Below are positions 1-64,000 of a stretch of 64,000 bases of DNA, piece after piece. Every line of letters begins with the position of its first letter. Position 1 is the first letter of the stretch. The stretch spans positions 744,001 to 808,000 of the forward strand of contig NZ_JAUSWJ010000001.1 of NCBI RefSeq assembly GCF_030815145.1, read 5' to 3'. Both the position numbers and the translations under genes were made by a program. A model generated the notes under the pieces. The model worked only from the letters and a program-made list of their open reading frames with translations, had not been told where the DNA came from and searched no databases. The stretch comes from Kaistia geumhonensis. GTDB taxonomy: Bacteria > Pseudomonadota > Alphaproteobacteria > Rhizobiales > Kaistiaceae.

Positions 1-1271
1 GCTGGCCGGGTCGAAGTTCAGCCGCTTCAGCACGAAGGGCAGCATCGAGCCGGTCATCGAGCCGAAGGTGACGATGCCGACGAGACCACAGCCGACGGTG
101 AGCGCCACCAGGAACCAGTGGGCGCCATAATCGTGCAGCCCGAGCAACTGCCAGGCGACGATGCGGGTGAGTCCCATCGCTCCGAGGATCAGGCCGAGCG
201 TAAGTCCGCTGGGGAGTTCGCGCAGCGCCACGCGCCACCAGTCGCGAAGCCGCACTTCGCCGAGCGCCAGGGCGCGGATGATGAGCGAGGTCGCCTGCGA
301 GCCGGAATTGCCGCCCGAGCTCATGATCAGCGGGATGAAGAGCGTCAGTACGATCGCCTTTTGCAGCTCGTCCTCGAAATGCTGCATGGCCGTGGCGGTC
401 AGCATCTCGCCGATGAACAGCGCGGCGAGCCAGCCGGCGCGCTTGTGGATCATCTTTCCGAAGCTGATCTCCATGTAAGGCTCGTCGAGAGCCTCCATGC
501 CGCCGAACTTCTGGACGTCCTCCGTGCTCTCCTCGACGATCGCGTCGATGATGTCGTCGACCGTGACGATGCCGATGAGATGCCGCCGCTCGTCGATGAC
601 GGGCACGGCGAGGAGGTCGTATTTCGTGAAGAGCCGCGCCGCTTCTTCCTGGTCGAGCGTCGGCGTGACGGTGATCGGCCGGTTGTGGCGGGCCGCCGCG
701 AGGACGGGCGCGGCCGGATCCGCGGTGATGAGCCGGCGCAGCGTCGCCGTCTGCAGCAGCGCGCCCGTCTCGGGATGCAGCAGGCAGATCGTGTAGATCG
801 TCTCGCGGCTCTTCTCGACCTTGCGGATATAGTCGAGCGTCGCGGCGACGGTCCAGTTGGCCGGCACGCTGACCACCTCGGTCGTCATGATGGCGCCGAC
901 GCTGCCCTCGGGATAGCGCGCGAGATGCGAGACGGCCGAGCGCGTCTCGTGGTCGAGCTTCGCGATGATCCGCGAGCGCTGAGGCTCCTCCATCTCGCTG
1001 AGGAGATCGGTGGCGCGGTCGGCCGAGACGCCGGCCAGCAGCGAGGCGGCGCGGTCGACGGGCAGCGTCGCCACGATCTCGGCGGCATCCTCGAATTCGG
1101 GATGATCGAGCAGTTCGACCGCGCGCTCTTCCGTGAGCTTGGCGAGAACGCCGGCCGCGTCGCCCGCGTCCTGCTCGTTCAGATGCTCGACGACGTCGGC
1201 AACATGCGCATGCTCGAGATCAAGCGCGACGGCGGGCGCACCCGCGCCCTCACGGAGGTCGGAATCTTCCA
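1..1271 (-). CDS. mgtE: Magnesium transporter MgtE (3' end cut by window edge)
   Basis: This is an MgtE-family Mg2+ channel of the inner membrane. About 423 codons are visible and the end of the membrane domain lies outside the window. In order there is a helical acidic N domain (roughly residues 10-135), a CBS-domain pair (about 137-255) that senses cytosolic Mg2+ in this family, and the start of the membrane domain, which carries the family signature around SSGGNSGSQA. The ATG at 1271 is preceded by AGAGGTG at good distance, which fixes the start. A second mgtE paralog lies at 28763-30193, and the two share the same domain order. No CDS or terminator lies between this start and mrcA, except the mrcA terminator. 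Confidence 0.93.
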
Positions 1272-1530
1272 TGGCTCACCTCTTTTCCACCAGCCGACGC
1301 GGCTGCGTGCGGTGAGCCGTCTCCCCTCGGGGCGAACGGTCAGCAGGCAGGCACGGTCGGCCGGCTCATTCGACTTCGACTGTCGTTCGACATTGCAGTC
1401 CAGGGGGGTAACGGATCGGGACCAGCTGTCCCGGGCGCCGTTGTTGGGTGCGCCAAACGCCTGATCCGGTCAAGTGAATTCCCGTTCACACGATGCGGCA
1501 TCGTTGCAGCGCGAAAGGGATGGTCGTGGC
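1272..1530. other. Intergenic region upstream of mgtE
   Basis: This gap separates the mgtE start from the mrcA terminator. It should hold the leftward mgtE promoter, but I see no convincing -35/-10 pair, no Mg2+ riboswitch-like fold and no open frame with a credible start. Confidence 0.5.
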
Positions 1531-1560
1531 AAAAGAAAAGGCCGCCGAAATCGGCGGCCT
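1531..1560 (-). terminator. Intrinsic terminator of mrcA
   Basis: A 9-bp perfect stem GGCCGCCGA/TCGGCGGCC with an AA loop (1540-1559) is followed, on the minus strand, by a T-rich run. It lies about 30 bases past the mrcA stop and ends the leftward amiC-mrcA unit. Confidence 0.85.
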
Positions 1561-1587
1561 CACATCTCCCGCGATGGCAGGCTGCGC

Positions 1588-4011
1588 TCAGTAGAGCCCG
1601 CCTGTTCCGCCCATCACAGCGCGGTCGGATTCGGACGAGACCGTGCCGCCGTCGGACGAGCCGATGACCGAATAGGTGTCGGCGGGGCCGGTGCCCGGCT
1701 TGAAGGCTTCCATGATCGTGTTTGGCGCGCCGGGATCGGCACGCATGCCGGTGCGGCGGTCGATCGGGATCAGCGTCAGCCCCTCCGGCATGCGGAACGG
1801 CACGGCTGGCTTGTCGGCCAGCGCCAGCTTGAAGAACTCGGCCGCGACCGGCGCCGCGATCTCGCCGCCGGTCATGCCGCGGCCCATCGGGCGCGGCTGG
1901 TCGTAGCCGAAGAACACGCCGACCACGAGATCGGGCGAATAGCCGATAAACCAGGCGTCCTTGTAGTCGTTGGACGTGCCGGTCTTGCCGGCGATCGGCT
2001 TGCCGACCTGCTTGACGATCGTTGCGGTGCCGCGCTGGACGACGCCTTCCATCATCGAGGTGATCTGGTAGGCGGTCATCGGGTCGAGCACCTGCTCGCG
2101 GTTGTCGGTGATGACCGGTTCGTCCTGGTTGTTCCAGCTGTCGGCGTCGCAGCCTTCGCAGACGCGTTCCTCATGCTTGAAGATCGTCTTGCCGAAGCGA
2201 TCCTGGATACGGTCGATCAGCGTCGGCTTCACCTGGCGGCCGCCATTGGCGAACACGGAATAGCCGGCGACCATGCGCAGGACCGTGGTGCCGGTCGCGC
2301 CGAGAGCGTTCGGAAGGAACGGGGCGAGATTGTCGTAGACGCCGAAGCGCTTGGCATATTCCGCGACCAGCGGCATGCCCATGTCCTGCGCGAGGCGCAC
2401 GGTCATGACGTTACGCGACTGCTCGATGCCGGTGCGAAGCGTCGAAGGGCCATAGAACTTCTGGGCGTAGTTCTCCGGCCGCCACATCGGCTGGCCGAAG
2501 CCCGGATCGATCTCGATCGGCGCGTCGAGCACCACCGACGACGGCGTATAGCCGTTGTCGAGCGCCGCCGCATAGACGAAGGGCTTGAACGAGGAGCCCG
2601 GCTGGCGCTGGGCCTGGGTCGCGCGGTTGAACTCGCTCTCGGCATAGGAGAAGCCGCCGTCCATGGCGAGCACGCGGCCGGTATGCGGGTCCATGACGAC
2701 CATGGCCCCCTCGATCTCGGGCACCTGGTGCAGGCGATAGGAGCCGGGCTTGCCGTCGGCCGGCTCGACATAGACGACATCGCCGACCTTGAGCACGCCG
2801 TCGACATTCTTCTTGCCGCGCAGCGCCCACTTCATCTCGGATGCGGGGATCACGCCGGTCTCGCGCTCGGCGAGCAGCTTGCCCGTCTCGCTGCGGCCGG
2901 GCTGCAGGCCGATCTCGGCCTCTCCCTTGTCGACCTTGGTGACGATGGCGAGACGCCATTCATAGATGTCGGAGAGCGGCTTGATGGTCCCGACCGCCTC
3001 GCCCCAGTCCTCGCCGATCGGCACATTCTTGACCGGACCGCGCCAGCCGCGATCCTCGTCAAAGCTGACGAGACCGTCCATGAGCGCCTGACGGGCCATG
3101 ACCTGCATCGCGGGATCGAGCGACGTGCGCACCGAAAGGCCGCCCTCATAGAGCGCCTTCTCGCCATACATCTGCATCAGCTGGCGGCGCACTTCCTCGA
3201 CGTAATAGTCGGCGGCGAAGATATGCGGGCTGGTGATGCGGGTCTTGACGCCGAGCGGCTGCGCCTTGGCAGCCTCGCCTTCGTCCGGCGTCGCATAGCC
3301 GTTCTCGACCATGCGGTCGATGACCCAGTTGCGTCGCTCGATCGCGCGATCGGCATAGCGGAAGGGGTTGTAGTTGTTCGGGCCCTTGGGCAGCGCAGCG
3401 AGATACGCCGCCTCGGAGAGCGTCAGCTCGTGCACCGACTTGTCGAAATAGGCGAGCGACGCGGCGGCGACGCCATAGGAACCGAGGCCGAGGAAAATCT
3501 CGTTCAGGTAGAGCTCGAGGATCTTGTCCTTGGAGTTCGCCTGCTCGATCCGGAGCGACAGGATCGCTTCCTTGATCTTGCGGTCGATCGTGCGCTCGTT
3601 GGTGAGCAGGAAGTTCTTGGCGACCTGCTGCGTGATCGTCGAGGCGCCGATCATGCGGCCGTTCGACGAGAGCGCGGCGATGTTTTGCACGCCGGCGCGC
3701 ATGATGCCGGCATAGTCGAGGCCGGAATGCTGGTAGAAATTCTTGTCCTCGGCCGAGATGAACGCGGCCTTGACGCGATCGGGGATCGCCTGGATCGGCA
3801 GATAGAGCCGCCGCTCGCGCGCATATTCGGCGACCAGCTGGCCGTCCGTCGCATGAATGCGCGTCATCACAGGGGGCTCGTATTTCGCGAGCACCTCGAC
3901 GGAGGGCAGACCGCCCGTCAGGCCCGACACATACCAGGCCACCCCAGCTGCAACCACCAAGAAGAACACGGCGCCTATCCCGAAAATGTAGCCGATCAGT
4001 CGCAGAAACAT
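1588..4011 (-). CDS. mrcA: Penicillin-binding protein 1A (bifunctional murein synthase)
   Basis: This 807-residue class A PBP polymerises lipid II into glycan strands and crosslinks peptides in the periplasm. An N-terminal membrane anchor (about residues 5-28) precedes the GT51 glycosyltransferase domain, with EDKNFYQHSG at 88-97. An OB-like linker follows, then the transpeptidase domain with SxxK at S473-K476, SRN and KTG at 676-678. All catalytic motifs are intact and the length is typical for the alphaproteobacterial family. It lies downstream of amiC on the same strand with a 294-bp gap, the usual amiC-mrcA order in this group, and ends in its own terminator. Confidence 0.96.
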   Translation of the reverse strand: MFLRLIGYIFGIGAVFFLVVAAGVAWYVSGLTGGLPSVEVLAKYEPPVMTRIHATDGQLVAEYARERRLYLPIQAIPDRVKAAFISAEDKNFYQHSGLDYAGIMRAGVQNIAALSSNGRMIGASTITQQVAKNFLLTNERTIDRKIKEAILSLRIEQANSKDKILELYLNEIFLGLGSYGVAAASLAYFDKSVHELTLSEAAYLAALPKGPNNYNPFRYADRAIERRNWVIDRMVENGYATPDEGEAAKAQPLGVKTRITSPHIFAADYYVEEVRRQLMQMYGEKALYEGGLSVRTSLDPAMQVMARQALMDGLVSFDEDRGWRGPVKNVPIGEDWGEAVGTIKPLSDIYEWRLAIVTKVDKGEAEIGLQPGRSETGKLLAERETGVIPASEMKWALRGKKNVDGVLKVGDVVYVEPADGKPGSYRLHQVPEIEGAMVVMDPHTGRVLAMDGGFSYAESEFNRATQAQRQPGSSFKPFVYAAALDNGYTPSSVVLDAPIEIDPGFGQPMWRPENYAQKFYGPSTLRTGIEQSRNVMTVRLAQDMGMPLVAEYAKRFGVYDNLAPFLPNALGATGTTVLRMVAGYSVFANGGRQVKPTLIDRIQDRFGKTIFKHEERVCEGCDADSWNNQDEPVITDNREQVLDPMTAYQITSMMEGVVQRGTATIVKQVGKPIAGKTGTSNDYKDAWFIGYSPDLVVGVFFGYDQPRPMGRGMTGGEIAAPVAAEFFKLALADKPAVPFRMPEGLTLIPIDRRTGMRADPGAPNTIMEAFKPGTGPADTYSVIGSSDGGTVSSESDRAVMGGTGGLY

Positions 4012-4305
4012 ATCGCTCGCGTTCCCCGCTGGCCCGCCATCATCGGCATTGCCGCCGGACCTTCGGGGCGCGCCCCGGTCAGAATTCTATCCAATCGCCC
4101 GGAAGCTGTCGCTCCGCGAACCGACTCCGGCCCTTCGGCGGCGCCTTTTGCGGGCTGGTGCCCGGCGCACGGCCGCGACCGATCCTCTGATCGCGGCACC
4201 GATAGACCCTTGCCTGCCGTTCTTCCAGTCGATTTGTGGAGATTGTGGGGCGCCGCCCCTTGCCCGGCCACTGCGCCGATCGCCGTGGTCTTGCGGCAAC
4301 AGCCA
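4012..4305. other. Intergenic region between amiC and mrcA
   Basis: This 294-bp gap lies between the amiC stop and the mrcA start. Open frames exist on both strands but none has family-like sequence. I see no strong terminator, so read-through from amiC into mrcA is possible, as is a private mrcA promoter. Confidence 0.4.
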
Positions 4306-5592
4306 TCACGGCGCCGAGGTGGCGGGCTCGAGCGAGCCGGTCGTGGTCTGTGCGACGCGCAGGCGGAAATAGGTGTCGATGGCGCGCGCCATGGCCTCGG
4401 CCGTCGTCTCGCGCCAGGCCGGCGACGCCAGCAGCTTCTCGTCCTCGGGATTGGACAGATAGCCGAGCTCGACGAGGGCGGACGGAACGTCAGGCGCCTT
4501 CAGCACCATGAAACCGGCCTGCTGGTGCGGATGCTTGAAGAAGCGCACCTTCGGCCCGAGTTCCTTGATCATGTTGCGGGCGAAGACGACCGAGAAATTC
4601 TTGGTCTCGCGACGAGCGAGATCGATCAGGATGTCGGAGACCTCAGTGGTATCCTCGGGTACCGCGACACCGGCCAGGATGTCGGACTTGTTCTCCGATT
4701 CGGCGATCTGGGCCGCCATGCGGTCCGACGCCTTCTCCGAAAGCGTGTAGATCGTCGCGCCGCGCACATCGCCGCCCCAGAATGAATCGGCGTGGATCGA
4801 CACGAAGAGGTCGGCGTGGTGCGAGCGGGCGAAGGCGACGCGGCCGCCGAGCGAGATGAAGCTGTCGTCCGACCGCGTCATCAGCACCTCGTAGCGTCCG
4901 CTTTCGTCGAGTTTCTGCTCCAGCTCCTTGGCGAAGGCGAGCACGACGTTCTTCTCCAGCGTGCCCGACTTGGCGATGGCGCCCGAATCGATGCCGCCAT
5001 GGCCGGGATCGAGTACGATGCGCAGGCGTCCGTCCGAGGGCGCGGGAGTCGCGGGGCGGGCGGCGGCGATCGCCTCCTTCTCTCGCTCGCGATAAAGGCG
5101 CACGGCCGAGGCGAAGGATGCGCGGCTCGTCGGCACGAGATCGACCACGAGCTTCGCCGGCTGGCCGTCGGCCGGCGGCAGCACGAACGACTTGTCGACG
5201 GAGACCGGCTGCTTCAGATCGAGCACCACGCGCGACTTGCCCGCCGAGATCTGGCCATACCGGAATGCGGAGACGAGCCCCCTCACCTCGTGCTCGGCCT
5301 CCTTGGGCAGCGCGAAGCCGACATCCGGAAGGTCGATCACGATGCGGTCCGGCTCGTCCAGCGGGAAGACCGTGAAGGCCGCCTCGGCGGAGAGATCCAT
5401 CACGAAGCGCGTGCGGCTGTCGTCTCCGACGGCGCGCGCGTCGGTGGCGACGACGCCCGCCGAACTCTCGGTGACGGGTTCGGCTGCCGATATGGCGACC
5501 GCGCCGGTTACGGCGAATATGCCGCCGGCGAAGGTGCCGAGCAGGAGCGCCGCGCAGCGCGCGATGAATCCGGATCGAATTGAATGAAACAT
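4306..5592 (-). CDS. amiC: N-acetylmuramoyl-L-alanine amidase (AmiC type)
   Basis: This 428-residue periplasmic zinc amidase cleaves the lactyl-amide bond of peptidoglycan during daughter-cell separation. It has an N-terminal export signal (hydrophobic stretch about 12-36), an AMIN targeting domain (about 60-155) and an Amidase_3 domain (about 190-420). The zinc and catalytic residues are visible: H198 in DPGHGG, E213, H267 in SIHAD, and E375 in ALVELGYLSN. It is the first gene of the leftward amiC-mrcA unit and is divergent from rne. A CtrA-type box lies 68-82 bases upstream of its start, suggesting cell-cycle control. Confidence 0.95.
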   Translation of the reverse strand: MFHSIRSGFIARCAALLLGTFAGGIFAVTGAVAISAAEPVTESSAGVVATDARAVGDDSRTRFVMDLSAEAAFTVFPLDEPDRIVIDLPDVGFALPKEAEHEVRGLVSAFRYGQISAGKSRVVLDLKQPVSVDKSFVLPPADGQPAKLVVDLVPTSRASFASAVRLYREREKEAIAAARPATPAPSDGRLRIVLDPGHGGIDSGAIAKSGTLEKNVVLAFAKELEQKLDESGRYEVLMTRSDDSFISLGGRVAFARSHHADLFVSIHADSFWGGDVRGATIYTLSEKASDRMAAQIAESENKSDILAGVAVPEDTTEVSDILIDLARRETKNFSVVFARNMIKELGPKVRFFKHPHQQAGFMVLKAPDVPSALVELGYLSNPEDEKLLASPAWRETTAEAMARAIDTYFRLRVAQTTTGSLEPATSAP

Positions 5593-6387
5593 TCCGCTCG
5601 TTCGGTTGGTCGGTCGGCCCGCCGCTCTTAACGGTCCGTAGACGATTAGCGTCGATTGGTTAATCGCGCATTAAGACTTTTGCCGGGCCCGCCGGCCGCG
5701 GATCCGGGCTCCGACTAGCCGCAGCGGCGCCACGATGCGATGCGGCCAAGCGTCATGCGGCCCTCTGTCTCTTCGGCATCGAGACTTGTCGGCCGCGCGT
5801 CGCGGCGTGTCTCGCGGGGCGTCTCACGCCCGCGCTGAAGGCGCCGCCAGGCATCGCGCCAAGTGTCTTGCGCAGACTCGCCGTCTTCCATACAAGGGTT
5901 GCACGGAATTCATCCTCCGCCCGGACAGTCGCCTCATCGCGATGCTCCGGCACGATGCGACGGACGATCGGGACTTGCTGCAGCAATTGCGCAGGGCTCG
6001 GAAGCGATCCGGAGCCAGTTCGGTGCTCGGTCGGGGATGGGACAGGCATCCTCGCCGCGCATGGTCGTCCCCAGACCTCACGCGCAAGGCCCGCCTGCTA
6101 CTCAAGGCCTCAGGACGATCCGTGCCTGGGGCCGCCCCGTGCGGCACGGGCTCCGCGCCGCCGGACCGAACAGGCTCGAAGCGCGTATTCATGTTCCTTC
6201 CGCCTATGACCCGCAGCGCTGCAGACCGGCCTCTTTCGGCCGGTGACGCAGTTGCGGCGGCGGCGGACGCGGCATGGCGCGCGAACCATTTCCTCATGCA
6301 ACATGATGGCTCCCGCGCGGTCCGCGCGGCATCGGCGCCTTGCGCCAGCCGGAGCGTTCAGCGCCGGAGCCATGGAGATTTTCCGTC
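5593..6387. other. Long amiC-rne divergent region and rne leader
   Basis: This 795-bp region lies between the divergent amiC and rne genes. The amiC side is AT-richer and holds the CtrA-type box. The remainder is probably the rne 5' leader; long leaders that RNase E itself cleaves for autoregulation are known in bacteria. A perfect 7-bp hairpin (ACCGGCC/GGCCGGT, 6225-6244) and several smaller dyads are present. No reading frame in it looks like a real protein. Confidence 0.55.
5660..5674 (-). promoter_or_regulatory. CtrA-type binding site upstream of amiC
   Basis: The sequence TTAATCGCGCATTAA is a perfect TTAA-N7-TTAA. Read on the minus strand it continues into C, matching the full TTAA-N7-TTAAC consensus of the alphaproteobacterial cell-cycle regulator CtrA and pointing towards amiC. 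It lies 68 bases upstream of the amiC start in a local AT-rich patch. Confidence 0.6.
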
Positions 6388-9258
6388 ATGGCCAACAAGA
6401 TGCTCATCGACGCCACCCACCCGGAGGAGACCCGGGTCGTGGTGGTCCGCGGCAACCGTGTCGAGGAGTTCGACTTCGAATCCGCCTCGCGCAAGCAGCT
6501 GCGCGGCAACATCTATCTCGCCAAGGTAACGCGGGTCGAACCCTCGCTCCAGGCGGCCTTCGTCGAGTATGGCGGTAACCGCCACGGCTTCCTCGCCTTC
6601 TCCGAAATCCATCCCGACTATTACCAGATTCCCGTCGCCGACCGGCAGGCGCTGATCGAGGCCGAGGAGCAGGAGGAACGCGAGGCCGAGGAGCGCGCCG
6701 CGCGCCAGGCCGCGCGCCGCTCGCAGAAGAACCGGCCCGCCGCTCAGCCCGTCGAGCGCATCAGCTCCGAGCCCGCCGAGGGTGGTGCCGAGACCGCGCC
6801 CGCCGTCCCGAGCGAGGCAGGCTCCGCCGAGGTCTCGGCCGAGCAGACCGGCGAGGCGCCCGAGACGGCAGCGCCGGTCGAGGCCGGCGAAGCCACCGAG
6901 GGCGAGGCCGAAGCCGTCGAGGACAACGGCCCGCCGGACGACAGCGCCGACAGTTTCTCCCACCTCGAGGCTCCTCCTTCCGACCACAGCGTCGAGGAGA
7001 TCGGCCATGACGAGGAGGAAGAGGAGAATCCCGAGGACAGCGTCGAGTCGGTCGGTGCCGAGGATGCGCTGGAGGAGCTTCCCGAGCGCCGCCGCGCCCG
7101 TGCCCGTCAGTACAAGATCCAGGAAGTCATCAAGCGCCGCCAGGTCCTGCTCGTCCAGGTCGTGAAGGAAGAGCGCGGCAACAAGGGCGCCGCCCTCACC
7201 ACCTATCTGTCGCTCGCCGGCCGCTATTCCGTGCTGATGCCGAACACGGCGCGCGGCGGCGGCATTTCGCGCAAGATCACCAACACCGCCGATCGCAAGC
7301 GCCTCAAGGAAGTCGCTCAGGATCTCGACGTGCCGGAGGGCATGGGCGTCATCCTGCGCACGGCGGGTGCCACGCGCACCAAGGCCGAGGTCAAGCGCGA
7401 CTTCGAATATCTGCTTCGGCTCTGGGAGAACGTGCGCGAGCTGACGCTGCGCTCCTCGGCGCCCACCCTCGTCTATGAGGAAGGCAGCCTCATCAAGCGG
7501 TCGATCCGCGATCTCTACAACAAGGATATCGACGAGGTTCTCGTCGCCGGCGAGGAAGGCTACCGCGAGGCGAAGGACTTCATGCGCATGCTCATGCCGA
7601 GCCATGCCAAGAACGTCCAGCCCTATCGCGAGACGCAGCCGATCTTCGCTCGCTACAGCGTCGAGGCGCAGCTCGATGCGATGTTCTCGCCGCAGGTGAC
7701 GCTGAAGTCGGGCGGCTATCTCGTCATCAACCAGACCGAGGCGCTCGTCGCCATCGACGTGAACTCGGGACGGTCGACGCGCGAGCACAATATCGAGGAC
7801 ACCGCCTACCAGACCAATCTCGAGGCGGCCGAAGAGGTCGCCCGCCAGCTTCGCCTGCGCGATCTCGCCGGCCTCATCGTGATCGATTTCATCGACATGG
7901 AGGAGAAGCGGAACAACCGCGCGGTCGAGAACAAGCTGAAGGCGGCGCTGAAGAACGACCGGGCGCGCATCCAGGTCGGCCGGATCTCGCATTTCGGCCT
8001 CATGGAGATGTCGCGCCAGCGCATCCGCACCGGCGTCGTCGAGAGCTCGATGGAGGTTTGCCCGCACTGCCATGGCACCGGCCATGTGCGCGCGCCGGCT
8101 TCCGTGGCGCTGCATGTCCTGCGCTCGGTCGAGGACACGCTGCTCAAGGGCGCGACGCACGACCTCATCATCCGCACTCGCACCGCGGTCGCTCTCTACA
8201 TCCTCAACCAGAAGCGCGGCCATCTCGCCGAGATCGAGGAGCGCTTCGGCATCTCGATCACCGTGCTCGCCGACGACGGCGTCACCTCCGCCGCCCATTA
8301 CACGCTGGAGCGCGGCGAGCCCGTGACGCCGCGCGAGACGCCCCTGGCGCCCGTGGCGCGGGCGATCGTCCAGCCCGATTCGATCGAGCCGGTCGACGAG
8401 GAGATCGAGGACGAGGTCGAGGCGGACGAGGAGGAGACGGAGACCGAGCGTCCCGCTTCCGAGAGCCAGGACGAAGGCGGCGCGCGCCGCAAGCGTCGTC
8501 GCCGCCGTCGGCGCCGCGGCGGCGAGGGCTCCCGCGACGGCCATGACGAGGCCGGCAACGGCGAGGAAGTCCGTGAAGCCGCCGAGTCGGGCGAAGCCGT
8601 CGAGGCGGCAGAGTCCGAGGAAGCCGGCGAGGAAGGCGACGACGAGGCTGGCGACGGTTCGGCCCGGCCGGATGGCGATGGCGAGAATGGCGAGCACAAG
8701 CGCCGCCGCCGCCGTGGCCGTCGGGGCGGCCGCCGCGGCCGCCGCGAAGACGGCACCGTGGATACCGAAGCCGGGGCCGAGACGGATGCCGTCGCCGAGG
8801 GCGATGGCGAACCGTCGGTCATCGAGGAGGCCTCTGCCGAAGAAGGCGAGGCTCGCCTCCAGCTCGACGAGACCGGCGAGGTGCTGTCCAGCGGCTTCGT
8901 CGAGGACGAGCCGGAAGGCATCCGCGATATCGACCCCGAGGATGCCGGCGAGCGTCTTGTCGCCCGCGACGTACCGATCGCGGATATGGCCGAGTATGAG
9001 GCGCCGCTGCTCGATCCGATCGAGGACGAAGCCGAACTCGACATGCCCGAAATGGGCGATGACGAGGACGACGAGCCCGAGGACGAGACGTCGGATCTCC
9101 GCGTGATCGACGAGGACGCGATCGAGGCTGCCGAGGGTCCGCAGGAGCCGGACGAATCGGTGGTGGCCGACGAGCCGCCAAGCGATCCGGTCTCGGATAC
9201 GGTCGAGGAGGACAATCGTCCGAAGCGTGTCGGCTGGTGGCGCCGCCGCTCGAGCTGA
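6388..9258 (+). CDS. rne: Ribonuclease E
   Basis: This 956-residue endoribonuclease is the scaffold of the RNA degradosome. It has an S1 domain at the N terminus that is split by a long acidic insert (about residues 90-235), as in many alphaproteobacteria. The DNase I-like catalytic core follows, with the metal-binding Asp near 457 (AIDVNSG) and 499 (VIDFIDM), and the Zn-link C558-P-H-C561. The C-terminal third is low-complexity, with Arg-rich RNA-binding patches near 700 and 770 set in Glu/Asp-rich sequence. I chose the ATG at 6388 because GGAG lies 10 bases upstream and the S1 domain begins right after; a longer in-frame reading from a TTG at 6340 has no support. Confidence 0.96.
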   Translation: MANKMLIDATHPEETRVVVVRGNRVEEFDFESASRKQLRGNIYLAKVTRVEPSLQAAFVEYGGNRHGFLAFSEIHPDYYQIPVADRQALIEAEEQEEREAEERAARQAARRSQKNRPAAQPVERISSEPAEGGAETAPAVPSEAGSAEVSAEQTGEAPETAAPVEAGEATEGEAEAVEDNGPPDDSADSFSHLEAPPSDHSVEEIGHDEEEEENPEDSVESVGAEDALEELPERRRARARQYKIQEVIKRRQVLLVQVVKEERGNKGAALTTYLSLAGRYSVLMPNTARGGGISRKITNTADRKRLKEVAQDLDVPEGMGVILRTAGATRTKAEVKRDFEYLLRLWENVRELTLRSSAPTLVYEEGSLIKRSIRDLYNKDIDEVLVAGEEGYREAKDFMRMLMPSHAKNVQPYRETQPIFARYSVEAQLDAMFSPQVTLKSGGYLVINQTEALVAIDVNSGRSTREHNIEDTAYQTNLEAAEEVARQLRLRDLAGLIVIDFIDMEEKRNNRAVENKLKAALKNDRARIQVGRISHFGLMEMSRQRIRTGVVESSMEVCPHCHGTGHVRAPASVALHVLRSVEDTLLKGATHDLIIRTRTAVALYILNQKRGHLAEIEERFGISITVLADDGVTSAAHYTLERGEPVTPRETPLAPVARAIVQPDSIEPVDEEIEDEVEADEEETETERPASESQDEGGARRKRRRRRRRRGGEGSRDGHDEAGNGEEVREAAESGEAVEAAESEEAGEEGDDEAGDGSARPDGDGENGEHKRRRRRGRRGGRRGRREDGTVDTEAGAETDAVAEGDGEPSVIEEASAEEGEARLQLDETGEVLSSGFVEDEPEGIRDIDPEDAGERLVARDVPIADMAEYEAPLLDPIEDEAELDMPEMGDDEDDEPEDETSDLRVIDEDAIEAAEGPQEPDESVVADEPPSDPVSDTVEEDNRPKRVGWWRRRSS

Positions 9259-9286
9259 CGCCCGTCCGCTTCCGCTATTGAATCAC

Positions 9287-9317
9287 AAAGGGCCCGGCGC
9301 CGAGCTCCGGGCCCTTT
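9287..9317. terminator. Terminator between convergent rne and ohr
   Basis: An 11-bp perfect stem AAAGGGCCCGG/CCGGGCCCTTT (9287-9297 and 9307-9317) with a 9-base loop lies between convergent genes. T-rich bases follow on the plus strand and moderately T-rich bases on the minus strand, so it probably serves both. Confidence 0.75.
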
Positions 9318-9335
9318 CCATTTCGCGTAGACGGA

Positions 9336-9761
9336 TCAGAGGACCGTCAGGCGGACATCGAGGTTCGACCGCGTCGCGTCCGAATAGGGGCAGACGATGT
9401 GGGCGCGGGCGACGAGATCCTCCGCCACCGCCCGCTCCACCCCGGGGACGGCGACGTCGAGCGCCACGTCGAGGCCGAAGCCCTTGCCATCGTCACGCGG
9501 GCCGATGCCGACCTTGGCCGTCACGGTGACGTCGTTGCCGAGCTTCACCTTCTGCTGTCCGGCAACGAAGCGCAGCGCGCCGAGGAAGCAGGCGGCGTAG
9601 CCCGCCGCGAACAGCTTCTCAGGGTTGGCGCCGGGACCGCCGGGGCCGCCGAGCTCGCGCGGCACGACGAGCTGCAGGTCGATCTCGCCGTCTTCGCTGC
9701 GGGTGTGACCGTCGCGTCCGCCGCCCGTCGCCGTCGCGGCCGTGTTGTAGAGAACCTTCAT
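9336..9761 (-). CDS. ohr: Organic hydroperoxide resistance protein (Ohr/OsmC family)
   Basis: This 141-residue thiol peroxidase of the cytosol reduces organic and fatty-acid hydroperoxides using lipoylated electron donors. The two catalytic cysteines are C58 (AAGYAACFL) and C124 (HIVCPYSDATRSN), and the length is exactly that of Ohr. The ATG at 9761 gives the standard N terminus MKVLYNT; an in-frame upstream extension to 9962 lacks homology-like sequence. Two dyads resembling regulator sites lie 44-79 bases upstream, but no ohrR gene is in the window. Confidence 0.92.
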   Translation of the reverse strand: MKVLYNTAATATGGGRDGHTRSEDGEIDLQLVVPRELGGPGGPGANPEKLFAAGYAACFLGALRFVAGQQKVKLGNDVTVTAKVGIGPRDDGKGFGLDVALDVAVPGVERAVAEDLVARAHIVCPYSDATRSNLDVRLTVL

Positions 9762-9804
9762 CACGTATCTCCCTCGAAACGATGCAGCACTGCGCCGCTG
9801 CGAT

Positions 9805-9840
9805 TTATATCGCACACGATTTACTCGCAGGCGATATGTT
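9805..9840. promoter_or_regulatory. Twin dyads upstream of ohr (possible OhrR operators)
   Basis: Two adjacent inverted repeats are visible: ATCG-CACA-CGAT (9809-9820) and TCGC-AG-GCGA (9825-9834), in an AT-rich patch just upstream of ohr. Paired palindromes here fit MarR/OhrR-type control of ohr. The assignment to OhrR is inference. Confidence 0.45.
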
Positions 9841-9979
9841 TTTTCGTCATGCCAGCCATGCGGGCGCCGGCGAGGCGCGACCGATGATCGCAAAGCGCGG
9901 GACGAGACGCCCGCCGGCCGCGACCGCCTTTGACTTGCGCGACGGGGAGCGGCATAAGTCATCGCAATCGTTGCGAGAC

Positions 9980-10396
9980 ATGGGTGCCGAAATGGGCTGG
10001 TTCCTGACCGAACTCTTCACCTGGTGGAACGGCCAGACCATGGGCACGCGGTTCTACACCTGGCGCAAGGGCGAGAAGGTCGGCACCGACGAGTTCGGCA
10101 ACACCTATTATCGCGCGCCCGACAAGTCTCAGACCGCCGGCGGCTTCGCCGAGCGTCGCTGGGTGATCTATAGCGGCTATGCCGAGGCCTCGGCGATCCC
10201 GACCGGCTGGCACGGCTGGATGCATCACCGCACCGACACCCCACCCTCGCAGCAGACCTACAAGCCGCGCGAGTGGCAGAAGCCGCACCGCCCCAACCCG
10301 ACCGGCACGCCGAACGCCTATCGCCCGAAGGGCTCGATCGTCGGCGCCGATCACCGTCCGCGCGTGACAGGCGACTACGACGCCTGGACGCCCTGA
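9980..10396 (+). CDS. NADH:ubiquinone oxidoreductase subunit NDUFA12 family
   Basis: This protein of about 138 residues is homologous to the mitochondrial complex I accessory subunit NDUFA12 (B17.2), which alphaproteobacteria also carry. The family core is clear near the N terminus (FTWWNGQTMGTRFYTWRKGE) and in the middle (DEFGNTYYR, ERRWVIY, GWHGWMHHRTD), and the C terminus is rich in Pro and Arg. ATG codons at 9980 and 9992 are both plausible; neither has a strong Shine-Dalgarno. It stands alone, away from a nuo operon, which is common for this gene. Confidence 0.88.
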   Translation: MGAEMGWFLTELFTWWNGQTMGTRFYTWRKGEKVGTDEFGNTYYRAPDKSQTAGGFAERRWVIYSGYAEASAIPTGWHGWMHHRTDTPPSQQTYKPREWQKPHRPNPTGTPNAYRPKGSIVGADHRPRVTGDYDAWTP

Positions 10397-10403
10397 GCGA
10401 AAA

Positions 10404-10496
10404 GGCGCCGCGACGGCTCGCGGCTCGCGGCAAATAGACAGGTCCTGGAAGGCAGCAATCAACCTGGCCGAATCGGTGGCTTGCCTCCGCGCGCCT
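10404..10496 (+). ncRNA. Possible SRP-RNA-like small RNA (weak call)
   Basis: The bases CAGGTCCTGGAAGGCAGCA at 10440-10458 resemble the conserved domain IV of signal recognition particle RNA (CAGGnCC, GGAAGG, AGCA), but with one extra T before the GGAA loop and altered flanks. A surrounding hairpin is possible, pairing GGC-CGC-GGCAA on the left with TTGCC-CGCG-GCC on the right, and would give a single 75-90-base hairpin as in small SRP RNAs. The canonical ffs gene in this group usually lies near dnaX, so this may be a variant, a relic or chance. Confidence 0.22.
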
Positions 10497-10950
10497 ACGG
10501 GATCTCTTCGGACAATCTCGATCTTGGGCGAATGCGGCCGCATGGTGCCATCGCGGCTGTGCCTCTCGGCATGCGCGACGGCCGACCTCGGCGATGACCC
10601 CTCACCTTGCCCAAACCACCGATCCTGTGGACATCGAAACGCCATATGACGGCGCCGTGACGGTGGCTTCGCACCGCTCATCCACAGCGCGCCGCGGGCT
10701 GCCGGCCGATGCAACCCCTTGTGCCGCCTCGGCTTCGGGCGCGCTGTCGCGGAATGATCCCCAGATCGCATGCGCGATCCGTGGCCAACGGAGCAGCACA
10801 CACGACATGTAGCCGCCCAAGCTTCGGGCACCACTATTCCTTGACCCTCCGGGAGACTCGGAATAGCTTCCAACTCGTAAACGACGCCCCCGCCAGACGG
10901 TCGGCCGTCGAGGGTCCAAACCCTTTTAGACATGTGGTTTCAAGCGCGAA

Positions 10951-11009
10951 GCAGGCGTACGCTTCACGCAGCGCTCCCTTATGCGCTGTGTCCGGACGCC
11001 TGCTTTTTT
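10951..11009 (+). terminator. Strong intrinsic terminator upstream of nrdJ
   Basis: An outer 8-bp stem GCAGGCGT/ACGCCTGC (10951-10958, 10996-11003) encloses an inner 9-pair helix (10966-10974 with 10983-10991, one G-U) and is followed directly by six T residues. It ends a rightward transcript about 170 bases before nrdJ, although no gene lies immediately upstream on that strand. Confidence 0.8.
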
Positions 11010-11029
11010 GTGGCTGGATGGTGTCGGTA

Positions 11030-11077
11030 ACCCTATATTTAGGGGTATACGCGATAGTCATCCACTAGATGATGACG
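11030..11077 (+). promoter_or_regulatory. Paired NrdR boxes upstream of nrdJ
   Basis: ACCCTATATTTAGGGG at 11030-11045 fits the NrdR-box core (CwAtATaTwG) at 9 of 10 positions. A weaker box, CCACTAGATGATG, begins at 11062. The 32-base start-to-start spacing, about three helical turns, is the arrangement NrdR needs. NrdR is the (d)ATP-sensing repressor of ribonucleotide reductase genes. Confidence 0.65.
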
Positions 11078-11179
11078 ATCCACGGAGCCTTGTCGCCCGT
11101 GACTCGTTGAGCAGAACGGAAATCGGCCATCGGGCCGACGGCGCGGCCGGGCAGGCGCCGGAGCAAGGGACGAAAGCGG

Positions 11180-14100
11180 ATGCGGATCGAACGGCGCTTC
11201 ACCACCTCGGGTCAGTCGGCCTATGCCGGGATCGAGTTCCGGACGACCAAGAGCGAGATCCGCAATCCGGACGGCTCGGTCGTGTTCCGCCTCGAGGGCA
11301 TCCAGGTCCCCGCCACCTGGAGCCAGGTGGCGAGCGATATCATCGCCCAGAAATATTTCCGCAAGGCCGGCGTGCCGGCGCGCCTCAAGCGCGTCGAGGA
11401 AAACGACGTCCCCTCCTTCCTCTGGCGCTCAGTCGCCGACGAGAAGGCGCTCGCCGAACTGCCGGAGGCCGAGCGCTATGTCGGCGAGACCGATTCGCGT
11501 CAGGTGTTCGATCGCCTCGCCGGGACCTGGACCTATTGGGGCTGGAAGGGCGGCTATTTCGATACCGAGGAGGACGCGCAGGCCTTCTTCGACGAGCATC
11601 GCTTCATGCTCGCGACGCAGCGCGTCGCGCCGAACTCGCCGCAGTGGTTCAACACCGGCCTGCATTGGGCCTATGGCATCGACGGACCGAGCCAGGGCCA
11701 TTTCTATGTCGACTACAAGACCGGCAAGCTGACGCGCTCCAAGACGGCCTACGAGCATCCGCAGCCGCATGCCTGCTTCATCCAGTCGGTGTCGGACGAC
11801 CTCGTGAACGAGGGCGGCATCATGGACCTGTGGGTGCGCGAGGCGCGCCTCTTCAAGTATGGCTCGGGCACCGGCTCGAACTTCTCCCGGCTGCGCGGCG
11901 AGGGCGAGAAGCTCTCGGGCGGCGGCCGCTCGTCGGGCCTGATGAGCTTCCTCAAGATCGGCGACCGGGCCGCGGGCGCCATCAAGTCGGGCGGCACGAC
12001 GCGCCGCGCCGCCAAGATGGTCGTCGTCGACGCCGACCATCCGGATATCGAGAAGTACATCAACTGGAAGGTGCACGAGGAGCAGAAGGTCGCGGCGCTC
12101 GTGACCGGCTCCAAGATTAACGCGCAGCACCTGAAGGCCATCATGAAGGCCTGCGTGAACTGCGAGGGCTCGGGCGATGACTGCTTCGACCCGGCCAAGA
12201 ACCCGGCGCTGAAGCGCGAGATCCGCGCCGCCAAGAAGGCGCTGGTGCCGCAGAACTACATCCTGCGCGTCATCCAGTTCGCCAAGCAGGGCTACACGGA
12301 CATCGAGTTCCCGGTCTACGACACCGACTGGGATTCGGAGGCCTATCTGACGGTTTCGGGTCAGAACTCTAACAACTCCGTCTCGATCACCGACGAGTTC
12401 CTCCGCGCGGTCGAGACCGATGGCGACTGGAAGCTCATGCGCCGCACCGACGGCAAGGTGGCGAAGACGCTGAAGGCGCGCGACCTCTGGGAGCAGATCG
12501 GCCACGCCGCCTGGGCCTCGGCCGATCCGGGCCTGCATTTCAACACCACCATGAACGAGTGGCATACCAGCCCGGCCTCGGGGCGCATCAACGCGTCCAA
12601 TCCGTGCTCGGAATACATGTTCCTCGACGACACGGCCTGCAATCTCGCCTCGCTGAACCTGCTGCAGTTCCGCAATGCCGACGGCGCCTTCGACGTCGAG
12701 CGCTATATCCATGCCTGCCGGCTGTGGACCGTAGTGCTCGAGATCTCGGTGCTGATGGCGCAGTTCCCGTCCAAGGAGATCGCCGAACTTTCCTACCAGT
12801 TCCGCACCCTCGGCCTCGGCTATGCCAATATCGGCGGCCTCCTGATGACCTCGGGCATTCCCTATGACTCGGCCGAGGGCCGTGCCATTTGCGGCGCGCT
12901 GACGGCGATCATGACCGGCACCGCCTATGCCACCTCGGCCGAGATGGCCAAGGAGCAGGGTCCCTTCCCCGGCTTCGCGAAGAACCGCGAGCCCATGCTG
13001 CGCGTGATCCGCAATCATCGCCGCGCCGCCCATGCCGAGACGACCGGCTATGAGGGCCTCTCGACCTTCCCGGTTCCGCTCGACCATGGCTCGCTCAAGG
13101 ACAAGCGCCTCTCGGACGCCGCACGCGCGGCCTGGGATCAGGCGCTCGCGCTCGGCGAGCAGCACGGCTACCGCAACGCGCAGGCGACGGTGATCGCGCC
13201 GACCGGCACGATCGGCCTCGTGATGGACTGCGACACCACCGGCATCGAGCCCGATTTTGCGCTGGTGAAGTTCAAGAAGCTGGCCGGCGGCGGCTATTTC
13301 AAGATCATCAACCGCGCCGTGCCGGAGGCACTGCGTTCGCTCGGCTATGCCGAGCATCAGATCGCCGAGATCGAGGCCTATGCCGTGGGCCATGCCTCGC
13401 TGCGCCAGGCGCCGGGCGTCAACCACACCAGCCTCAAGGCCAAGGGCTTCACCGACGAAGTGCTGGAGAAGCTCGAGGGCTCGCTGGCCTCGGCCTTCGA
13501 CATCAAGTTCGTGTTCAACAAGTGGTCGCTGGGCGAAGAGTTCTGCAAGCAGGTGCTCGGCTTTACCGAAGCGCAGCTGAACGACCCGGCCTTCGAGATG
13601 CTGCCGGCGCTCGGCTTCTCGAAGAAGGACATCGAGGCGGCGAATATCCATGTCTGCGGCGCGATGACCCTCGAAGGCGCGCCGCATCTGAAGCTCGAGC
13701 ACTATGCGGTGTTCGACTGCGCCAACCCCTGCGGCAAGCTCGGCAAGCGCTTCCTCTCGGTCGAGAGCCACATCCGCATGATGGCGGCGGCGCAGCCCTT
13801 CATCTCGGGGGCCATCTCCAAGACCATCAACATGCCGAACGACGCGACCGTCGAGGACGCGAAGAACGCCTATATGCTGTCGTGGAAGCTGGCGCTGAAG
13901 GCGAACGCGCTCTATCGCGACGGCTCCAAGCTCTCGCAGCCGCTGAATTCGCAGCTCCTCGCCGATGACGGCGAGGACGAGGAGGAAGCGGTCGAGACCC
14001 TGGTCGCCAAGCCCGCGGCGCAGCGCGCCGAGGCGGTCGCCGAGCGCATCGTGGAGCGGATCATCGAACGCGAGGTTCGCCGGCGCGAGAAGATGCCCGA

Positions 14101-14893
14101 CCGCCGAACCGGCTACACCCAGAAGGCCAATGTCGGCGGCCACAAGGTCTATCTGCACACCGGCGAATACCGCGACGGCCGCCTCGGCGAGATCTTCATC
14201 GACATGCACAAGGAAGGCGCCGCCTTCCGTGCGATGATGAACAACTTCGCCATCGCCATCTCGCTCGGCCTGCAGTACGGCGTGCCGCTTGAGGAATATG
14301 TCGAGGCCTTCGTGTTCACCCGCTTCGAGCCGGCCGGCATGGTCACCGGCAACGAGGCGATCAAGAACGCGACCTCGATCCTCGACTATGTCTTCCGCGA
14401 GCTGGCCGTGTCCTATCTCGGCCGCAACGACCTCGCCCATGTCGTGCCGGAGGACAACAACGCCACGACGCTCGGCGGCGGCGACCAGCCGACCGCGCGC
14501 CCGGCGCCGGTCAGCCACGGCCTCGTCCGCGGCAAGACGGAGCGCTTCAAGCTGATCGAGCGGCCCGGCGAGTCGAAAGGCGCCGCCGCGGCACCGGCGG
14601 TGACGGCCACGACCGTGACCTCGCTGCGCACGACGGGCATTGGCGGTGGAACCGCCCTCGCCTTCAAGCGCGACGTCGTCACCGAGACGGAGACGGTCTC
14701 CGAAACGATGGTCGGCATCGTCGAGCCCGCAGCGACGGCGCAGCCCAAGGCCTCCAACGCCGAACAGGCGGCGATCGCCCGCATGAAGGGCTATGAGGGC
14801 GAGAGCTGCACCGAATGCGGAAACTTCACGATGGTCCGCAACGGCACCTGCCTGAAATGCGACACCTGCGGCGGCACCAGCGGGTGTTCGTAA
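11180..14893 (+). CDS. nrdJ: Vitamin B12-dependent (class II) ribonucleotide reductase
   Basis: This 1237-residue enzyme uses adenosylcobalamin to reduce ribonucleotides to deoxyribonucleotides for DNA synthesis, with or without oxygen. The barrel core carries NPCSEY with the radical cysteine at C476, preceded by [12 protein letters not shown], and NACxQS-type substrate motifs such as HACFIQS. The C-terminal tail has a cysteine cluster (C1210, C1213, C1224, C1227, C1230, C1236), as in the long NrdJ subfamily of alphaproteobacteria. No intein or frameshift is seen. It is monocistronic, with paired NrdR boxes upstream and a terminator directly downstream. Confidence 0.96.
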
Positions 14894-14912
14894 CTGGGCT
14901 TATGGAAACATC

Positions 14913-14940
14913 GGGCCGGCAGAAATGCCGGCCCTTATTC
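14913..14940 (+). terminator. nrdJ terminator
   Basis: A 9-bp perfect stem GGGCCGGCA/TGCCGGCCC with a GAAA tetraloop (14913-14934) is followed by TTATTCT. It lies 20 bases past the nrdJ stop and isolates nrdJ from the next gene. Confidence 0.85.
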
Positions 14941-14983
14941 TGTGGCTAGCTCTCAACGATAGATTCTTGGAACTGCATCTCAT

Positions 14984-15826
14984 ATGGCCAAGAAATATGT
15001 ACGCATGGCAATTGCATACGATTTCGATGGAACGTTAGCTCCCGGCAATATGCAAGAACACCAGTTCCTTCCGGACATAGGCATGAAGCCGGCTGCATTC
15101 TGGTCGGAAGTAAAGCGCGTCACGCGAGAGCATCAAGCCGATGAAGTGCTAGTTTATATGAACTTGATGCTGAAAAAGGCGGCCTCAGCTGAGGTCCCCG
15201 TGCGTCGTGAGAACTTCAAAAATCATGGACAGCAGATCAAGCTTTTCGATGGGGTTATCGGCTGGTTCGACAGAATAACTGAATACGCTCGAATAAGAGA
15301 AATTCGCGTTGACCACTTCTTGATATCCTCTGGAAATGCGGAGATATTTGCCGGAACTCCAATTTCATCGAAATTTACGCAGGTCTATGCATCAAAGTTT
15401 ATATTCAATCAGAACGGCGTGGCCGATTGGCCTGCGCTAGCTGTCAATTATACCACAAAAACCCAATACCTATTTCGCATAAACAAAGACGCCCATGATT
15501 TGAGTGATAATTCAGAAGTAAACAGGTTTGTCGCCAAACAAGATAGGCCGGTTCCCTTCGAAAATATGATCTTTATTGGTGATGGCTCAACGGACATCCC
15601 CTGCTTTCGCTTGGTAAAGGAGCAGGGAGGATTGTCAATTGCCGTATACAAGCCACACACCGTTGGAGCCAAAGGGAAAGCCGACGCCTACAAGAACGAC
15701 GGGCGAGTCCATTGTGTCGCTCCGGCAGTTCATGAAGATGGAAGCAGAATAGATCGAATTGTAAAAGCACAAATTGATCTTATCGCATCTAGGTCTGCCG
15801 CTCAAGTAACGCGTGCTGACGACTAA
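14984..15826 (+). CDS. HAD-superfamily phosphatase, AT-rich, probably acquired
   Basis: This is a 280-residue haloacid dehalogenase-like hydrolase. Motif I is YDFDGTL (nucleophile D13, D15), motif II is the LISSG stretch at 113-117, and motif IV is GDGSTD (199-204, acidic D200 and D204). A cap region of roughly 80 residues follows motif I. The substrate is unknown. Base use differs sharply from its surroundings: the 60 bases from 15481 are 38% G+C against 78% from 13981 in nrdJ, and AAA, ATA and TTT codons are common. It stands alone between terminator-bounded genes, with no integrase or repeat beside it. A TTG or ATG further in (residue 8) is an alternative start. Confidence 0.85.
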   Translation: MAKKYVRMAIAYDFDGTLAPGNMQEHQFLPDIGMKPAAFWSEVKRVTREHQADEVLVYMNLMLKKAASAEVPVRRENFKNHGQQIKLFDGVIGWFDRITEYARIREIRVDHFLISSGNAEIFAGTPISSKFTQVYASKFIFNQNGVADWPALAVNYTTKTQYLFRINKDAHDLSDNSEVNRFVAKQDRPVPFENMIFIGDGSTDIPCFRLVKEQGGLSIAVYKPHTVGAKGKADAYKNDGRVHCVAPAVHEDGSRIDRIVKAQIDLIASRSAAQVTRADD

Positions 15827-16184
15827 TCCTTGTGGAAGAGCATCCTGACTCAAGGCTTTCTCTGATAAGCCGCGCTCGGATCCTCTATCCGGAGCGAGCG
15901 GGATCTGGTGACCACCGTCAGACATGGGCCACCGGTCCGGCCGCTTGAGCGTGCACTTCGCAGCAGGCAGATGACGCCCGAGGGGAGAGACAACTGATGA
16001 GGCGCCGCTGTCGCTGGTCGATACCCACTGAAAGCGCACTTCAGGTCGAGGCACTGCTCGAAGCCATAGCGCACGGCATCGCCACCTGAGGCGCCTCTCC
16101 CCTTTTCCACTCACGCTTCCGTGCTTGGCGTTGTGCGTCGGCAATGCCCATCTCTCTCTTGAGAAACCATGCGGAGTGAGTGCC
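15827..16184. other. Intergenic region after the HAD gene
   Basis: This 358-bp gap returns to high GC about 30 bases past the HAD stop. It has a 9-pair hairpin with one bulged G (CGCTCGGAT/ATCCGGAGCG near 15872-15896) that may terminate the HAD transcript. I see no credible coding frame, tRNA or direct repeat that would mark an attachment site. Confidence 0.45.
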
Positions 16185-16367
16185 ATGCGCACGATGATGA
16201 TCGTCCTCGCCCTTGCCTTCGGCGCCAGCGGGCTCGCGGCCTGCTCGACCGACAGCAGCATGACCACCGCCGAGCGGAACGCCGCCGCGATCCGGGCCTT
16301 CGAGCCTGTGAATGCCTGCGGTCCGGGGGGCACGCAGGACATCAACCAGTGCTCCAGCAACCGCTGA
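16185..16367 (+). CDS. Small lipoprotein A, 60 residues
   Basis: This is a 60-residue lipoprotein of unknown function. The hydrophobic signal ends in the lipobox LAAC, so the mature protein is only about 40 residues. The mature part carries the pattern VNACG-x-GG-x4-INQC, shared with the next gene. The ATG at 16185 follows GGAGTGAG at good spacing, and a longer in-frame reading would spoil the signal peptide. Two cysteines lie in the shared pattern besides the lipidated one, so a disulfide is possible. It belongs to no family I recognise. Confidence 0.75.
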   Translation: MRTMMIVLALAFGASGLAACSTDSSMTTAERNAAAIRAFEPVNACGPGGTQDINQCSSNR

Positions 16368-16438
16368 GCCGGGGAACGCCGTCGCGGGACCTTGCGCGCG
16401 ACGCCGGTTCGCGAGACTTTTCTCCCCGTTGAGGTCCT

Positions 16439-16463
16439 CGGCGCCGCCACTTCAGCGGCGCCG
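16439..16463 (+). other. GC-rich hairpin between the twin lipoprotein genes
   Basis: A perfect 9-bp stem CGGCGCCGC/GCGGCGCCG with a 7-base loop lies between the two lipoprotein genes. No T-run follows, so it may stabilise or process the mRNA, or be a weak terminator. Confidence 0.5.
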
Positions 16464-16488
16464 GGACGAGGTCACGAGGAGTGAGGGA

Positions 16489-16671
16489 ATGCGCGTATTC
16501 GTCCTGGTGCTGGCGCTTGCTGGCGTCGCCGGCTCTCTGGCCGGCTGCGGCAGCGGAACCAGCGATCCGTTCGACCCGGCCATTCAGGCGATGCAGGGCG
16601 TCAATGCCTGCGGCACGGGCGGCAGCGACAACATCAACCAGTGCCGCGGCCATCCGCGCTCCAGCAACTGA
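16489..16671 (+). CDS. Small lipoprotein B, 60 residues, paralog of A
   Basis: This second 60-residue lipoprotein has exactly the length of its neighbour. Its signal peptide ends in the lipobox LAGC, and the mature part ends with VNACGTGGSDNINQC plus a short basic tail. The ATG at 16489 follows AGGAGTGAGG, nearly the same ribosome-binding sequence as gene A. The tandem arrangement, equal length and shared cysteine pattern show a local duplication. The function is unknown; membership of a cell-envelope lipoprotein family is inferred from the signal alone. Confidence 0.78.
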   Translation: MRVFVLVLALAGVAGSLAGCGSGTSDPFDPAIQAMQGVNACGTGGSDNINQCRGHPRSSN

Positions 16672-16703
16672 CGCTGAAAGGCGCGCGCCCTCATGAAAAG
16701 CAA

Positions 16704-16725
16704 AGCCCGGCGCGAAGGCCGGGCT
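16704..16725. terminator. Bidirectional terminator, lipoprotein B and phasin
   Basis: An 8-bp perfect stem AGCCCGGC/GCCGGGCT lies between convergent genes. On the minus strand it is followed by TTTGCTTTT, so it is strongest as the phasin terminator. Confidence 0.75.
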
Positions 16726-16755
16726 GCAACTCTTTGAACGCGCTGTGAAAGACGC

Positions 16756-17088
16756 CTACTTCGGCAGCTTGCCGAACACGCTCTCGAACGGGCGATAGGC
16801 GTCCTTGGCGAAGTCGGTCATCATGGACCCGATCTTCGTCAGCTCGCTGATATAGCCCTCGTAGGTCGCCTTCAGATATTCGTTCTGGATCTCGACCGCG
16901 TTCTCGACGCTCTTCGCCGCCATCAGCTTCTCCAGCGCCGCGGCGCCGTGCTCATAGCTCTTCTTCTGATAGTCGGCCGTCTCGACGGCGAGCGCCTGGA
17001 TGCCCTTGTTCATGGCCTCCACGCTCTTCATCGCCTGCTCGATGCTGTCCTTCGACGCCTGCTGGATGTCGTCGATACCCTTGATCAT
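16756..17088 (-). CDS. Phasin family protein
   Basis: This 110-residue, mostly helical, amphipathic protein is of the phasin type, which coats polyhydroxyalkanoate granules or acts as a small associated factor. Heptad-like stretches such as QAMKSVEAMNKGIQALAVETADYQKKSYE and FAKDAYRPFESVFGK-like segments are typical of the Phasin_2 group. The ATG at 17088 follows GGGGGTTC; a longer in-frame start at 17160 adds residues unlike the family. No pha synthase is in the window. The upstream region holds a large dyad and a CTGC-N3-GCA element. Confidence 0.8.
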   Translation of the reverse strand: MIKGIDDIQQASKDSIEQAMKSVEAMNKGIQALAVETADYQKKSYEHGAAALEKLMAAKSVENAVEIQNEYLKATYEGYISELTKIGSMMTDFAKDAYRPFESVFGKLPK

Positions 17089-17484
17089 CACGAACCCCCG
17101 TCTGCCCACGCGGAAATCGAACCCTACCAAACTGAACCCGAATTCCGCCACATCTGTCAAGAAAAAATGCTGCGCTGCACAATCAGCGCGGCGAAACGCT
17201 TGCCGCGCTGCGAAAAGCGCGGTGTCGGAAAGGGATTCGTCAACTTTTACGGATTCGTAACGGCGATTCCCTAGGCTTTCTTCACGGATCGGTCGGGACG
17301 GCAGGAACTGTCGCTCCTACCGGGATCGGATGGAGGCAGGCGCTCGAGCGTCGGGCGCGGGGGCCCGGTTCTCCTGGCCGCTAACAGGAATTCTTCCGGT
17401 GCCTCACAAAAGCTCCGGTCCCGTCCCAACATTCAGGCACCGTCGCCCTCGGGTGGCGAGGCTGCAAGACGTGGAGTTTCGTTC
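17089..17484. other. Divergent promoter region, phasin and carboxypeptidase
   Basis: This 396-bp region lies between divergent genes. A perfect 9-bp inverted repeat CAGCGCGGC/GCCGCGCTG (17184-17192, 17202-17210) lies about 100 bases upstream of the phasin start, next to CTGCGCTGCAC (17170-17180), which resembles the CTGC-N3-GCAG site of the granule regulator PhaR with the last base changed. The right half is otherwise unremarkable. Confidence 0.45.
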
Positions 17485-19041
17485 GTGATGCTGTGGGGTA
17501 CCAGCCCGCTTGGCCGCCTTCAGGCCAGGACCGCCAAGGGCGCCTTCGCCGCCCTTCTCGTCGCCGGAGCGATGGTCACCACGACGGTCGCCGATGCCGT
17601 GGCCGCCCCGAAATCGGCGATCGTCGTCGATGCCAAGACGGGCAAGGTGCTCTACGCGCAGGATGCCGACGCGCTGCGCCACCCCGCCTCGCTGACCAAG
17701 ATGATGACGCTCTACATGCTGTTCGGCGCGCTCGACAGCGGCAAGCTGAGCCTCGACAGCCGCCTCAAGGTATCCACCTTCGCCTCGCGCCAGTCGCCGA
17801 CCAAGCTCGGGCTCAAGCCCGGCTCGACGATCGCGGTGCGCGACGCGATGCTCGGCCTCATCACCCGTTCGGCCAATGACGCGGCGGTCGTGATCGCCGA
17901 GAACCTCGCCGGTTCGGAAAGCGCCTTCGCTCAGCGCATGACGGCGACGGCGCGTTCGATCGGCATGAGCAGGACCACCTTCCGCAACGCATCCGGCCTG
18001 CCCAATCCCAACCAGTGGACGACGGCGCGGGACATGGTGACGCTCGGGCGCGCGCTGCAGGCGCATTATCCCAGCTATTACCGCTACTTCTCGACGAAGA
18101 GCTTTGTCTATAACGGCCGCGTCATCGGCAATCACAACAAGCTGCTCGGCCGCGTTCCGGGCGTCGACGGCATCAAGACCGGCTACACCAACGCCTCGGG
18201 CTTCAATCTCGTCTCCTCGGTGAAGCGCGACAACCGCTACATCGTCGCCTCGGTCATGGGCGGAAGCTCCGGCGCGGCGCGCGACAAGCAGATGGTCGGC
18301 CTGATCGAGAAATACATGCCGGCCGCCTCGACGGGCGGCAGCAATTCGCTGATCGCCAAGATGTTCAAGGGCAATCCGGCACCGCAGGCCGCGCCCGATC
18401 CGGTCGACGAGCCGGTGCAGGTGGCCGTGGCCGCCGCGCCGAAGCCGGTTGTCCGCCCCGATGTGGTGGCCGCCGCCGCCGCGCCCGTGCCGCTCGCCGC
18501 CAGGCCCAAGGCCGCGCCGCAGGTCGTCGAAGCCTCCGTGGCGGCGCCGATCCCGGATGCCAAGCCCGAAGTCGAGCCGCTGGCGCTCGCCTCGGATGTC
18601 GAGCCGGCCGACGAGGGTCCGCGCATGGTCTTCCAGCAGGGCCCGAGCGGCAAGGGCGTCGCCCGCCCGGTCGTCGTGACCGCCTCGGTCGCCGGGCCGG
18701 TGCCAACCGCCGATGACGAGACGGCCTCGACCGAGGGCGTGATCGGCGAAGGCGATGCCGACGATCCGGCGCCGGTCCGTTCCGGCTCGGGCGTTTCGGG
18801 ATGGAAGGTTCAGATCGCCGCCGCTCCGAGCGAGGATGGCGCGCAGTCGCTGCTCCAGGCGGCCAGGGCGAAGGGCGGCAAGGTCCTCGCCTCGGCGACG
18901 CCGAGCGTCGAGGCCGTGAAGAAGGGTGACTCGACCTTCTACCGTGCCCGCTTCGCCGGATTCGAGAACAAGGCCAAGGCGCGCGCGGCCTGCGACTATC
19001 TCAAGAAGCGCGATGTGAGCTGCCTGGCGATCCCGGACTAG
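17485..19041 (+). CDS. dacF: D-alanyl-D-alanine carboxypeptidase with SPOR domain
   Basis: This 518-residue class C-type low-molecular-weight PBP (DacA/DacF family) trims the terminal D-Ala of peptidoglycan stem peptides in the periplasm. The signal peptide ends near residue 41. The peptidase S11 motifs are S69-LTK72, S129-AN and K231-TG. A long Ala/Pro/Val-rich linker (about 300-435) leads to a C-terminal SPOR domain (about 437-518), which binds denuded glycan at the septum. The GTG at 17485 and ATG at 17488 both suit the GGAG at 17473. The SPOR fusion targets the enzyme to division sites. The gene symbol is by family resemblance. Confidence 0.92.
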   Translation: MMLWGTSPLGRLQARTAKGAFAALLVAGAMVTTTVADAVAAPKSAIVVDAKTGKVLYAQDADALRHPASLTKMMTLYMLFGALDSGKLSLDSRLKVSTFASRQSPTKLGLKPGSTIAVRDAMLGLITRSANDAAVVIAENLAGSESAFAQRMTATARSIGMSRTTFRNASGLPNPNQWTTARDMVTLGRALQAHYPSYYRYFSTKSFVYNGRVIGNHNKLLGRVPGVDGIKTGYTNASGFNLVSSVKRDNRYIVASVMGGSSGAARDKQMVGLIEKYMPAASTGGSNSLIAKMFKGNPAPQAAPDPVDEPVQVAVAAAPKPVVRPDVVAAAAAPVPLAARPKAAPQVVEASVAAPIPDAKPEVEPLALASDVEPADEGPRMVFQQGPSGKGVARPVVVTASVAGPVPTADDETASTEGVIGEGDADDPAPVRSGSGVSGWKVQIAAAPSEDGAQSLLQAARAKGGKVLASATPSVEAVKKGDSTFYRARFAGFENKAKARAACDYLKKRDVSCLAIPD

Positions 19042-19100
19042 GCGCAAGCCCCGGGTCCGCCTCTCCCCTTTCTCCCTTTCATGTTCTTGCGTATGGGAGC

Positions 19101-19730
19101 CTAACGATGTCTGCCGAGGAGTCTTTCCTTAGCCTCGTTGATTTGCGCGGCAAGGAACGTCGAGCCCCCCTGATCGGGATGGACGCGCTTCATCAGTCGG
19201 CGGTAGGCCGCGCTGATTTCAGCCTCGGTGGCGCCGGGCGAAAGGCCAAGGATCTTGTAGGCCTGCTCATCTGTCATGGCGCCCGTGCCCGCAGGGCGGC
19301 GCGGCCCGCCTGCCGGATCTCGCTCGACGTGTTCACGCCAGCCGGGTATCCGGCGGTCGAGATACGCTTCGAGGACTGAGCGGTCGGCCGGTCGGCCGGC
19401 CAGTTCCGCGTGAAGGGCGAGCAGCGCGTTGGCGTCGAGCTCGTCCAGCCGGCGCCCGGCGAAGCGCCCCATGGTGATGCGGCCGCCGCGGATGGCGCCG
19501 AACCGCTCCAGGAAGGCCGGCCGCCACAGCGACAGCGCGACCGCGACCAGCGGCACCGCCGCCCAGATCTTTCCCGTGACGGAGAAGAGGATCGCGAGAG
19601 CGAACAGCGTCCCCGCCCCTCCCTTGCGGATCGCCTTCTGCAATCGGTCGGGCCCCGTCTTCGGGCCGAATGTCCAGGCGAGCGCGATGGCGATGATCGC
19701 GACGGCGGCGAGCGGCAGGATGAAGCCCAT
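19101..19730 (-). CDS. Membrane-anchored J-domain protein
   Basis: This 209-residue protein has two N-terminal hydrophobic segments (about 3-20 and 38-68) and a C-terminal J domain (about 155-209) whose HPD motif (MKRVHPDQGG) is intact. J domains stimulate DnaK ATPase, and the topology resembles the TIM14/DjlA-like membrane co-chaperones. The middle region (GRFAGRRLDELD...) is a conserved linker in alphaproteobacterial homologs. It is convergent with dacF and divergent from panC. Confidence 0.88.
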   Translation of the reverse strand: MGFILPLAAVAIIAIALAWTFGPKTGPDRLQKAIRKGGAGTLFALAILFSVTGKIWAAVPLVAVALSLWRPAFLERFGAIRGGRITMGRFAGRRLDELDANALLALHAELAGRPADRSVLEAYLDRRIPGWREHVERDPAGGPRRPAGTGAMTDEQAYKILGLSPGATEAEISAAYRRLMKRVHPDQGGSTFLAAQINEAKERLLGRHR

Positions 19731-19881
19731 CGTCCCTTTCCGGTCCGGTCCGCCTCATGCGGCCCGATCCCAACAGATGCCGTCTCCCGCCCCCCGCCGC
19801 AATGGTGCGCGGTTCACGCGAGACCTCTTCCCACAGGCTCCGTTTTGCGCGAAGGAGTCGCGATTGGGCAGAGGAATCGCC

Positions 19882-20730
19882 ATGAACCGTCCCCCCGTTC
19901 TCCTCCGCACGCTCACCGATCTGCGCGCCAACACCGCGAGCTGGCATTCGGAAGGCCTCACGGTCGGCATGATCCCCACCATGGGCGCGCTCCATGACGG
20001 CCATCTCGCGCTGGTGGAGGAGGCGCGCCGGCGCGTCGACCGGGTTGTCGCGACGATCTTCGTCAATCCGACCCAGTTCGGACCGAAGGAAGATTTCACC
20101 GCCTATCCGCGCACCGAGAACAGCGACGTCGCGAAGCTCGCGACTCTCGGCGTCGAGGCTGTGTTTGCGCCGAATGCGGCCGAGATGTATCCGCCCGGCC
20201 ACGCGACGACGATCTCGCTCGCCGGGCCGGCCCTCGGGCTCGAAACCGACTATCGCCCGCATTTCTTCGCCGGCGTCGCTACCGTCGTCGCGAAGCTGCT
20301 GCTCGGCGGCTTTCCCGACATCGCGATGTTCGGCGAGAAGGACTACCAGCAGTTGCTCGTCGTCCGGCAGATGGTGAAGGACCTCCGCCTGCCGACCGAA
20401 ATCGTCGCGCTGCCGACCGTGCGCGAGGCGGACGGCCTCGCCCTCTCCTCCCGCAACGCCTATCTCTCGCCCGACGAACGCCGGACCGCGCCGAAGCTCG
20501 CGGCCGCGCTCGAGGCCACGGCGGCTGCGATCCGCTCGGGCGGCGACGTCGCGCATCATCTGCGCCAGGGCTTCAATGCGCTCGAGGCGGCCGGCTTCCG
20601 CCCCGACTATCTCGAACTGCGCAATGCCGAGACGCTGGCCCAGCCGGCGGCGGTTGCGGACCAGCCGCTGCGTCTCCTCGCCGCCGCGTGGCTCGGACGA
20701 ACCCGGCTCATCGACAACATCGCGGTCTGA
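19882..20730 (+). CDS. panC: Pantoate--beta-alanine ligase (pantothenate synthetase)
   Basis: This 282-residue cytosolic enzyme joins pantoate and beta-alanine with ATP to make pantothenate, the precursor of coenzyme A. The ATP-binding signature PTMGALHDGH (32-41) is near the N terminus, followed by FVNPTQFGPKEDF and MFGEKDYQQL; length and order match PanC. I chose the ATG at 19882 because AGAGGA precedes it and it gives the standard N terminus. A longer in-frame reading begins at 19429 but overlaps the J-domain gene antisense. No panB is adjacent. Confidence 0.95.
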   Translation: MNRPPVLLRTLTDLRANTASWHSEGLTVGMIPTMGALHDGHLALVEEARRRVDRVVATIFVNPTQFGPKEDFTAYPRTENSDVAKLATLGVEAVFAPNAAEMYPPGHATTISLAGPALGLETDYRPHFFAGVATVVAKLLLGGFPDIAMFGEKDYQQLLVVRQMVKDLRLPTEIVALPTVREADGLALSSRNAYLSPDERRTAPKLAAALEATAAAIRSGGDVAHHLRQGFNALEAAGFRPDYLELRNAETLAQPAAVADQPLRLLAAAWLGRTRLIDNIAV

Positions 20731-20786
20731 AAAGGCGAGTCTCGCCAGCGCGTTGGCGCCGGACTCTCGCACTTCGATTCAGCTCG

Positions 20787-21224
20787 CTACAGGAGCCCGA
20801 GTTCCGCGAGTTCGGCCTTGAGAGCCGAGGGCAGGTCGTCGCCAGCTCCGCCGATCGCAGCGAGGTCGCGCGGCGCATCCTTCGGCTCCAGATAGCGCCA
20901 GCCCTGGAACGGACGCTTCGGCTGCCACTCGGTGAGGATGACTTCGGGATCGAAGACGATCTCGCAGCGCTCGATGCCGTCGGCGCCGGTGACGGCGCGG
21001 AGGTCGAGGAGACGCTGTCGGCACTGCACCTGTCCCTTCACGACCCAGTAGAGCGAGCCGCCGTCGAGGAGCTCGGCGATACGGCGCGGCATCATGCGCG
21101 TGACATGCGTATCCTCCGCCGGCAGGCCGAGCCGGCGCTTGCGACCGAGATCCTCGTCGATCCAGCGGACGATCTCGTCCACGGTCTCGACGCCGACGCA
21201 AAGCTTGATCATATGAAGCGGCAT
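20787..21224 (-). CDS. DUF1489 family protein
   Basis: This 145-residue protein belongs to the DUF1489 family, conserved in alphaproteobacteria and of unknown function. The N terminus MPLHMIKLCVG, the SLYWVVKGQVQCRQRLLDL block and the basic-aromatic LTEWQPKRPFQGWRYL block are recognisable. The ATG at 21224 gives the family N terminus. It is convergent with panC and divergent from the small membrane protein at 21331. Confidence 0.85.
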   Translation of the reverse strand: MPLHMIKLCVGVETVDEIVRWIDEDLGRKRRLGLPAEDTHVTRMMPRRIAELLDGGSLYWVVKGQVQCRQRLLDLRAVTGADGIERCEIVFDPEVILTEWQPKRPFQGWRYLEPKDAPRDLAAIGGAGDDLPSALKAELAELGLL

Positions 21225-21330
21225 GTGGCGAGCCTCGCGCCGCGGCGCCCCGCCGTCAAAGGCGGGCTGCCCTTTTTCCACAGAGGCGACTAAGACTCGC
21301 TTGCACGATGCCGACAGGACCCCGCGCGCC

Positions 21331-21528
21331 ATGACCCTTCCGACGCCCGATCTCGAACAGCGCGCCAGCCGCGTTGCGACCGCCGGCATCATCGCAGGGC
21401 TCGTCCTGACGGCCACCGGCATGATGCTGCGCTCGCCGGTCGCGGGCGCGGCCGGGCTCATCATCCTCTCCGTCCTCGTGCTCGCCCGCCGGCCGATCGC
21501 GCGCATGCTCGCGCGGCGATCCGGCTGA
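21331..21528 (+). CDS. Small two-helix membrane protein
   Basis: This 65-residue protein has two predicted membrane helices (about 17-33 and 36-53) and a basic C-terminal tail. Its function is unknown. The ATG at 21331 gives a short soluble N terminus; the frame is also open to 21223. It lies 15 bases upstream of the DUF599 gene, so the two are probably cotranscribed. Confidence 0.6.
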   Translation: MTLPTPDLEQRASRVATAGIIAGLVLTATGMMLRSPVAGAAGLIILSVLVLARRPIARMLARRSG

Positions 21529-21543
21529 ACGGCGGGGGCAAGC

Positions 21544-22248
21544 ATGTTCAGCATCGCCTCCCGCATCGATATCGTCGCCGTTCTATGGTTCGTCGGCGCG
21601 TGGGCGACCTATTCGCTGGTGATCAATCACTTCGCCGATTCCGGCCGGTCGCTGTCCTCGGCCATGGACCGTCAGCGGCGGCGCTGGATGCGGACCATGG
21701 CGCGTCGCGATCTCAGGATGATCGACACCGGCATCATGGGCGGCCTGCAGAACGGCACGGCCTTCTTCGCCTCTACCTCGCTCATCGCGATCGGCGGCGG
21801 TTTCGCGCTCCTGAACGCCACCGATCATGTCTATGTCGTGATGCGCGACCTCTCGCTGTCGCCGGCCTCGCCGCGCGGTCTGTTCGAGGTCAAGGCGGTG
21901 GGACTCATCCTCATCTTCGGCTTCGCCTTCTTCGAGTTCGGCTGGGCCTACCGCCTGTTCAACTATGCCTCGATCCTTGTCGGTGCGACGCCGTCGGCCG
22001 CCCATGCCGGCGAGGCCGAGGCGATCGCCGCCGCCGATCGCGCGGCGAGCTTCACCATCGCCGCCGGACGTCACTTCAACCACGGCCTTCGCGCCTTCTT
22101 CTTCGCGGTCGGCTATCTCGGCTGGTTCGTCAACGGCTATGTGCTGATCGTGACGACGACCGCCATCCTTCTCGTCCAGCTCTATCGCCAGTTCCTCTCG
22201 CCGTCGGCGCGGCTGGTGATCGAGGCTGCCCGACAGCCGGAGAACTGA
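21544..22248 (+). CDS. DUF599 family membrane protein
   Basis: This 234-residue integral membrane protein has about four hydrophobic segments and the DUF599 pattern: an N-terminal helix, a MDRQRRRWM basic block, the MGGLQNGTAFFASTSLIAIGG core and the C-terminal GRHFNHGLRAFFFAV segment. The function is not known. It appears first or second in a tight run 21331-22954 with small genes whose ends overlap or nearly touch. Confidence 0.85.
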   Translation: MFSIASRIDIVAVLWFVGAWATYSLVINHFADSGRSLSSAMDRQRRRWMRTMARRDLRMIDTGIMGGLQNGTAFFASTSLIAIGGGFALLNATDHVYVVMRDLSLSPASPRGLFEVKAVGLILIFGFAFFEFGWAYRLFNYASILVGATPSAAHAGEAEAIAAADRAASFTIAAGRHFNHGLRAFFFAVGYLGWFVNGYVLIVTTTAILLVQLYRQFLSPSARLVIEAARQPEN

Positions 22249-22250
22249 TC

Positions 22251-22535
22251 ATGACTCGCAGCGCCGACCGTGCGCAGGTGTCGGCCCTCATGGCCGAGCG
22301 GCTCGACGCCCTGGCGGAGGGCCGCAGCCTCGATCCGACCGAGCTCGCCCGCGCCATCGCGGGACCCGACGAAAAGCGCTGGCGGCTGCTGATGCCCGCG
22401 ATCCGCGAGGTCGCGGTCGGTCTCGCCGAGAAAGGCTCAGCCGCGATCCTGCGCAAGGGCAGGATCGTCGATCCGCGGGAATTCAAGGGCGTGTATCGGA
22501 TCGCCCGCGCCGCGGACGTGAAGGCCGAGGCATGA
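22251..22535 (+). CDS. DUF3253 family protein
   Basis: This 94-residue small basic protein is of the DUF3253 type. The visible pattern is a helical N-terminal half (ALMAERLDALAEGRSLDPTELARAIAG-like) followed by W-RLLMPAIREVAV and a compact end RKGRIVDPREFKGVYRI, which suggests a winged-helix-like fold (inference). It starts 2 bases after the DUF599 stop, and its stop overlaps the next start by 4 bases, so translation is coupled. Confidence 0.82.
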   Translation: MTRSADRAQVSALMAERLDALAEGRSLDPTELARAIAGPDEKRWRLLMPAIREVAVGLAEKGSAAILRKGRIVDPREFKGVYRIARAADVKAEA

Positions 22536-22954
22536 GCGGGGCCGAAGGCGCGAGCCCGCGCGTCCTTTCGGGCGGCTGCTATTGCGGCGCGGTTCGCTAC
22601 GAGGTCAGTGACGCGTTCAGCTATGCGTTCAACTGCCACTGCTCCGGGTGCCGGCGCGCCACCGGTTCCGCCTTCAAGCCGTTCGCCGGCATCGGGAGCG
22701 AGCATCTGCGGCTCGTCGCGGGCGGCGACAGGACGCTGGTCTATGGCGGCGAGGCGGCGCATGACGTTCACTGCGGCACATGCGGCTCGCTGCTCTACTC
22801 GATGCTCGATCACGGTAGGAAGGCGCATGTCGCCATGGGCACGCTGGCCGATGCCCCGAGCATCCGGCCCTCGGCGCATATCTTCGTTGCCTCGAAGGCG
22901 CCTTGGCACGAGATCACCGACGACCTCCCGCAATATGCCGGTCACATCACCTGA
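22532..22954 (+). CDS. GFA family (glutathione-dependent formaldehyde-activating-like) protein
   Basis: This 140-residue zinc protein is of the GFA/CENP-V fold. Zinc-binding cysteines are C16, C18, C35, C37, C40, C81 and C84 in GGCYCGAVRY, NCHCSGCRR and HCGTCGSLLY. The family is named for a formaldehyde-glutathione enzyme, but most members, including this one, have no proven substrate. It overlaps the DUF3253 gene by ATGA. Confidence 0.9.
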   Translation: MSGAEGASPRVLSGGCYCGAVRYEVSDAFSYAFNCHCSGCRRATGSAFKPFAGIGSEHLRLVAGGDRTLVYGGEAAHDVHCGTCGSLLYSMLDHGRKAHVAMGTLADAPSIRPSAHIFVASKAPWHEITDDLPQYAGHIT

Positions 22955-22960
22955 TCGCCG

Positions 22961-23752
22961 TCAGGGCGCGGGGAACAGCGCGTCCGTGCGGCCTGTCAGG
23001 CGATAGGCGAGCAGGCCGACCCATTCCTTCGCGGCGACGTCGACCATGGTCAGCCCGTAGGAGGCGCGCGGCATCAGCGAAGTGAGATCCTGCGGTCCGG
23101 CGCTGCGGTAGTCGGTCGGCCAAGCGAGCACCGGCCAGCCGACGGCGCGGAAGCAGCCGACGGAGCGGGGCATGTGCCAGGCGGAGGTGACGAGCAGCCA
23201 GCGCTCCCCGGGTTTCGGGTCGACCAGCGCCTTGGTGAAGCGGGCATTCTCGGCGGTGTCGCGGCTCTGGTCCTCGACCGTCAGCCGGTCGGCCGGGATA
23301 CCCATCTCGGCAAAGAAGCGCCGCGCGGCATCGGATTCCGTCGGCCCCTCGGGCGTGAGGCTGGCAATGCCACCTGTGAAAACGAGCCGCGCTTCAGGAT
23401 AGCGCCGCGCGAGCGCGACGGCCTCGGTCAATCTCTCGCCGGCCTCTGTCAGCGTGGTCACGCCGCGCGCGGCGCCGATGGACTGGTCGATCCCGCCGCC
23501 GAGCACGATGATGCCGGTCACCGGCCCGTCCGGCTCCTGCCGCGGAAAACGGTTCTCGAGCGGCAGCGTCATCAGCACGCCGAGCGGCAGGATGCCCGCG
23601 ACGAGCAGGCCCGTCGTCGCCAGCATGACGACCAGGATTCCGGCGCGGGGCCGACCGATGCCGATGATGACGATGCCGGCGACGAGCAGCAGGATGAGCG
23701 CCGTCGAGGGCTGGATGACGAACCAGATCAGCTTGGCCGCGACAAAGAACAT
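22961..23752 (-). CDS. YdcF/ElyC-like DUF218 protein
   Basis: This 263-residue protein has two N-terminal membrane helices (about 12-33 and 37-59) and a DUF218 domain. The family pattern includes GIIVLGGGID, ARLVFTGG, DQSRDTAENA and LLVTSAWHMPRSVGCF. DUF218 proteins such as ElyC and SanA act in envelope integrity and undecaprenyl-phosphate handling in other bacteria; the activity of this one is inferred. It is convergent with the GFA gene and lies 16 bases beyond the aldo/keto reductase stop. Confidence 0.87.
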   Translation of the reverse strand: MFFVAAKLIWFVIQPSTALILLLVAGIVIIGIGRPRAGILVVMLATTGLLVAGILPLGVLMTLPLENRFPRQEPDGPVTGIIVLGGGIDQSIGAARGVTTLTEAGERLTEAVALARRYPEARLVFTGGIASLTPEGPTESDAARRFFAEMGIPADRLTVEDQSRDTAENARFTKALVDPKPGERWLLVTSAWHMPRSVGCFRAVGWPVLAWPTDYRSAGPQDLTSLMPRASYGLTMVDVAAKEWVGLLAYRLTGRTDALFPAP

Positions 23753-23768
23753 CGCCGGACAGGTCTCC

Positions 23769-24596
23769 TCACGCGTCCCAGTCGGGCGCGAAGCTGAAGT
23801 CGCAGATGCGGCGGCCGATGCTGCCGAGACTGTCGATCGCCGCCATGTCGGCCTCGTCCAGCGCGAAGCCGAAGATGTCGAGATTCTGCCGGATGCGGTG
23901 CGGACGCGCGCTCTTCGGAATGCTGACGCAACCCTTCTGGAACTGCCAGCGCAGCACGATCTGCGCGGGCGAGAAGCCGAGCCGGCCAGCGATGTCCTGC
24001 ACCACCGGCTCGTCCAGCACCTCCGCCTGGCCGAGCGGGCAATAAGACACGAAGGCCATGCCGTGGCGCTTCGTGGCGGCCCGCAGGCGCGCCTGATCGA
24101 GATAGGGATGGTGCTCGCACTGGTTGGCGACGATCGGCTCCTCGGTCGCCGCCCATGCCTCGTCGAGCAGGCGGATCGTGTAGTTGGAAACGCCGATATG
24201 CCGGGCGAGGCCGCGCCGCTTGACGCCGTTCAGCGAGCGGATCGTCGTCGCCGCCGACAGCGTCCGGCTCGGCCAGTGGATGAGCAGGAGATCGACGGCG
24301 TCGAGGCCGAGGCGCTTCAGGCTGCCTTCGGCCGCGCGCAGCATCGCGGCGTCCTCGAGTTCTTCGGACGGGATCTTCGTGGTGACGAAGATCTCGTCGC
24401 GCGGCACGCCCGAGCGGCGGATGCCCTCGCCCACTTCCACCTCGTTGCCATAGCCGATGGCGGTGTCGACATGGCGATAGCCGGCCTTGAGCGCCTCCGC
24501 GACCGCCTCGGTCGCCGCCTTGCCGGAGAGGCCCCAGGTGCCGAGCCCGATGGCGGGGATCGCGGCGCCATGCGCGGTGATGACGGGGATCATCAT
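23769..24596 (-). CDS. Aldo/keto reductase (diketogluconate reductase-like)
   Basis: This 275-residue NADPH-dependent aldo/keto reductase belongs to the AKR5-like branch. The catalytic tetrad is visible as D44, Y49, K74 and H107 (GYRHVDTAIGYGNE, TTKIPSE, LLIHWP). SIPKSARPHRIRQN forms the cofactor phosphate site. I set the start at 24596 because AAGGAG lies just upstream; a TTG further up would put that Shine-Dalgarno inside the gene. The substrate is not predictable from sequence. It is probably cotranscribed with the DUF218 gene. Confidence 0.9.
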   Translation of the reverse strand: MMIPVITAHGAAIPAIGLGTWGLSGKAATEAVAEALKAGYRHVDTAIGYGNEVEVGEGIRRSGVPRDEIFVTTKIPSEELEDAAMLRAAEGSLKRLGLDAVDLLLIHWPSRTLSAATTIRSLNGVKRRGLARHIGVSNYTIRLLDEAWAATEEPIVANQCEHHPYLDQARLRAATKRHGMAFVSYCPLGQAEVLDEPVVQDIAGRLGFSPAQIVLRWQFQKGCVSIPKSARPHRIRQNLDIFGFALDEADMAAIDSLGSIGRRICDFSFAPDWDA

Positions 24597-24670
24597 CGTC
24601 TCCTTCAAAAATGTCAGCGGAGTGGAGGGGCGGCACTTTCCGCCGCCGCATCGGGCGGCGTCAAGCGCGG

Positions 24671-25831
24671 CTATTCGGCGGCGTGGCTGACGAGGTCGCG
24701 GCCGGCGCGCTTGGCAGCATAGAGGGCCTCGTCGGCGCGCAGCATCAGCGTCTCGAGCGGGACGTGGCCACTGTCGGTCGCCGCGACGCCGGCGCTGGCG
24801 GTCACGCGGAGGCGGCCGCTCTCCAGAAGGCTGGCGCGCCTGGCGAACTCGGCGCGGATCCGTTCGGCGATGGCGGCCCCGACCTCGCGATCGGCCCCGA
24901 CCAGCAGCGTCGCGAACTCCTCGCCGCCAAGCCGCCCGACGGGATCGCTGGCGCGGACCACCTGCCGCGCGGCAGCGGCGAAAGCGGCGAGCGCGCGATC
25001 GCCGGCGGCATGGCCGAAGCTGTCGTTGACCTCCTTGAAATAGTCGATGTCGAAGACGAGCAGCGCGGCGCTGCGCCCGTCCGCCCGAGCCTCGGCGAGC
25101 CGGCCCGCGGCTTCCTCGATGAAGGCGCCGCGATTGAGCAGGCCCGTCAGCCCGTCAAGGGCGGCCTTGCGCGAGAGGACCAGTTCACGGCGCTGCTGCG
25201 TCAGCACGAGGCCGAAGATCACCACGCCGAACAGGACGAAGATCGGCTCGAGCAGGCCGAGGGAGACGAAGAGCGGATCGAGATCGACATTGCCGTCGAG
25301 CCCGACGACGAGAGCGACGATCGCGCGGACCATGGTCGCCCCCGCATGCAGCGTGCAAAGGGCCGCCAGCGGCAGGCGCGCCGGCAGGTTCTCCTTGCCG
25401 CGGCTCCACAGCATCTGCGCGAGCATCAGCGTCAGGATCGTGATCAGCGTCGAGGCGACCGCCGTCCTGAAGGGCTGCGAGGCATAGATCACCGGCACCT
25501 GGCAGGCGAGGAGCCAGATCGCCGGCGCCGTCGCCACCACCAGCCAGTTCGGGCGCCGGCCGGTGAAGACGCGGATGCCGTTCCAGGCGACGCCGAAGGC
25601 GATGAGAGCCACCGCATTCGCGCCGTCGATGGAGACGCGTGGAGGAAGGTAGTTGCGGAACGCGAGGCCGATCAGACCGAGGGCACCGAGCAGAAAGGCC
25701 ACCGACCAGTAGGCCAGGTGACGATCGCCCGGGCGATTATGCAGCCGCATGCCGAGCCCTACCCCGGACACGAGGCAGAAGCCGATCAACACCAGGAACA
25801 AGGTGGCCGGGTCGAGCGTCATCCCGACCAT
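24671..25831 (-). CDS. Diguanylate cyclase (membrane GGDEF protein)
   Basis: This 386-residue protein has six or seven N-terminal membrane helices (about 8-215) and a GGDEF domain (about 225-386) that makes cyclic di-GMP. The active-site motif is GGEEF (302-306), a functional variant, and an inhibitory I-site RASD lies at 293-296 with the standard five-residue gap, so product feedback is expected. The membrane part should be the sensor, with unknown ligand. ATG codons at 25831 and 25822 are both possible. Confidence 0.92.
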   Translation of the reverse strand: MVGMTLDPATLFLVLIGFCLVSGVGLGMRLHNRPGDRHLAYWSVAFLLGALGLIGLAFRNYLPPRVSIDGANAVALIAFGVAWNGIRVFTGRRPNWLVVATAPAIWLLACQVPVIYASQPFRTAVASTLITILTLMLAQMLWSRGKENLPARLPLAALCTLHAGATMVRAIVALVVGLDGNVDLDPLFVSLGLLEPIFVLFGVVIFGLVLTQQRRELVLSRKAALDGLTGLLNRGAFIEEAAGRLAEARADGRSAALLVFDIDYFKEVNDSFGHAAGDRALAAFAAAARQVVRASDPVGRLGGEEFATLLVGADREVGAAIAERIRAEFARRASLLESGRLRVTASAGVAATDSGHVPLETLMLRADEALYAAKRAGRDLVSHAAE

Positions 25832-25881
25832 CCTACATGATCGGAGCGGCGATTCTGCCGCAGTTTTTGGCTTGCCTGAAG

Positions 25882-27042
25882 TCAGACCATATCGGCGAAG
25901 CGGCGGATCGCCGCAATCACCCGATCGACCTCCTCGTCGGTCAGGTCCGGGTTCATCGGAATGCTGAGGACAGTCTCGGCCAGGCGCTCGGAAACCGGGA
26001 GCGGCCGCTTGCCGACCTCAGCGAAGGCCGGGTGATGGTGCAGCGCCACGCGATAGAAGAGCGCGTTGCCGATGCCTTCCGCGTCCAGCGCCGCCTTCAG
26101 CGCGTCGCGGCGATCGGACGTGATCGTGTAGAGCGCGCTGGCGGAAACCATGCCCTCCGGCCGCGCCTGCAGCCCGACGACGCCCGAAAGGCCTGCGTCG
26201 TAGCGCCGGGCGATCGCCTCGCGCCGCGCCAGTTCCTCCTCGAAGATCTCGAACTTGGCCAGCAGGATGGCGGCCTGGATCGTGTCGAGCCGGCCGGTGA
26301 TGCCGTTCCGCACCGCGACGTCGCCCGTGCCCTGGCGGCCATGCGAGCGCAGCGTGCGCACGGCCTCGGCGATGCGGTCGTCGTCCGTCAGGATCGCGCC
26401 GCCGTCGCCGTAGCAGCCGAGCGGCTTGGTCGGATAGAAGCTCGTCGCCGAGATCGGCGCCATGCCGCCGACGCGGCGGTTGCCCGCGCGGCCGCCGAAG
26501 CTCTGCGCCGCGTCCGAGAACACCGTGAGGCCATGCTTCGCCGCGATGCGGCCGATGGCTTCGTAATCCGCCGGGAGGCCGTAGAGATCGACCGGGATGA
26601 CCGCACGCGGCTTCAGCACGCCGGCGGCCTCGACCTCGGCGATGGCCCGCTCGAGATCGGCCGGATCGAGATTGAATGTCGTCGCGTCGACATCGACGAA
26701 GACCGGGGTCGCGTTCACCGAGCAGACGGCACCCGCCGTGGCGGCGAAGGTGAAGGCCGGCACGAAGACCGCGTCACCGGGACCGACGCCGAGCGCCATG
26801 AGGCCGATCATCAGCGCGTCGCGGCCGGAGGAGACGCCGATGGCATGCGGCACGCCGGCGAAGGCGGCAAGCTTCGCCTCGAGCTGTTCGACCTCGGGAC
26901 CCAGGATGAACTGGCCATGGACGAGAACCGAGTCGATCCGCGCCCGCACATCGTCGTGAATGCGGCGCTGCTGGCGCTGCAGATCGAAGAAGGCGACGCG
27001 GCCGGGCGCAACCGCCACGGCGGGACGGGACTGGGAGACCAT
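25882..27042 (-). CDS. gnnB: DegT/DnrJ/EryC1 aminotransferase, GnnB/WbpE type
   Basis: This 386-residue PLP-dependent sugar aminotransferase carries the catalytic lysine K206 in FYPTKPLGCYGDGG and the cofactor motif SSGRDAL near the N terminus. In the GnnA/GnnB pathway it converts the 3-keto sugar nucleotide to UDP-GlcNAc3N, used for diaminoglucose lipid A. The start overlaps the stop of the dehydrogenase gene by 1 base (TGATG), so the two are translationally coupled. WbpE-like O-antigen enzymes share this fold, so the symbol rests on context with the dehydrogenase and the lpx genes. Confidence 0.82.
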   Translation of the reverse strand: MVSQSRPAVAVAPGRVAFFDLQRQQRRIHDDVRARIDSVLVHGQFILGPEVEQLEAKLAAFAGVPHAIGVSSGRDALMIGLMALGVGPGDAVFVPAFTFAATAGAVCSVNATPVFVDVDATTFNLDPADLERAIAEVEAAGVLKPRAVIPVDLYGLPADYEAIGRIAAKHGLTVFSDAAQSFGGRAGNRRVGGMAPISATSFYPTKPLGCYGDGGAILTDDDRIAEAVRTLRSHGRQGTGDVAVRNGITGRLDTIQAAILLAKFEIFEEELARREAIARRYDAGLSGVVGLQARPEGMVSASALYTITSDRRDALKAALDAEGIGNALFYRVALHHHPAFAEVGKRPLPVSERLAETVLSIPMNPDLTDEEVDRVIAAIRRFADMV

Positions 27043-27986
27043 CAGGTCGAACCTCCGTTGTTCGGTGCCGCCGCCGGAAGGCCGGCGATGGCGCCCATGA
27101 TCCGCTCGGCGACGACGAGCGCGGCGAGACCGGCCGCGCCATCCACGACGGCCGGACGGCCGTTCGCGACGGCGTCGAGAAAGGATGCGATCTCGAGGGC
27201 GAGGTTATCGCTCGCCGGTACGGCGATCTCGCGGCGGGACTCGCCTTCCGCGACGGTGACCGTGCGGGCGGCGAGATCGGCGGTGACGACGCGGGCGCCA
27301 TCGACGGCGCGGATCGTCCGCTCCTGCCGATCCGCGACGCGGCTGGCGTTGAGATGCGCGGTCACGCCATTGGCAAAGCGCAGCAATGCATGCGCGAAAT
27401 CGTTGGTGGGCGCGCGAACGGCGGCGCCCATCGCCGCGACATCGACGACCTCCGCACCCGCGAGCGTCAGTGCGAGATCGATGTCGTGGATCATGAGGTC
27501 GAGCACGACGTCGACGTCGATCGCCCTGCCCTTCCATGGCCCGATGCGCGTGAGTTCCAGGGCGCGCGGCCGGCCGGCCTCCTCGGCAAGCACGGAGAAC
27601 ACCGGCGAGAAGCGTTCGATATGGCCGACCTGGAGCACGACGCCCTTCGCCTCGGCGCGCGCGATGAGATCGCGCGCTGCTTCCGGCGTATCGGCGATCG
27701 GCTTCTCGATCAGGACATGGATGCCGGCATCGATGAGGTCGCTGGCGACGCGGTGATGCAGCGAGGTCGGCACCGCGACGGAGACGGCATCGACCCGGCC
27801 GATGAGATCGCGGTGATCGGTGACGGCCTCGACCCCATGCGCGGCGGCGACGGCAGCGGCGCGGTCAGCATCGAAATCGGCGACGGCGACGAGGCGGCCC
27901 TTCTGGCTGGCGGCGTGCTGGCGCGCATGGAACGAACCGAAATAACCGAGGCCGACGACCCCCGTCCTGATCTCGCGCCTGTCCAA
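27042..27986 (-). CDS. gnnA: Gfo/Idh/MocA oxidoreductase, GnnA/WbpB type
   Basis: This 314-residue NAD(P)-dependent sugar-nucleotide 3-dehydrogenase has an N-terminal Rossmann motif VGLGYFG (11-17), the EKP catalytic lysine K95 (IEKPIAD), and a C-terminal GFO/IDH/MocA domain. In the GnnA/GnnB pair it oxidises UDP-GlcNAc at C3. I prefer the TTG at 27986 because AGGGA lies 10 bases upstream; a GTG at 28022 is the longer alternative. It is coupled to the aminotransferase gene. Assignment to lipid A rather than O-antigen is inference. Confidence 0.8.
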   Translation of the reverse strand: MDRREIRTGVVGLGYFGSFHARQHAASQKGRLVAVADFDADRAAAVAAAHGVEAVTDHRDLIGRVDAVSVAVPTSLHHRVASDLIDAGIHVLIEKPIADTPEAARDLIARAEAKGVVLQVGHIERFSPVFSVLAEEAGRPRALELTRIGPWKGRAIDVDVVLDLMIHDIDLALTLAGAEVVDVAAMGAAVRAPTNDFAHALLRFANGVTAHLNASRVADRQERTIRAVDGARVVTADLAARTVTVAEGESRREIAVPASDNLALEIASFLDAVANGRPAVVDGAAGLAALVVAERIMGAIAGLPAAAPNNGGST

Positions 27987-28193
27987 TCCGCGCCGTTCCC
28001 TCGTCTCGTGCCTCGCCGGCACCCGGCGGGTCCGGGAGCGCGACGGTTCCTCGTCTAGCGATTTTCGGCCGAAAGTCGATGCGCCGCAGCATCCGCGGAT
28101 TCACATTTTTCCCCGGCGGGAAATAATGCGCGACGCGTCAGGCGCATGCCGGAGCGGTTGAGCGCCGCGCCGCCCTCCGGCAAGATCGCCACC

Positions 28194-28748
28194 ATGATCA
28201 CCCATGCCGGCGAAATCCTCATCCTCACGGGCCCGCCCGGATCGGGCAAGACGACGGCGGCCGCGCAGCTCGCCGCGCTGCCGGGATCGCCGAAGGTACA
28301 TCTCCATTCCGACGACTTCTGGGGATTCATCCGGCACGGCGCCATCGCGCCCTATCTGCCGGAGGCCAATACTCAGAACCGCATCGTGATGGAGGTCCTT
28401 TCCGGCGTCGTCGCCGGCTTCGCACGCGGCGGCTATTTCGTCGTGCTGGACGGCATCATCGGGCCGTGGTTCCTCTCCGCCTTCGCCGGCATCGAGGTCC
28501 CGCTGCACTACATCGTGCTGCGACCCGATCTCGATGAAGCCATCGCGCGTTGCCGGTCACGCGGCGGCGAGACGCTGACCGATCCGGCGACCATCGCCGC
28601 GCTGCATGGGCAGTTCGCCGATCTCGGCCCGCTGGAGCGCCATGCGCTCGCCATTGGCGGGCTCGACCGGCAGCGTACGCTGGAAAGCATCGTCGAAGCG
28701 CTCGCGAGCGGAGCCTACCGCCTGCCGCCGAACGGCGCGGAAGCCTGA
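28194..28748 (+). CDS. P-loop NTPase, kinase-like
   Basis: This protein of about 184 residues has a Walker A motif GPPGSGKTT close to the N terminus (residues 14-22), a conserved HSDDFWGFI block and DGIIGPW further on. It resembles small phosphotransferases and zeta-toxin or AAA kinase-like proteins, but the substrate is unknown. The ATG at 28194 places the P-loop at the usual distance; an in-frame ATG at 28146 is possible. No antitoxin-like gene is adjacent, so I do not call it a toxin. Confidence 0.75.
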   Translation: MITHAGEILILTGPPGSGKTTAAAQLAALPGSPKVHLHSDDFWGFIRHGAIAPYLPEANTQNRIVMEVLSGVVAGFARGGYFVVLDGIIGPWFLSAFAGIEVPLHYIVLRPDLDEAIARCRSRGGETLTDPATIAALHGQFADLGPLERHALAIGGLDRQRTLESIVEALASGAYRLPPNGAEA

Positions 28749-28762
28749 GGCTCCGGATCCGA

Positions 28763-30193
28763 TCAGCCGAAGCCGAACCACAGCGCCGCGAAGCCGAGGA
28801 AGGAGAAGAAGCCGACGAGGTCGGTCACGGTGGTGACGAAGGCGCCCGAGGCGATCGCGGGATCGAACTTGAAGCGGTGGATCACCAACGGGATGAGGAT
28901 GCCCGCCAGCGCCGCCGCGATCAGGTTGACGAGCATCGCCGCCGCGATGACGACGCCGAGATCGGCGATGCCGAATCGCCAGACCGCGACACCGGCGACG
29001 ATGCAGGCGAAGAACAGGCCGTTGATGCAGCCGACCACCAGTTCGCGCCCGACGACGCGAAGCGCGTTATGCGGGCCGATCGCGCGGGTCGCTAGCGCGC
29101 GCACGGCGACGGTCATGGTCTGCGTGCCGGCATTGCCGCCCTGGCTGGCGACGATGGGCATGAGCACAGCCAGCGCCACCATCTTCTGGAGCTCGGTCTC
29201 GAAGAGGCCAATGACGAAGGAAGCCAGGATCGCCGTGCAGAGATTGATGCACAGCCATGGCAGGCGGCTGCGCGCGATCGACAGGACGCGATCCGAGACC
29301 TCCTCGTCGCCGACGCCGCCGAGGCGCTTGATGTCTGCGTCCGCCTCTTCCTCGATGACGTCGACCGCGTCGTCGATGGTCATGATGCCAACGAGGCGGC
29401 GGCTTTCGTCGACCACCGGCGCCGAAATCAGGTTGTAGCGCTGGAAGAGCCTCGCCACGGAGGAGAGTTCGTCCGTGGCCTCGACGATCTGCGCCCCCTC
29501 GTCGACGATCTCCCCCATCTTGACCGGGCGCGCGCTGCGCAGCAGGCGGTCGAGCGGCACGCGGCCAAGGAAGCGGAAGGCGGGATCGACGACGAAGACC
29601 TCGTTGAAGCTCTCCGGCAGGTCGTCCGATTCGCGCATGAGATCGATCGTCTGGCCGACCGTCCAGAACGGCGCCACGGCGATGAACTCTGTCTGCATGC
29701 GCCGGCCGGCGCTGTCTTCCGGGTAGTCGAGGCTGCGCTTCAGCGCCAGACGCTCGATCGAAGGCATCTGCGCGAGGATTTCCTCGCGCTCCTCGCTGTC
29801 GAGATCCTCGAGGATGTAGACCGCGTCGTCCGAATCGAGCTCGCTGATGCCCTCGGCGACCGTCTCGGCGGGGAGATCCTCGAGAATCTCGACGCGCGTC
29901 GCCTCGTCGAGCTCGGTCAGCGCCGTGAAGTCGAAGGCGTCGCCGAGGAGCTGGATCAGGGCCGGGCGCTGCTCGGCGTCGAGCTGCTCGAGAATGGCGC
30001 CGACATCCGCCTCGTGCAGGTCTTCGGTGAGGAGGCGCGCCCGTTCCGCGTCCGAGGCCTCGATCGCGGCGACGACGGCGTCGAGGAACGCCGCTGAGAG
30101 GTTGTCGTCCTCGTCGCGAAGCGGCGGCAGCGCGGCCGGCGCGGCCGGTGGATCGCGCTCGATGGTCGTCGATTCGCCTGCCGGATCGGACAT
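28763..30193 (-). CDS. mgtE: Magnesium transporter MgtE, second copy
   Basis: This is a 476-residue complete MgtE channel. It has a very acidic N-terminal region (about 1-130), a CBS pair (about 150-275, including SAPVVDESRRLVGIMTIDDAVDVIEEE-type sequence) and five membrane helices containing ASQGGNAGTQT. The ATG at 30193 follows GGAG. It is not a copy of the truncated gene at the left edge: the sequences differ throughout. Mg2+ permeates through the membrane domain and the CBS domains gate it. Confidence 0.94.
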   Translation of the reverse strand: MSDPAGESTTIERDPPAAPAALPPLRDEDDNLSAAFLDAVVAAIEASDAERARLLTEDLHEADVGAILEQLDAEQRPALIQLLGDAFDFTALTELDEATRVEILEDLPAETVAEGISELDSDDAVYILEDLDSEEREEILAQMPSIERLALKRSLDYPEDSAGRRMQTEFIAVAPFWTVGQTIDLMRESDDLPESFNEVFVVDPAFRFLGRVPLDRLLRSARPVKMGEIVDEGAQIVEATDELSSVARLFQRYNLISAPVVDESRRLVGIMTIDDAVDVIEEEADADIKRLGGVGDEEVSDRVLSIARSRLPWLCINLCTAILASFVIGLFETELQKMVALAVLMPIVASQGGNAGTQTMTVAVRALATRAIGPHNALRVVGRELVVGCINGLFFACIVAGVAVWRFGIADLGVVIAAAMLVNLIAAALAGILIPLVIHRFKFDPAIASGAFVTTVTDLVGFFSFLGFAALWFGFG

Positions 30194-30349
30194 GCAAGCT
30201 CCGCGGTTACAGGGTCGACGGACGGGTGGCTGAAGAGGCTCTCGAAGGCCCGATCGAGACTTAGCGGCCCGCCATCGCCGCCGCAAAGGAAAACGCGGCT
30301 GGCGCGCGAGCGCGGCAACCGGTCGCTGCCGCCATCGTGAGGGAAGGCC

Positions 30350-30380
30350 GAAAACGGAAACGGCGGCCCGAGGGCCGCCG
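30350..30380 (-). terminator. Terminator of tRNA-Leu
   Basis: A perfect 9-bp stem CGGCGGCCC/GGGCCGCCG (30361-30380) with a 2-base loop is followed on the minus strand by TTTCCGTTTT. It lies 25 bases beyond the tRNA 3' end. Confidence 0.85.
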
Positions 30381-30404
30381 CTTTCGTGAGGATTTGTCGG
30401 GTTC

Positions 30405-30489
30405 TGGTGCGGTTGAGAAGACTCGAACTTCCACGCCTTGCGGCACAGCGACCTCAACGCTGCGCGTCTACCAATTCCGCCACAACCGC
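30405..30489 (-). tRNA. tRNA-Leu(GAG)
   Basis: Read on the minus strand this is an 85-base class II tRNA ending in CCA. The 7-bp acceptor stem pairs GCGGTTG with CAACCGC. The anticodon loop is TTGAGGT, giving anticodon GAG, which reads CUC and CUU leucine codons. A long variable arm (TGCCGCAAGGCG) and a T arm with TTCGAGT are present. The CCA end is encoded. Confidence 0.95.
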
Positions 30490-30633
30490 GGAACCCGAGC
30501 CGGCGAACCGGCGCGGCGAGGATTTAGCAAATGCCCCGGTCGGATACAAGCGGGCATTCTCGCTTGCCGGCATGGAGAGCCGAGCCTGTGGATCAATCGC
30601 GAAATCCGCCTCGGTCTCGACTATATAGGCGGC

Positions 30634-31362
30634 ATGGACGCCACCACCGACCGCCTGCCCACCTCGCGCGACACGCTCGATATCGCGCTCATGCCGCGCG
30701 CCGGCAGCCCGCCGGTCGAATGGGTGATCGCGGACGAACCTGTCGACTATCCTGATGCCATCGCCGAGATGGAACGGCGCGCCGCGCTGATCGCCGCCGG
30801 CGAAGCCAATGAACGCGTCTGGCTCGTCGAACATCCGCCGCTCTACACGGCCGGAACGAGTGCGAAACCCGAGGATCTCGTGGCGCCGGCGCGCTTTCCC
30901 GTCTTCGAGACGGGACGCGGCGGGCAATACACCTATCACGGGCCCGGGCAGCGCGTGGCCTATGTGATGCTCGACCTGTCGCGGCGGCGCCAGGATCTCC
31001 GCCTCTTCGTCGCCGCGCTCGAGGGCTGGATCATCGCGACGCTTGCCGGCTTCAACGTCCGCGGCGAGCGTCGCGACGACCGGGTCGGTGTCTGGGTGCG
31101 GCAGCCGGATCGCGGGATCGGCGCCGAATCGAAGATCGCCGCGATCGGCATCCGCGTCCGCCGCTGGGTGACGTTCCACGGCATCTCGCTGAATGTGGAT
31201 CCGGACCTCGGCCATTTCGACGGCATCGTACCCTGCGGCGTCCGCGAGCACGGCGTCACCAGCCTCGCCGATCTCGGTCACATCGTGTCCATGACCGAGG
31301 TCGATTCGGTTCTTCGGGCCGAATTCGAGCGGCTGTTCGGGCCGACGGTCAGCGGCTTCTAG
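30634..31362 (+). CDS. lipB: Octanoyltransferase LipB
   Basis: This 242-residue cytosolic enzyme transfers octanoate from octanoyl-ACP to lipoyl domains of 2-oxoacid dehydrogenases, the first step of protein lipoylation. The signature [16 protein letters not shown] is visible, with catalytic K167 (AESKIAAIG) and C201 ([14 protein letters not shown]). The ATG at 30634 gives normal family length; the frame is open further upstream through the tRNA antisense. No lipA is adjacent. Confidence 0.94.
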
Positions 31363-31373
31363 ACGACGCGCCC

Positions 31374-31655
31374 TCAGAGGCTCGGCGCGACGAGGAACGG
31401 GCCGTCCTGCGCTTCCGCCTCGCCGAGAACCGTAACGGCGTCGACCACCGCATGGCGCGGACCACGCCGGCAGGTCTCGATCATCTGCTCGACCACCTCG
31501 GCCTCGCCCGAGAACACAGCCTCGACGCTGCCGTCGCGCCGGTTGCGCACCCAGCCCGAGAGGCCGAGGGATACCGCCTGCTCTTCGACGAAGGCGCGAT
31601 AACCGACGCCCTGCACGCGGCCTGTGATGCTGACATGCAGGCTGGCGCGACTCAT
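31374..31655 (-). CDS. acyP: Acylphosphatase
   Basis: This 93-residue acylphosphatase hydrolyses acyl phosphates. The signature [12 protein letters not shown] (catalytic Arg) and [17 protein letters not shown] (catalytic Asn) are complete. It overlaps the upstream HAD hydrolase by 4 bases (ATGA) and is transcribed after it. Confidence 0.93.
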
Positions 31656-32323
31656 TGAGCCAGCCCGAGCTCCGAGAGAACGGCGTCGGCGAGAGCCGGC
31701 ACGTCCGGGACGATCCGGTCCGGCGGGGTTTCGGCGAATTCCTCGGCCGTGCCATAACCCCAGCCGACGGCGATGGCCCGAAGGTGGTTGCGGCGCGCGC
31801 CGGAGATATCGTGACGCCGGTCGCCGATCATCACGCAGCGCGTGGCGTCGATCGCTTCGCTCGCGAGCACATGGGCGATGAGATCACCCTTGTCGACGCG
31901 GGTGCCGTCGAGTTCGGAGCCGTGCACAGTCGTGAAGAACGAGCCGAGTCCGAAATGCTCGATGATGCGCTCGCAGAAGACGCGGGGCTTGGAACTCGCG
32001 ACAAAGAGCTGGATGCCGTTCATCTTGAGCGTCGCCAGCGCTTCCGGAATGCCGTCGAAGACCTTGTTTTCATAGAGGCCGACCGGCGCGTAGCGCTCGC
32101 GGTAATGCGCAAGCGCCTCCTTGGCGAGGATCGCGTCGCCGCCGAGCATGGCCGCGAAGCTCGCCTCGAGCGGCGGGCCGATCGCGGCGCGCAGCGTCGC
32201 TTCGTCGACCGGCGGGCGCCCCAACCGCTCGATCGCGTAGAGAATCGATCCGCTGATGCCGGGATAGGGGTCGGTCAGCGTGCCGTCGAGATCGAAAAGA
32301 GCCGTCGGTCCGGTGGTCGTCAT
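31652..32323 (-). CDS. HAD hydrolase, phosphoglycolate phosphatase-like
   Basis: This 223-residue HAD phosphatase has motif [11 protein letters not shown] (residues 9-18), motif II VASSKP, a C1-type helical cap, and motif [14 protein letters not shown]. It resembles Gph/PGP, and phosphoglycolate is a reasonable but unproven substrate. Pairing with acylphosphatase in an overlapping operon suggests small-phosphate or metabolite repair roles (inference). Confidence 0.86.
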
Positions 32324-32547
32324 GATACCTTGTCCCAGCGTCGGCGCGGCATTCCCGCGCCTTTGCGGGCGGGGTCTTGCACGGGTGGCAACCTCCCGTC
32401 TAGTTATTCGTTGTCGTCATCAGGCCGTTACCAGGTTCAGTCACCACCTTTGAGCCGGGGTCCGGGCCACACGGCGGCCGGTACGGGGATTCGCCACAAA
32501 ATGAAGTGTGCCTTGCAGATTGCCCGCCTTAGCTTCCGCGAGACCGC

Positions 32548-33705
32548 ATGATGGACGCCGAACTCGAGCTCCTGCTGGTCCTGCTCGGCGCTGCCTTCTG
32601 CATCGTCACGGCCGCCGTCCATTTCATTTCCATCCTGATCGTCACGGTCCGCGGCCGCTTCGCCGTAGGGCGCATTCCGGCCAAGCTGCCGGCCCATCCG
32701 CCGGTCTCGATCCTCAGGCCGCTCTGCGGCCTCGAGAACGCTATCGAGGAGACCATCCGCTCGGCCTATACGATCGACTATCCGGAATTCGAGATCGTCT
32801 ACTGCGTCGCGAGCGAGAAGGACCCGGTCATCCCGCTGGCAAGGCGGATCATGGCCGAGCATCCCGAGGTGCCGTCGCGCCTCCTCGTCGGTGACGATCG
32901 GATCAGCATCAATCCGAAGCTCAACAATCTGGTGAAGGGCTGGAAGGCGGCGCGCCATGACTGGATCGTCATGGCCGACAGCAATGTGCTGATGCCGCCG
33001 GACTATCTGCTGCGCCTGCTGGATCGCTGGGTGCCCGGCACGGGCCTCGTCTGCTCGCCGCCGCTCGGCGATGCGCCGGATGGGGCTTTCGGCGAGATCG
33101 AATGCGCCTTCCTCAATACCTTCCAGGCCCGCTGGCAGCTTTTCTCGGACGCGATCGGCAACGGGTTCGCGCAGGGCAAGTCTATGCTCTGGCGGCGCGA
33201 GAATCTCGATCGCCACGGCTCGATCGAGGCCCTCGCAGCCGATCCTGCCGAGGACGCCGCCTCGACCAAGGTGATCCGCCGGGCCGGGCTCGACGTCCAT
33301 CTCGTCCACCTGCCCTTCCCGCAGCCGATCGGCCGGCGGACGCTGAAGGCGGTCTGGAGCCGGCAGCTGCGCTGGGCGCGGCTGCGCCGCGTCACGTTCC
33401 CCGTCTTCTTCTGCGCCGAACTTGTGGTCGGCGGCCTGTTCCCGATCATCGTCGCGGCGGCGCTCGCCACCGCCGGAACGATCCCGTTCTGGGTGGTCGC
33501 CGCCTATGCCGTCGCCTGGTACGGCGCCGAGGTGCTGATGGCGATCGGCCTCGGCTGGCGCGCCGGCATTCGTCCGACGCTGGCGCTGATCGCGCGCGAC
33601 CTCTCGCTGCCCGTGCTGTGGTTCGCCGCCGTGTCGGGCAGCGGCTTCGAATGGCGCGGCAACCAGATGAACGTCAAGGAAGACAGCCTCGCCGCGGCCG
33701 ACTGA
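32548..33705 (+). CDS. Ceramide-type glycosyltransferase (GT21 family)
   Basis: This 385-residue membrane glycosyltransferase has an N-terminal helix (about 8-32), a catalytic GT-A domain and three or four C-terminal helices. The motifs are SILRPLCGLE, ASEKDP, MADSNVLM (metal-binding Asp) and RQLRWARLRR, the (Q/R)xxRW signature of ceramide glucosyltransferases and of the hopanoid enzyme HpnI. The acceptor may be ceramide, diacylglycerol or a hopanoid; no hpn genes are adjacent. Confidence 0.85.
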   Translation: MMDAELELLLVLLGAAFCIVTAAVHFISILIVTVRGRFAVGRIPAKLPAHPPVSILRPLCGLENAIEETIRSAYTIDYPEFEIVYCVASEKDPVIPLARRIMAEHPEVPSRLLVGDDRISINPKLNNLVKGWKAARHDWIVMADSNVLMPPDYLLRLLDRWVPGTGLVCSPPLGDAPDGAFGEIECAFLNTFQARWQLFSDAIGNGFAQGKSMLWRRENLDRHGSIEALAADPAEDAASTKVIRRAGLDVHLVHLPFPQPIGRRTLKAVWSRQLRWARLRRVTFPVFFCAELVVGGLFPIIVAAALATAGTIPFWVVAAYAVAWYGAEVLMAIGLGWRAGIRPTLALIARDLSLPVLWFAAVSGSGFEWRGNQMNVKEDSLAAAD

Positions 33706-33717
33706 CCGGTCATCCGG

Positions 33718-35721
<2,004 letters not shown>

Positions 35722-35939
35722 TCCGTTTCCCCCGGCCGTGTCCGCTAGCCGGCACGCTTTTCCCTTTCTAGGGCGGCGCCGAAGCGGCCGCAATCGTCGC
35801 CCGCAAGCCGGGCCGGGCCGTGCTTCAGCGAGTGGAGAGATCGTGATTCGCGCCGGACGCACGATTTGCTAGAAAGCGGGTGATCGGCGGCTCTGTGGTG
35901 GGGCAGCGCAGCGCCGGCTGTGGTGGAGTTAACCCCGTC

Positions 35940-36779
35940 ATGCGTCCCGTCCGCGCACTTCTCGTTCCCCTCGTCGCCATGGCGCTCTGCACGGTTCCGA
36001 TGGCGGAACTCGGCTATGTCGGTGCCATGCCAGCCGCGCCACAGTCCCTGCTGCCGCATCCGGACCATGCCGGCTTCGCCAATGTGAACGGGGTCCGGAT
36101 CTGGTACGGCATCTACAATCCGAAGGGTCGCGACACGGTCATCCTGCTGCATGGCGGCCTCGGCAGCTCGGTCGACTGGCGCTATCAGATTCCGGTCCTC
36201 AGGCCCGATCACCGCGTCGTCGTCGTCGATAGCCGCGGCCAGGGTCGGAGCACGCGATCCGGCCAGGCGATCTCCTATGACCTGATGATGGCCGACGTGA
36301 TCGCGCTGATGGATCACCTCAAGATCCGGAAGGCCGCCTTCGCCGGCTGGAGCGACGGCGGCATCATCGGCCTCGACATCGCCATCCATCACCCCGATCG
36401 CATCACCCGCCTGTTCACCTATGGCGCCAATTTCAACCCCGACGGCCTGATCCCGAGTTCCGCCCCCACCTTGCTTTCCGAGATCAAGGTCGATGTCGCG
36501 AGCCTCGTCGACGACCACGAGGCGACGGTTCGCGACGTGACGGCGATGTGGAACGAGGAGCCGGATTTCACGCCCGAACAGCTCGGCAGCATCCGCGTTC
36601 CGACCATGATCGCCGATGGCGCGCTCGAAGAAGCGATCAAGCCGGAGCACACGCGCGAGCTCGCCCGGCTCATTCCCGGAGCCGAGCTGGCGATCCTGCC
36701 GGATGTCGGCCATTCCGGCCTCCTCGAGGACCCGGCGGCGTTCAACCGGTTGTTGACCGGCTTTCTGGACGGTTCCTGA
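35940..36779 (+). CDS. Exported alpha/beta hydrolase
   Basis: This 279-residue alpha/beta-hydrolase has an N-terminal signal or anchor (about 5-25). The oxyanion motif HGGLGSS and the nucleophile elbow GWSDGG are visible, with a Tyr-Gly-Ala-Asn-rich strand following and the catalytic His in DVGHSG near the C terminus. The substrate is unknown. The ATG at 35940 follows GGTGGAG. It is divergent from pccA. Confidence 0.86.
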   Translation: MRPVRALLVPLVAMALCTVPMAELGYVGAMPAAPQSLLPHPDHAGFANVNGVRIWYGIYNPKGRDTVILLHGGLGSSVDWRYQIPVLRPDHRVVVVDSRGQGRSTRSGQAISYDLMMADVIALMDHLKIRKAAFAGWSDGGIIGLDIAIHHPDRITRLFTYGANFNPDGLIPSSAPTLLSEIKVDVASLVDDHEATVRDVTAMWNEEPDFTPEQLGSIRVPTMIADGALEEAIKPEHTRELARLIPGAELAILPDVGHSGLLEDPAAFNRLLTGFLDGS

Positions 36780-36855
36780 TCGACCCGCCGTCCGCTAAGG
36801 AATGACCTGAGGGACGGAGGTTTCCGTCCCCTGGCCCAAGCTTCGGAGATTGCGC

Positions 36856-37452
36856 GTGAAGATCCTTCTCGTCGGCGCCTCGGGCGTCCTCGGCACGGCC
36901 GTCGCGGCTGAACTCGGCACCCGCCACGAGATCATCCGCGCCGGACGGAGCGGTGCCGACATCGCGCTCGACATCACCGACGCCGATTCGATCCGCGCGG
37001 CCTTCGCGAAGCTCGGAACCGTGGATGCCGTGGTGTCGACGGCCGGCAAGGTGAAGTTCGCGCCGCTCGCCACGATGGGCGCCGAGGACTACGGCATCGG
37101 CATCGCCGACAAGCTGATGGGCCAGGTCAATCTCGTGCTGATCGGCCGGCCGCATCTCTCCGAACGGGGCTCCTTCACGCTGACGAGCGGCGTGCTGTCG
37201 CATGATCCGATCGTCGCCGGCAGTTCGGCCTCGATGGTCAACGGCGCCATCGACAGCTTCGTGCGCGCCGCCGCCATCGAGCTCGCGCCGCAGCGGATCA
37301 ACGCCGTCAGCCCGGGCGTGCTCACCGAATCCATGGAAGGCTACGGTCCGTTCTTCCGCGGCCACGAGCCCGTCCCGGCCGCGCGCGCCGCCCTCGCCTT
37401 CTCGAAGAGCGTCGAGGGCGCCCTGACGGGGCAGGTCTTCCCGGTTCTCTGA
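36856..37452 (+). CDS. Atypical short-chain dehydrogenase (no catalytic Tyr-x3-Lys)
   Basis: This 198-residue protein has the Rossmann cofactor motif GASGVLGTA at the N terminus and the LTSGVLS strand of short-chain dehydrogenases. Where a normal enzyme has the active-site YxxxK, this one reads SASMVNGAID, so the catalytic Tyr and Lys are absent. This is typical of a divergent SDR group (Lin1944-like). It probably binds NADP(H) with an altered or lost reductase activity. The GTG at 36856 follows GGAG by 7 bases. Confidence 0.85.
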   Translation: MKILLVGASGVLGTAVAAELGTRHEIIRAGRSGADIALDITDADSIRAAFAKLGTVDAVVSTAGKVKFAPLATMGAEDYGIGIADKLMGQVNLVLIGRPHLSERGSFTLTSGVLSHDPIVAGSSASMVNGAIDSFVRAAAIELAPQRINAVSPGVLTESMEGYGPFFRGHEPVPAARAALAFSKSVEGALTGQVFPVL

Positions 37453-37456
37453 CAGG

Positions 37457-38329
37457 ATGGATCGCTCCCGACCCCCGCTCCTGCTCGACCGACGCGGCAC
37501 CGGCCGCACGCTCGTGATGGGCGTCCTCAACGTCACCCCCGACAGCTTCTCCGACGGCGGCGACCATCTCGCCGTCGCCGAGGCTGTCGCGGCGGCGCGA
37601 CGCATGGCCGCCGAGGGCGCCGACATCATCGATATCGGCGGCGAATCGACCCGCCCCGGCGCGGTCGCGATCGATGCCGAGACCGAGTTGCAGCGCATCA
37701 TGCCGGTGATCGCGGAACTCGCGGCGAGTGGCGGGCCGCCGCTCTCGATCGATACCTACAAGGCGAGCGTCGCCGATGCCGCGCTGCGGGCCGGCGTCCG
37801 GATCGTCAACGACGTGACGGGGCTCCGGCGCGATCCCGCCATTGCCGGCGCCACGGCGGCCCATGACGCCGTCATCGTCATCGGCCACTGGGAATGGGAG
37901 CTGACCTACGGCCCCGGCGCCATCATGGACGGCATGCTGCGCTTCTTCGACCGCGCCATCGGGACCGCCCGCGCGGCCGGCGTCGCCGACGAGCGCATCG
38001 TGATCGATCCCGGCCTCGGCTTCGGCAAGGATGCCGCGGAGAATCTGGCGATCCTGGCTGACCTGCCGCGGCTTGTCGCGCTCGGCCATCCGGTGCTGGT
38101 CGGCGCCTCGCGCAAGCGCTTCATCGGCAACCTGACCGGCCGCGAGCCGCGCGAGCGGCTGCTCGGAACGCTCGGCGCGCATCTGGTCGCGGCGGCCAGG
38201 GGCGCCTCGATCGTCCGCGCCCATGACGTCGCGCCGCATCGCGAGGCGCTGGCGGTGGCCGATGCCATTCTTGCCATCCCGGCCGCATCGAGGGCGGAGA
38301 CGCCCGAGCGGGACATGGCCACACAATGA
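37457..38329 (+). CDS. folP: Dihydropteroate synthase
   Basis: This 290-residue cytosolic TIM-barrel enzyme joins 6-hydroxymethyl-dihydropterin pyrophosphate with p-aminobenzoate to form dihydropteroate in folate synthesis, the target of sulfonamides. Signatures are MGVLNVTPDSFSDGG, DIIDIGGESTRPGA, IDPGLGFGK and LVGASRKRF. It is the first gene of folP-folB-folK, each overlapping the next. Confidence 0.95.
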   Translation: MDRSRPPLLLDRRGTGRTLVMGVLNVTPDSFSDGGDHLAVAEAVAAARRMAAEGADIIDIGGESTRPGAVAIDAETELQRIMPVIAELAASGGPPLSIDTYKASVADAALRAGVRIVNDVTGLRRDPAIAGATAAHDAVIVIGHWEWELTYGPGAIMDGMLRFFDRAIGTARAAGVADERIVIDPGLGFGKDAAENLAILADLPRLVALGHPVLVGASRKRFIGNLTGREPRERLLGTLGAHLVAAARGASIVRAHDVAPHREALAVADAILAIPAASRAETPERDMATQ

Positions 38330-38697
38330 CCGACCGCATCCTGATCAGCGACCTGCGCTTCTTCGCCTTCCACGGCCTCCTGCCCGAGGAGGAGGTGCTC
38401 GGCCAGCGCTTTCGCATCGACCTGTCCTGCGAGGTTGACCTTCGGGAAGCCGGCATCTCCGACGACATGTCGAAATCGGTGCATTACGGCCAGTTGATCG
38501 CGGCCGTCGAACGCGTCGTCACCGGGCGCCGCTTCGGCCTCATCGAGGCGCTCGCCGAAGCGATCGCGACGGAGATCTTCGATACCTTTTCTCGCGTCGA
38601 GGCCGTCGCCCTGACGGTCACGAAGCCGGAAGCGCCGGTGCAGGTTGCGACCGGTACCGTCGCCATTTCCATCGAGCGGAGGCGACGTCTTGGTTGA
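38326..38697 (+). CDS. folB: Dihydroneopterin aldolase
   Basis: This 123-residue enzyme cleaves dihydroneopterin to 6-hydroxymethyl-dihydropterin and glycolaldehyde. The pattern DLRFFAFHGLLPEEEVLGQRF at the start and VHYGQLIAAVE with the catalytic Tyr are typical of FolB. It overlaps the folP stop by 4 bases. Confidence 0.93.
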   Translation: MTDRILISDLRFFAFHGLLPEEEVLGQRFRIDLSCEVDLREAGISDDMSKSVHYGQLIAAVERVVTGRRFGLIEALAEAIATEIFDTFSRVEAVALTVTKPEAPVQVATGTVAISIERRRRLG

Positions 38698-39190
38698 CGC
38701 CTATCTCGGGCTCGGCAGCAATCTCGGTGACCGCGAGACGATGCTGCGCTCCGCGGTCGCGGCGCTTTCGGAATCGGCCGGCGTCACGGTGACCGCGATC
38801 TCGCCGGTCTACGAGACGCCGCCCTGGGGGCCTGTCCCGCAGGGGCCTTACCTCAATGCCTGCGTCGCGATCGCAACAAGTCTCTCGCCGCGGGCGCTTC
38901 TCGATCTCTGCCTCGCCATCGAGCGCCGCCACGGACGCGAGCGGTCGGTCCGCTGGGGGCCGCGCACCCTCGATATCGATATCCTCGACTATGGCGGGAT
39001 GCAGATCAACGAGCCGGGCCTCGCTTTGCCGCATCCGCGACTGGCGGAACGCGCCTTCGTGCTCGTGCCGCTCGCCGACATCGCGCCGGACCTCGTGATC
39101 GAGGGCCGAACCGTCGCCGCCTCGCGGGCCGCGATCGACGCCGGCGGCGTCACGGCGCGGCCGGACATCAGCCTCGCCGGCCCGGTCTGA
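38690..39190 (+). CDS. folK: 6-hydroxymethyl-dihydropterin pyrophosphokinase
   Basis: This 166-residue kinase transfers pyrophosphate from ATP to 6-hydroxymethyl-dihydropterin, feeding FolP. The signatures LGLGSNLGDRE, PYLNACV and WGPRTLDIDILDYG are complete. I set the start at the TTG 38690, which follows GGAGG by 7 bases and overlaps folB by 8 bases, a rare but well-supported start. Confidence 0.92.
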   Translation: MVDAYLGLGSNLGDRETMLRSAVAALSESAGVTVTAISPVYETPPWGPVPQGPYLNACVAIATSLSPRALLDLCLAIERRHGRERSVRWGPRTLDIDILDYGGMQINEPGLALPHPRLAERAFVLVPLADIAPDLVIEGRTVAASRAAIDAGGVTARPDISLAGPV

Positions 39191-39387
39191 CGCGGGCGAG
39201 GATCAAGAGCCCGACGGGCATCACCGACGGCGAACATGACGAGGGCATCGAGCGCAACCACGCCGAGGTGCTGCAATCGGCCTTGGACAAGGCGCTTCGC
39301 GAGCAGCAGGCTGTTGACCGCAGACATGAAGCTCGCGGCCATGGCACGCCGCCTGGTACTGCGGTTCAGGCTCGTTCTCGCCCAGCG

Positions 39388-40920
<1,533 letters not shown>

Positions 40921-41131
40921 CGCCTCGCCCTCCCCCGCATGCCGGTCGCAGCCGAGTTATAGCGCCTCGCGCCGATGTTGAAACGGGGCGGGAGGCGATG
41001 CGGCCGGCGGCGCATGGCGCGACCAGCTGATCTTTCGGACTTTCACTCCGTCTGCAACACAACGGAAACCGATGCACGCTAGGCTTGTGCGCGGCGATGA
41101 TTCCGTCGCCTGAAATTCAGGGAAGAGACCC

Positions 41132-41542
41132 ATGACATCGCTTCGCCGGATCGTCCTCGTCGCCCTCCCGGCCGCGGCGCTCATCGCCGGCGCGGGCCTC
41201 GCCGCGGCCGAGCCGATCTCGGGCCAGTGGACCGGATCGTTCAAGCAGTCGAACGAGCCGGGCTCCTACGCCGTCGCCATCGATTTCGCGCGCGAGCCGG
41301 CCGCGATCGACTATGCCGACCAGTCCTGCGGCGGAACGCTGGAAAAGGTCGGCGAAAAGGGCGCGACGAGCTTCTATGTCGAGACGATCACCCGCGGCGG
41401 CGTCGATCCGGCGACCGGCCATGGCTGCCTCAACGGCAATGTCGTGCTCATGCGGACGGGCGACACGCTTCTGTGGGGCTGGATCGGCGAGCACAAGGGC
41501 CAGGCGTTCTCCGCCACCGCGATTCTCGCCCGCAAGCCCTGA
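41132..41542 (+). CDS. Small secreted protein of unknown function
   Basis: This 136-residue protein has a cleavable signal peptide (about 1-26, ending AAAEP). The mature part begins with a GQWTGSFKQSNE segment and contains two cysteines (near 72 and 97) that could form a disulfide. It has the look of a small beta-rich periplasmic protein but I recognise no family. The ATG at 41132 gives the intact signal peptide. Confidence 0.75.
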   Translation: MTSLRRIVLVALPAAALIAGAGLAAAEPISGQWTGSFKQSNEPGSYAVAIDFAREPAAIDYADQSCGGTLEKVGEKGATSFYVETITRGGVDPATGHGCLNGNVVLMRTGDTLLWGWIGEHKGQAFSATAILARKP

Positions 41543-41561
41543 CGTCTCTGGCTGCGGCGCG

Positions 41562-42335
41562 TCAGCGGGCGGCGAGCACAAGCGCCGCCGCCTGCATCTC
41601 ACGCCACCGCGCGGCGCGGCGCGCCGTGGCTTCGTCGTCCTCGCCCCAGAGGCTGATCTCGTAGTCCTCGTCGACATGCGCGGCCGCCCAGGCCTCGGAA
41701 GCGGTCAGGCGGCCATGCAGTACGGCGAGCGCCAGGATCGCCGAGCCGGTCAGCGTCGTGATGGTCGAGAGCGCAGCGAGCGCCAGCGGGTCCGGTTCAC
41801 CCAGCGCCGCATCGACCGCTTCGATGGTTTCGGGGAACTGGGCGACATGCATCACGCCCTCGGCGAGGATGAAGCGGGCGCCGAAGCGCTCGTCCATCCA
41901 GTCGATCAGCGGCGTCCAGTGCTCCTCCTGCAGCGCCACCAGCCGTTCCGGGCCGTCGGCGCGGTAGCAGAGGAGATCGGTGCCGGCGAAATTGAGGATT
42001 TCGGCGCGCACCGCGGCCGGATCGCGCGCGACGCCGTCGATCGCCGAGTTGGCGAGGCGGGTGAGCGGCATGCCCGCCGGGTCGATCACGGCCTCCTGCG
42101 CGCGCCATTCCGCCGCGATCGCTTCGGCGACAGCCTCATTGGCGACGGCGAGGACGGCGCGGGCAGGCGTCTTCACCGGGCGGCCGTCGAGCCGGATGGC
42201 AAGGAGCCCGTCCTCGCCCGGCTCGGCCGTGACCTCTTTGTAGAAGCGCTTCGGCAGCTGGCGCGGTGCCTGCGCCGAGCGCATCGGATCGCGCGGCTCG
42301 TGGCCATCGGGGCCGATATCGAACAGATCACTCAT
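41562..42335 (-). CDS. ATP12 family F1-ATPase assembly factor
   Basis: This 257-residue protein is homologous to mitochondrial ATP12, the chaperone that protects the F1 alpha subunit before assembly. The blocks RFYKEVTAEP near the N terminus, PLTRLANSAID, LLCYRADGPERLVALQ and the aromatic-acidic C-terminal half are recognisable. The ATG at 42335 overlaps the rluC stop by 8 bases, so translation is coupled. No F1 genes are in the window. Confidence 0.9.
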   Translation of the reverse strand: MSDLFDIGPDGHEPRDPMRSAQAPRQLPKRFYKEVTAEPGEDGLLAIRLDGRPVKTPARAVLAVANEAVAEAIAAEWRAQEAVIDPAGMPLTRLANSAIDGVARDPAAVRAEILNFAGTDLLCYRADGPERLVALQEEHWTPLIDWMDERFGARFILAEGVMHVAQFPETIEAVDAALGEPDPLALAALSTITTLTGSAILALAVLHGRLTASEAWAAAHVDEDYEISLWGEDDEATARRAARWREMQAAALVLAAR

Positions 42336-43332
42336 TCTCGTCCGGCTCCGCCTCCCCGCCGAGATCGGTCTCGAAGCCGAGGAGATTCCAGCTCTGCAGC
42401 ATATGCGGCGGCAATGGCGCCGTGACGTCGATCGTTCCGCCGGAAGGATGGGGAATGACGATGCGCCGGGCATGCAGATGCAGCTTGTTCTGCATCCCGC
42501 CGGGGAAGTTCCAGTTGGTGTCGGCCTCGAAGTATTTGGAATCGCCGATGATCGGGTGGCCGATATGGGCGGCGTGGGCGCGCAGCTGGTGCGTGCGGCC
42601 GGTGACGGGGCGCATGGTCAGCCAGGCGAGATTCTGACCGGCGACGTCGACGACCGAATAGAGCGAGACGGCGTGGCTGGCATCGTCGTCGCCATGGCGT
42701 GCGACCTTCATCTTCTCGCCCGAGGGGCCGCCGTCGCGCGCGAGCCAGGTCGAGACACGGCCCTGTGTCGGGCGGGGAACGCCCTTGACGAGCGCCCAGT
42801 AGATCTTGCGCGTCGTGCGGGCGCGGAAGCTCGCCGCGAGCTTGGAGGCGGCAAGGCGCGTGCGGGCGACGACGAGGACGCCGCTCGTTTCGCGGTCGAG
42901 GCGGTGGACGAGGCGCGGCTTCTGGCCCTTGGCGTCGCGCAGCGCCTCCAGCATCGCGTCGACATGCGTCGCGAGGCCCGAGCCGCCCTGGACCGCGAGG
43001 CCCCAGGGCTTGTTGAAGACGAAGACCTGGTCGTCCTGATAGAGGCACATCTCCATCAGCTGGTCGGCGACGCCGCCGCGCGCGCCGGCCGGACGCGCGA
43101 CATGCGGGCTGCCGCCGGCCTCGTCGACGCCGAGCGGCGGGATGCGGATCGTCTGGCCAGGGTTGATCCGGTCGTTCGTCTTGGCGCGCGCGCCGTCGAC
43201 CCGGACCTGGCCCGAGCGGAGCAGCTTCTGGAGATGGCCGAACGAGAGGCCGGGATAATGTTGCTTGAACCAGCGGTCGAGGCGCATATCGGCCTCGTCC
43301 GGCTGGACGGTCTTGGTGACGACGGTCGCCAT
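42328..43332 (-). CDS. rluC: 23S rRNA pseudouridine synthase (RluC family)
   Basis: This 334-residue enzyme isomerises uridines in rRNA. It has an N-terminal S4 RNA-binding domain (about 15-70) and a pseudouridine synthase domain with the catalytic D146 in HRLDRETSG. A conserved insertion-free core ends with HLHARRI. The target site (RluC positions versus RluD) cannot be told from sequence alone. It lies upstream of and overlaps the ATP12 factor gene; crcB is just upstream on the same strand. Confidence 0.9.
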   Translation of the reverse strand: MATVVTKTVQPDEADMRLDRWFKQHYPGLSFGHLQKLLRSGQVRVDGARAKTNDRINPGQTIRIPPLGVDEAGGSPHVARPAGARGGVADQLMEMCLYQDDQVFVFNKPWGLAVQGGSGLATHVDAMLEALRDAKGQKPRLVHRLDRETSGVLVVARTRLAASKLAASFRARTTRKIYWALVKGVPRPTQGRVSTWLARDGGPSGEKMKVARHGDDDASHAVSLYSVVDVAGQNLAWLTMRPVTGRTHQLRAHAAHIGHPIIGDSKYFEADTNWNFPGGMQNKLHLHARRIVIPHPSGGTIDVTAPLPPHMLQSWNLLGFETDLGGEAEPDENE

Positions 43333-43365
43333 CGGCGGGAGTCCTTCTTTCGAAGGCGCCTCATA

Positions 43366-43752
43366 TCATCCGATGAGCGCCCTGACGAGCGCGAGACCAG
43401 CGCCGAGCGCCGCAAGCGAGATGACGAAGGAGGCGAGGACATAGATCGCCGCCTGCCCGGCCGCGCCGCGCTCCCAGAGATAGACGGCGTCGAGCGAGAA
43501 GGTTGAGAAGGTCGTGTAGCCGCCGAGAACGCCCGTCGTCAGGAAAAGCCGCCACTCCGGCGGGCCTGAGGCGGCGCCCTTGATGACGAACCAGGCCGCG
43601 GCCATGCCCATCACGAAGGATCCCGTGATGTTGATGGCGAGCGTCGCCCAGGGAAAATCGAGCCCGAGCAGCTTGCCGCCGCCGACGGTGATGCCGTAGC
43701 GCAGGACGCCGCCGAGGCCGGCGCCGCAGAAGATGGCGAAGATCGCGAGCAT
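43366..43752 (-). CDS. crcB: Fluoride channel CrcB/Fluc
   Basis: This 128-residue membrane protein with four helices exports fluoride as a dimer. The family signature GGYTTFSTFS and the N-terminal GAGLGGVLRYG are clear. The ATG at 43752 is the family start; further in-frame sequence upstream has no family resemblance. A fluoride riboswitch was looked for upstream and not found. It is probably cotranscribed with rluC and the ATP12 factor. Confidence 0.93.
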   Translation of the reverse strand: MLAIFAIFCGAGLGGVLRYGITVGGGKLLGLDFPWATLAINITGSFVMGMAAAWFVIKGAASGPPEWRLFLTTGVLGGYTTFSTFSLDAVYLWERGAAGQAAIYVLASFVISLAALGAGLALVRALIG

Positions 43753-43985
43753 GGGATCCGTCCGGGGATGACGCGCAGCGGACAATGATAAGGGGGCGGC
43801 GCCCAAAGCAAAGAGCGCCGGGCGCGACCGATCGCCATCCGCTCGCCTTGCAACGCACGCGCTATGACGGCGTTCACCGCTTGGCCGTGGCGTTCTTGCT
43901 CTCGCCACGAACTTCATTACAGAATGCCGCCGACTGCGTATCCGGCAGGTTGCCGATGCCAAGAAACCGTTCCCTGGAGGACAAG

Positions 43986-45140
43986 ATGAAAGTTTCGTTT
44001 GCTGGCCGCTCCGCCGTGTCCGGCCTGGCGGTGCTCTCGGCGCTGCTGATGTCGAGCGCGGCTTTCGCCGCCTCGGACGCCAAGAAGGTCGCCGACGACA
44101 TCGTCGCCGTCGTGCAGGCGCGCGGCGACGGCCAGGCGAGCTACGGCTCGGCCACCGCCAATGGCGATGTCGTGACAGTCAGCGACTTCAAGATCCTCTC
44201 GAAGAAGAACGGCGAGGTCACCATCCCCGCCATCGTCGTCACCAATCCGGCCGACCGCCAGCCGGGCGGCTTCACGGCGACGTCGATCGCCTTTGACGGC
44301 GGCAAGCTGCTCAAGGGCGACAACACGCTCAACTGGACGACCGGCCTCTCCAACGACGCCGTGGTACCGACCCCGGCCGAGCTCGCCGGCGACGTCAAGC
44401 TGACGCCGTTCTCGCATTTCGAGATCGCCGGCATCTCGGCGACGAACAAGAAGGACCAGCCGGAGCCGGTCAAGGTCGACAAGGTCTCGATCGACCTCAC
44501 CAATGTCGTGAACGGCCAGCCGGGCGACGTGAAGTTCTCCGTCGCCGGCGTGTCGGTGCCGCAGGCGGTGATCGCGACCGAACCGCAGGCCAAGGCGACG
44601 CTCGACCAGCTCGGCTATCAGAGCCTCCTGCTCAACTTCAATGTCGGCGCCTCCTATGACGACGCCAAGCAGTCGCTCTCGATCAATGAGGTCGAGGTCG
44701 ACGGCAAGGACATGGGCAAGCTGACGATCACCGGCTCGTTCGGCGGCCTGCCGCGCGACAAGCTGCAGAGCCAGGACGACATGAGCGCGCTGGCTTCGAC
44801 GGCGACGCTCGAGAACGCGACGATCCGCTTCGAGGACGCCGGCATCGCCAACAAGGTGCTGGAGATGCAGGCAAAGTCGATGGGCACCACTCGTGACAGC
44901 CTCGCCATGATGCTGCCGGCCGCGCTGCCGCTCGGCTTCAGCCAGCTCAACATCAACGACCCCGCCTTCCAGCAGAAGGTCGTCGATGCGGTGACCGCCT
45001 TCCTCAAGGACCCGAAGAGCTTCACAGTCATGCTGAAGCCCGCGCAGCCGGTGCTGATCCAGTCCATCGGCCAGTCGGCGATGTCCGCGCCGTCCTCGAT
45101 CCCGGGCCTGCTCGGCATCGACGTCCAGGCCAATAACTGA
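43986..45140 (+). CDS. Periplasmic protein of unknown function, tandem paralog A
   Basis: This 384-residue exported protein has a signal peptide of about 29 residues (ending AFAASD). It is rich in beta-strand-like sequence, with few cysteines. A C-terminal domain of about 175 residues starts near LGYQ (209) and has the pattern LGYQ...QSLS.NEVEVDGKDMG...GLPRDKL...DPAFQQKV...PGLLGIDV. The same domain ends the next gene. The ATG at 43986 follows GGAGGACAAG. I do not recognise the family and propose no activity. Confidence 0.8.
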   Translation: MKVSFAGRSAVSGLAVLSALLMSSAAFAASDAKKVADDIVAVVQARGDGQASYGSATANGDVVTVSDFKILSKKNGEVTIPAIVVTNPADRQPGGFTATSIAFDGGKLLKGDNTLNWTTGLSNDAVVPTPAELAGDVKLTPFSHFEIAGISATNKKDQPEPVKVDKVSIDLTNVVNGQPGDVKFSVAGVSVPQAVIATEPQAKATLDQLGYQSLLLNFNVGASYDDAKQSLSINEVEVDGKDMGKLTITGSFGGLPRDKLQSQDDMSALASTATLENATIRFEDAGIANKVLEMQAKSMGTTRDSLAMMLPAALPLGFSQLNINDPAFQQKVVDAVTAFLKDPKSFTVMLKPAQPVLIQSIGQSAMSAPSSIPGLLGIDVQANN

Positions 45141-45151
45141 GCCCTGACGAC

Positions 45152-45179
45152 GGACGCCCCGGCCAATGCCGGGGCGTCC
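45152..45179 (+). other. Long GC hairpin between the tandem paralogs
   Basis: A perfect 12-bp stem GGACGCCCCGGC/GCCGGGGCGTCC with a CAAT loop lies 12 bases after gene A and 41 bases before gene B. No T-run follows, so it may give partial termination or protect the upstream mRNA 3' end, setting unequal expression of the two genes. Confidence 0.6.
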
Positions 45180-45219
45180 TCCCCGCCCCGATCCGTCCTT
45201 CCGATCCAGGAGCGCCGCC

Positions 45220-47214
45220 ATGGCCCGCCGGAGCACGCAGACCCGTCTCCTCGTTCTCGGCTTTTCGGCCGCATTCGTCGTCGCGGCCGCTCCCGCGATG
45301 GCCGAGGAGCCCGTCGAGACCGCGATCCGCGGCTGGGTCACGAGCATCGACGCCTCGCCCAACTGGGTAGCCGGCTACGAGTCGCTCACCTATGACGACG
45401 CATCGCGGACCGCGACGCTGAAAAACCTCACCATCCGCAGCGAGACGCTCTCGACCAAGATTGAGATCGCGTTCGGCCAGGTGGCGGTCACGGGCTATGG
45501 CCAGACGCCGGATGGCGGCTTCACGGCGGTCTCCGTGACGACCAGCGACAGCCGTGCCGTGTTCGGCGCCTTCGCCGATGTGAAGCTTGGCCCGATCACC
45601 GCCGACACGGTGACGGTCCCGAGCTTCACCGGCTTCGTCTTCGATCCGGCGCGGCCCTTCACCGCCATGATCAAGGCCTATGCGATCGCCGCCCAGACGA
45701 CGATCGCGTCGCTCAAGATCGACAGCCTCGATTCCACCACCACCTTCGAGAACCAGACGACCAACGCCTCCTATGGCAGCTTCACGCTGACGGGGATGCA
45801 GAAGGGCATGATCGACCACGTCGTCGCCGGTCCCTTCACACAGGAGACGCCGAGCCCCGACGGGCTCGTCAACATGCGGGCCGACAAGCTCGAAGCCTTC
45901 AAGATGGACCTGAACGCGATCATCGACGTGTTCGACCCGGATCGCTACCAGGGCGGGGTCGGCGACGGTCGCTGGCGCAATGCGCTGGCGCTCGAGAAAT
46001 ATACCAACCTCTCCTTCGAGATCCCCGGCGGCAAGACGCGCTTCGGCAGCATCGAGCTGGAGAACCTGAAGGTCCGCCAGCCGCCGGCGAGCTTCGCCGC
46101 CTTCTTCGACGACATGCTCGCTCATCCCGAGATGTCCGAGAAGGAACTCGGCCAGAAGGCGCTCGATGCGATCCCGAATGTCTTCTACGCCTTCGGCTGG
46201 GACGCGTTCCGCTTTGTCGATCTCGACGTGACCGCGCCGGGCGTCGACCGCTTCCATCTCGGCGATTTCCACATCAACGACTATTCCAGCGACGGCATCG
46301 GCGAGATCGGCATCGCGGATCTCGACGTCGCCTCGGACAAGACCTCGGTCGGCGCCGAGCGGGCGGCGATGGGCGGCTTCAAGTTCCCCTCGCTCCAGGC
46401 GATCGTAGCGGCCGTGCGGGCCGAGGAAGCAGGCGTCGAGTCGGATCCGCTGCCGCTGATCCCGACGATGGGATATGCCGAGGCGGTCAATGTCTCCGTC
46501 GTCCAGGACGGCAAGACGGTCGGCGCCATCGATCGCGGCCGCGTCGATCTCGGCAATTATATCGGCCCGGTGCCGACGCAGGTCTCGGTTGACTTCCGCA
46601 ATCTGGTCGTCGACCAGTCGCTGATCGACGATGCCCGCGCCCGCGCCATGTTCGCCGAGCTCGGCTACCAGCAGGTGCAGGCGAACTATGGCTTCAAGCT
46701 CAACTGGCGCGAGGCGGACCAGAGCCTGACGCTCAGCGATTTCCGGTTCGACATCAAGGATTTCGGCTCGATCGCCGCCGAGGCGGTGCTCACGGGCCTC
46801 ACGCGCCAGGCGCTGGAGAACCCGAAGGGCCTCGAGGCCGCGCTGCCGAGCCTCCTGTTCCAGGGCGGCAAGGCCGTGGTCAAGGATGGATCGATCATCG
46901 ACCGTGCCATCGCGATGGAGGCCAAGAAGAAGGGCCAGACGCCGGAGAAATATCGCGAGGATCTCGCCGGCGCGATGCCGCTCACGCTGATGCTCGTGCT
47001 CAAGAATCCCGGCTTCCAGGAGAAGCTTGCGCCGGCACTGCAGGCCTTCATCCGCACGCCCGGCACGATGACGCTGACCGCGACGCCGGCGACGCCGGTT
47101 CCGCTCACCAGGATCATCGCGGCCGCCGAAGCCGATCCGCGCTCGCTGCCCGATCTGCTGTCGATCGACGTCAAGACGACGACCCCGGCCGCGCCGGCAG
47201 CGCCGCAGCCGTAA
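45220..47214 (+). CDS. Periplasmic protein of unknown function, tandem paralog B
   Basis: This 664-residue exported protein has a signal peptide of about 28 residues (ending AMAEE). The first 460 residues contain beta-rich segments including a PDGGFTAVSVTTSD-like block that also resembles gene A. The C-terminal domain from LGYQ (481) matches gene A from LGYQ (209): QSLTLSDFRFDIKDFG, GLTRQAL, NPGFQEKLAPALQAF and PDLLSIDV. It is the longer member of a duplicated pair and ends at a strong terminator. Its function is unknown. Confidence 0.82.
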   Translation: MARRSTQTRLLVLGFSAAFVVAAAPAMAEEPVETAIRGWVTSIDASPNWVAGYESLTYDDASRTATLKNLTIRSETLSTKIEIAFGQVAVTGYGQTPDGGFTAVSVTTSDSRAVFGAFADVKLGPITADTVTVPSFTGFVFDPARPFTAMIKAYAIAAQTTIASLKIDSLDSTTTFENQTTNASYGSFTLTGMQKGMIDHVVAGPFTQETPSPDGLVNMRADKLEAFKMDLNAIIDVFDPDRYQGGVGDGRWRNALALEKYTNLSFEIPGGKTRFGSIELENLKVRQPPASFAAFFDDMLAHPEMSEKELGQKALDAIPNVFYAFGWDAFRFVDLDVTAPGVDRFHLGDFHINDYSSDGIGEIGIADLDVASDKTSVGAERAAMGGFKFPSLQAIVAAVRAEEAGVESDPLPLIPTMGYAEAVNVSVVQDGKTVGAIDRGRVDLGNYIGPVPTQVSVDFRNLVVDQSLIDDARARAMFAELGYQQVQANYGFKLNWREADQSLTLSDFRFDIKDFGSIAAEAVLTGLTRQALENPKGLEAALPSLLFQGGKAVVKDGSIIDRAIAMEAKKKGQTPEKYREDLAGAMPLTLMLVLKNPGFQEKLAPALQAFIRTPGTMTLTATPATPVPLTRIIAAAEADPRSLPDLLSIDVKTTTPAAPAAPQP

Positions 47215-47231
47215 CACCGCTCAGACGCAAG

Positions 47232-47272
47232 AAGGGCGCCGCGACCATCCGGTCCGGTGCCCTTTTCTTTTT
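47232..47272 (+). terminator. Terminator of the tandem paralog operon
   Basis: A 10-pair stem AAGGGCGCCG/CGGTGCCCTT (one G-T wobble) is followed by TTCTTTTTC. It lies 17 bases beyond the stop of paralog B and separates it from convergent azoR. Confidence 0.75.
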
Positions 47273-47283
47273 CGCGTCGGCCG

Positions 47284-47922
47284 TCAGGCGGCGGCGCGTC
47301 TCCCGACAAGGGCCCGCGCGGTGGCGCCGGCCTTCTCGGCCGCCTCGGCCACGCCCTGCTCGGCGCGCTCCGGACCCATCGCCTGGCCCTCGACCTGGAT
47401 GATCTCGACATCGGTCATGCCGAGGAAACCGAGGATGAAGCGGATCCAGGGCTGCTGATAGTCGTGCGGCTTCATCGGTCCGTCGGAATAGATGCCGCCC
47501 TTGGCCTCGACGACCACCACGCGCTTGCCGGTCACGAGGCCCTCGGGGCCGTTCGCGCCATAGCGGAAGGTCTTGCCGGCGCGGGCGATGAAGTCGAACC
47601 AGGCCTTCAGCTGCGAGGTGACGGTGAAGTTGATCATGGCCGAAGCGATGACGATGACGTCGGCGGCCTGGATCTCGGCGACCAGTTCGTCCGAAAGGGC
47701 GAGGAGCTTGGTCTGCTCGGGGGTATGCGTCTCGGCCGGCGCGAAGACGGCGCCGAGATAGGCTTCGTCGACATGCGGCAGCGGATGACGGGCGAGGTCG
47801 CGGCGTGTGACGGTGGCCGAAGGGTCCTCGGCACGGATGCCGGCGACGAGCTGCTCGGCGACCTTGGTCGACTGCGAGGCGGCGCCGCGCGGGCTCGACG
47901 AAACGAAAAGGATATTGGTCAT
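47284..47922 (-). CDS. azoR: FMN-dependent NADH-azoreductase
   Basis: This 212-residue flavodoxin-fold quinone or azo reductase uses FMN and NADH. The FMN phosphate loop SSSPRGAASQS is near the N terminus, with SAMINFTVTSQLKAWFD and VEAKGGIYSDG following, as in AzoR/AcpD. It detoxifies quinones and is often induced by them. The ATG at 47922 is the family start. It is divergent from a TetR gene across a spacer with two palindromes. Confidence 0.92.
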   Translation of the reverse strand: MTNILFVSSSPRGAASQSTKVAEQLVAGIRAEDPSATVTRRDLARHPLPHVDEAYLGAVFAPAETHTPEQTKLLALSDELVAEIQAADVIVIASAMINFTVTSQLKAWFDFIARAGKTFRYGANGPEGLVTGKRVVVVEAKGGIYSDGPMKPHDYQQPWIRFILGFLGMTDVEIIQVEGQAMGPERAEQGVAEAAEKAGATARALVGRRAAA

Positions 47923-47940
47923 GGCGGTTCCCTTCACTAT

Positions 47941-47998
47941 CTTGGTGGGCACACCCGACCAAGATCGGTACTGTTCGGTAACATGCGTAAATGTTACC
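47941..47998. promoter_or_regulatory. Two palindromes in the azoR-tetR spacer (TetR operators)
   Basis: GGTAACAT-N6-ATGTTACC (47977-47998) is a perfect 8-bp inverted repeat. A second dyad CTTGGT...ACCAAG (47941-47963) with GGG/CCC inside lies nearer azoR, and a half-site-like GGGTAACAGG follows at 48003. They occupy the 100-bp spacer between azoR and the divergent TetR gene, the expected place for its operator. Confidence 0.7.
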
Positions 47999-48022
47999 GG
48001 CGGGTAACAGGATTTCAAGCCC

Positions 48023-48658
48023 GTGGACACGCCTGATCGTGAACAGCCTGTTCACCGCTCTCCCCCAGGGGAGCGCGTGCCGCCGCGCCAGCGCATCCTC
48101 GATGCGGCGCGGACGCTGTTCTTCCGCCACGGCATCCAGGGCGTCGGCGTCGAGGCGATCGCCGAGGCGGCCGGCACCAACAAAATGACGCTCTACCGGC
48201 ATTTCGAATCGAAGGAGTTGCTGGTGGCGGAATATCTCCGCGCGCTGGCGGCGGAGAATGTCCGCGTCTGGGACGATCTCGAAGCTGCGCATCCCGGCGA
48301 TCCGCTGGCGCAGATCAGGGCCTGGCTGCATTCCGTAGGCGGCCACGGAGAGGGAATCGATCACAGCGGCTGCGCGATGATGAGCGCCGCCATCCAGATC
48401 GCCGATCCCGAGCATCCGGGGCGCAAGGCCGTCGAGGCGGCCCAGCGTACCCATCGGGAGAGGCTGGTCGCGCTCTGTCGTTCAGCGGAGCTGCGCGATC
48501 CGGAGCTTCTGGCCGACCAGCTCTTCCTGCTCGTCGAAGGCTCGCGCGCCGCCTATCGGAGTGTTGGTCCGGACGGCCCCGGCTCCAGCCTCTGCCGCCT
48601 CGCCGGGCCGCTCATCTCCGCACACCAGCAGCCGGCTGCGGCTTCGCCTGTCGTCTAG
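48023..48658 (+). CDS. TetR family transcriptional regulator
   Basis: This 211-residue TetR repressor has an N-terminal helix-turn-helix (about 22-66, ILDAARTLFFRHG through TLYRHFESKELL) and a C-terminal ligand domain with cysteines at CAMMS and ALCRS. The GTG at 48023 is the likely start. It is divergent from azoR and should repress azoR and itself through the palindromes in the spacer. The inducer is unknown. Its stop codon overlaps the cydC stop. Confidence 0.9.
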   Translation: MDTPDREQPVHRSPPGERVPPRQRILDAARTLFFRHGIQGVGVEAIAEAAGTNKMTLYRHFESKELLVAEYLRALAAENVRVWDDLEAAHPGDPLAQIRAWLHSVGGHGEGIDHSGCAMMSAAIQIADPEHPGRKAVEAAQRTHRERLVALCRSAELRDPELLADQLFLLVEGSRAAYRSVGPDGPGSSLCRLAGPLISAHQQPAAASPVV

Positions 48659-50307
48659 GCCGGCACCAGGCGTCCCCGCTCGAGTCGCAGCACGCGTTCG
48701 ACCGCAGCGCGATCGACGGCGGCGTGCGTCGCGAGAATCAGCGTCCGCCCTTCGGCGGCGGTCAGGAGATCGCCGAGGAACTCGGTTTCCGTCTCGGCGT
48801 CGAGGCCGGCGGTCGGTTCGTCGAGCAGGATGACCCGCGCCGGCGATAGAAGGGTGCGCGCAAGGCAGAGCCGCCGCGCCTGCCCGGCCGAGAGCGTCGC
48901 GCCGGCCTCGCCGAGCCAGGTGTCGAGCCCGTTCGGCAGCGACCGGACGAAGGCATCGAGCCGGGCATTGCCCAGCGCCGCATGCAGCGTGGCATCATCG
49001 GCGAAGGGCGACCCGATCCTGAGATTGTCGCGCACGGTGCCGATGAAGACGGGCGCATCCTGCGTCAGCAGTGCGATATGGGCGCGGAGGTCGGCGAGCG
49101 TCGCATCGCGAATGTCGATCCCGCCATATCGAATGGCGCCGGACGTGACGTCGTCGAGGCGCATGATCAGGGAGAGAAGCGTCGACTTGCCGGAGCCGCT
49201 GGTCCCGATCAGTGCGATCCGCTCGCCGGGCCCTGCCGTAAGGCTCACATCCGCGAGGACCGCGCGGCCGTTGTCATAGGCATAGCCGACCGTCTCGATC
49301 TCCAGCGTCCCGACGCCCGGCAGCCGCGCCGGAGCCACCGGATCGCGCACCGAGGGGGCCGCCGAGACGAGCGCCTCCACCCGCCGGCCGGCGGCCAAGG
49401 CGCTACCGAGCCGGGCAGCACCGCGCAGGATCGGGCCCGTCACTTCGAAAAGCGCCAGGATCGCGAGCAGGATGCCGGCGAGCACGGGCCCCGCGAGCCG
49501 CCCCTCTTCGACCGCCGCGAGGCCGAGCCAGAGGGTGCCGGCCATCGTCAGTCCGGCGCCGAGCTGGGCGAGCGCCGGGCCGAGCGCAATGCGGCGCGCT
49601 TCGGCGAGCTTCGCTTGGCGGAGCACAGCCGCCGCCTCGCTGAAGCGCTTCTCGCCGCTCGCCAGCGCGCCCAGCGCCGCGAGATCGAGATGGCCGTCCA
49701 TGCCGTCGAGCGCGGCGATCCTGAGATCGGCCGACGCCTTGACCGTCGCGGTGCCGACCGCCCGGCCGGTGGCGACCAGCACCAGCGGCACGGCCAGCGC
49801 CGTGGCCGCGAAGCCGGCGAGCCCGATCGGCAAGGCCTCGGGCAGCGTGAGCGCAAGCAGCAGCGCGAGCCCGCCCGCGCCGGCCAGCGCCGTCATCAGC
49901 GGCAGCAGCGCCTGCAACAGGACGAGATCGAGCTGTTCGATATCGGATGTGAGGCGGGCGACGAAGTCTCCGGTGCGGCTGGACACGCCCTTCAGCGGCA
50001 CCAGCGGGATGAGCCGCCCGAAGACGGCGGCGCGCAGATCCGAAAGCAGCGACAGCGTCGCGGCGTGGCCGGTTATCCGCTCGCCATAGCGCGCCCCGAT
50101 GCGCAGGAAGGAGAAACCGCGCACCAGCGCCGACGGCGCGAAGAGCTCGAAGGTCGCGCCCGCCGCTCCCGCGAGCGCGGCGCCGGTCAGGAACCATCCG
50201 GAGACGCCGAGGAGCCCGATTCCCGCCGCCAATGTCAGGATCGAGAGGAAGAGCGCCAGCGAAAACGCCCCCAGCCGCTTGCGGACCAGCGAGAAGAGCA
50301 GCCTCAT
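48655..50307 (-). CDS. cydC: Cysteine/glutathione exporter subunit CydC
   Basis: This 550-residue half-ABC exporter, with CydD, exports thiols to the periplasm and is needed for heme insertion in cytochrome bd. It has six membrane helices (about 1-310) and a nucleotide-binding domain with Walker A GTSGSGKST, signature LSAGQARR and Walker B VILLDEPTAGLD. The ATG at 50307 overlaps the cydD stop by 4 bases. Convergent with tetR, it shares a CTAG in which both stop codons lie. Confidence 0.93.
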   Translation of the reverse strand: MRLLFSLVRKRLGAFSLALFLSILTLAAGIGLLGVSGWFLTGAALAGAAGATFELFAPSALVRGFSFLRIGARYGERITGHAATLSLLSDLRAAVFGRLIPLVPLKGVSSRTGDFVARLTSDIEQLDLVLLQALLPLMTALAGAGGLALLLALTLPEALPIGLAGFAATALAVPLVLVATGRAVGTATVKASADLRIAALDGMDGHLDLAALGALASGEKRFSEAAAVLRQAKLAEARRIALGPALAQLGAGLTMAGTLWLGLAAVEEGRLAGPVLAGILLAILALFEVTGPILRGAARLGSALAAGRRVEALVSAAPSVRDPVAPARLPGVGTLEIETVGYAYDNGRAVLADVSLTAGPGERIALIGTSGSGKSTLLSLIMRLDDVTSGAIRYGGIDIRDATLADLRAHIALLTQDAPVFIGTVRDNLRIGSPFADDATLHAALGNARLDAFVRSLPNGLDTWLGEAGATLSAGQARRLCLARTLLSPARVILLDEPTAGLDAETETEFLGDLLTAAEGRTLILATHAAVDRAAVERVLRLERGRLVPA

Positions 50308-52082
50308 GTCCGCTCTCCCTGTTCGCGCAGCTTTTCCCGGGCCGCAGCCGGCCGGTGAGGAACCGGCAGCAACCGGCCACCGGCGATGCGGTAGATGCGG
50401 TCCATGCGCCGGGCAACGGCCTGCGAGTGCGTCGCCACGATCAGCGTCCGCCCTTCGGAAAAGGCGAGGATCGCATCGACGATCCGCGCCTCGGTGTCCG
50501 CGTCGAGATGGGCGGTCGGCTCGTCGAGCAGAACCAGGCCGGGATCGGTGAGGAAGAGGCGCGCCAGCGCGACGCGGTGCGCCTCGCCGCCGGAAATGCC
50601 CCTGCCCCGCTCGCCGACCGGCGTCGCCAGCCCCTCGCCGCGATCGGCGAACTCCATGACGAGGGCGGCGCGCGCCGCCGCCTCGACCGCCGCCTCGTCG
50701 GCGCCGCGCCGCGCCAGGCGGATATTGTCGGCGATGGAGCCGTGAAAAAGACGCGGCCGCTGCGGGATGAGGACGACGCGCGAGCGCAGCTCCTCCTCGC
50801 CGATCTCCGGAAGCGGCACGCCGCCGATCGCGATCCCGCCCTCGGCCGCGCGAAGCCGCGCGATCGCCTCGACCAGCGTCGACTTGCCGATGCCGCTCGG
50901 CCCCAGCAGCGCGACGCTCGTGCCGGGCGGGATGTCGAGCGTCACCTCGCGAAGCACCGTGCCCCGCCCCGGCGCATCGACGCCGACACCGGCGAGCGTG
51001 ACCGCGAGCGGCCCCTGCGGCAGCGCCTGCCCGGAGCGTGCCGGCGCGATATCGGCGTCGGTGCCGGGCAGGCCGATCACCGAGGCGATGTCGGCGACCG
51101 CCGCCTTGGCGGCCGCGCGGTCGTGATAATGCGCGGCCAGCGTCCGGAGCGGCATATAGACGTCCGGCGCCATCAGCAGGCAGAAGAGACCCGCCTGCAG
51201 GGAGAGCGGCGCGCCGCGCAGGTCGATATAGCCGAGATAGGTGAGGCCGACATAGAGCGCGACGCCGGCGACGCCGATGGCGGCGAAGAACTCCAGCACG
51301 GCCGAGGACAGGAAGGCGATCCTGAGCACGCCGAGCGTGCGCGCCGCCACATCGTCGCTCGCCGCGCGGACTCGGGCCACCTCGTCCTCGGCCCGGCCGA
51401 AGAGCTTCAGCACGACGATTCCGCGCAGCCGGTCGGCGAAGAGGCCAGAAAGCCGCGTGAAGGCGGTGAGATGGCGGCGGCTCGCCGCCTCGGCGCCCCA
51501 TCCGACCAGCGCCATGAAGGCCGGAATGAGCGGCGCGGTCACGAAGAAGAGCACGCCGATGACGAGGTCGATCGGCATCAGGCCGATAGCGAAGGCGAGC
51601 GGGAGGATCGCCGCCGCGATCATCGCCGGCATGAAACGGGCGAAATAGCCGTCGAGCGCCTCCACCGAATCGACCAGTTGCGCGGCGATGACGCCGGAAC
51701 TCTTGTCGCGGAACCATTCAGGCGAGCGGCGGACGAGCGAGGCCTGCAGCGCGCCGCGGATGGCGTGCTTCGCATCCTCGGAGGCTCGGGCCCCTGCCCG
51801 CTCGCCGACATAGGCGAGCAGAGCGCGCGCGGCGACGATGGCGACCAGAAGCGCGGCGAGACCGGCCTGCTCCGCGCGTGGCACGTTTCCCGCGAGCGCC
51901 CGGTCGATCAGCACAGCGAGCACATAGGCCTGCGCGACCGTGAAGACGCCGGCGACCAGCGGAACGGCGATGGCGATCCTGAGCCAGGCGCCGCCGGCCC
52001 GCTTCTGCGCCTTGAGCCACGCGCCGCTTTCCGCGCCGGCCAGCGGCGAAGGGCGTGTGGGATTGTGCTCGATCGTGCTCAT
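50304..52082 (-). CDS. cydD: Cysteine/glutathione exporter subunit CydD
   Basis: This 592-residue half-ABC exporter is the partner of CydC. Six membrane helices are followed by the nucleotide-binding domain with Walker A GPSGIGKST, signature ISGGEAHR and Walker B LVLLDEPTAHLD. ATG codons at 52082 and 52088 both fit the GGGAT upstream; I use 52082. It starts a leftward cydDC operon, divergent from the DUF1576 gene. The FNR/FixK box lies at cydA, not here. Confidence 0.92.
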   Translation of the reverse strand: MSTIEHNPTRPSPLAGAESGAWLKAQKRAGGAWLRIAIAVPLVAGVFTVAQAYVLAVLIDRALAGNVPRAEQAGLAALLVAIVAARALLAYVGERAGARASEDAKHAIRGALQASLVRRSPEWFRDKSSGVIAAQLVDSVEALDGYFARFMPAMIAAAILPLAFAIGLMPIDLVIGVLFFVTAPLIPAFMALVGWGAEAASRRHLTAFTRLSGLFADRLRGIVVLKLFGRAEDEVARVRAASDDVAARTLGVLRIAFLSSAVLEFFAAIGVAGVALYVGLTYLGYIDLRGAPLSLQAGLFCLLMAPDVYMPLRTLAAHYHDRAAAKAAVADIASVIGLPGTDADIAPARSGQALPQGPLAVTLAGVGVDAPGRGTVLREVTLDIPPGTSVALLGPSGIGKSTLVEAIARLRAAEGGIAIGGVPLPEIGEEELRSRVVLIPQRPRLFHGSIADNIRLARRGADEAAVEAAARAALVMEFADRGEGLATPVGERGRGISGGEAHRVALARLFLTDPGLVLLDEPTAHLDADTEARIVDAILAFSEGRTLIVATHSQAVARRMDRIYRIAGGRLLPVPHRPAAAREKLREQGERT

Positions 52083-52114
52083 GACCATCCCGCTTCGAGG
52101 CAAGGATGCGTTTT

Positions 52115-52139
52115 CGGCCGCAGTTGTGCAACGCGGCCG
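52115..52139. promoter_or_regulatory. Large dyad upstream of cydD and the DUF1576 gene
   Basis: An 11-pair near-perfect inverted repeat, CGGCCGC-GTTG facing CAAC-GCGGCCG with one bulged A and a 2-base centre, lies 33 bases upstream of cydD and about 100 bases upstream of the divergent DUF1576 gene. It could be an operator or, in RNA, a hairpin. The protein that might bind it is unknown. Confidence 0.45.
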
Positions 52140-52239
52140 CTGCGCACAGCCCTCGGTGACCGTGCCAACTGAACAGCCGACGAGACTCGGGCTATGCTCC
52201 CGGCCACGCCGGGCGAGCGCAGCGGCGAGGAGAGTGAAG

Positions 52240-53517
52240 ATGCCGGACGCGACCGAAGACGCCCCCGCCGCGGCGACCTCCGATCGTTTCATCCTGTCGA
52301 CGGTCGCCGGGCTCGCCGGCGCCTTCGTGCTGTTCGGCCTTCTGGTCGATGGCCCGCGCACCGCGCTGCAGGGCCTCGTCGCCATCCAGCTGGTGCGCGA
52401 CACGCTGGTGACCGACTATATCGGCGTCGGCGGCAAGGGCGCGGCTTTCCTCAATGCCGGCCTGCTGACGCTCGTCGCCTGCGGCTTCTACTGGCGTTGC
52501 CGGGCGAAGATGACCGGCGGCGCCGTCGCAGCGCTGCTGCTGGTGCTCGGCTTCGCCCTATTCGGGAAGAACCTCCTCAATGTCTGGCCGATCGTCGGCG
52601 GCGTCTGGCTCTATTGCCGCCTGAAGGGCGAAGCGTTCGGGGCCCATCTCAACACCGCCTTCTTCGGCTGCGCGCTGGCACCGGTCGTCTCGGAGATCCT
52701 GTTCTCGACCACGCTCTCGCCGATGGTGACGCTGCCGCTGGCGGTGGCGACCGGCATCGGCATGGGGCTGGTTCTGGTCCCGGTCGCGGCCCAGCTGTTC
52801 AAGGCGCATGGCGGGCTCAGCCTCTACAATATGGGCTTCGCCGCCGGCATTCTCGGCACGCTGGTCGTCGCGCTCTATCGCTCCTACGGCTTCGTGCCGG
52901 CGCCCGTCTTCATCTGGACGCGCGGCAACAATCTGCTGCTCGGGGCCTTTCTGTTCGCGCTCTTCGCGGCGCTCGCCGCCCTCGGGCTCTGGCATGACCG
53001 CGGCGCGGCCCGGCATTTCCGCTCGATCCTCCGCATGAGCGGCCAGGCGCCGGCCGATTTCATCGGCGCGGCCGGCTTCGGCGCCACGCTGGTCAATATG
53101 GGCGTCTCGGGCGCGCTCGGAACGCTCTATCTCGTCGTGATCGGCGGCGACCTCAACGGGCCGACCATCGGCGCGCTGATGACGATCGTCGGCTTCGCGG
53201 CCGCCGGAAAGCACCCGGCCAACTTCCTGCCCGTGATGATCGGGGTCTTCATCGGCACTCTGGCCAAGCCCTGGAACGCGCATGATCCCTCGCTGCAGCT
53301 CGCGGCCCTGTTCGGCACGACGCTGGCACCGATCGCGGGACGGTTCGGCTGGCACTGGGGCATCGTCGCCGGCTTCATCCATTCCTCGGCCGCGCTCGCC
53401 GTCGGCGACCTGCATGGCGGGCTGGTGCTCTACAACAACGGCTTCGCGGCCGGCCTCGTCGCCTCCGTCCTCGGCCCGGTCGTCGCCGTGATCAAGGGCA
53501 GGAAGGTCGAGGCCTGA
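52240..53517 (+). CDS. DUF1576 membrane protein with internal duplication
   Basis: This 425-residue protein has about ten hydrophobic segments and belongs to DUF1576, an uncharacterised membrane family. A repeated block shows internal duplication: HGGLSLYNMGFAAG at residue 190 and HGGLVLYNNGFAAG at 392, each followed by a glycine-rich helix. The ATG at 52240 follows GAGGAGAG. It is divergent from cydD and runs towards the urea transporter gene. A two-fold transporter or channel is plausible but unproven. Confidence 0.85.
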   Translation: MPDATEDAPAAATSDRFILSTVAGLAGAFVLFGLLVDGPRTALQGLVAIQLVRDTLVTDYIGVGGKGAAFLNAGLLTLVACGFYWRCRAKMTGGAVAALLLVLGFALFGKNLLNVWPIVGGVWLYCRLKGEAFGAHLNTAFFGCALAPVVSEILFSTTLSPMVTLPLAVATGIGMGLVLVPVAAQLFKAHGGLSLYNMGFAAGILGTLVVALYRSYGFVPAPVFIWTRGNNLLLGAFLFALFAALAALGLWHDRGAARHFRSILRMSGQAPADFIGAAGFGATLVNMGVSGALGTLYLVVIGGDLNGPTIGALMTIVGFAAAGKHPANFLPVMIGVFIGTLAKPWNAHDPSLQLAALFGTTLAPIAGRFGWHWGIVAGFIHSSAALAVGDLHGGLVLYNNGFAAGLVASVLGPVVAVIKGRKVEA

Positions 53518-53522
53518 ACGGA

Positions 53523-54497
53523 TCAGGCTGCGGGCGCGGGCCGGGCGAGCAGGAACAGCCAGGTCACCAGCACGAAGGGCATGGTGAGCGCCGGCAGGCC
53601 GAACGGCGCGAGGCCGGCGTTGAGCGCCGCCTGCGCGATCACCGTGACCACCGTGCCGAACGCCGCATAGGCGAGCCCGCGCGGCGTCGGCTTGCCGAAG
53701 ACGGTACCGAGCGCCACCGCCGTCAGCACCGGGCTGAAGCCGAGCAGCCCGCCCGTGACGAGATCGCTCTCCGCGCCGGCAAGATGCGCCACCGCGACCG
53801 CGATGACGGCGCCGGCGAGGGCGAGCAGCGCCGCCGGCAGCGAAGCGACCGCGAGCCCGGCGAGGAAGAGCAGCGCGGCGATGATGCTGTCCTTCAGGAA
53901 CACCTGACTGATGCTGAGCGCGACGCCTGCGAGAAAGGCGCCCGGCGCGAGCGGATCGCTGGCGACCACCGTCGCGCCGCCGGGCAGCACGGCCGTGGGC
54001 AGTCCGCCGGCCGGCAGCCCGGCGAAGCCGTGGCTGGCGAGCAGGAACAGCCAGGCCGTGAGGACGAAGCCGAAGGTCAGGCCGGGAACGGCATGGACCT
54101 TCAGGAACCGGCCGACAGCCTCGCTCACGACGACGGAGAAGGCGCCAGCGATCACCACGAAGACGAAGTGCATCGCGCCGGGCGCAAGGAAGGTGCCGAG
54201 CGCGAGCCCGGTCAGGAGGGCATTGTAGCCGTAGAGCCCGACCCGCCAAGAGGCGCGATCGAAGCCGCCGACAAGCGCCGTTCCGGTCGCGACGGCAAGC
54301 GCAAGCAGCCCGGCGAGCGCGACCAGCGGCGCGTCGACGGCGAATGCTCCCCAGACGATCGCCGCCACGAAGAACAGCCCGGTCAGCGGGTTGTCCATGA
54401 ACATGACCTGGCCGGCGCCGCGCAGCATGACATCGATGAAGCGGATCGCCGGCGATGCGCCCGCCGCGCGCTCGAAACCCTGCAGAATCCGTTCCAT
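53523..54497 (-). CDS. Urea transporter (UT family)
   Basis: This 324-residue membrane channel is of the urea transporter family. The two-fold repeat is visible: GLYGYNALLTGLALG (about 88-102) pairs with GLLGFSPVLTAVALG, and PGLTFGFVLTAWLFLLA (about 138-154) pairs with PALTMPFVLVTWLFLLA near the C terminus. The ATG at 54497 follows a GGGGGACC. No urease genes are in the window, so its role in urea use is not shown by context. Confidence 0.9.
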   Translation of the reverse strand: MERILQGFERAAGASPAIRFIDVMLRGAGQVMFMDNPLTGLFFVAAIVWGAFAVDAPLVALAGLLALAVATGTALVGGFDRASWRVGLYGYNALLTGLALGTFLAPGAMHFVFVVIAGAFSVVVSEAVGRFLKVHAVPGLTFGFVLTAWLFLLASHGFAGLPAGGLPTAVLPGGATVVASDPLAPGAFLAGVALSISQVFLKDSIIAALLFLAGLAVASLPAALLALAGAVIAVAVAHLAGAESDLVTGGLLGFSPVLTAVALGTVFGKPTPRGLAYAAFGTVVTVIAQAALNAGLAPFGLPALTMPFVLVTWLFLLARPAPAA

Positions 54498-54557
54498 CGC
54501 CAGGTCCCCCGCCTTCCGGAAGCGTGCACCCGGCGCCATGGCCGGCGCAAGCAGGTA

Positions 54558-55595
54558 TCAGCGGCGAACGGCGTCGAGAAGATCGAACAGCCGCGCGCCG
54601 ACGCGCTCCGGGTGATAGCGCATAGCGGCGCGCTGAAGGTCGCTTCGGAGCTGCCTCTGCTCGTCCGCTTCGAGGGTGACGAGTTCCCGCATGCGCGCCG
54701 CGAGCGATCCGGCATTGTGGGGCTTGTAGAGAAACCGCCGCGCGGCCAGCGGAAGGATATCGCGCAGCTGCCGGACGTCCGGCGCCACGATCGGCCGGCC
54801 GAAGGTCATGGCGAGCAGCGCCACGCCGGAGCTCAGCAGCGAGCGATAGGGGAGCACGAGCCCGCGCGCGCGCCGAATGAGCGCCGGAAGATCGCCATCT
54901 TCCACCCGGCGCGGCGAAACGGCGATCGAGGGTGCTCCATCCAGCAGCGGCTGCATCTCTTCGAAGAAGCGCGGGCCGGGCTCGCCCATCACGTCGATGC
55001 CGATATCGGGCGCCAGCCTTGCCGCCTCCGCCAGCAGATCGAGCCCCTTGTAGGCGCGCAGCATGCCGACGGTCAGGAGCCGTGTCGCCTGCCAGTCGGG
55101 CTCGATGGAGAGGGTGTCCGCCTCCGGCTCGTAGGCGCCGAAATAGGCGGGATGCGGCAGGAGGACGAGCTTCGATCGGTCGATGGCGCATTGGCCGGCC
55201 AGCGCCTCGGCCGCCGCCTCGTGATGGACGAGAATGAGCGACGCCTGCCCGGCGAGGCGGCGACGGAGCGCGAAGAACAGGTCCAGATGGCGCGGCTCGT
55301 GCGGCAGCGCGTTGTGAACCGTCCAGACGAGGCGGCCGCCGCGCCCCACGAATGCGTCGAGCCGCTGTTCGAAAGCGGCCATGGCCGCCGCCGCCGCGTC
55401 CCTTTCCGGCTGCTCGACGAGGATTCTCTCCTCCCAGTGCAGGTGGAAGAGGTTTGAGGCGCTGCTTGCGAGCGCATCGAGCGCATCGTCGATCGTGCCG
55501 GGACGCATCCGATAGCGCCGGTCGGCGCCGCCATAGAGACGCTCGTTATAGGGATTGCGGTCGGAGACGATGAAGTTGACGACATCGACTGGCAC
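54558..55595 (-). CDS. GT4-like glycosyltransferase
   Basis: This 345-residue protein has a GT-B glycosyltransferase layout. The N-terminal half holds VVNFIVSDRNPYNERLYGG and WTVHNALPHE; the C-terminal donor half holds LLTVGMLRAYKGLDLLAEA, the (E/D)x7E-like region and LPYRSLLSSGVALLAMTFGRPIVA. The acceptor is unknown. I set the start at the GTG 55595 because AGGGAG lies 9 bases upstream; the frame is open to a TTG at 55679 without support. It is divergent from cydA across the FNR/FixK box. Confidence 0.82.
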   Translation of the reverse strand: MPVDVVNFIVSDRNPYNERLYGGADRRYRMRPGTIDDALDALASSASNLFHLHWEERILVEQPERDAAAAAMAAFEQRLDAFVGRGGRLVWTVHNALPHEPRHLDLFFALRRRLAGQASLILVHHEAAAEALAGQCAIDRSKLVLLPHPAYFGAYEPEADTLSIEPDWQATRLLTVGMLRAYKGLDLLAEAARLAPDIGIDVMGEPGPRFFEEMQPLLDGAPSIAVSPRRVEDGDLPALIRRARGLVLPYRSLLSSGVALLAMTFGRPIVAPDVRQLRDILPLAARRFLYKPHNAGSLAARMRELVTLEADEQRQLRSDLQRAAMRYHPERVGARLFDLLDAVRR

Positions 55596-55774
55596 GGGCG
55601 CTTGCTCCCTCCGAGCCGGCAACCGCAGGTAATGCGCGATCGAGATGCGAACGATCGCCCATACCGCGCCGGCGTACAAGGGCGCCGGCTCGCTGGCACA
55701 CGCCGTGGTTGCCTCCTGCCCGATGCGCCCCGGGGTGCGTCATCTCGTCCGAAGCTGAAGCCTGGCGGCGAGGC

Positions 55775-55788
55775 TTGATCGGAATCAA
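55775..55788. promoter_or_regulatory. FNR/FixK-type box upstream of cydABX
   Basis: TTGATCGGAATCAA is a perfect match to the TTGAT-N4-ATCAA consensus of FNR/FixK/FnrN regulators, 54 bases upstream of the cydA start. It implies activation of cytochrome bd at low oxygen. The divergent glycosyltransferase gene shares the spacer. Confidence 0.85.
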
Positions 55789-55841
55789 GCCCGGCTCTCA
55801 CGGCTCGTGCAACCGTCGATCATCACGCATGAGGGTTGCCC

Positions 55842-57428
55842 ATGTTCGACATCGACGTCGTCACCCTGTCGCGCCTGCAGTTCGCAGCCACCGCGATGTA
55901 TCACTTCCTCTTCGTTCCCCTGACGCTCGGCCTCTCTTTCCTCCTCGCCATCATGGAGAGCGTCTATGTCATGACCGGCCGCGAGATCTGGCGGCGCATG
56001 ACCATGTTCTGGGGCACGCTGTTCGGCATCAACTTCGCCATGGGCGTCGCCACAGGCGTCGTCATGGAGTTCCAGTTCGGGATGAACTGGTCCTATTACA
56101 GTCACTATGTCGGCGACATCTTCGGCGCGCCGCTGGCGATCGAAGGGCTGATGGCCTTCTTCCTGGAGGCAACCTTCATCGGTATGTTCTTCTTCGGCTG
56201 GGATCGCCTGTCGAAGGTCGGACACCTGATCGTCACCTGGCTGGTCGCCTTCGGCGCGAACTTCTCCGCGCTCTGGATCCTGATCGCCAATGGCTGGATG
56301 CAGAATCCGGTCGGCGCCATCTTCAATCCGGACACGATGCGCATGGAGATCGCCGATTTCGCGGCGGTCATCTTCAATCCCGTCGCGCAGGCGAAGTTCG
56401 TCCACACCGTCAGCGCCGGCTATGTCACGGGTGCGATCTTCGTCATGGCGGTGAGCGCCTGGTACCTCCTGAAGGGCCGCCACATCGAGATCGCCAAGCG
56501 CTCGATGGCGGTCGCGGCGAGCTTCGGCCTCGCGGCGTCCCTCTCGGTCGTCGTGCTCGGCGACGAGAGCGGCTATCTCGCCACCGAGAACCAGAAGATG
56601 AAGGTCGCGGCGATGGAGGCCATGTGGCACACCGAGCCGGCGCCGGCCGCGATCAATCTCATCGCCTTCCCGGACAGCGCGAAGCAGGAGAACAGCTTCG
56701 CGATCAGCATCCCCTATGTGCTCGGCATCATCGGCACGCGGTCTCTGACGCAGGAACTGCCCGGCATCGTCAATCTCGTCGAGGATGCCAAGGTCCGCAT
56801 CAGGAACGGCATCGCCGCCTATGTGGCCCTGCAGAAGGTTCGTTCCGACAAGACGGACACAGAGGCCCGGGCCACCTTCGACAAGAGCTGGCGCGACCTC
56901 GGCTACGGCCTTCTCGTCAAGCTCTATCGGCCCGACATCGAGAACGCGACCGAGGCTGACATCGCCAAGGCGGCCGAGCTCACGATCCCGGATGTGCCGC
57001 TGATGTTCTGGGCCTTCCGCGTGATGGTCGGGCTGGGCTTCTACTTCATCGGCTTCTTCGCCGTCGCCTTCTGGGTCGCCTCCCGCCACAAGCTCGGCGA
57101 GAAGCGATGGATGCTGTGGGTCGCGGTGTTCAGCATTCCCCTGCCCTGGGTCGCGGTCGAGGTCGGCTGGCTCGTCGCGGAAGCCGGACGGCAGCCTTGG
57201 AGCATCGAGGGCGTGTTGCCGACCTTCTATGCGGCCTCCGGCCTGACGGTCGCCGATCTCGTCATCAGCCTCGGCATCTTCCTCCTGATCTATTCCAGCC
57301 TGGCGGTCGTCGAGATCTACCTGATGCTGCATGCGATCAGGAAGGGTCCCGCCGCGCCCGAACGGCCCGAGCCCCAGGGCGCGGGCGTCCTCCCGGCCGC
57401 CGTCGCGGCCGAGCCGCAGATCAAGTGA
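55842..57428 (+). CDS. cydA: Cytochrome bd ubiquinol oxidase subunit I
   Basis: This 528-residue inner-membrane subunit of the quinol oxidase cytochrome bd reduces oxygen to water with high affinity. A heme-ligand His lies near the N terminus (H21), followed by GVATG, a long E. coli-type Q-loop beginning LGDESGY, and GRQPW near the C-terminal third. About nine membrane helices are present. The ATG at 55842 follows GAGGG by 6 bases. It heads the cydABX operon under the FNR/FixK-type box. Confidence 0.96.
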   Translation: MFDIDVVTLSRLQFAATAMYHFLFVPLTLGLSFLLAIMESVYVMTGREIWRRMTMFWGTLFGINFAMGVATGVVMEFQFGMNWSYYSHYVGDIFGAPLAIEGLMAFFLEATFIGMFFFGWDRLSKVGHLIVTWLVAFGANFSALWILIANGWMQNPVGAIFNPDTMRMEIADFAAVIFNPVAQAKFVHTVSAGYVTGAIFVMAVSAWYLLKGRHIEIAKRSMAVAASFGLAASLSVVVLGDESGYLATENQKMKVAAMEAMWHTEPAPAAINLIAFPDSAKQENSFAISIPYVLGIIGTRSLTQELPGIVNLVEDAKVRIRNGIAAYVALQKVRSDKTDTEARATFDKSWRDLGYGLLVKLYRPDIENATEADIAKAAELTIPDVPLMFWAFRVMVGLGFYFIGFFAVAFWVASRHKLGEKRWMLWVAVFSIPLPWVAVEVGWLVAEAGRQPWSIEGVLPTFYAASGLTVADLVISLGIFLLIYSSLAVVEIYLMLHAIRKGPAAPERPEPQGAGVLPAAVAAEPQIK

Positions 57429-57442
57429 TGAGGGACTGACCC

Positions 57443-58594
57443 ATGATCCCCTTCGTTCCCCTCGATTACGAGACGCTCCGCCTCATCTGGTGGCTGCTGC
57501 TCGGCGTCCTCCTGATCGCCTTCGCGATCATGGACGGCTTCGACCTCGGCGTCGCGGCGCTGCTGCCCTTCGTCGCCCGTAACGACGACGAGCGGCGCAT
57601 CGTGATCAACACGATCGGCCCTGTCTGGGAAGGCAATCAGGTCTGGCTGATCCTCGGCGGCGGCGCCATCTTCGCCGCCTGGCCGGCGCTCTACGCCACC
57701 TCGTTCTCCGGCTTCTATCTCGCGATGATGGTGATCCTGATCGCCATCATCCTGCGCCCGGTCGGGTTCAAGTATCGCTCCAAGCTCACCGAGCCGCGCT
57801 GGCGCGCCTTCTGGGACTGGGGCCTCTTCGTCGGCGGCTTCATCCCGGCGCTCATCTTCGGCGTCGCGGTCGGCAATGTGCTGCGGGGCGTTCCCTTCCG
57901 CTTCGACGATGCGATGCGCGTCGTCTACGAGGGCAACTTCTTCGGTCTGCTGATGCCCTTCGCGCTGCTCAGCGGCCTCGTCAGCCTCGCGATGCTGGTC
58001 GCCCATGGCGCGTCGATGCTGATGATGAAGACGTCCGGCGCGATCTATGAGCGGGCCCGCGTCTATGGCAGCTACGCCGCGCTGGCGACGATCGTGCTCT
58101 TCGCGCTGGCCGGCATCTGGATCGCCCTCGGCTTCAAGGGCTATGCCGTGACCGGCATCCAGGATACCGGCGGCCCGTCCAATCCGCTCGGCAAGACGGC
58201 TGTGGCCGAGGCCGGCGCCTGGCTCGCCAATTATGGCCGCCATCCCTGGATGATGGTCGCGCCGCTCGCCGGCTTCCTCGGCAGCGCGCTCGCCCTCTTC
58301 GCCTATCAGCGGCGGCTCGCGGGCTTCGCCTTCGTCTCCACCGCGCTGGCGATCTTCGGCATCATCTCGACGGCCGGTCTCTCGATCTTCCCGTTCCTGC
58401 TGCCGTCCTCGCTCGATCCCAATGCCAGCCTCACGGTCTGGGACGCATCGTCCTCGCATCTGACGCTGTGGATCATGCTGCTCGCGACCCTCGTCTTCCT
58501 GCCGATCGTCCTCGCCTACACCGCCTTCGTCTATCGCGTGATGCGCGGCAAGGTGACGAGCGACGAGCTCGGCAAGAACCCCAACGCCTACTGA
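57443..58594 (+). CDS. cydB: Cytochrome bd ubiquinol oxidase subunit II
   Basis: This 383-residue integral membrane partner of CydA is needed for assembly and heme d stability. Eight or nine helices are present, with the family motifs [30 protein letters not shown] and [10 protein letters not shown]. It starts 14 bases after the cydA stop and is followed by cydX. Confidence 0.96.
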
Positions 58595-58609
58595 GAGGAG
58601 GTCTCGGTC

Positions 58610-58747
58610 ATGTGGTACTTCTCCTGGATCCTGGGCATCAGCCTGGCCTGCGCTTTCGCGATCCTCAACGCGATGTGGTACGAGATGCGCGACGACGCGC
58701 TGACCGCCCGCAAGGTCGCCGCCTCTCCCTCCCCGAAACGCCGATAG
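58610..58747 (+). CDS. cydX: Cytochrome bd small subunit CydX
   Basis: This 45-residue single-helix protein matches CydX/YbgT: MWYFSWILGISLACAFAILN, then the conserved AMWYE and a basic tail. CydX stabilises cytochrome bd and is needed for full activity. It begins 15 bases after cydB behind a strong GAGGAGG, and ends with TAG at 58745-58747. Such genes are often missed because of their size. Confidence 0.92.
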   Translation: MWYFSWILGISLACAFAILNAMWYEMRDDALTARKVAASPSPKRR

Positions 58748-58798
58748 ACCATTCCGCTACCTTCCGGTCGGCCCGCCGCCCGCCGGAAGGCCAACTGG

Positions 58799-58830
58799 CC
58801 CGTCGCAGCACGCGCTGCGGCGGGTCTTTT
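58799..58830 (+). terminator. cydABX terminator
   Basis: An 11-pair stem CCCGTCGCAGC/GCTGCGGCGGG (one G-T) with an ACGC loop (58799-58824) is followed by TCTTTTCGCTT. It ends the cydABX operon. Confidence 0.8.
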
Positions 58831-58833
58831 CGC

Positions 58834-59871
58834 TTATTCGAAGAAGCCGAGCCGGCGCAGCAGATAGAGCACGAGCGCCGATGCGCCGATCGCTATGCCG
58901 ATCGCGACGAAAGTGCCGTGGCCCCCCTGCTCCAGCGGCAGGTCGGACGTGTTCATGCCGAAGATGCCGGTCACCAGCGTCGCCGGCATCAGCATCGCGG
59001 TCAGGATCGACAGCACATAGAGATGGCGGTTGGTGGTGTTGGCGAGCTTGGCGGCGATCTCGTCCTGGAGGAAGCGGGCGCGGTCCTGCAGCTCGAGCAA
59101 TTCCTGGTCGAGCGCCTCGATCCGCTGGAAGAGCCGCTCGGCCGCCTCGCGCGAGCCCTCCTGGATCGAGCGCCCCGTCTGATCCTCGACGAACTGCTTG
59201 AGCACGCCGCGGAAGGAGCCGAGCTGCCGGCGGAGGCGCACGGTCGTGCGGCGCAGCGGCGCGAGGCGCCTCGCCTCGTCGTGGAAGCGGTCGTCGAGCA
59301 CGCGGTCCTCGATCGAATCCGCCGTATCGCGCAGTTCGCGCAGCATCTCGCCGATCGCCCGCAGCACCTGCACGATCATGAGTTCGAACAGCGCCACCGG
59401 TCCCGGGACCGGATGGCCGGCCTCGACGCGGCTGCGCATCAGCGCCGCCGAGCGCACGGGATGGCGGCGGCCCGAGACGAGATAGCCGTCGCCGAGCACG
59501 AAGCGCATGGGCGCGGCGCGCAGTTCGTCGTCGTCCGGATCCTGGATCGTGTCGATGAAGACGCCCCAGACGGCGGTGTCGTCGCATTCGAGCATCGGAA
59601 TTTCGTCGGTCCCGAGCAGCACCGCCCGCGCAGCCGCCGGCAGCCCGGCGGTCTTCTCGATCCAGACCCGCGCCAGCCGGTCGACGAGATCGAGATGCAG
59701 CCACAGGAAGCCGTCATTGGGATCGAACAGCTCGAAAGGTTCGTCGATCGGACGCGCGCTGCCCTTGCCCGCCGTGTCGAACCGGTAGAGCCAGATGACG
59801 CCCGAAACGGGACGGCCGGAGGGCGGCGGCGTCTGGGTCAGGCTTTCGAGGGATTTGCTCGTCATGGTCAT
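58834..59871 (-). CDS. CorA/ZntB family divalent metal transporter
   Basis: This 345-residue CorA-fold transporter has a long cytosolic alpha-beta N domain, a coiled helix (about 200-280) and two C-terminal membrane helices joined by the GMN signature in LVTGIFGMNTSDLPL. The motif and the short acidic N domain suit the ZntB-like branch, which moves Zn2+ or other cations. The ATG at 59871 or at 59865 is plausible. It lies downstream of lpxB on the same strand. Confidence 0.85.
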   Translation of the reverse strand: MTMTSKSLESLTQTPPPSGRPVSGVIWLYRFDTAGKGSARPIDEPFELFDPNDGFLWLHLDLVDRLARVWIEKTAGLPAAARAVLLGTDEIPMLECDDTAVWGVFIDTIQDPDDDELRAAPMRFVLGDGYLVSGRRHPVRSAALMRSRVEAGHPVPGPVALFELMIVQVLRAIGEMLRELRDTADSIEDRVLDDRFHDEARRLAPLRRTTVRLRRQLGSFRGVLKQFVEDQTGRSIQEGSREAAERLFQRIEALDQELLELQDRARFLQDEIAAKLANTTNRHLYVLSILTAMLMPATLVTGIFGMNTSDLPLEQGGHGTFVAIGIAIGASALVLYLLRRLGFFE

Positions 59872-59956
59872 GGCCGGCCCGCACCCGCCGAAGGCTCGAG
59901 GTTGTCGCGCGGCATGGAGCCGGCCGCCCAAGGCAAGACACGAAACGACGCGGCGA

Positions 59957-61144
59957 TCATGACGTCCCGATGACACCGCGGCCGCTGACGGTGGCGAGCA
60001 CGGCATCCGCGGCGACGAACTCGGCCGCAACGCCGCCTGTGCTCATCAACCGGTCCAGCTCCGCGAAGCCGGCGATCTGCGCCTCGCGCGCCGGGCCGCC
60101 CGCGAGCAGCGGCTCCAGGGCGGCGGCAAGCGCGGCCGGCGTGCACGCCTCCTGCAGGAATTCCGGCACCACCGGACGGCCGAGCACGATGTTGGGCAGG
60201 ATGACGCTGAAGCCCTTGAGCACGCGGCGCGCGATCACCGCCTCCCAGGCCGACACCTTGTAGGCGGCGACCATCGGAACGCCGGCCAGCGCCAGCTCCA
60301 GTGTGACCGTTCCGGAGGCCGCGAGCGCGGCACGGGCGCGGCGGAAAGCGGCATGCTTGGCCTCCTCGCCGGTGACGATCTCCGGCGCAACCGGCCAGCT
60401 CGCCGTCGCCGCGCGGATCAGCCCCTCGAGGCGGGGAAGCGTCGGCAGCACCGGCCTCACCGGCCGGGCCGCGGCGACGAGACCGACGGCCGCGCCGAAA
60501 TCCGCGCCGAGCCGTTCGATCTCCCGGCGCCGGCTGCCCGGCAGAACGAGCAGGACCGGCGGCTCGCCGTCGCGGAGCGCCTGTTCATCGCCGTCCGGCC
60601 GCAGCGTGTCGAGCGCGCCCAGCAAGGGGTGTCCGACATAGGTCGTCGGCGGGCCGCCGAGACGGCGCATGACCTCGGGCTCGAAGGGCAGCAGCGCCAG
60701 GACGCGGTCGATCGTCCCGCGCATCGCGCGGGCGCGGCCCGGACGCCACGCCCACACGGTCGGGGCGACATATTTCACAATGGCGAGGTCCGGCAGGCGG
60801 CGGCGGACGCGCGCGGCGACGCGGTGGGTGAAATCCGGCGCGTCGACCAGCATCAGCAGGTCCGGCGGATCGGCGAGGATCGCCGCGACCGTCTCCCTGA
60901 GCCGCCGTACGATCGTCGGCAGCTTGCCGATCACCTCGCCGAAGCCAATGGCCGTGAGGTCGTCCATCGGAAAGAGGCTGACGAGGCCGGCGGCCTGCAT
61001 GCGCGTCCCGCCGACGCCGCGGAACGTCACGCGGCCCTGCAACCGGTCGGCGAGCGCGCGCATCAGCGGTCCGCCGAGCGCATCGCCCGATTCCTCGCCG
61101 GCCACGATGAAGACCCGGAGCGGCCTCTGCTCTGGCAGCGTCAT
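59957..61144 (-). CDS. lpxB: Lipid-A-disaccharide synthase
   Basis: This 395-residue peripheral membrane glycosyltransferase joins UDP-2,3-diacylglucosamine and lipid X into the lipid A disaccharide. Motifs include VAGEESGDALGGPLM near the N terminus, DAPDFTHR and VAPTVWAWRPGR, typical of LpxB. It overlaps the lpxI stop by 4 bases and ends the cluster lpxD-fabZ-lpxA-lpxI-lpxB. Confidence 0.95.
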   Translation of the reverse strand: MTLPEQRPLRVFIVAGEESGDALGGPLMRALADRLQGRVTFRGVGGTRMQAAGLVSLFPMDDLTAIGFGEVIGKLPTIVRRLRETVAAILADPPDLLMLVDAPDFTHRVAARVRRRLPDLAIVKYVAPTVWAWRPGRARAMRGTIDRVLALLPFEPEVMRRLGGPPTTYVGHPLLGALDTLRPDGDEQALRDGEPPVLLVLPGSRRREIERLGADFGAAVGLVAAARPVRPVLPTLPRLEGLIRAATASWPVAPEIVTGEEAKHAAFRRARAALAASGTVTLELALAGVPMVAAYKVSAWEAVIARRVLKGFSVILPNIVLGRPVVPEFLQEACTPAALAAALEPLLAGGPAREAQIAGFAELDRLMSTGGVAAEFVAADAVLATVSGRGVIGTS

Positions 61145-62031
61145 TCGGCGAGCCCGACGATGAAGAGGCCCTTTTCGTCGGCGACGCGGACCATTGCCTC
61201 GGCCTCGGCCGCGATCACCCCGCCGGCCTCGACGGCGATGCCCGCGAGCCCCGCCTCGGCGGCGCGCTCGACGGTCCTGACGCCAATCGACGGCAGATCG
61301 ATGCGCCGGTCCTGGCCAGGCTTCGGGATCTTCACCAGAACGCCGGAGCGGCGCGGCAGGCGCACGCGGCCCGAGGCCCGCATTTCGCCGCAGCGCGCGA
61401 TCATCGCGTCCGTGCCCTCGGCCGCCTCGATCGCCTGCACGTGGCGTTCGGCGACGACGGCGGCCTGACCGACATCGAAAACGTCGATCGCCCGCAGGAG
61501 ACGGAACCCGATTCGCGCGTCCTCGCGCTCCGCATCCGTCATGGCGACCCGCCCGAGGGTTCCCTCCGCGACGAGGATCTCGGGCGCAACCTCATGCGCG
61601 CCGCGCAGGATGAAGCCCTCATTCTCGAAGAAGGAAGCGATATGCGACAGGAGATGTCCGTCGCCGCCGCGGCGGGCGCGCAGGAACCAGCGCAGCATCC
61701 CCACGGCCTTCCAGTCGAGCCTGAGGCTCGAGAGGCGCGGACGGAAGACATAGCCGACGATGACCATCTCGCGGCAGCCATGTCGGCGCAGAGCCGCCAG
61801 CATTGCACCGACCTTGCCGAGATGGACCCACTCGACCGGAAAGCCGGCGCCCTCGACCACGGCAGGGTCCGCGAAGCCGCGGATCGCCACGAGGACGACC
61901 CGCCGTCCCGATTGCGCGGCAGACCGGGCGACGGCAAGCGGGAAGGTCCCGCCGCCGCAAAGAATGCCGAGCGGCGCCGCCGAAGCGGCTCCGCCGGGCG
62001 AAGTGCCGCCCTCAGTCCTCGTCGCCGGCAT
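61141..62031 (-). CDS. lpxI: UDP-2,3-diacylglucosamine diphosphatase LpxI
   Basis: This 296-residue LpxI (DUF1009) enzyme hydrolyses UDP-2,3-diacylglucosamine to lipid X, replacing LpxH in most alphaproteobacteria. The GILCGGGTFPLAVA segment opens the N domain and VLVKIPKPGQDRRIDLPSIG lies in the C domain. The ATG at 62031 lies inside lpxA (20-base overlap), and the stop overlaps lpxB. Confidence 0.93.
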   Translation of the reverse strand: MPATRTEGGTSPGGAASAAPLGILCGGGTFPLAVARSAAQSGRRVVLVAIRGFADPAVVEGAGFPVEWVHLGKVGAMLAALRRHGCREMVIVGYVFRPRLSSLRLDWKAVGMLRWFLRARRGGDGHLLSHIASFFENEGFILRGAHEVAPEILVAEGTLGRVAMTDAEREDARIGFRLLRAIDVFDVGQAAVVAERHVQAIEAAEGTDAMIARCGEMRASGRVRLPRRSGVLVKIPKPGQDRRIDLPSIGVRTVERAAEAGLAGIAVEAGGVIAAEAEAMVRVADEKGLFIVGLAE

Positions 62032-62824
62032 GTTCGGCAGCAGCGCGGGGAACGGTGATGCGCCGCTTGCCGCGCTGGCGGATGAACTCGACGATGTGCA
62101 TGACATTCTCGTCGTCGCCATAGCGCTCGGCCACAGCCTCGACGCGGTCGACGAGGTAGCCCGGCGCGAAGAACAGGTCGCGATAGGCTGCGCGGAGGCG
62201 CTGGATCGCCGCCCGCGTGAAGCCGCGCCGCTTCATGCCGATGATGTTGAGACCGCCGAGGCCCTCGGCGCCCTCGCGAATCGCGCCGAAAGGAATGATG
62301 TCGCGCCAGACGGGCACGAGCCCGCCGACGATCGCATGGTCGCCGATGCGCACGAACTGGTGCAGCGCGCAGAGGCCACCCATGAAGACGTTGTCGCCGA
62401 TGGTCACATGGCCGCCCATCGTGGCGCAATTGGCGAGAATGACGTCGTTGCCGAGCGTGCAGTCATGCGCGACATGGACGCCGGTCATCAGGAAGCAGCG
62501 ATCGCCGATGCGTGTTTCACGCGCGCCGACCGAACCGAAATTGATCGTGACGTTCTCGCGGATGACGCAGGCCTCGCCGATCACGATCGTGCCCGGCTCG
62601 CCCTTGTAATGCACCGACTGCGGCGTGCCGCCGATCGAGGCGAAGGGGCTGACCACGGTGCGCGCGCCGATGGTGGTGTGCGCCGTCACCGAGGCGTGGT
62701 TTCTGATCTCGACGCCATCGCCGAGCACGACATCGCGGCCGACAAAGGCGAAGGCGCCGATCGTGACGTCAGCGCCGAGCTGCGCGCCGTCCTCGATCAC
62801 CGCCGATGGATGGATGTTGGACAT
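62012..62824 (-). CDS. lpxA: UDP-N-acetylglucosamine acyltransferase
   Basis: This 270-residue left-handed beta-helix trimer acylates the 3-position of UDP-GlcNAc or its 3-amino analogue, the first lipid A step. Hexapeptide repeats fill residues 1-185, with the catalytic H120 in VAHDC (E. coli H125) and H117. The block NVTINFGSVGARET replaces the E. coli REFVTIHRGTV-type segment. With gnnAB in the window, a 3-amino substrate is likely; sequence alone does not prove it. Confidence 0.95.
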   Translation of the reverse strand: MSNIHPSAVIEDGAQLGADVTIGAFAFVGRDVVLGDGVEIRNHASVTAHTTIGARTVVSPFASIGGTPQSVHYKGEPGTIVIGEACVIRENVTINFGSVGARETRIGDRCFLMTGVHVAHDCTLGNDVILANCATMGGHVTIGDNVFMGGLCALHQFVRIGDHAIVGGLVPVWRDIIPFGAIREGAEGLGGLNIIGMKRRGFTRAAIQRLRAAYRDLFFAPGYLVDRVEAVAERYGDDENVMHIVEFIRQRGKRRITVPRAAAEHAGDED

Positions 62825-62833
62825 GGAACTCCG

Positions 62834-63289
62834 TTACTGCCCCACCAGCATGGCGCTGATGTCGGCTTCGGCAACCTTGACGCCGGCGACCTTGGCCTCG
62901 CTCTGGAATCGCCAGAGATTGCCACGGTTCTTGACCTTGCGGACGTGATATTCGAGCACGTCGCCGGGTTCCACGGGCTTGCGGAACTTGGCGTTGTCGA
63001 TGGTGAGGAAATAGACGAGCTGCGGCTTGCCGGGCCGCGCGGCGAGGCAGATCGCCCCGGCCGTCTGCGCCATCCCCTCGATGATCAGCACGCCCGGCAT
63101 CACCGGCTTGCCCGGGAAATGGCCCTGGAAGTGCGGCTCGTTGAACGTGACGTTCTTGATGCCGATCGCGCTTTCATCGCCGTTGATCTCGATGATGCGA
63201 TCGACCAGCAGGAACGGATAACGGTGCGGCAGAAGCTCGAGGATCCGCGCGATATCCGCCGATCCGAGGCTGTTGTCGCCTTCGCTCAT
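62834..63289 (-). CDS. fabZ: 3-hydroxyacyl-ACP dehydratase
   Basis: This 151-residue hotdog-fold dehydratase of fatty acid synthesis, FabZ, competes with LpxA and LpxD for the 3-hydroxyacyl-ACP pool. The active-site His57 and Glu71 are in [21 protein letters not shown]. The ATG at 63289 overlaps the lpxD stop by 4 bases. Confidence 0.95.
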
Positions 63290-64000
63290 GACACCTCTTT
63301 CCCCTCGTCTTCCTTCTGACGCGCGCTGGCGCGCTGCGCGAGGCGGCGGATCGCCAGCTCCTCGCGGTACCACTCCTTTATCGGACGCGCCGGGGCTCCG
63401 CCATAGCGCCCCCCGGCGGCGAGATCGTCCTTCACGCTGGCCGTCGCGGCGACCTGCGCCCCGTGTCCGATGGTGACGTGACCGTTGACGCCGACCTGGC
63501 CGCCGAGCACGACGAAGTCGCCGAGCGTCGCGCTGCCCGAGATACCGACCTGCGAGACGATCACGCAGTGGCGACCGATCGCAACGTTATGGCCGATCTG
63601 CACGAGATTATCGATCTTCGTGCCCTCGCCGATCACCGTGTCGCGGTTGGCGCCGCGATCGATGGTCGTGTTGGCACCGACCTCGACATCGTCCTGGATC
63701 ACGACGCGGCCGATCTGCGGCACCTTCGCATGGCCCTGGCCGCCCATCTGGTAGCCGAAGCCGTCCTGCCCTATACGCACGCCGGGATGCAGGATCACGC
63801 GATTGCCGACCAGCGCATGCGTCACGGAGGCGCCGGCGCCGATATGGCAGTCGCGGCCGATCCGGACATGCGCGCCGATCACCGCGGCGGGGCCGACGAA
63901 CGTCCCGCGGCCGATCTCGGCTCCGGGTCCGATCACCGCGCCGGGCTCGACCGTGACGCCCTCCTCCAGCCGCGCCTCGGCATGGACATGCGCGCCCGGT
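63286..64000 (-). CDS. lpxD: UDP-3-O-acylglucosamine N-acyltransferase (5' end cut by window edge)
   Basis: This is the C-terminal part (238 codons) of LpxD, which adds the N-linked acyl chain in lipid A synthesis. It shows hexapeptide repeats with the catalytic His in [13 protein letters not shown], and a C-terminal helix rich in basic residues ([19 protein letters not shown]). The N-terminal uridine-binding domain lies outside the window. The frame stays open to 64000. Confidence 0.93.

Follow-up and report, generated by a model that had tools for sequence, protein, structure and literature searches.

A duplicated pair of apparently exported proteins in Kaistia geumhonensis and its possible kinship with open beta-groove proteins

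Two adjacent genes in a 64,000-nucleotide stretch of the Kaistia geumhonensis genome (the window) encode proteins, P1 and P2, that raise a simple question: to which family do they belong, and what might they do in the periplasm? The preliminary description recognised no family, and this holds for the curated libraries. No Pfam or NCBIfam family scored over its cut-off for P1 or P2, nor for the members of alignments A1 (26 P1-like proteins) and A2 (28 P2-like proteins). The sub-threshold matches of P1, P2 or their relatives to DUF3954, PRK11640 and other families were rejected as chance. The same applied to a TULIP (JHBP) match in one of the 28 P2-like proteins, which covered 47 residues and reached 19.4 of the 29.2 bits of the cut-off.

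The gene pair and its duplication

The features of the locus are as follows.

43986..45140, + strand: P1, short paralog, apparently exported, 384 aa (ORF; orthologs in alignment A1)
43986..44069, + strand: predicted P1 signal peptide, residues 1-28, A-x-A end (motif and conservation only)
44463..45137, + strand: P1 shared C-terminal domain, residues 160-384, with LGY strand, KDxG hairpin, helices and P-x-x-P end (alignments, profiles)
45152..45179, + strand: 12-bp perfect hairpin between P1 and P2, loop CAAT, without T run
45220..47214, + strand: P2, long paralog, apparently exported, 664 aa (ORF; orthologs in alignment A2)
45220..45303, + strand: predicted P2 signal peptide, residues 1-28, A-x-A end (motif and conservation only)
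45304..46197, + strand: P2 extra N-terminal part, residues 29-326, probable kin of the P1 N-terminal part (profile-profile, probability 98.6%)
46201..47184, + strand: P2 P1-like half, residues 328-655 (profile-profile, probability 100%)
46486..47190, + strand: P2 shared C-terminal domain as in profile A8
about 47232..47272, + strand: intrinsic-terminator-like hairpin with T tract after P2 (z -4.4)

The two open reading frames, their LGYQ starts (residue 209 in P1 and 481 in P2) and their C-terminal ends (LLGIDV and LLSIDV) were as previously described, and so were the strong terminator after P2 and the GC-rich hairpin between the genes. The intergenic stretch holding this hairpin gave a z of -4.0. 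In five relatives (L039, L041-L044), the equivalent hairpin runs into T5-T6, and in a sixth (L038) into TTT.

At the N terminus, each protein has a hydrophobic segment that closes with A-x-A, and A26 and A28 are at least 90% conserved in A1 and A2. P1 and P2 therefore look like Sec-type exported, periplasmic proteins, as the preliminary description had proposed, a reading that comes from the motif and its conservation. The conserved A-x-A in the orthologs speaks for cleavage over an uncleaved N-terminal anchor. A lipobox was absent by inspection from both proteins, and both look soluble.

The C-terminal halves of P1 and P2 aligned far above chance, with a BLASTP score of 105 bits (E 5e-29, 29% identity, 218 columns) and a profile-profile probability of 100% for P1 61-384 against P2 328-655; the shared domain noticed earlier was thereby confirmed. 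The weaker N-terminal similarity was also present, as P1 20-322 matched P2 20-326 with a probability of 98.6% (E 1e-15), values that are somewhat inflated by the inclusion of the signal peptides. P2 is thus built of a second, more divergent copy at its N terminus and a half that resembles P1. The domain tree gave one clean split between 37 P1-like and 33 P2-like domains (support 97/94), one P2-like protein (L072) being without a domain in the tree. Because of this clean split, the duplication is older than the divergence of the sampled families, and the two proteins are an ancient duplicated pair whose duplication precedes its spread through the order.

Distribution and neighbourhood

Both genes were found in 13 of the 14 genomes of the genus, the nearest named relative being Bosea, and also in scattered families of the order. 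Of 61 genomes sampled from the genus, family and order, 38 had relatives of P1 and P2. In the phylum sample, the shared domain occurred in 59 of 299 genomes; it is common within the order, with a patchy occurrence elsewhere. The earlier suggestion of a near-private operon was accordingly rejected. Two scans of viral contigs returned no relative. Many class-level relatives carry, by eye, an anchor-like N terminus, as in AsmA and YdgA. The starts of the relatives were picked by a script rather than a gene finder; in the sets of full-length proteins, this shortened one class-level relative (L079) to 40 aa, and one matching genome (G027) was left out of the sequences collected.

In the window, the genes around the pair include those for an RluA-family pseudouridine synthase, CrcB, a TetR-type regulator and a flavodoxin-fold protein resembling azoreductases. 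Loci outside the genus mostly have a convergent aspS as neighbour (17 of 28); in L058, rnd, a gene resembling exopolyphosphatase and ppk come after it. The neighbours named gave no functional lead. No paper was found under the locus name SMb20614.

Comparison with DUF945/YdgA and AsmA-like families

The Pfam DUF945 model (PF06097) matched neither P1 nor P2 at E-values up to 10, and nothing in this genome. In the phylum sample, 25 of 150 genomes had DUF945 above its cut-off, all of them outside the class and order of this bacterium; a sub-threshold match in the G086 genome was not recovered on scanning the protein itself (L177:4472-6520). When an anchor-trimmed DUF945 profile was run against 238 sequences (119 real, 119 reversed), P1 was the best with an E-value of 3.6e-6. 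At E < 0.2, this profile matched 21 real and four reversed sequences, the best reversed one at 0.023. In the reverse direction, the DUF945 members L109 and L117 were the top two of 142 sequences (71 real, 71 reversed) with the profiles A8, P1 and 'broad', the last of which omits L170, L171 and L172. With the P2 profile, only L117 stood above the best decoy, and narrowly (2.8e-4 vs 8.9e-4). With decoys reaching E about 1e-3, the sequence E-values of these comparisons are inflated, by our estimate about a hundredfold. The HMMER matches to DUF945 beat all reversed decoys both ways for three of the four family profiles.

Profile-profile comparison with hhalign gave DUF945 probabilities of 12-20% for the whole-length profiles; the C-terminal domain by itself stayed near 3% and, in one comparison, scored 2.7%, against 2.8% for the reversed control. 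The strongest similarity fell at a strand-turn-strand motif (P1 218-262 by hhalign; P1 157-331 in the HMMER alignment). The script-made DUF945 alignment had 26 rows, including L124 (probably in the wrong frame) and L121 (cut short), both of which are omitted from the 24-row alignment A9. One protein (L166) combines a full shared domain (E 5.3e-19) with a sub-threshold DUF945 N terminus (E 1.9e-4, 21.1 of 26.8 bits) and is possibly an intermediate between the two families. DUF945/YdgA proteins resemble P1 in being beta-rich, in length and in the local reciprocal profile similarity above decoys, whereas the members collected have an anchor-like start in place of the A-x-A signal. Together, these comparisons point, weakly, to a remote kinship of P1 and P2 with DUF945/YdgA.

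A lesser kinship with AsmA is likewise faintly indicated by the sequence comparisons. L172, a true AsmA protein by its Pfam AsmA match (2.7e-55), matched the shared domain at E 8.3e-7 in its genome, and the family profile search gave at least four AsmA members and no decoys among the matches listed at domain E < 0.05. The Pfam AsmA, DUF748 and YhdP models did not match P1 or P2 and matched no member of A1 or A2 over cut-off, and the AsmA profile, with 11 real and eight reversed matches, did not separate the family from decoys. A P1-AsmA profile-profile probability of 48% fell to 2% after removal of the signal and anchor residues and was discarded. The AsmA-like clan (AsmA, TamB, YhdP, YdbH) has a beta-groove, and the P1 and P2 models are likewise beta-rich after an N-terminal helix; many relatives also share, by eye, the clan's anchor-like N termini. 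Unlike the clan, P1 and P2 are short and look soluble.

For DUF2125 (PF09898), the probability with P1 dropped from 52.6% to 18.7% after trimming of the signal and anchor residues and was likewise set aside, and its profile (seven real vs eight reversed matches; 3 of 24 alignment rows dropped as wrong picks) was inseparable from decoys. DUF2125 is frequent in the order of this bacterium, with matches at E <= 0.001 in 25 of 41 genomes. This genome has one copy of it, and AsmA-family genes as well, away from the P1-P2 locus. DUF2125 is reported near Chorein-N (PMC6791001).

Structure models and proposed function

The predicted models had a mean pLDDT of 52 for P1 and 42.5 for P2, and a pTM of 0.45 and 0.33, respectively. 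Foldseek, which had been proposed as a check for each protein, placed the Campylobacter lipoprotein JlpA (PDB 3uau) first for both of these low-confidence models. For P1, it was the only solved-structure chain at E <= 0.001 (E 1.4e-4, prob 1.00), with the next other entry at 0.067 and low TM-scores (0.33-0.38); by Z, JlpA was also first (9.0, 241 aligned, rmsd 5.0; next row 7.8). In a separate run, P2 gave JlpA at E 5.4e-3 (prob 0.99) and Z 7.3 (199 aligned; next row 6.2). The two matches are not independent, because both models were built from the same four sequences. Identity between JlpA and the pair is 7-11%; JlpA is a lipoprotein from a different phylum, and alignments A1, A2, A8 and A9 gave no sequence-profile match to 3uau. 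Designed-repeat PDB matches of profile A8 were rejected, as the alignments inspected cover one helix only. The predicted strands showed polar/apolar alternation somewhat above shuffles (96 and 134 of 2000 shuffles reached the observed value), a weak test that any amphipathic sheet would pass. Models and profiles thus lean slightly towards an open beta-groove fold of the YdgA/JlpA/AsmA-like kind, and P1 and P2 may also have a fold absent from the structure lists. The undescribed envelope function of the preliminary description remains plausible, and these weak pointers favour a known kind of protein over one without any kin.

Our leading reading, which we hold tentatively, is that P1 and P2 are a soluble periplasmic pair whose open beta-grooves would serve envelope maintenance by binding acyl chains or some other hydrophobic ligand. 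Each protein would consist of an N-terminal helix, a long, strongly curved, incompletely closed beta-sheet and C-terminal helices, with one groove unit in P1 and about one and a half to two in P2. The concave face would hold an acyl chain, from a phospholipid or a lipoprotein, or some other lipid of the periplasm. In the upkeep of outer-membrane lipids or lipoproteins, the proteins could either carry their ligand in soluble form or work together with the anchored AsmA-like proteins of this genome; the direction of transport and the physiological role are our inference. The route of phospholipids across the periplasm is a matter of debate, and AsmA-like proteins are proposed for it (PMC10900882). 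The literature matches listed held no functional study of DUF945/YdgA and no systematic AsmA-like study in the class. If the reading is true, the class would gain candidates for lipid transport from a family that is widespread but uncatalogued and whose groove proteins are soluble or anchored, and DUF945/YdgA would gain a set of relatives. If the lipid part fails, the family is still newly defined, and its clear orthologs can be annotated.

Next in rank, and rather unlikely, P1 and P2 would be one more beta-rich family of the periplasm, unrelated to those above and without a part in lipid handling, and the links to DUF945, AsmA and JlpA would reflect amphipathic beta repeats only. The low model confidence, the low profile-profile probabilities and the reach of the decoys agree with this, but the DUF945 matches above all decoys in both directions with three of the four family profiles and the distance of JlpA from the lower rows for P1 argue against it. 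A more specific form of the lipid-binding reading is improbable as it stands: the pair would be the soluble arm of an alphaproteobacterial AsmA-like lipid-transfer machinery, a short and a long carrier that arose by ancient duplication, lost the anchor and shuttle lipids beside or between anchored bridges.

It is very doubtful that the pair resembles JlpA in role as well as fold, as a surface or periplasmic groove that binds a protein or glycan instead of a lipid. JlpA is the top structural match, and one paper describes it as a lipoprotein that binds HSP90-alpha, with 'surface-exposed lipoprotein adhesin' in a title it cites (PMC10810038); however, P1 and P2 have no visible lipobox, and their relatives across the order and class, many anchor-like by eye, fit a general periplasmic role better than adhesion. 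Equally hard to credit is a GspN-like accessory to protein or lipoprotein export, with a groove that chaperones acylated proteins. GspN, a T2SS protein, is reported to be AsmA-like and needed for lipoprotein transport in another bacterium (PMC12802150), but the neighbours named, in partly annotated flanks, include no secretion genes, and the sub-threshold GspN_Lepto matches were single members (one of 26 P1-like proteins at E 0.0033 and one of 28 P2-like proteins at E 0.45) amid unrelated families of similar E-value.

Paralogy of P1 and P2 and the intergenic hairpin

The pair comprises a short paralog, P1, and a long one, P2, with the following features in the window. The intergenic hairpin and the terminator noticed in the preliminary description are both real, as judged from their z scores.

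43986-45140, + strand, P1 gene (384 aa)
45152-45179, hairpin between the P1 and P2 genes (z -4.0)
45220-47214, + strand, P2 gene (664 aa)
about 47232-47272, terminator after P2 (z -4.4)

The C-terminal halves of the two proteins aligned with an E of 5e-29 over 218 columns at 29% identity, which bears out the paralogy proposed for this tandem exported pair. In profile-profile comparison, P2 328-655 corresponded to P1 61-384 with a probability of 100%, and P2 20-326 matched P1 20-322 with a probability of 98.6%, signal peptides left in, so the weaker N-terminal likeness claimed earlier held as well. Taken together, these matches describe P2 approximately as a P1-like unit placed after a second, diverged copy. 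In both proteins, A-x-A closes the N-terminal hydrophobic segment, each alanine is at least 90% conserved among 26 P1-like and 28 P2-like proteins, and this conservation fits a putative cleaved Sec signal.

No T run follows the hairpin in the window. A run of T5 or longer lies 3' of the P1-P2 hairpin in loci L039 and L041-L044, fetched from relatives, and TTT in L038; because of these T runs, the hairpin may be a partial terminator. The T run, present in several genus members and absent in the window, may result in differing P1 to P2 expression ratios.

Distribution, age, and neighbourhood

P1 and P2 were the only copies detected at E <= 0.001 in the host genome (4.59 Mb, one contig). From 61 genomes of the genus, family, and order, 38 had P1 matches and 38 had P2 matches, some of them arising between the two paralogs. 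The 38 comprise 13 of 14 genomes of the genus (own genome counted), 14 of 14 in the rest of the family, and 11 of 33 in other families of the order; the operon, previously described as near-private, is thus not private. Of 41 loci read, the window and 40 fetched ones, 29 carried both genes; 13 of these 29 belong to the genus, 13 to other members of the family, and 3 to more distant genomes. In a tree of 70 shared C-terminal domains, one branch (97/94) parts 37 P1-like from 33 P2-like rows, and the duplication is therefore older than the sampled families. The pair is real, conserved, ancient, and uncatalogued. A third, very diverged tandem member (tree branch 3.28) was observed beside P1 and P2 in L054 (genome G021, 285-4775, - strand).

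With the profile of P1-like proteins (A1), matches were obtained in 37 of the 240 class-sample genomes. Of 299 genomes in the phylum sample, 59 matched the shared-domain profile (A8). Besides the own genome, these were 34 from the same order, 11 from elsewhere in the class, and 13 from outside it; at least three same-order genomes were among the misses, the listing of which leaves a further 220 without names. The closest named relative found was a Bosea sp. MAG, in which P2 is 95% identical. Relatives annotated as 'hypothetical protein' include a Sinorhizobium meliloti protein of 396 aa, in a stretch also carrying a convergent aspS, and a P2-like S. medicae protein of 667 aa (L235, 3768-5771), flanked by thiC and, at its other end, by a gene set for a sigma-54 regulator, a sensor kinase, and a dicarboxylate symporter.

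In the window, one flank of the pair encodes an RluA-family pseudouridine synthase and a CrcB protein, and the other a flavodoxin-fold azoreductase-like protein and a TetR-type regulator. Outside the genus, aspS followed the last family gene on the opposite strand at 17 of 28 loci; the stretches read at the 13 genus loci all lacked it. The AspS identity comes from NCBIfam in L067 and from similarity at the other loci. This neighbourhood marks an old location of the family genes, without implying a shared function. At locus L058, RNase D and polyphosphate kinase scored over their cut-offs, and exopolyphosphatase narrowly below its own. A large ORF at 48655-51717 (- strand) of the window has a second half resembling, by eye, a CydC-type ABC exporter.

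Family libraries, structure matches, and remote relatives

Neither P1 nor P2 matched a Pfam or NCBIfam family over cut-off, in agreement with the preliminary description, which had recognized none. Members of A1 and A2 (the P2-like set) gave scattered matches to unrelated families only, and PDB sequence searches with P1, A1, A2, and A8 returned nothing credible. To the libraries searched, this is a new family; the literature was checked by related names rather than by family sequence.

The AlphaFold2 models of P1 and P2, with four sequences as input, were poor (pLDDT 52 and 42.5). For the P1 model, the Campylobacter lipoprotein JlpA (3uau) was the sole PDB chain at E <= 0.001 (E 1.4e-4) and ranked first by Z (9.0; rmsd 5.0, 241 aligned). 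JlpA also ranked first for the P2 model (E 5.4e-3; Z 7.3, 199 aligned); since both models were built on the same four sequences, these matches count as one item of evidence, not two.

For remote homology, members of DUF945 (the YdgA family), AsmA, and DUF2125 were collected, with reversed sequences, which keep composition and beta periodicity, as decoys. The DUF945 members L109 and L117 came top, above all 71 decoys, with three of four family profiles ('broad', A8, P1, and P2); with the P1 profile, they reached E 5.8e-6 and 2.5e-4 against 1.5e-3 for the best decoy. With the P2 profile, L117 alone passed the best decoy, by a small margin. In the reverse direction, the window's P1 scored best (E 3.6e-6) of the 238 sequences searched with the DUF945 profile, and 21 real versus 4 reversed matches fell at E < 0.2. 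In the HMMER alignment, which covers P1 157-331, similarity peaks around one strand-turn-strand motif. Profile-profile probabilities with DUF945 were 12-20% for whole-length profiles, reversed DUF945 controls reaching up to 2.0%, and about 3% for the shared domain alone, no better than the reversed control in one comparison.

A bona fide AsmA protein, L172 (Pfam AsmA 2.7e-55), matched the shared domain with E 8.3e-7 in its genome, and four other AsmA members and zero decoys were among the matches listed at domain E < 0.05. The AsmA profile searched against the family gave no separation from decoys (11 real versus 8 reversed), and the P1-AsmA profile-profile probability fell from 48% to 2% after trimming. 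Among themselves, trimmed AsmA, DUF945, and DUF2125 profiles gave 15%, 3%, and 35%, which places similarity between these families at the limit of detection.

Our reading places P1 and P2, as soluble proteins, in a new family bordering on the open beta-groove proteins of the YdgA/JlpA/AsmA-like kind; the pair probably represents a variant of a protein type already known. Published reports implicate AsmA-like proteins in glycerophospholipid transport and GspN in lipoprotein transport (PMC10900882; PMC12802150; PMC6791001). From the reports on AsmA-like proteins, we infer that P1 and P2 may bind lipid.

Some class-level relatives have, by eye, an anchor-like N terminus, and one, L089, has a sub-threshold DUF945 start (E 0.12). 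L177 (2885-8008, - strand), from a genome more distantly placed within the class (G086), carries three family-like proteins in tandem with anchor-like starts; the middle one had a sub-threshold DUF945 match at its start in one search, not reproduced in a later scan. Outside the class, L161, L164, L165, and L170, with zero Pfam families over cut-off, together with L162 and L171, are proteins of 417-551 aa with anchor-like starts, in which part of the shared domain is followed by a different C-terminal region.
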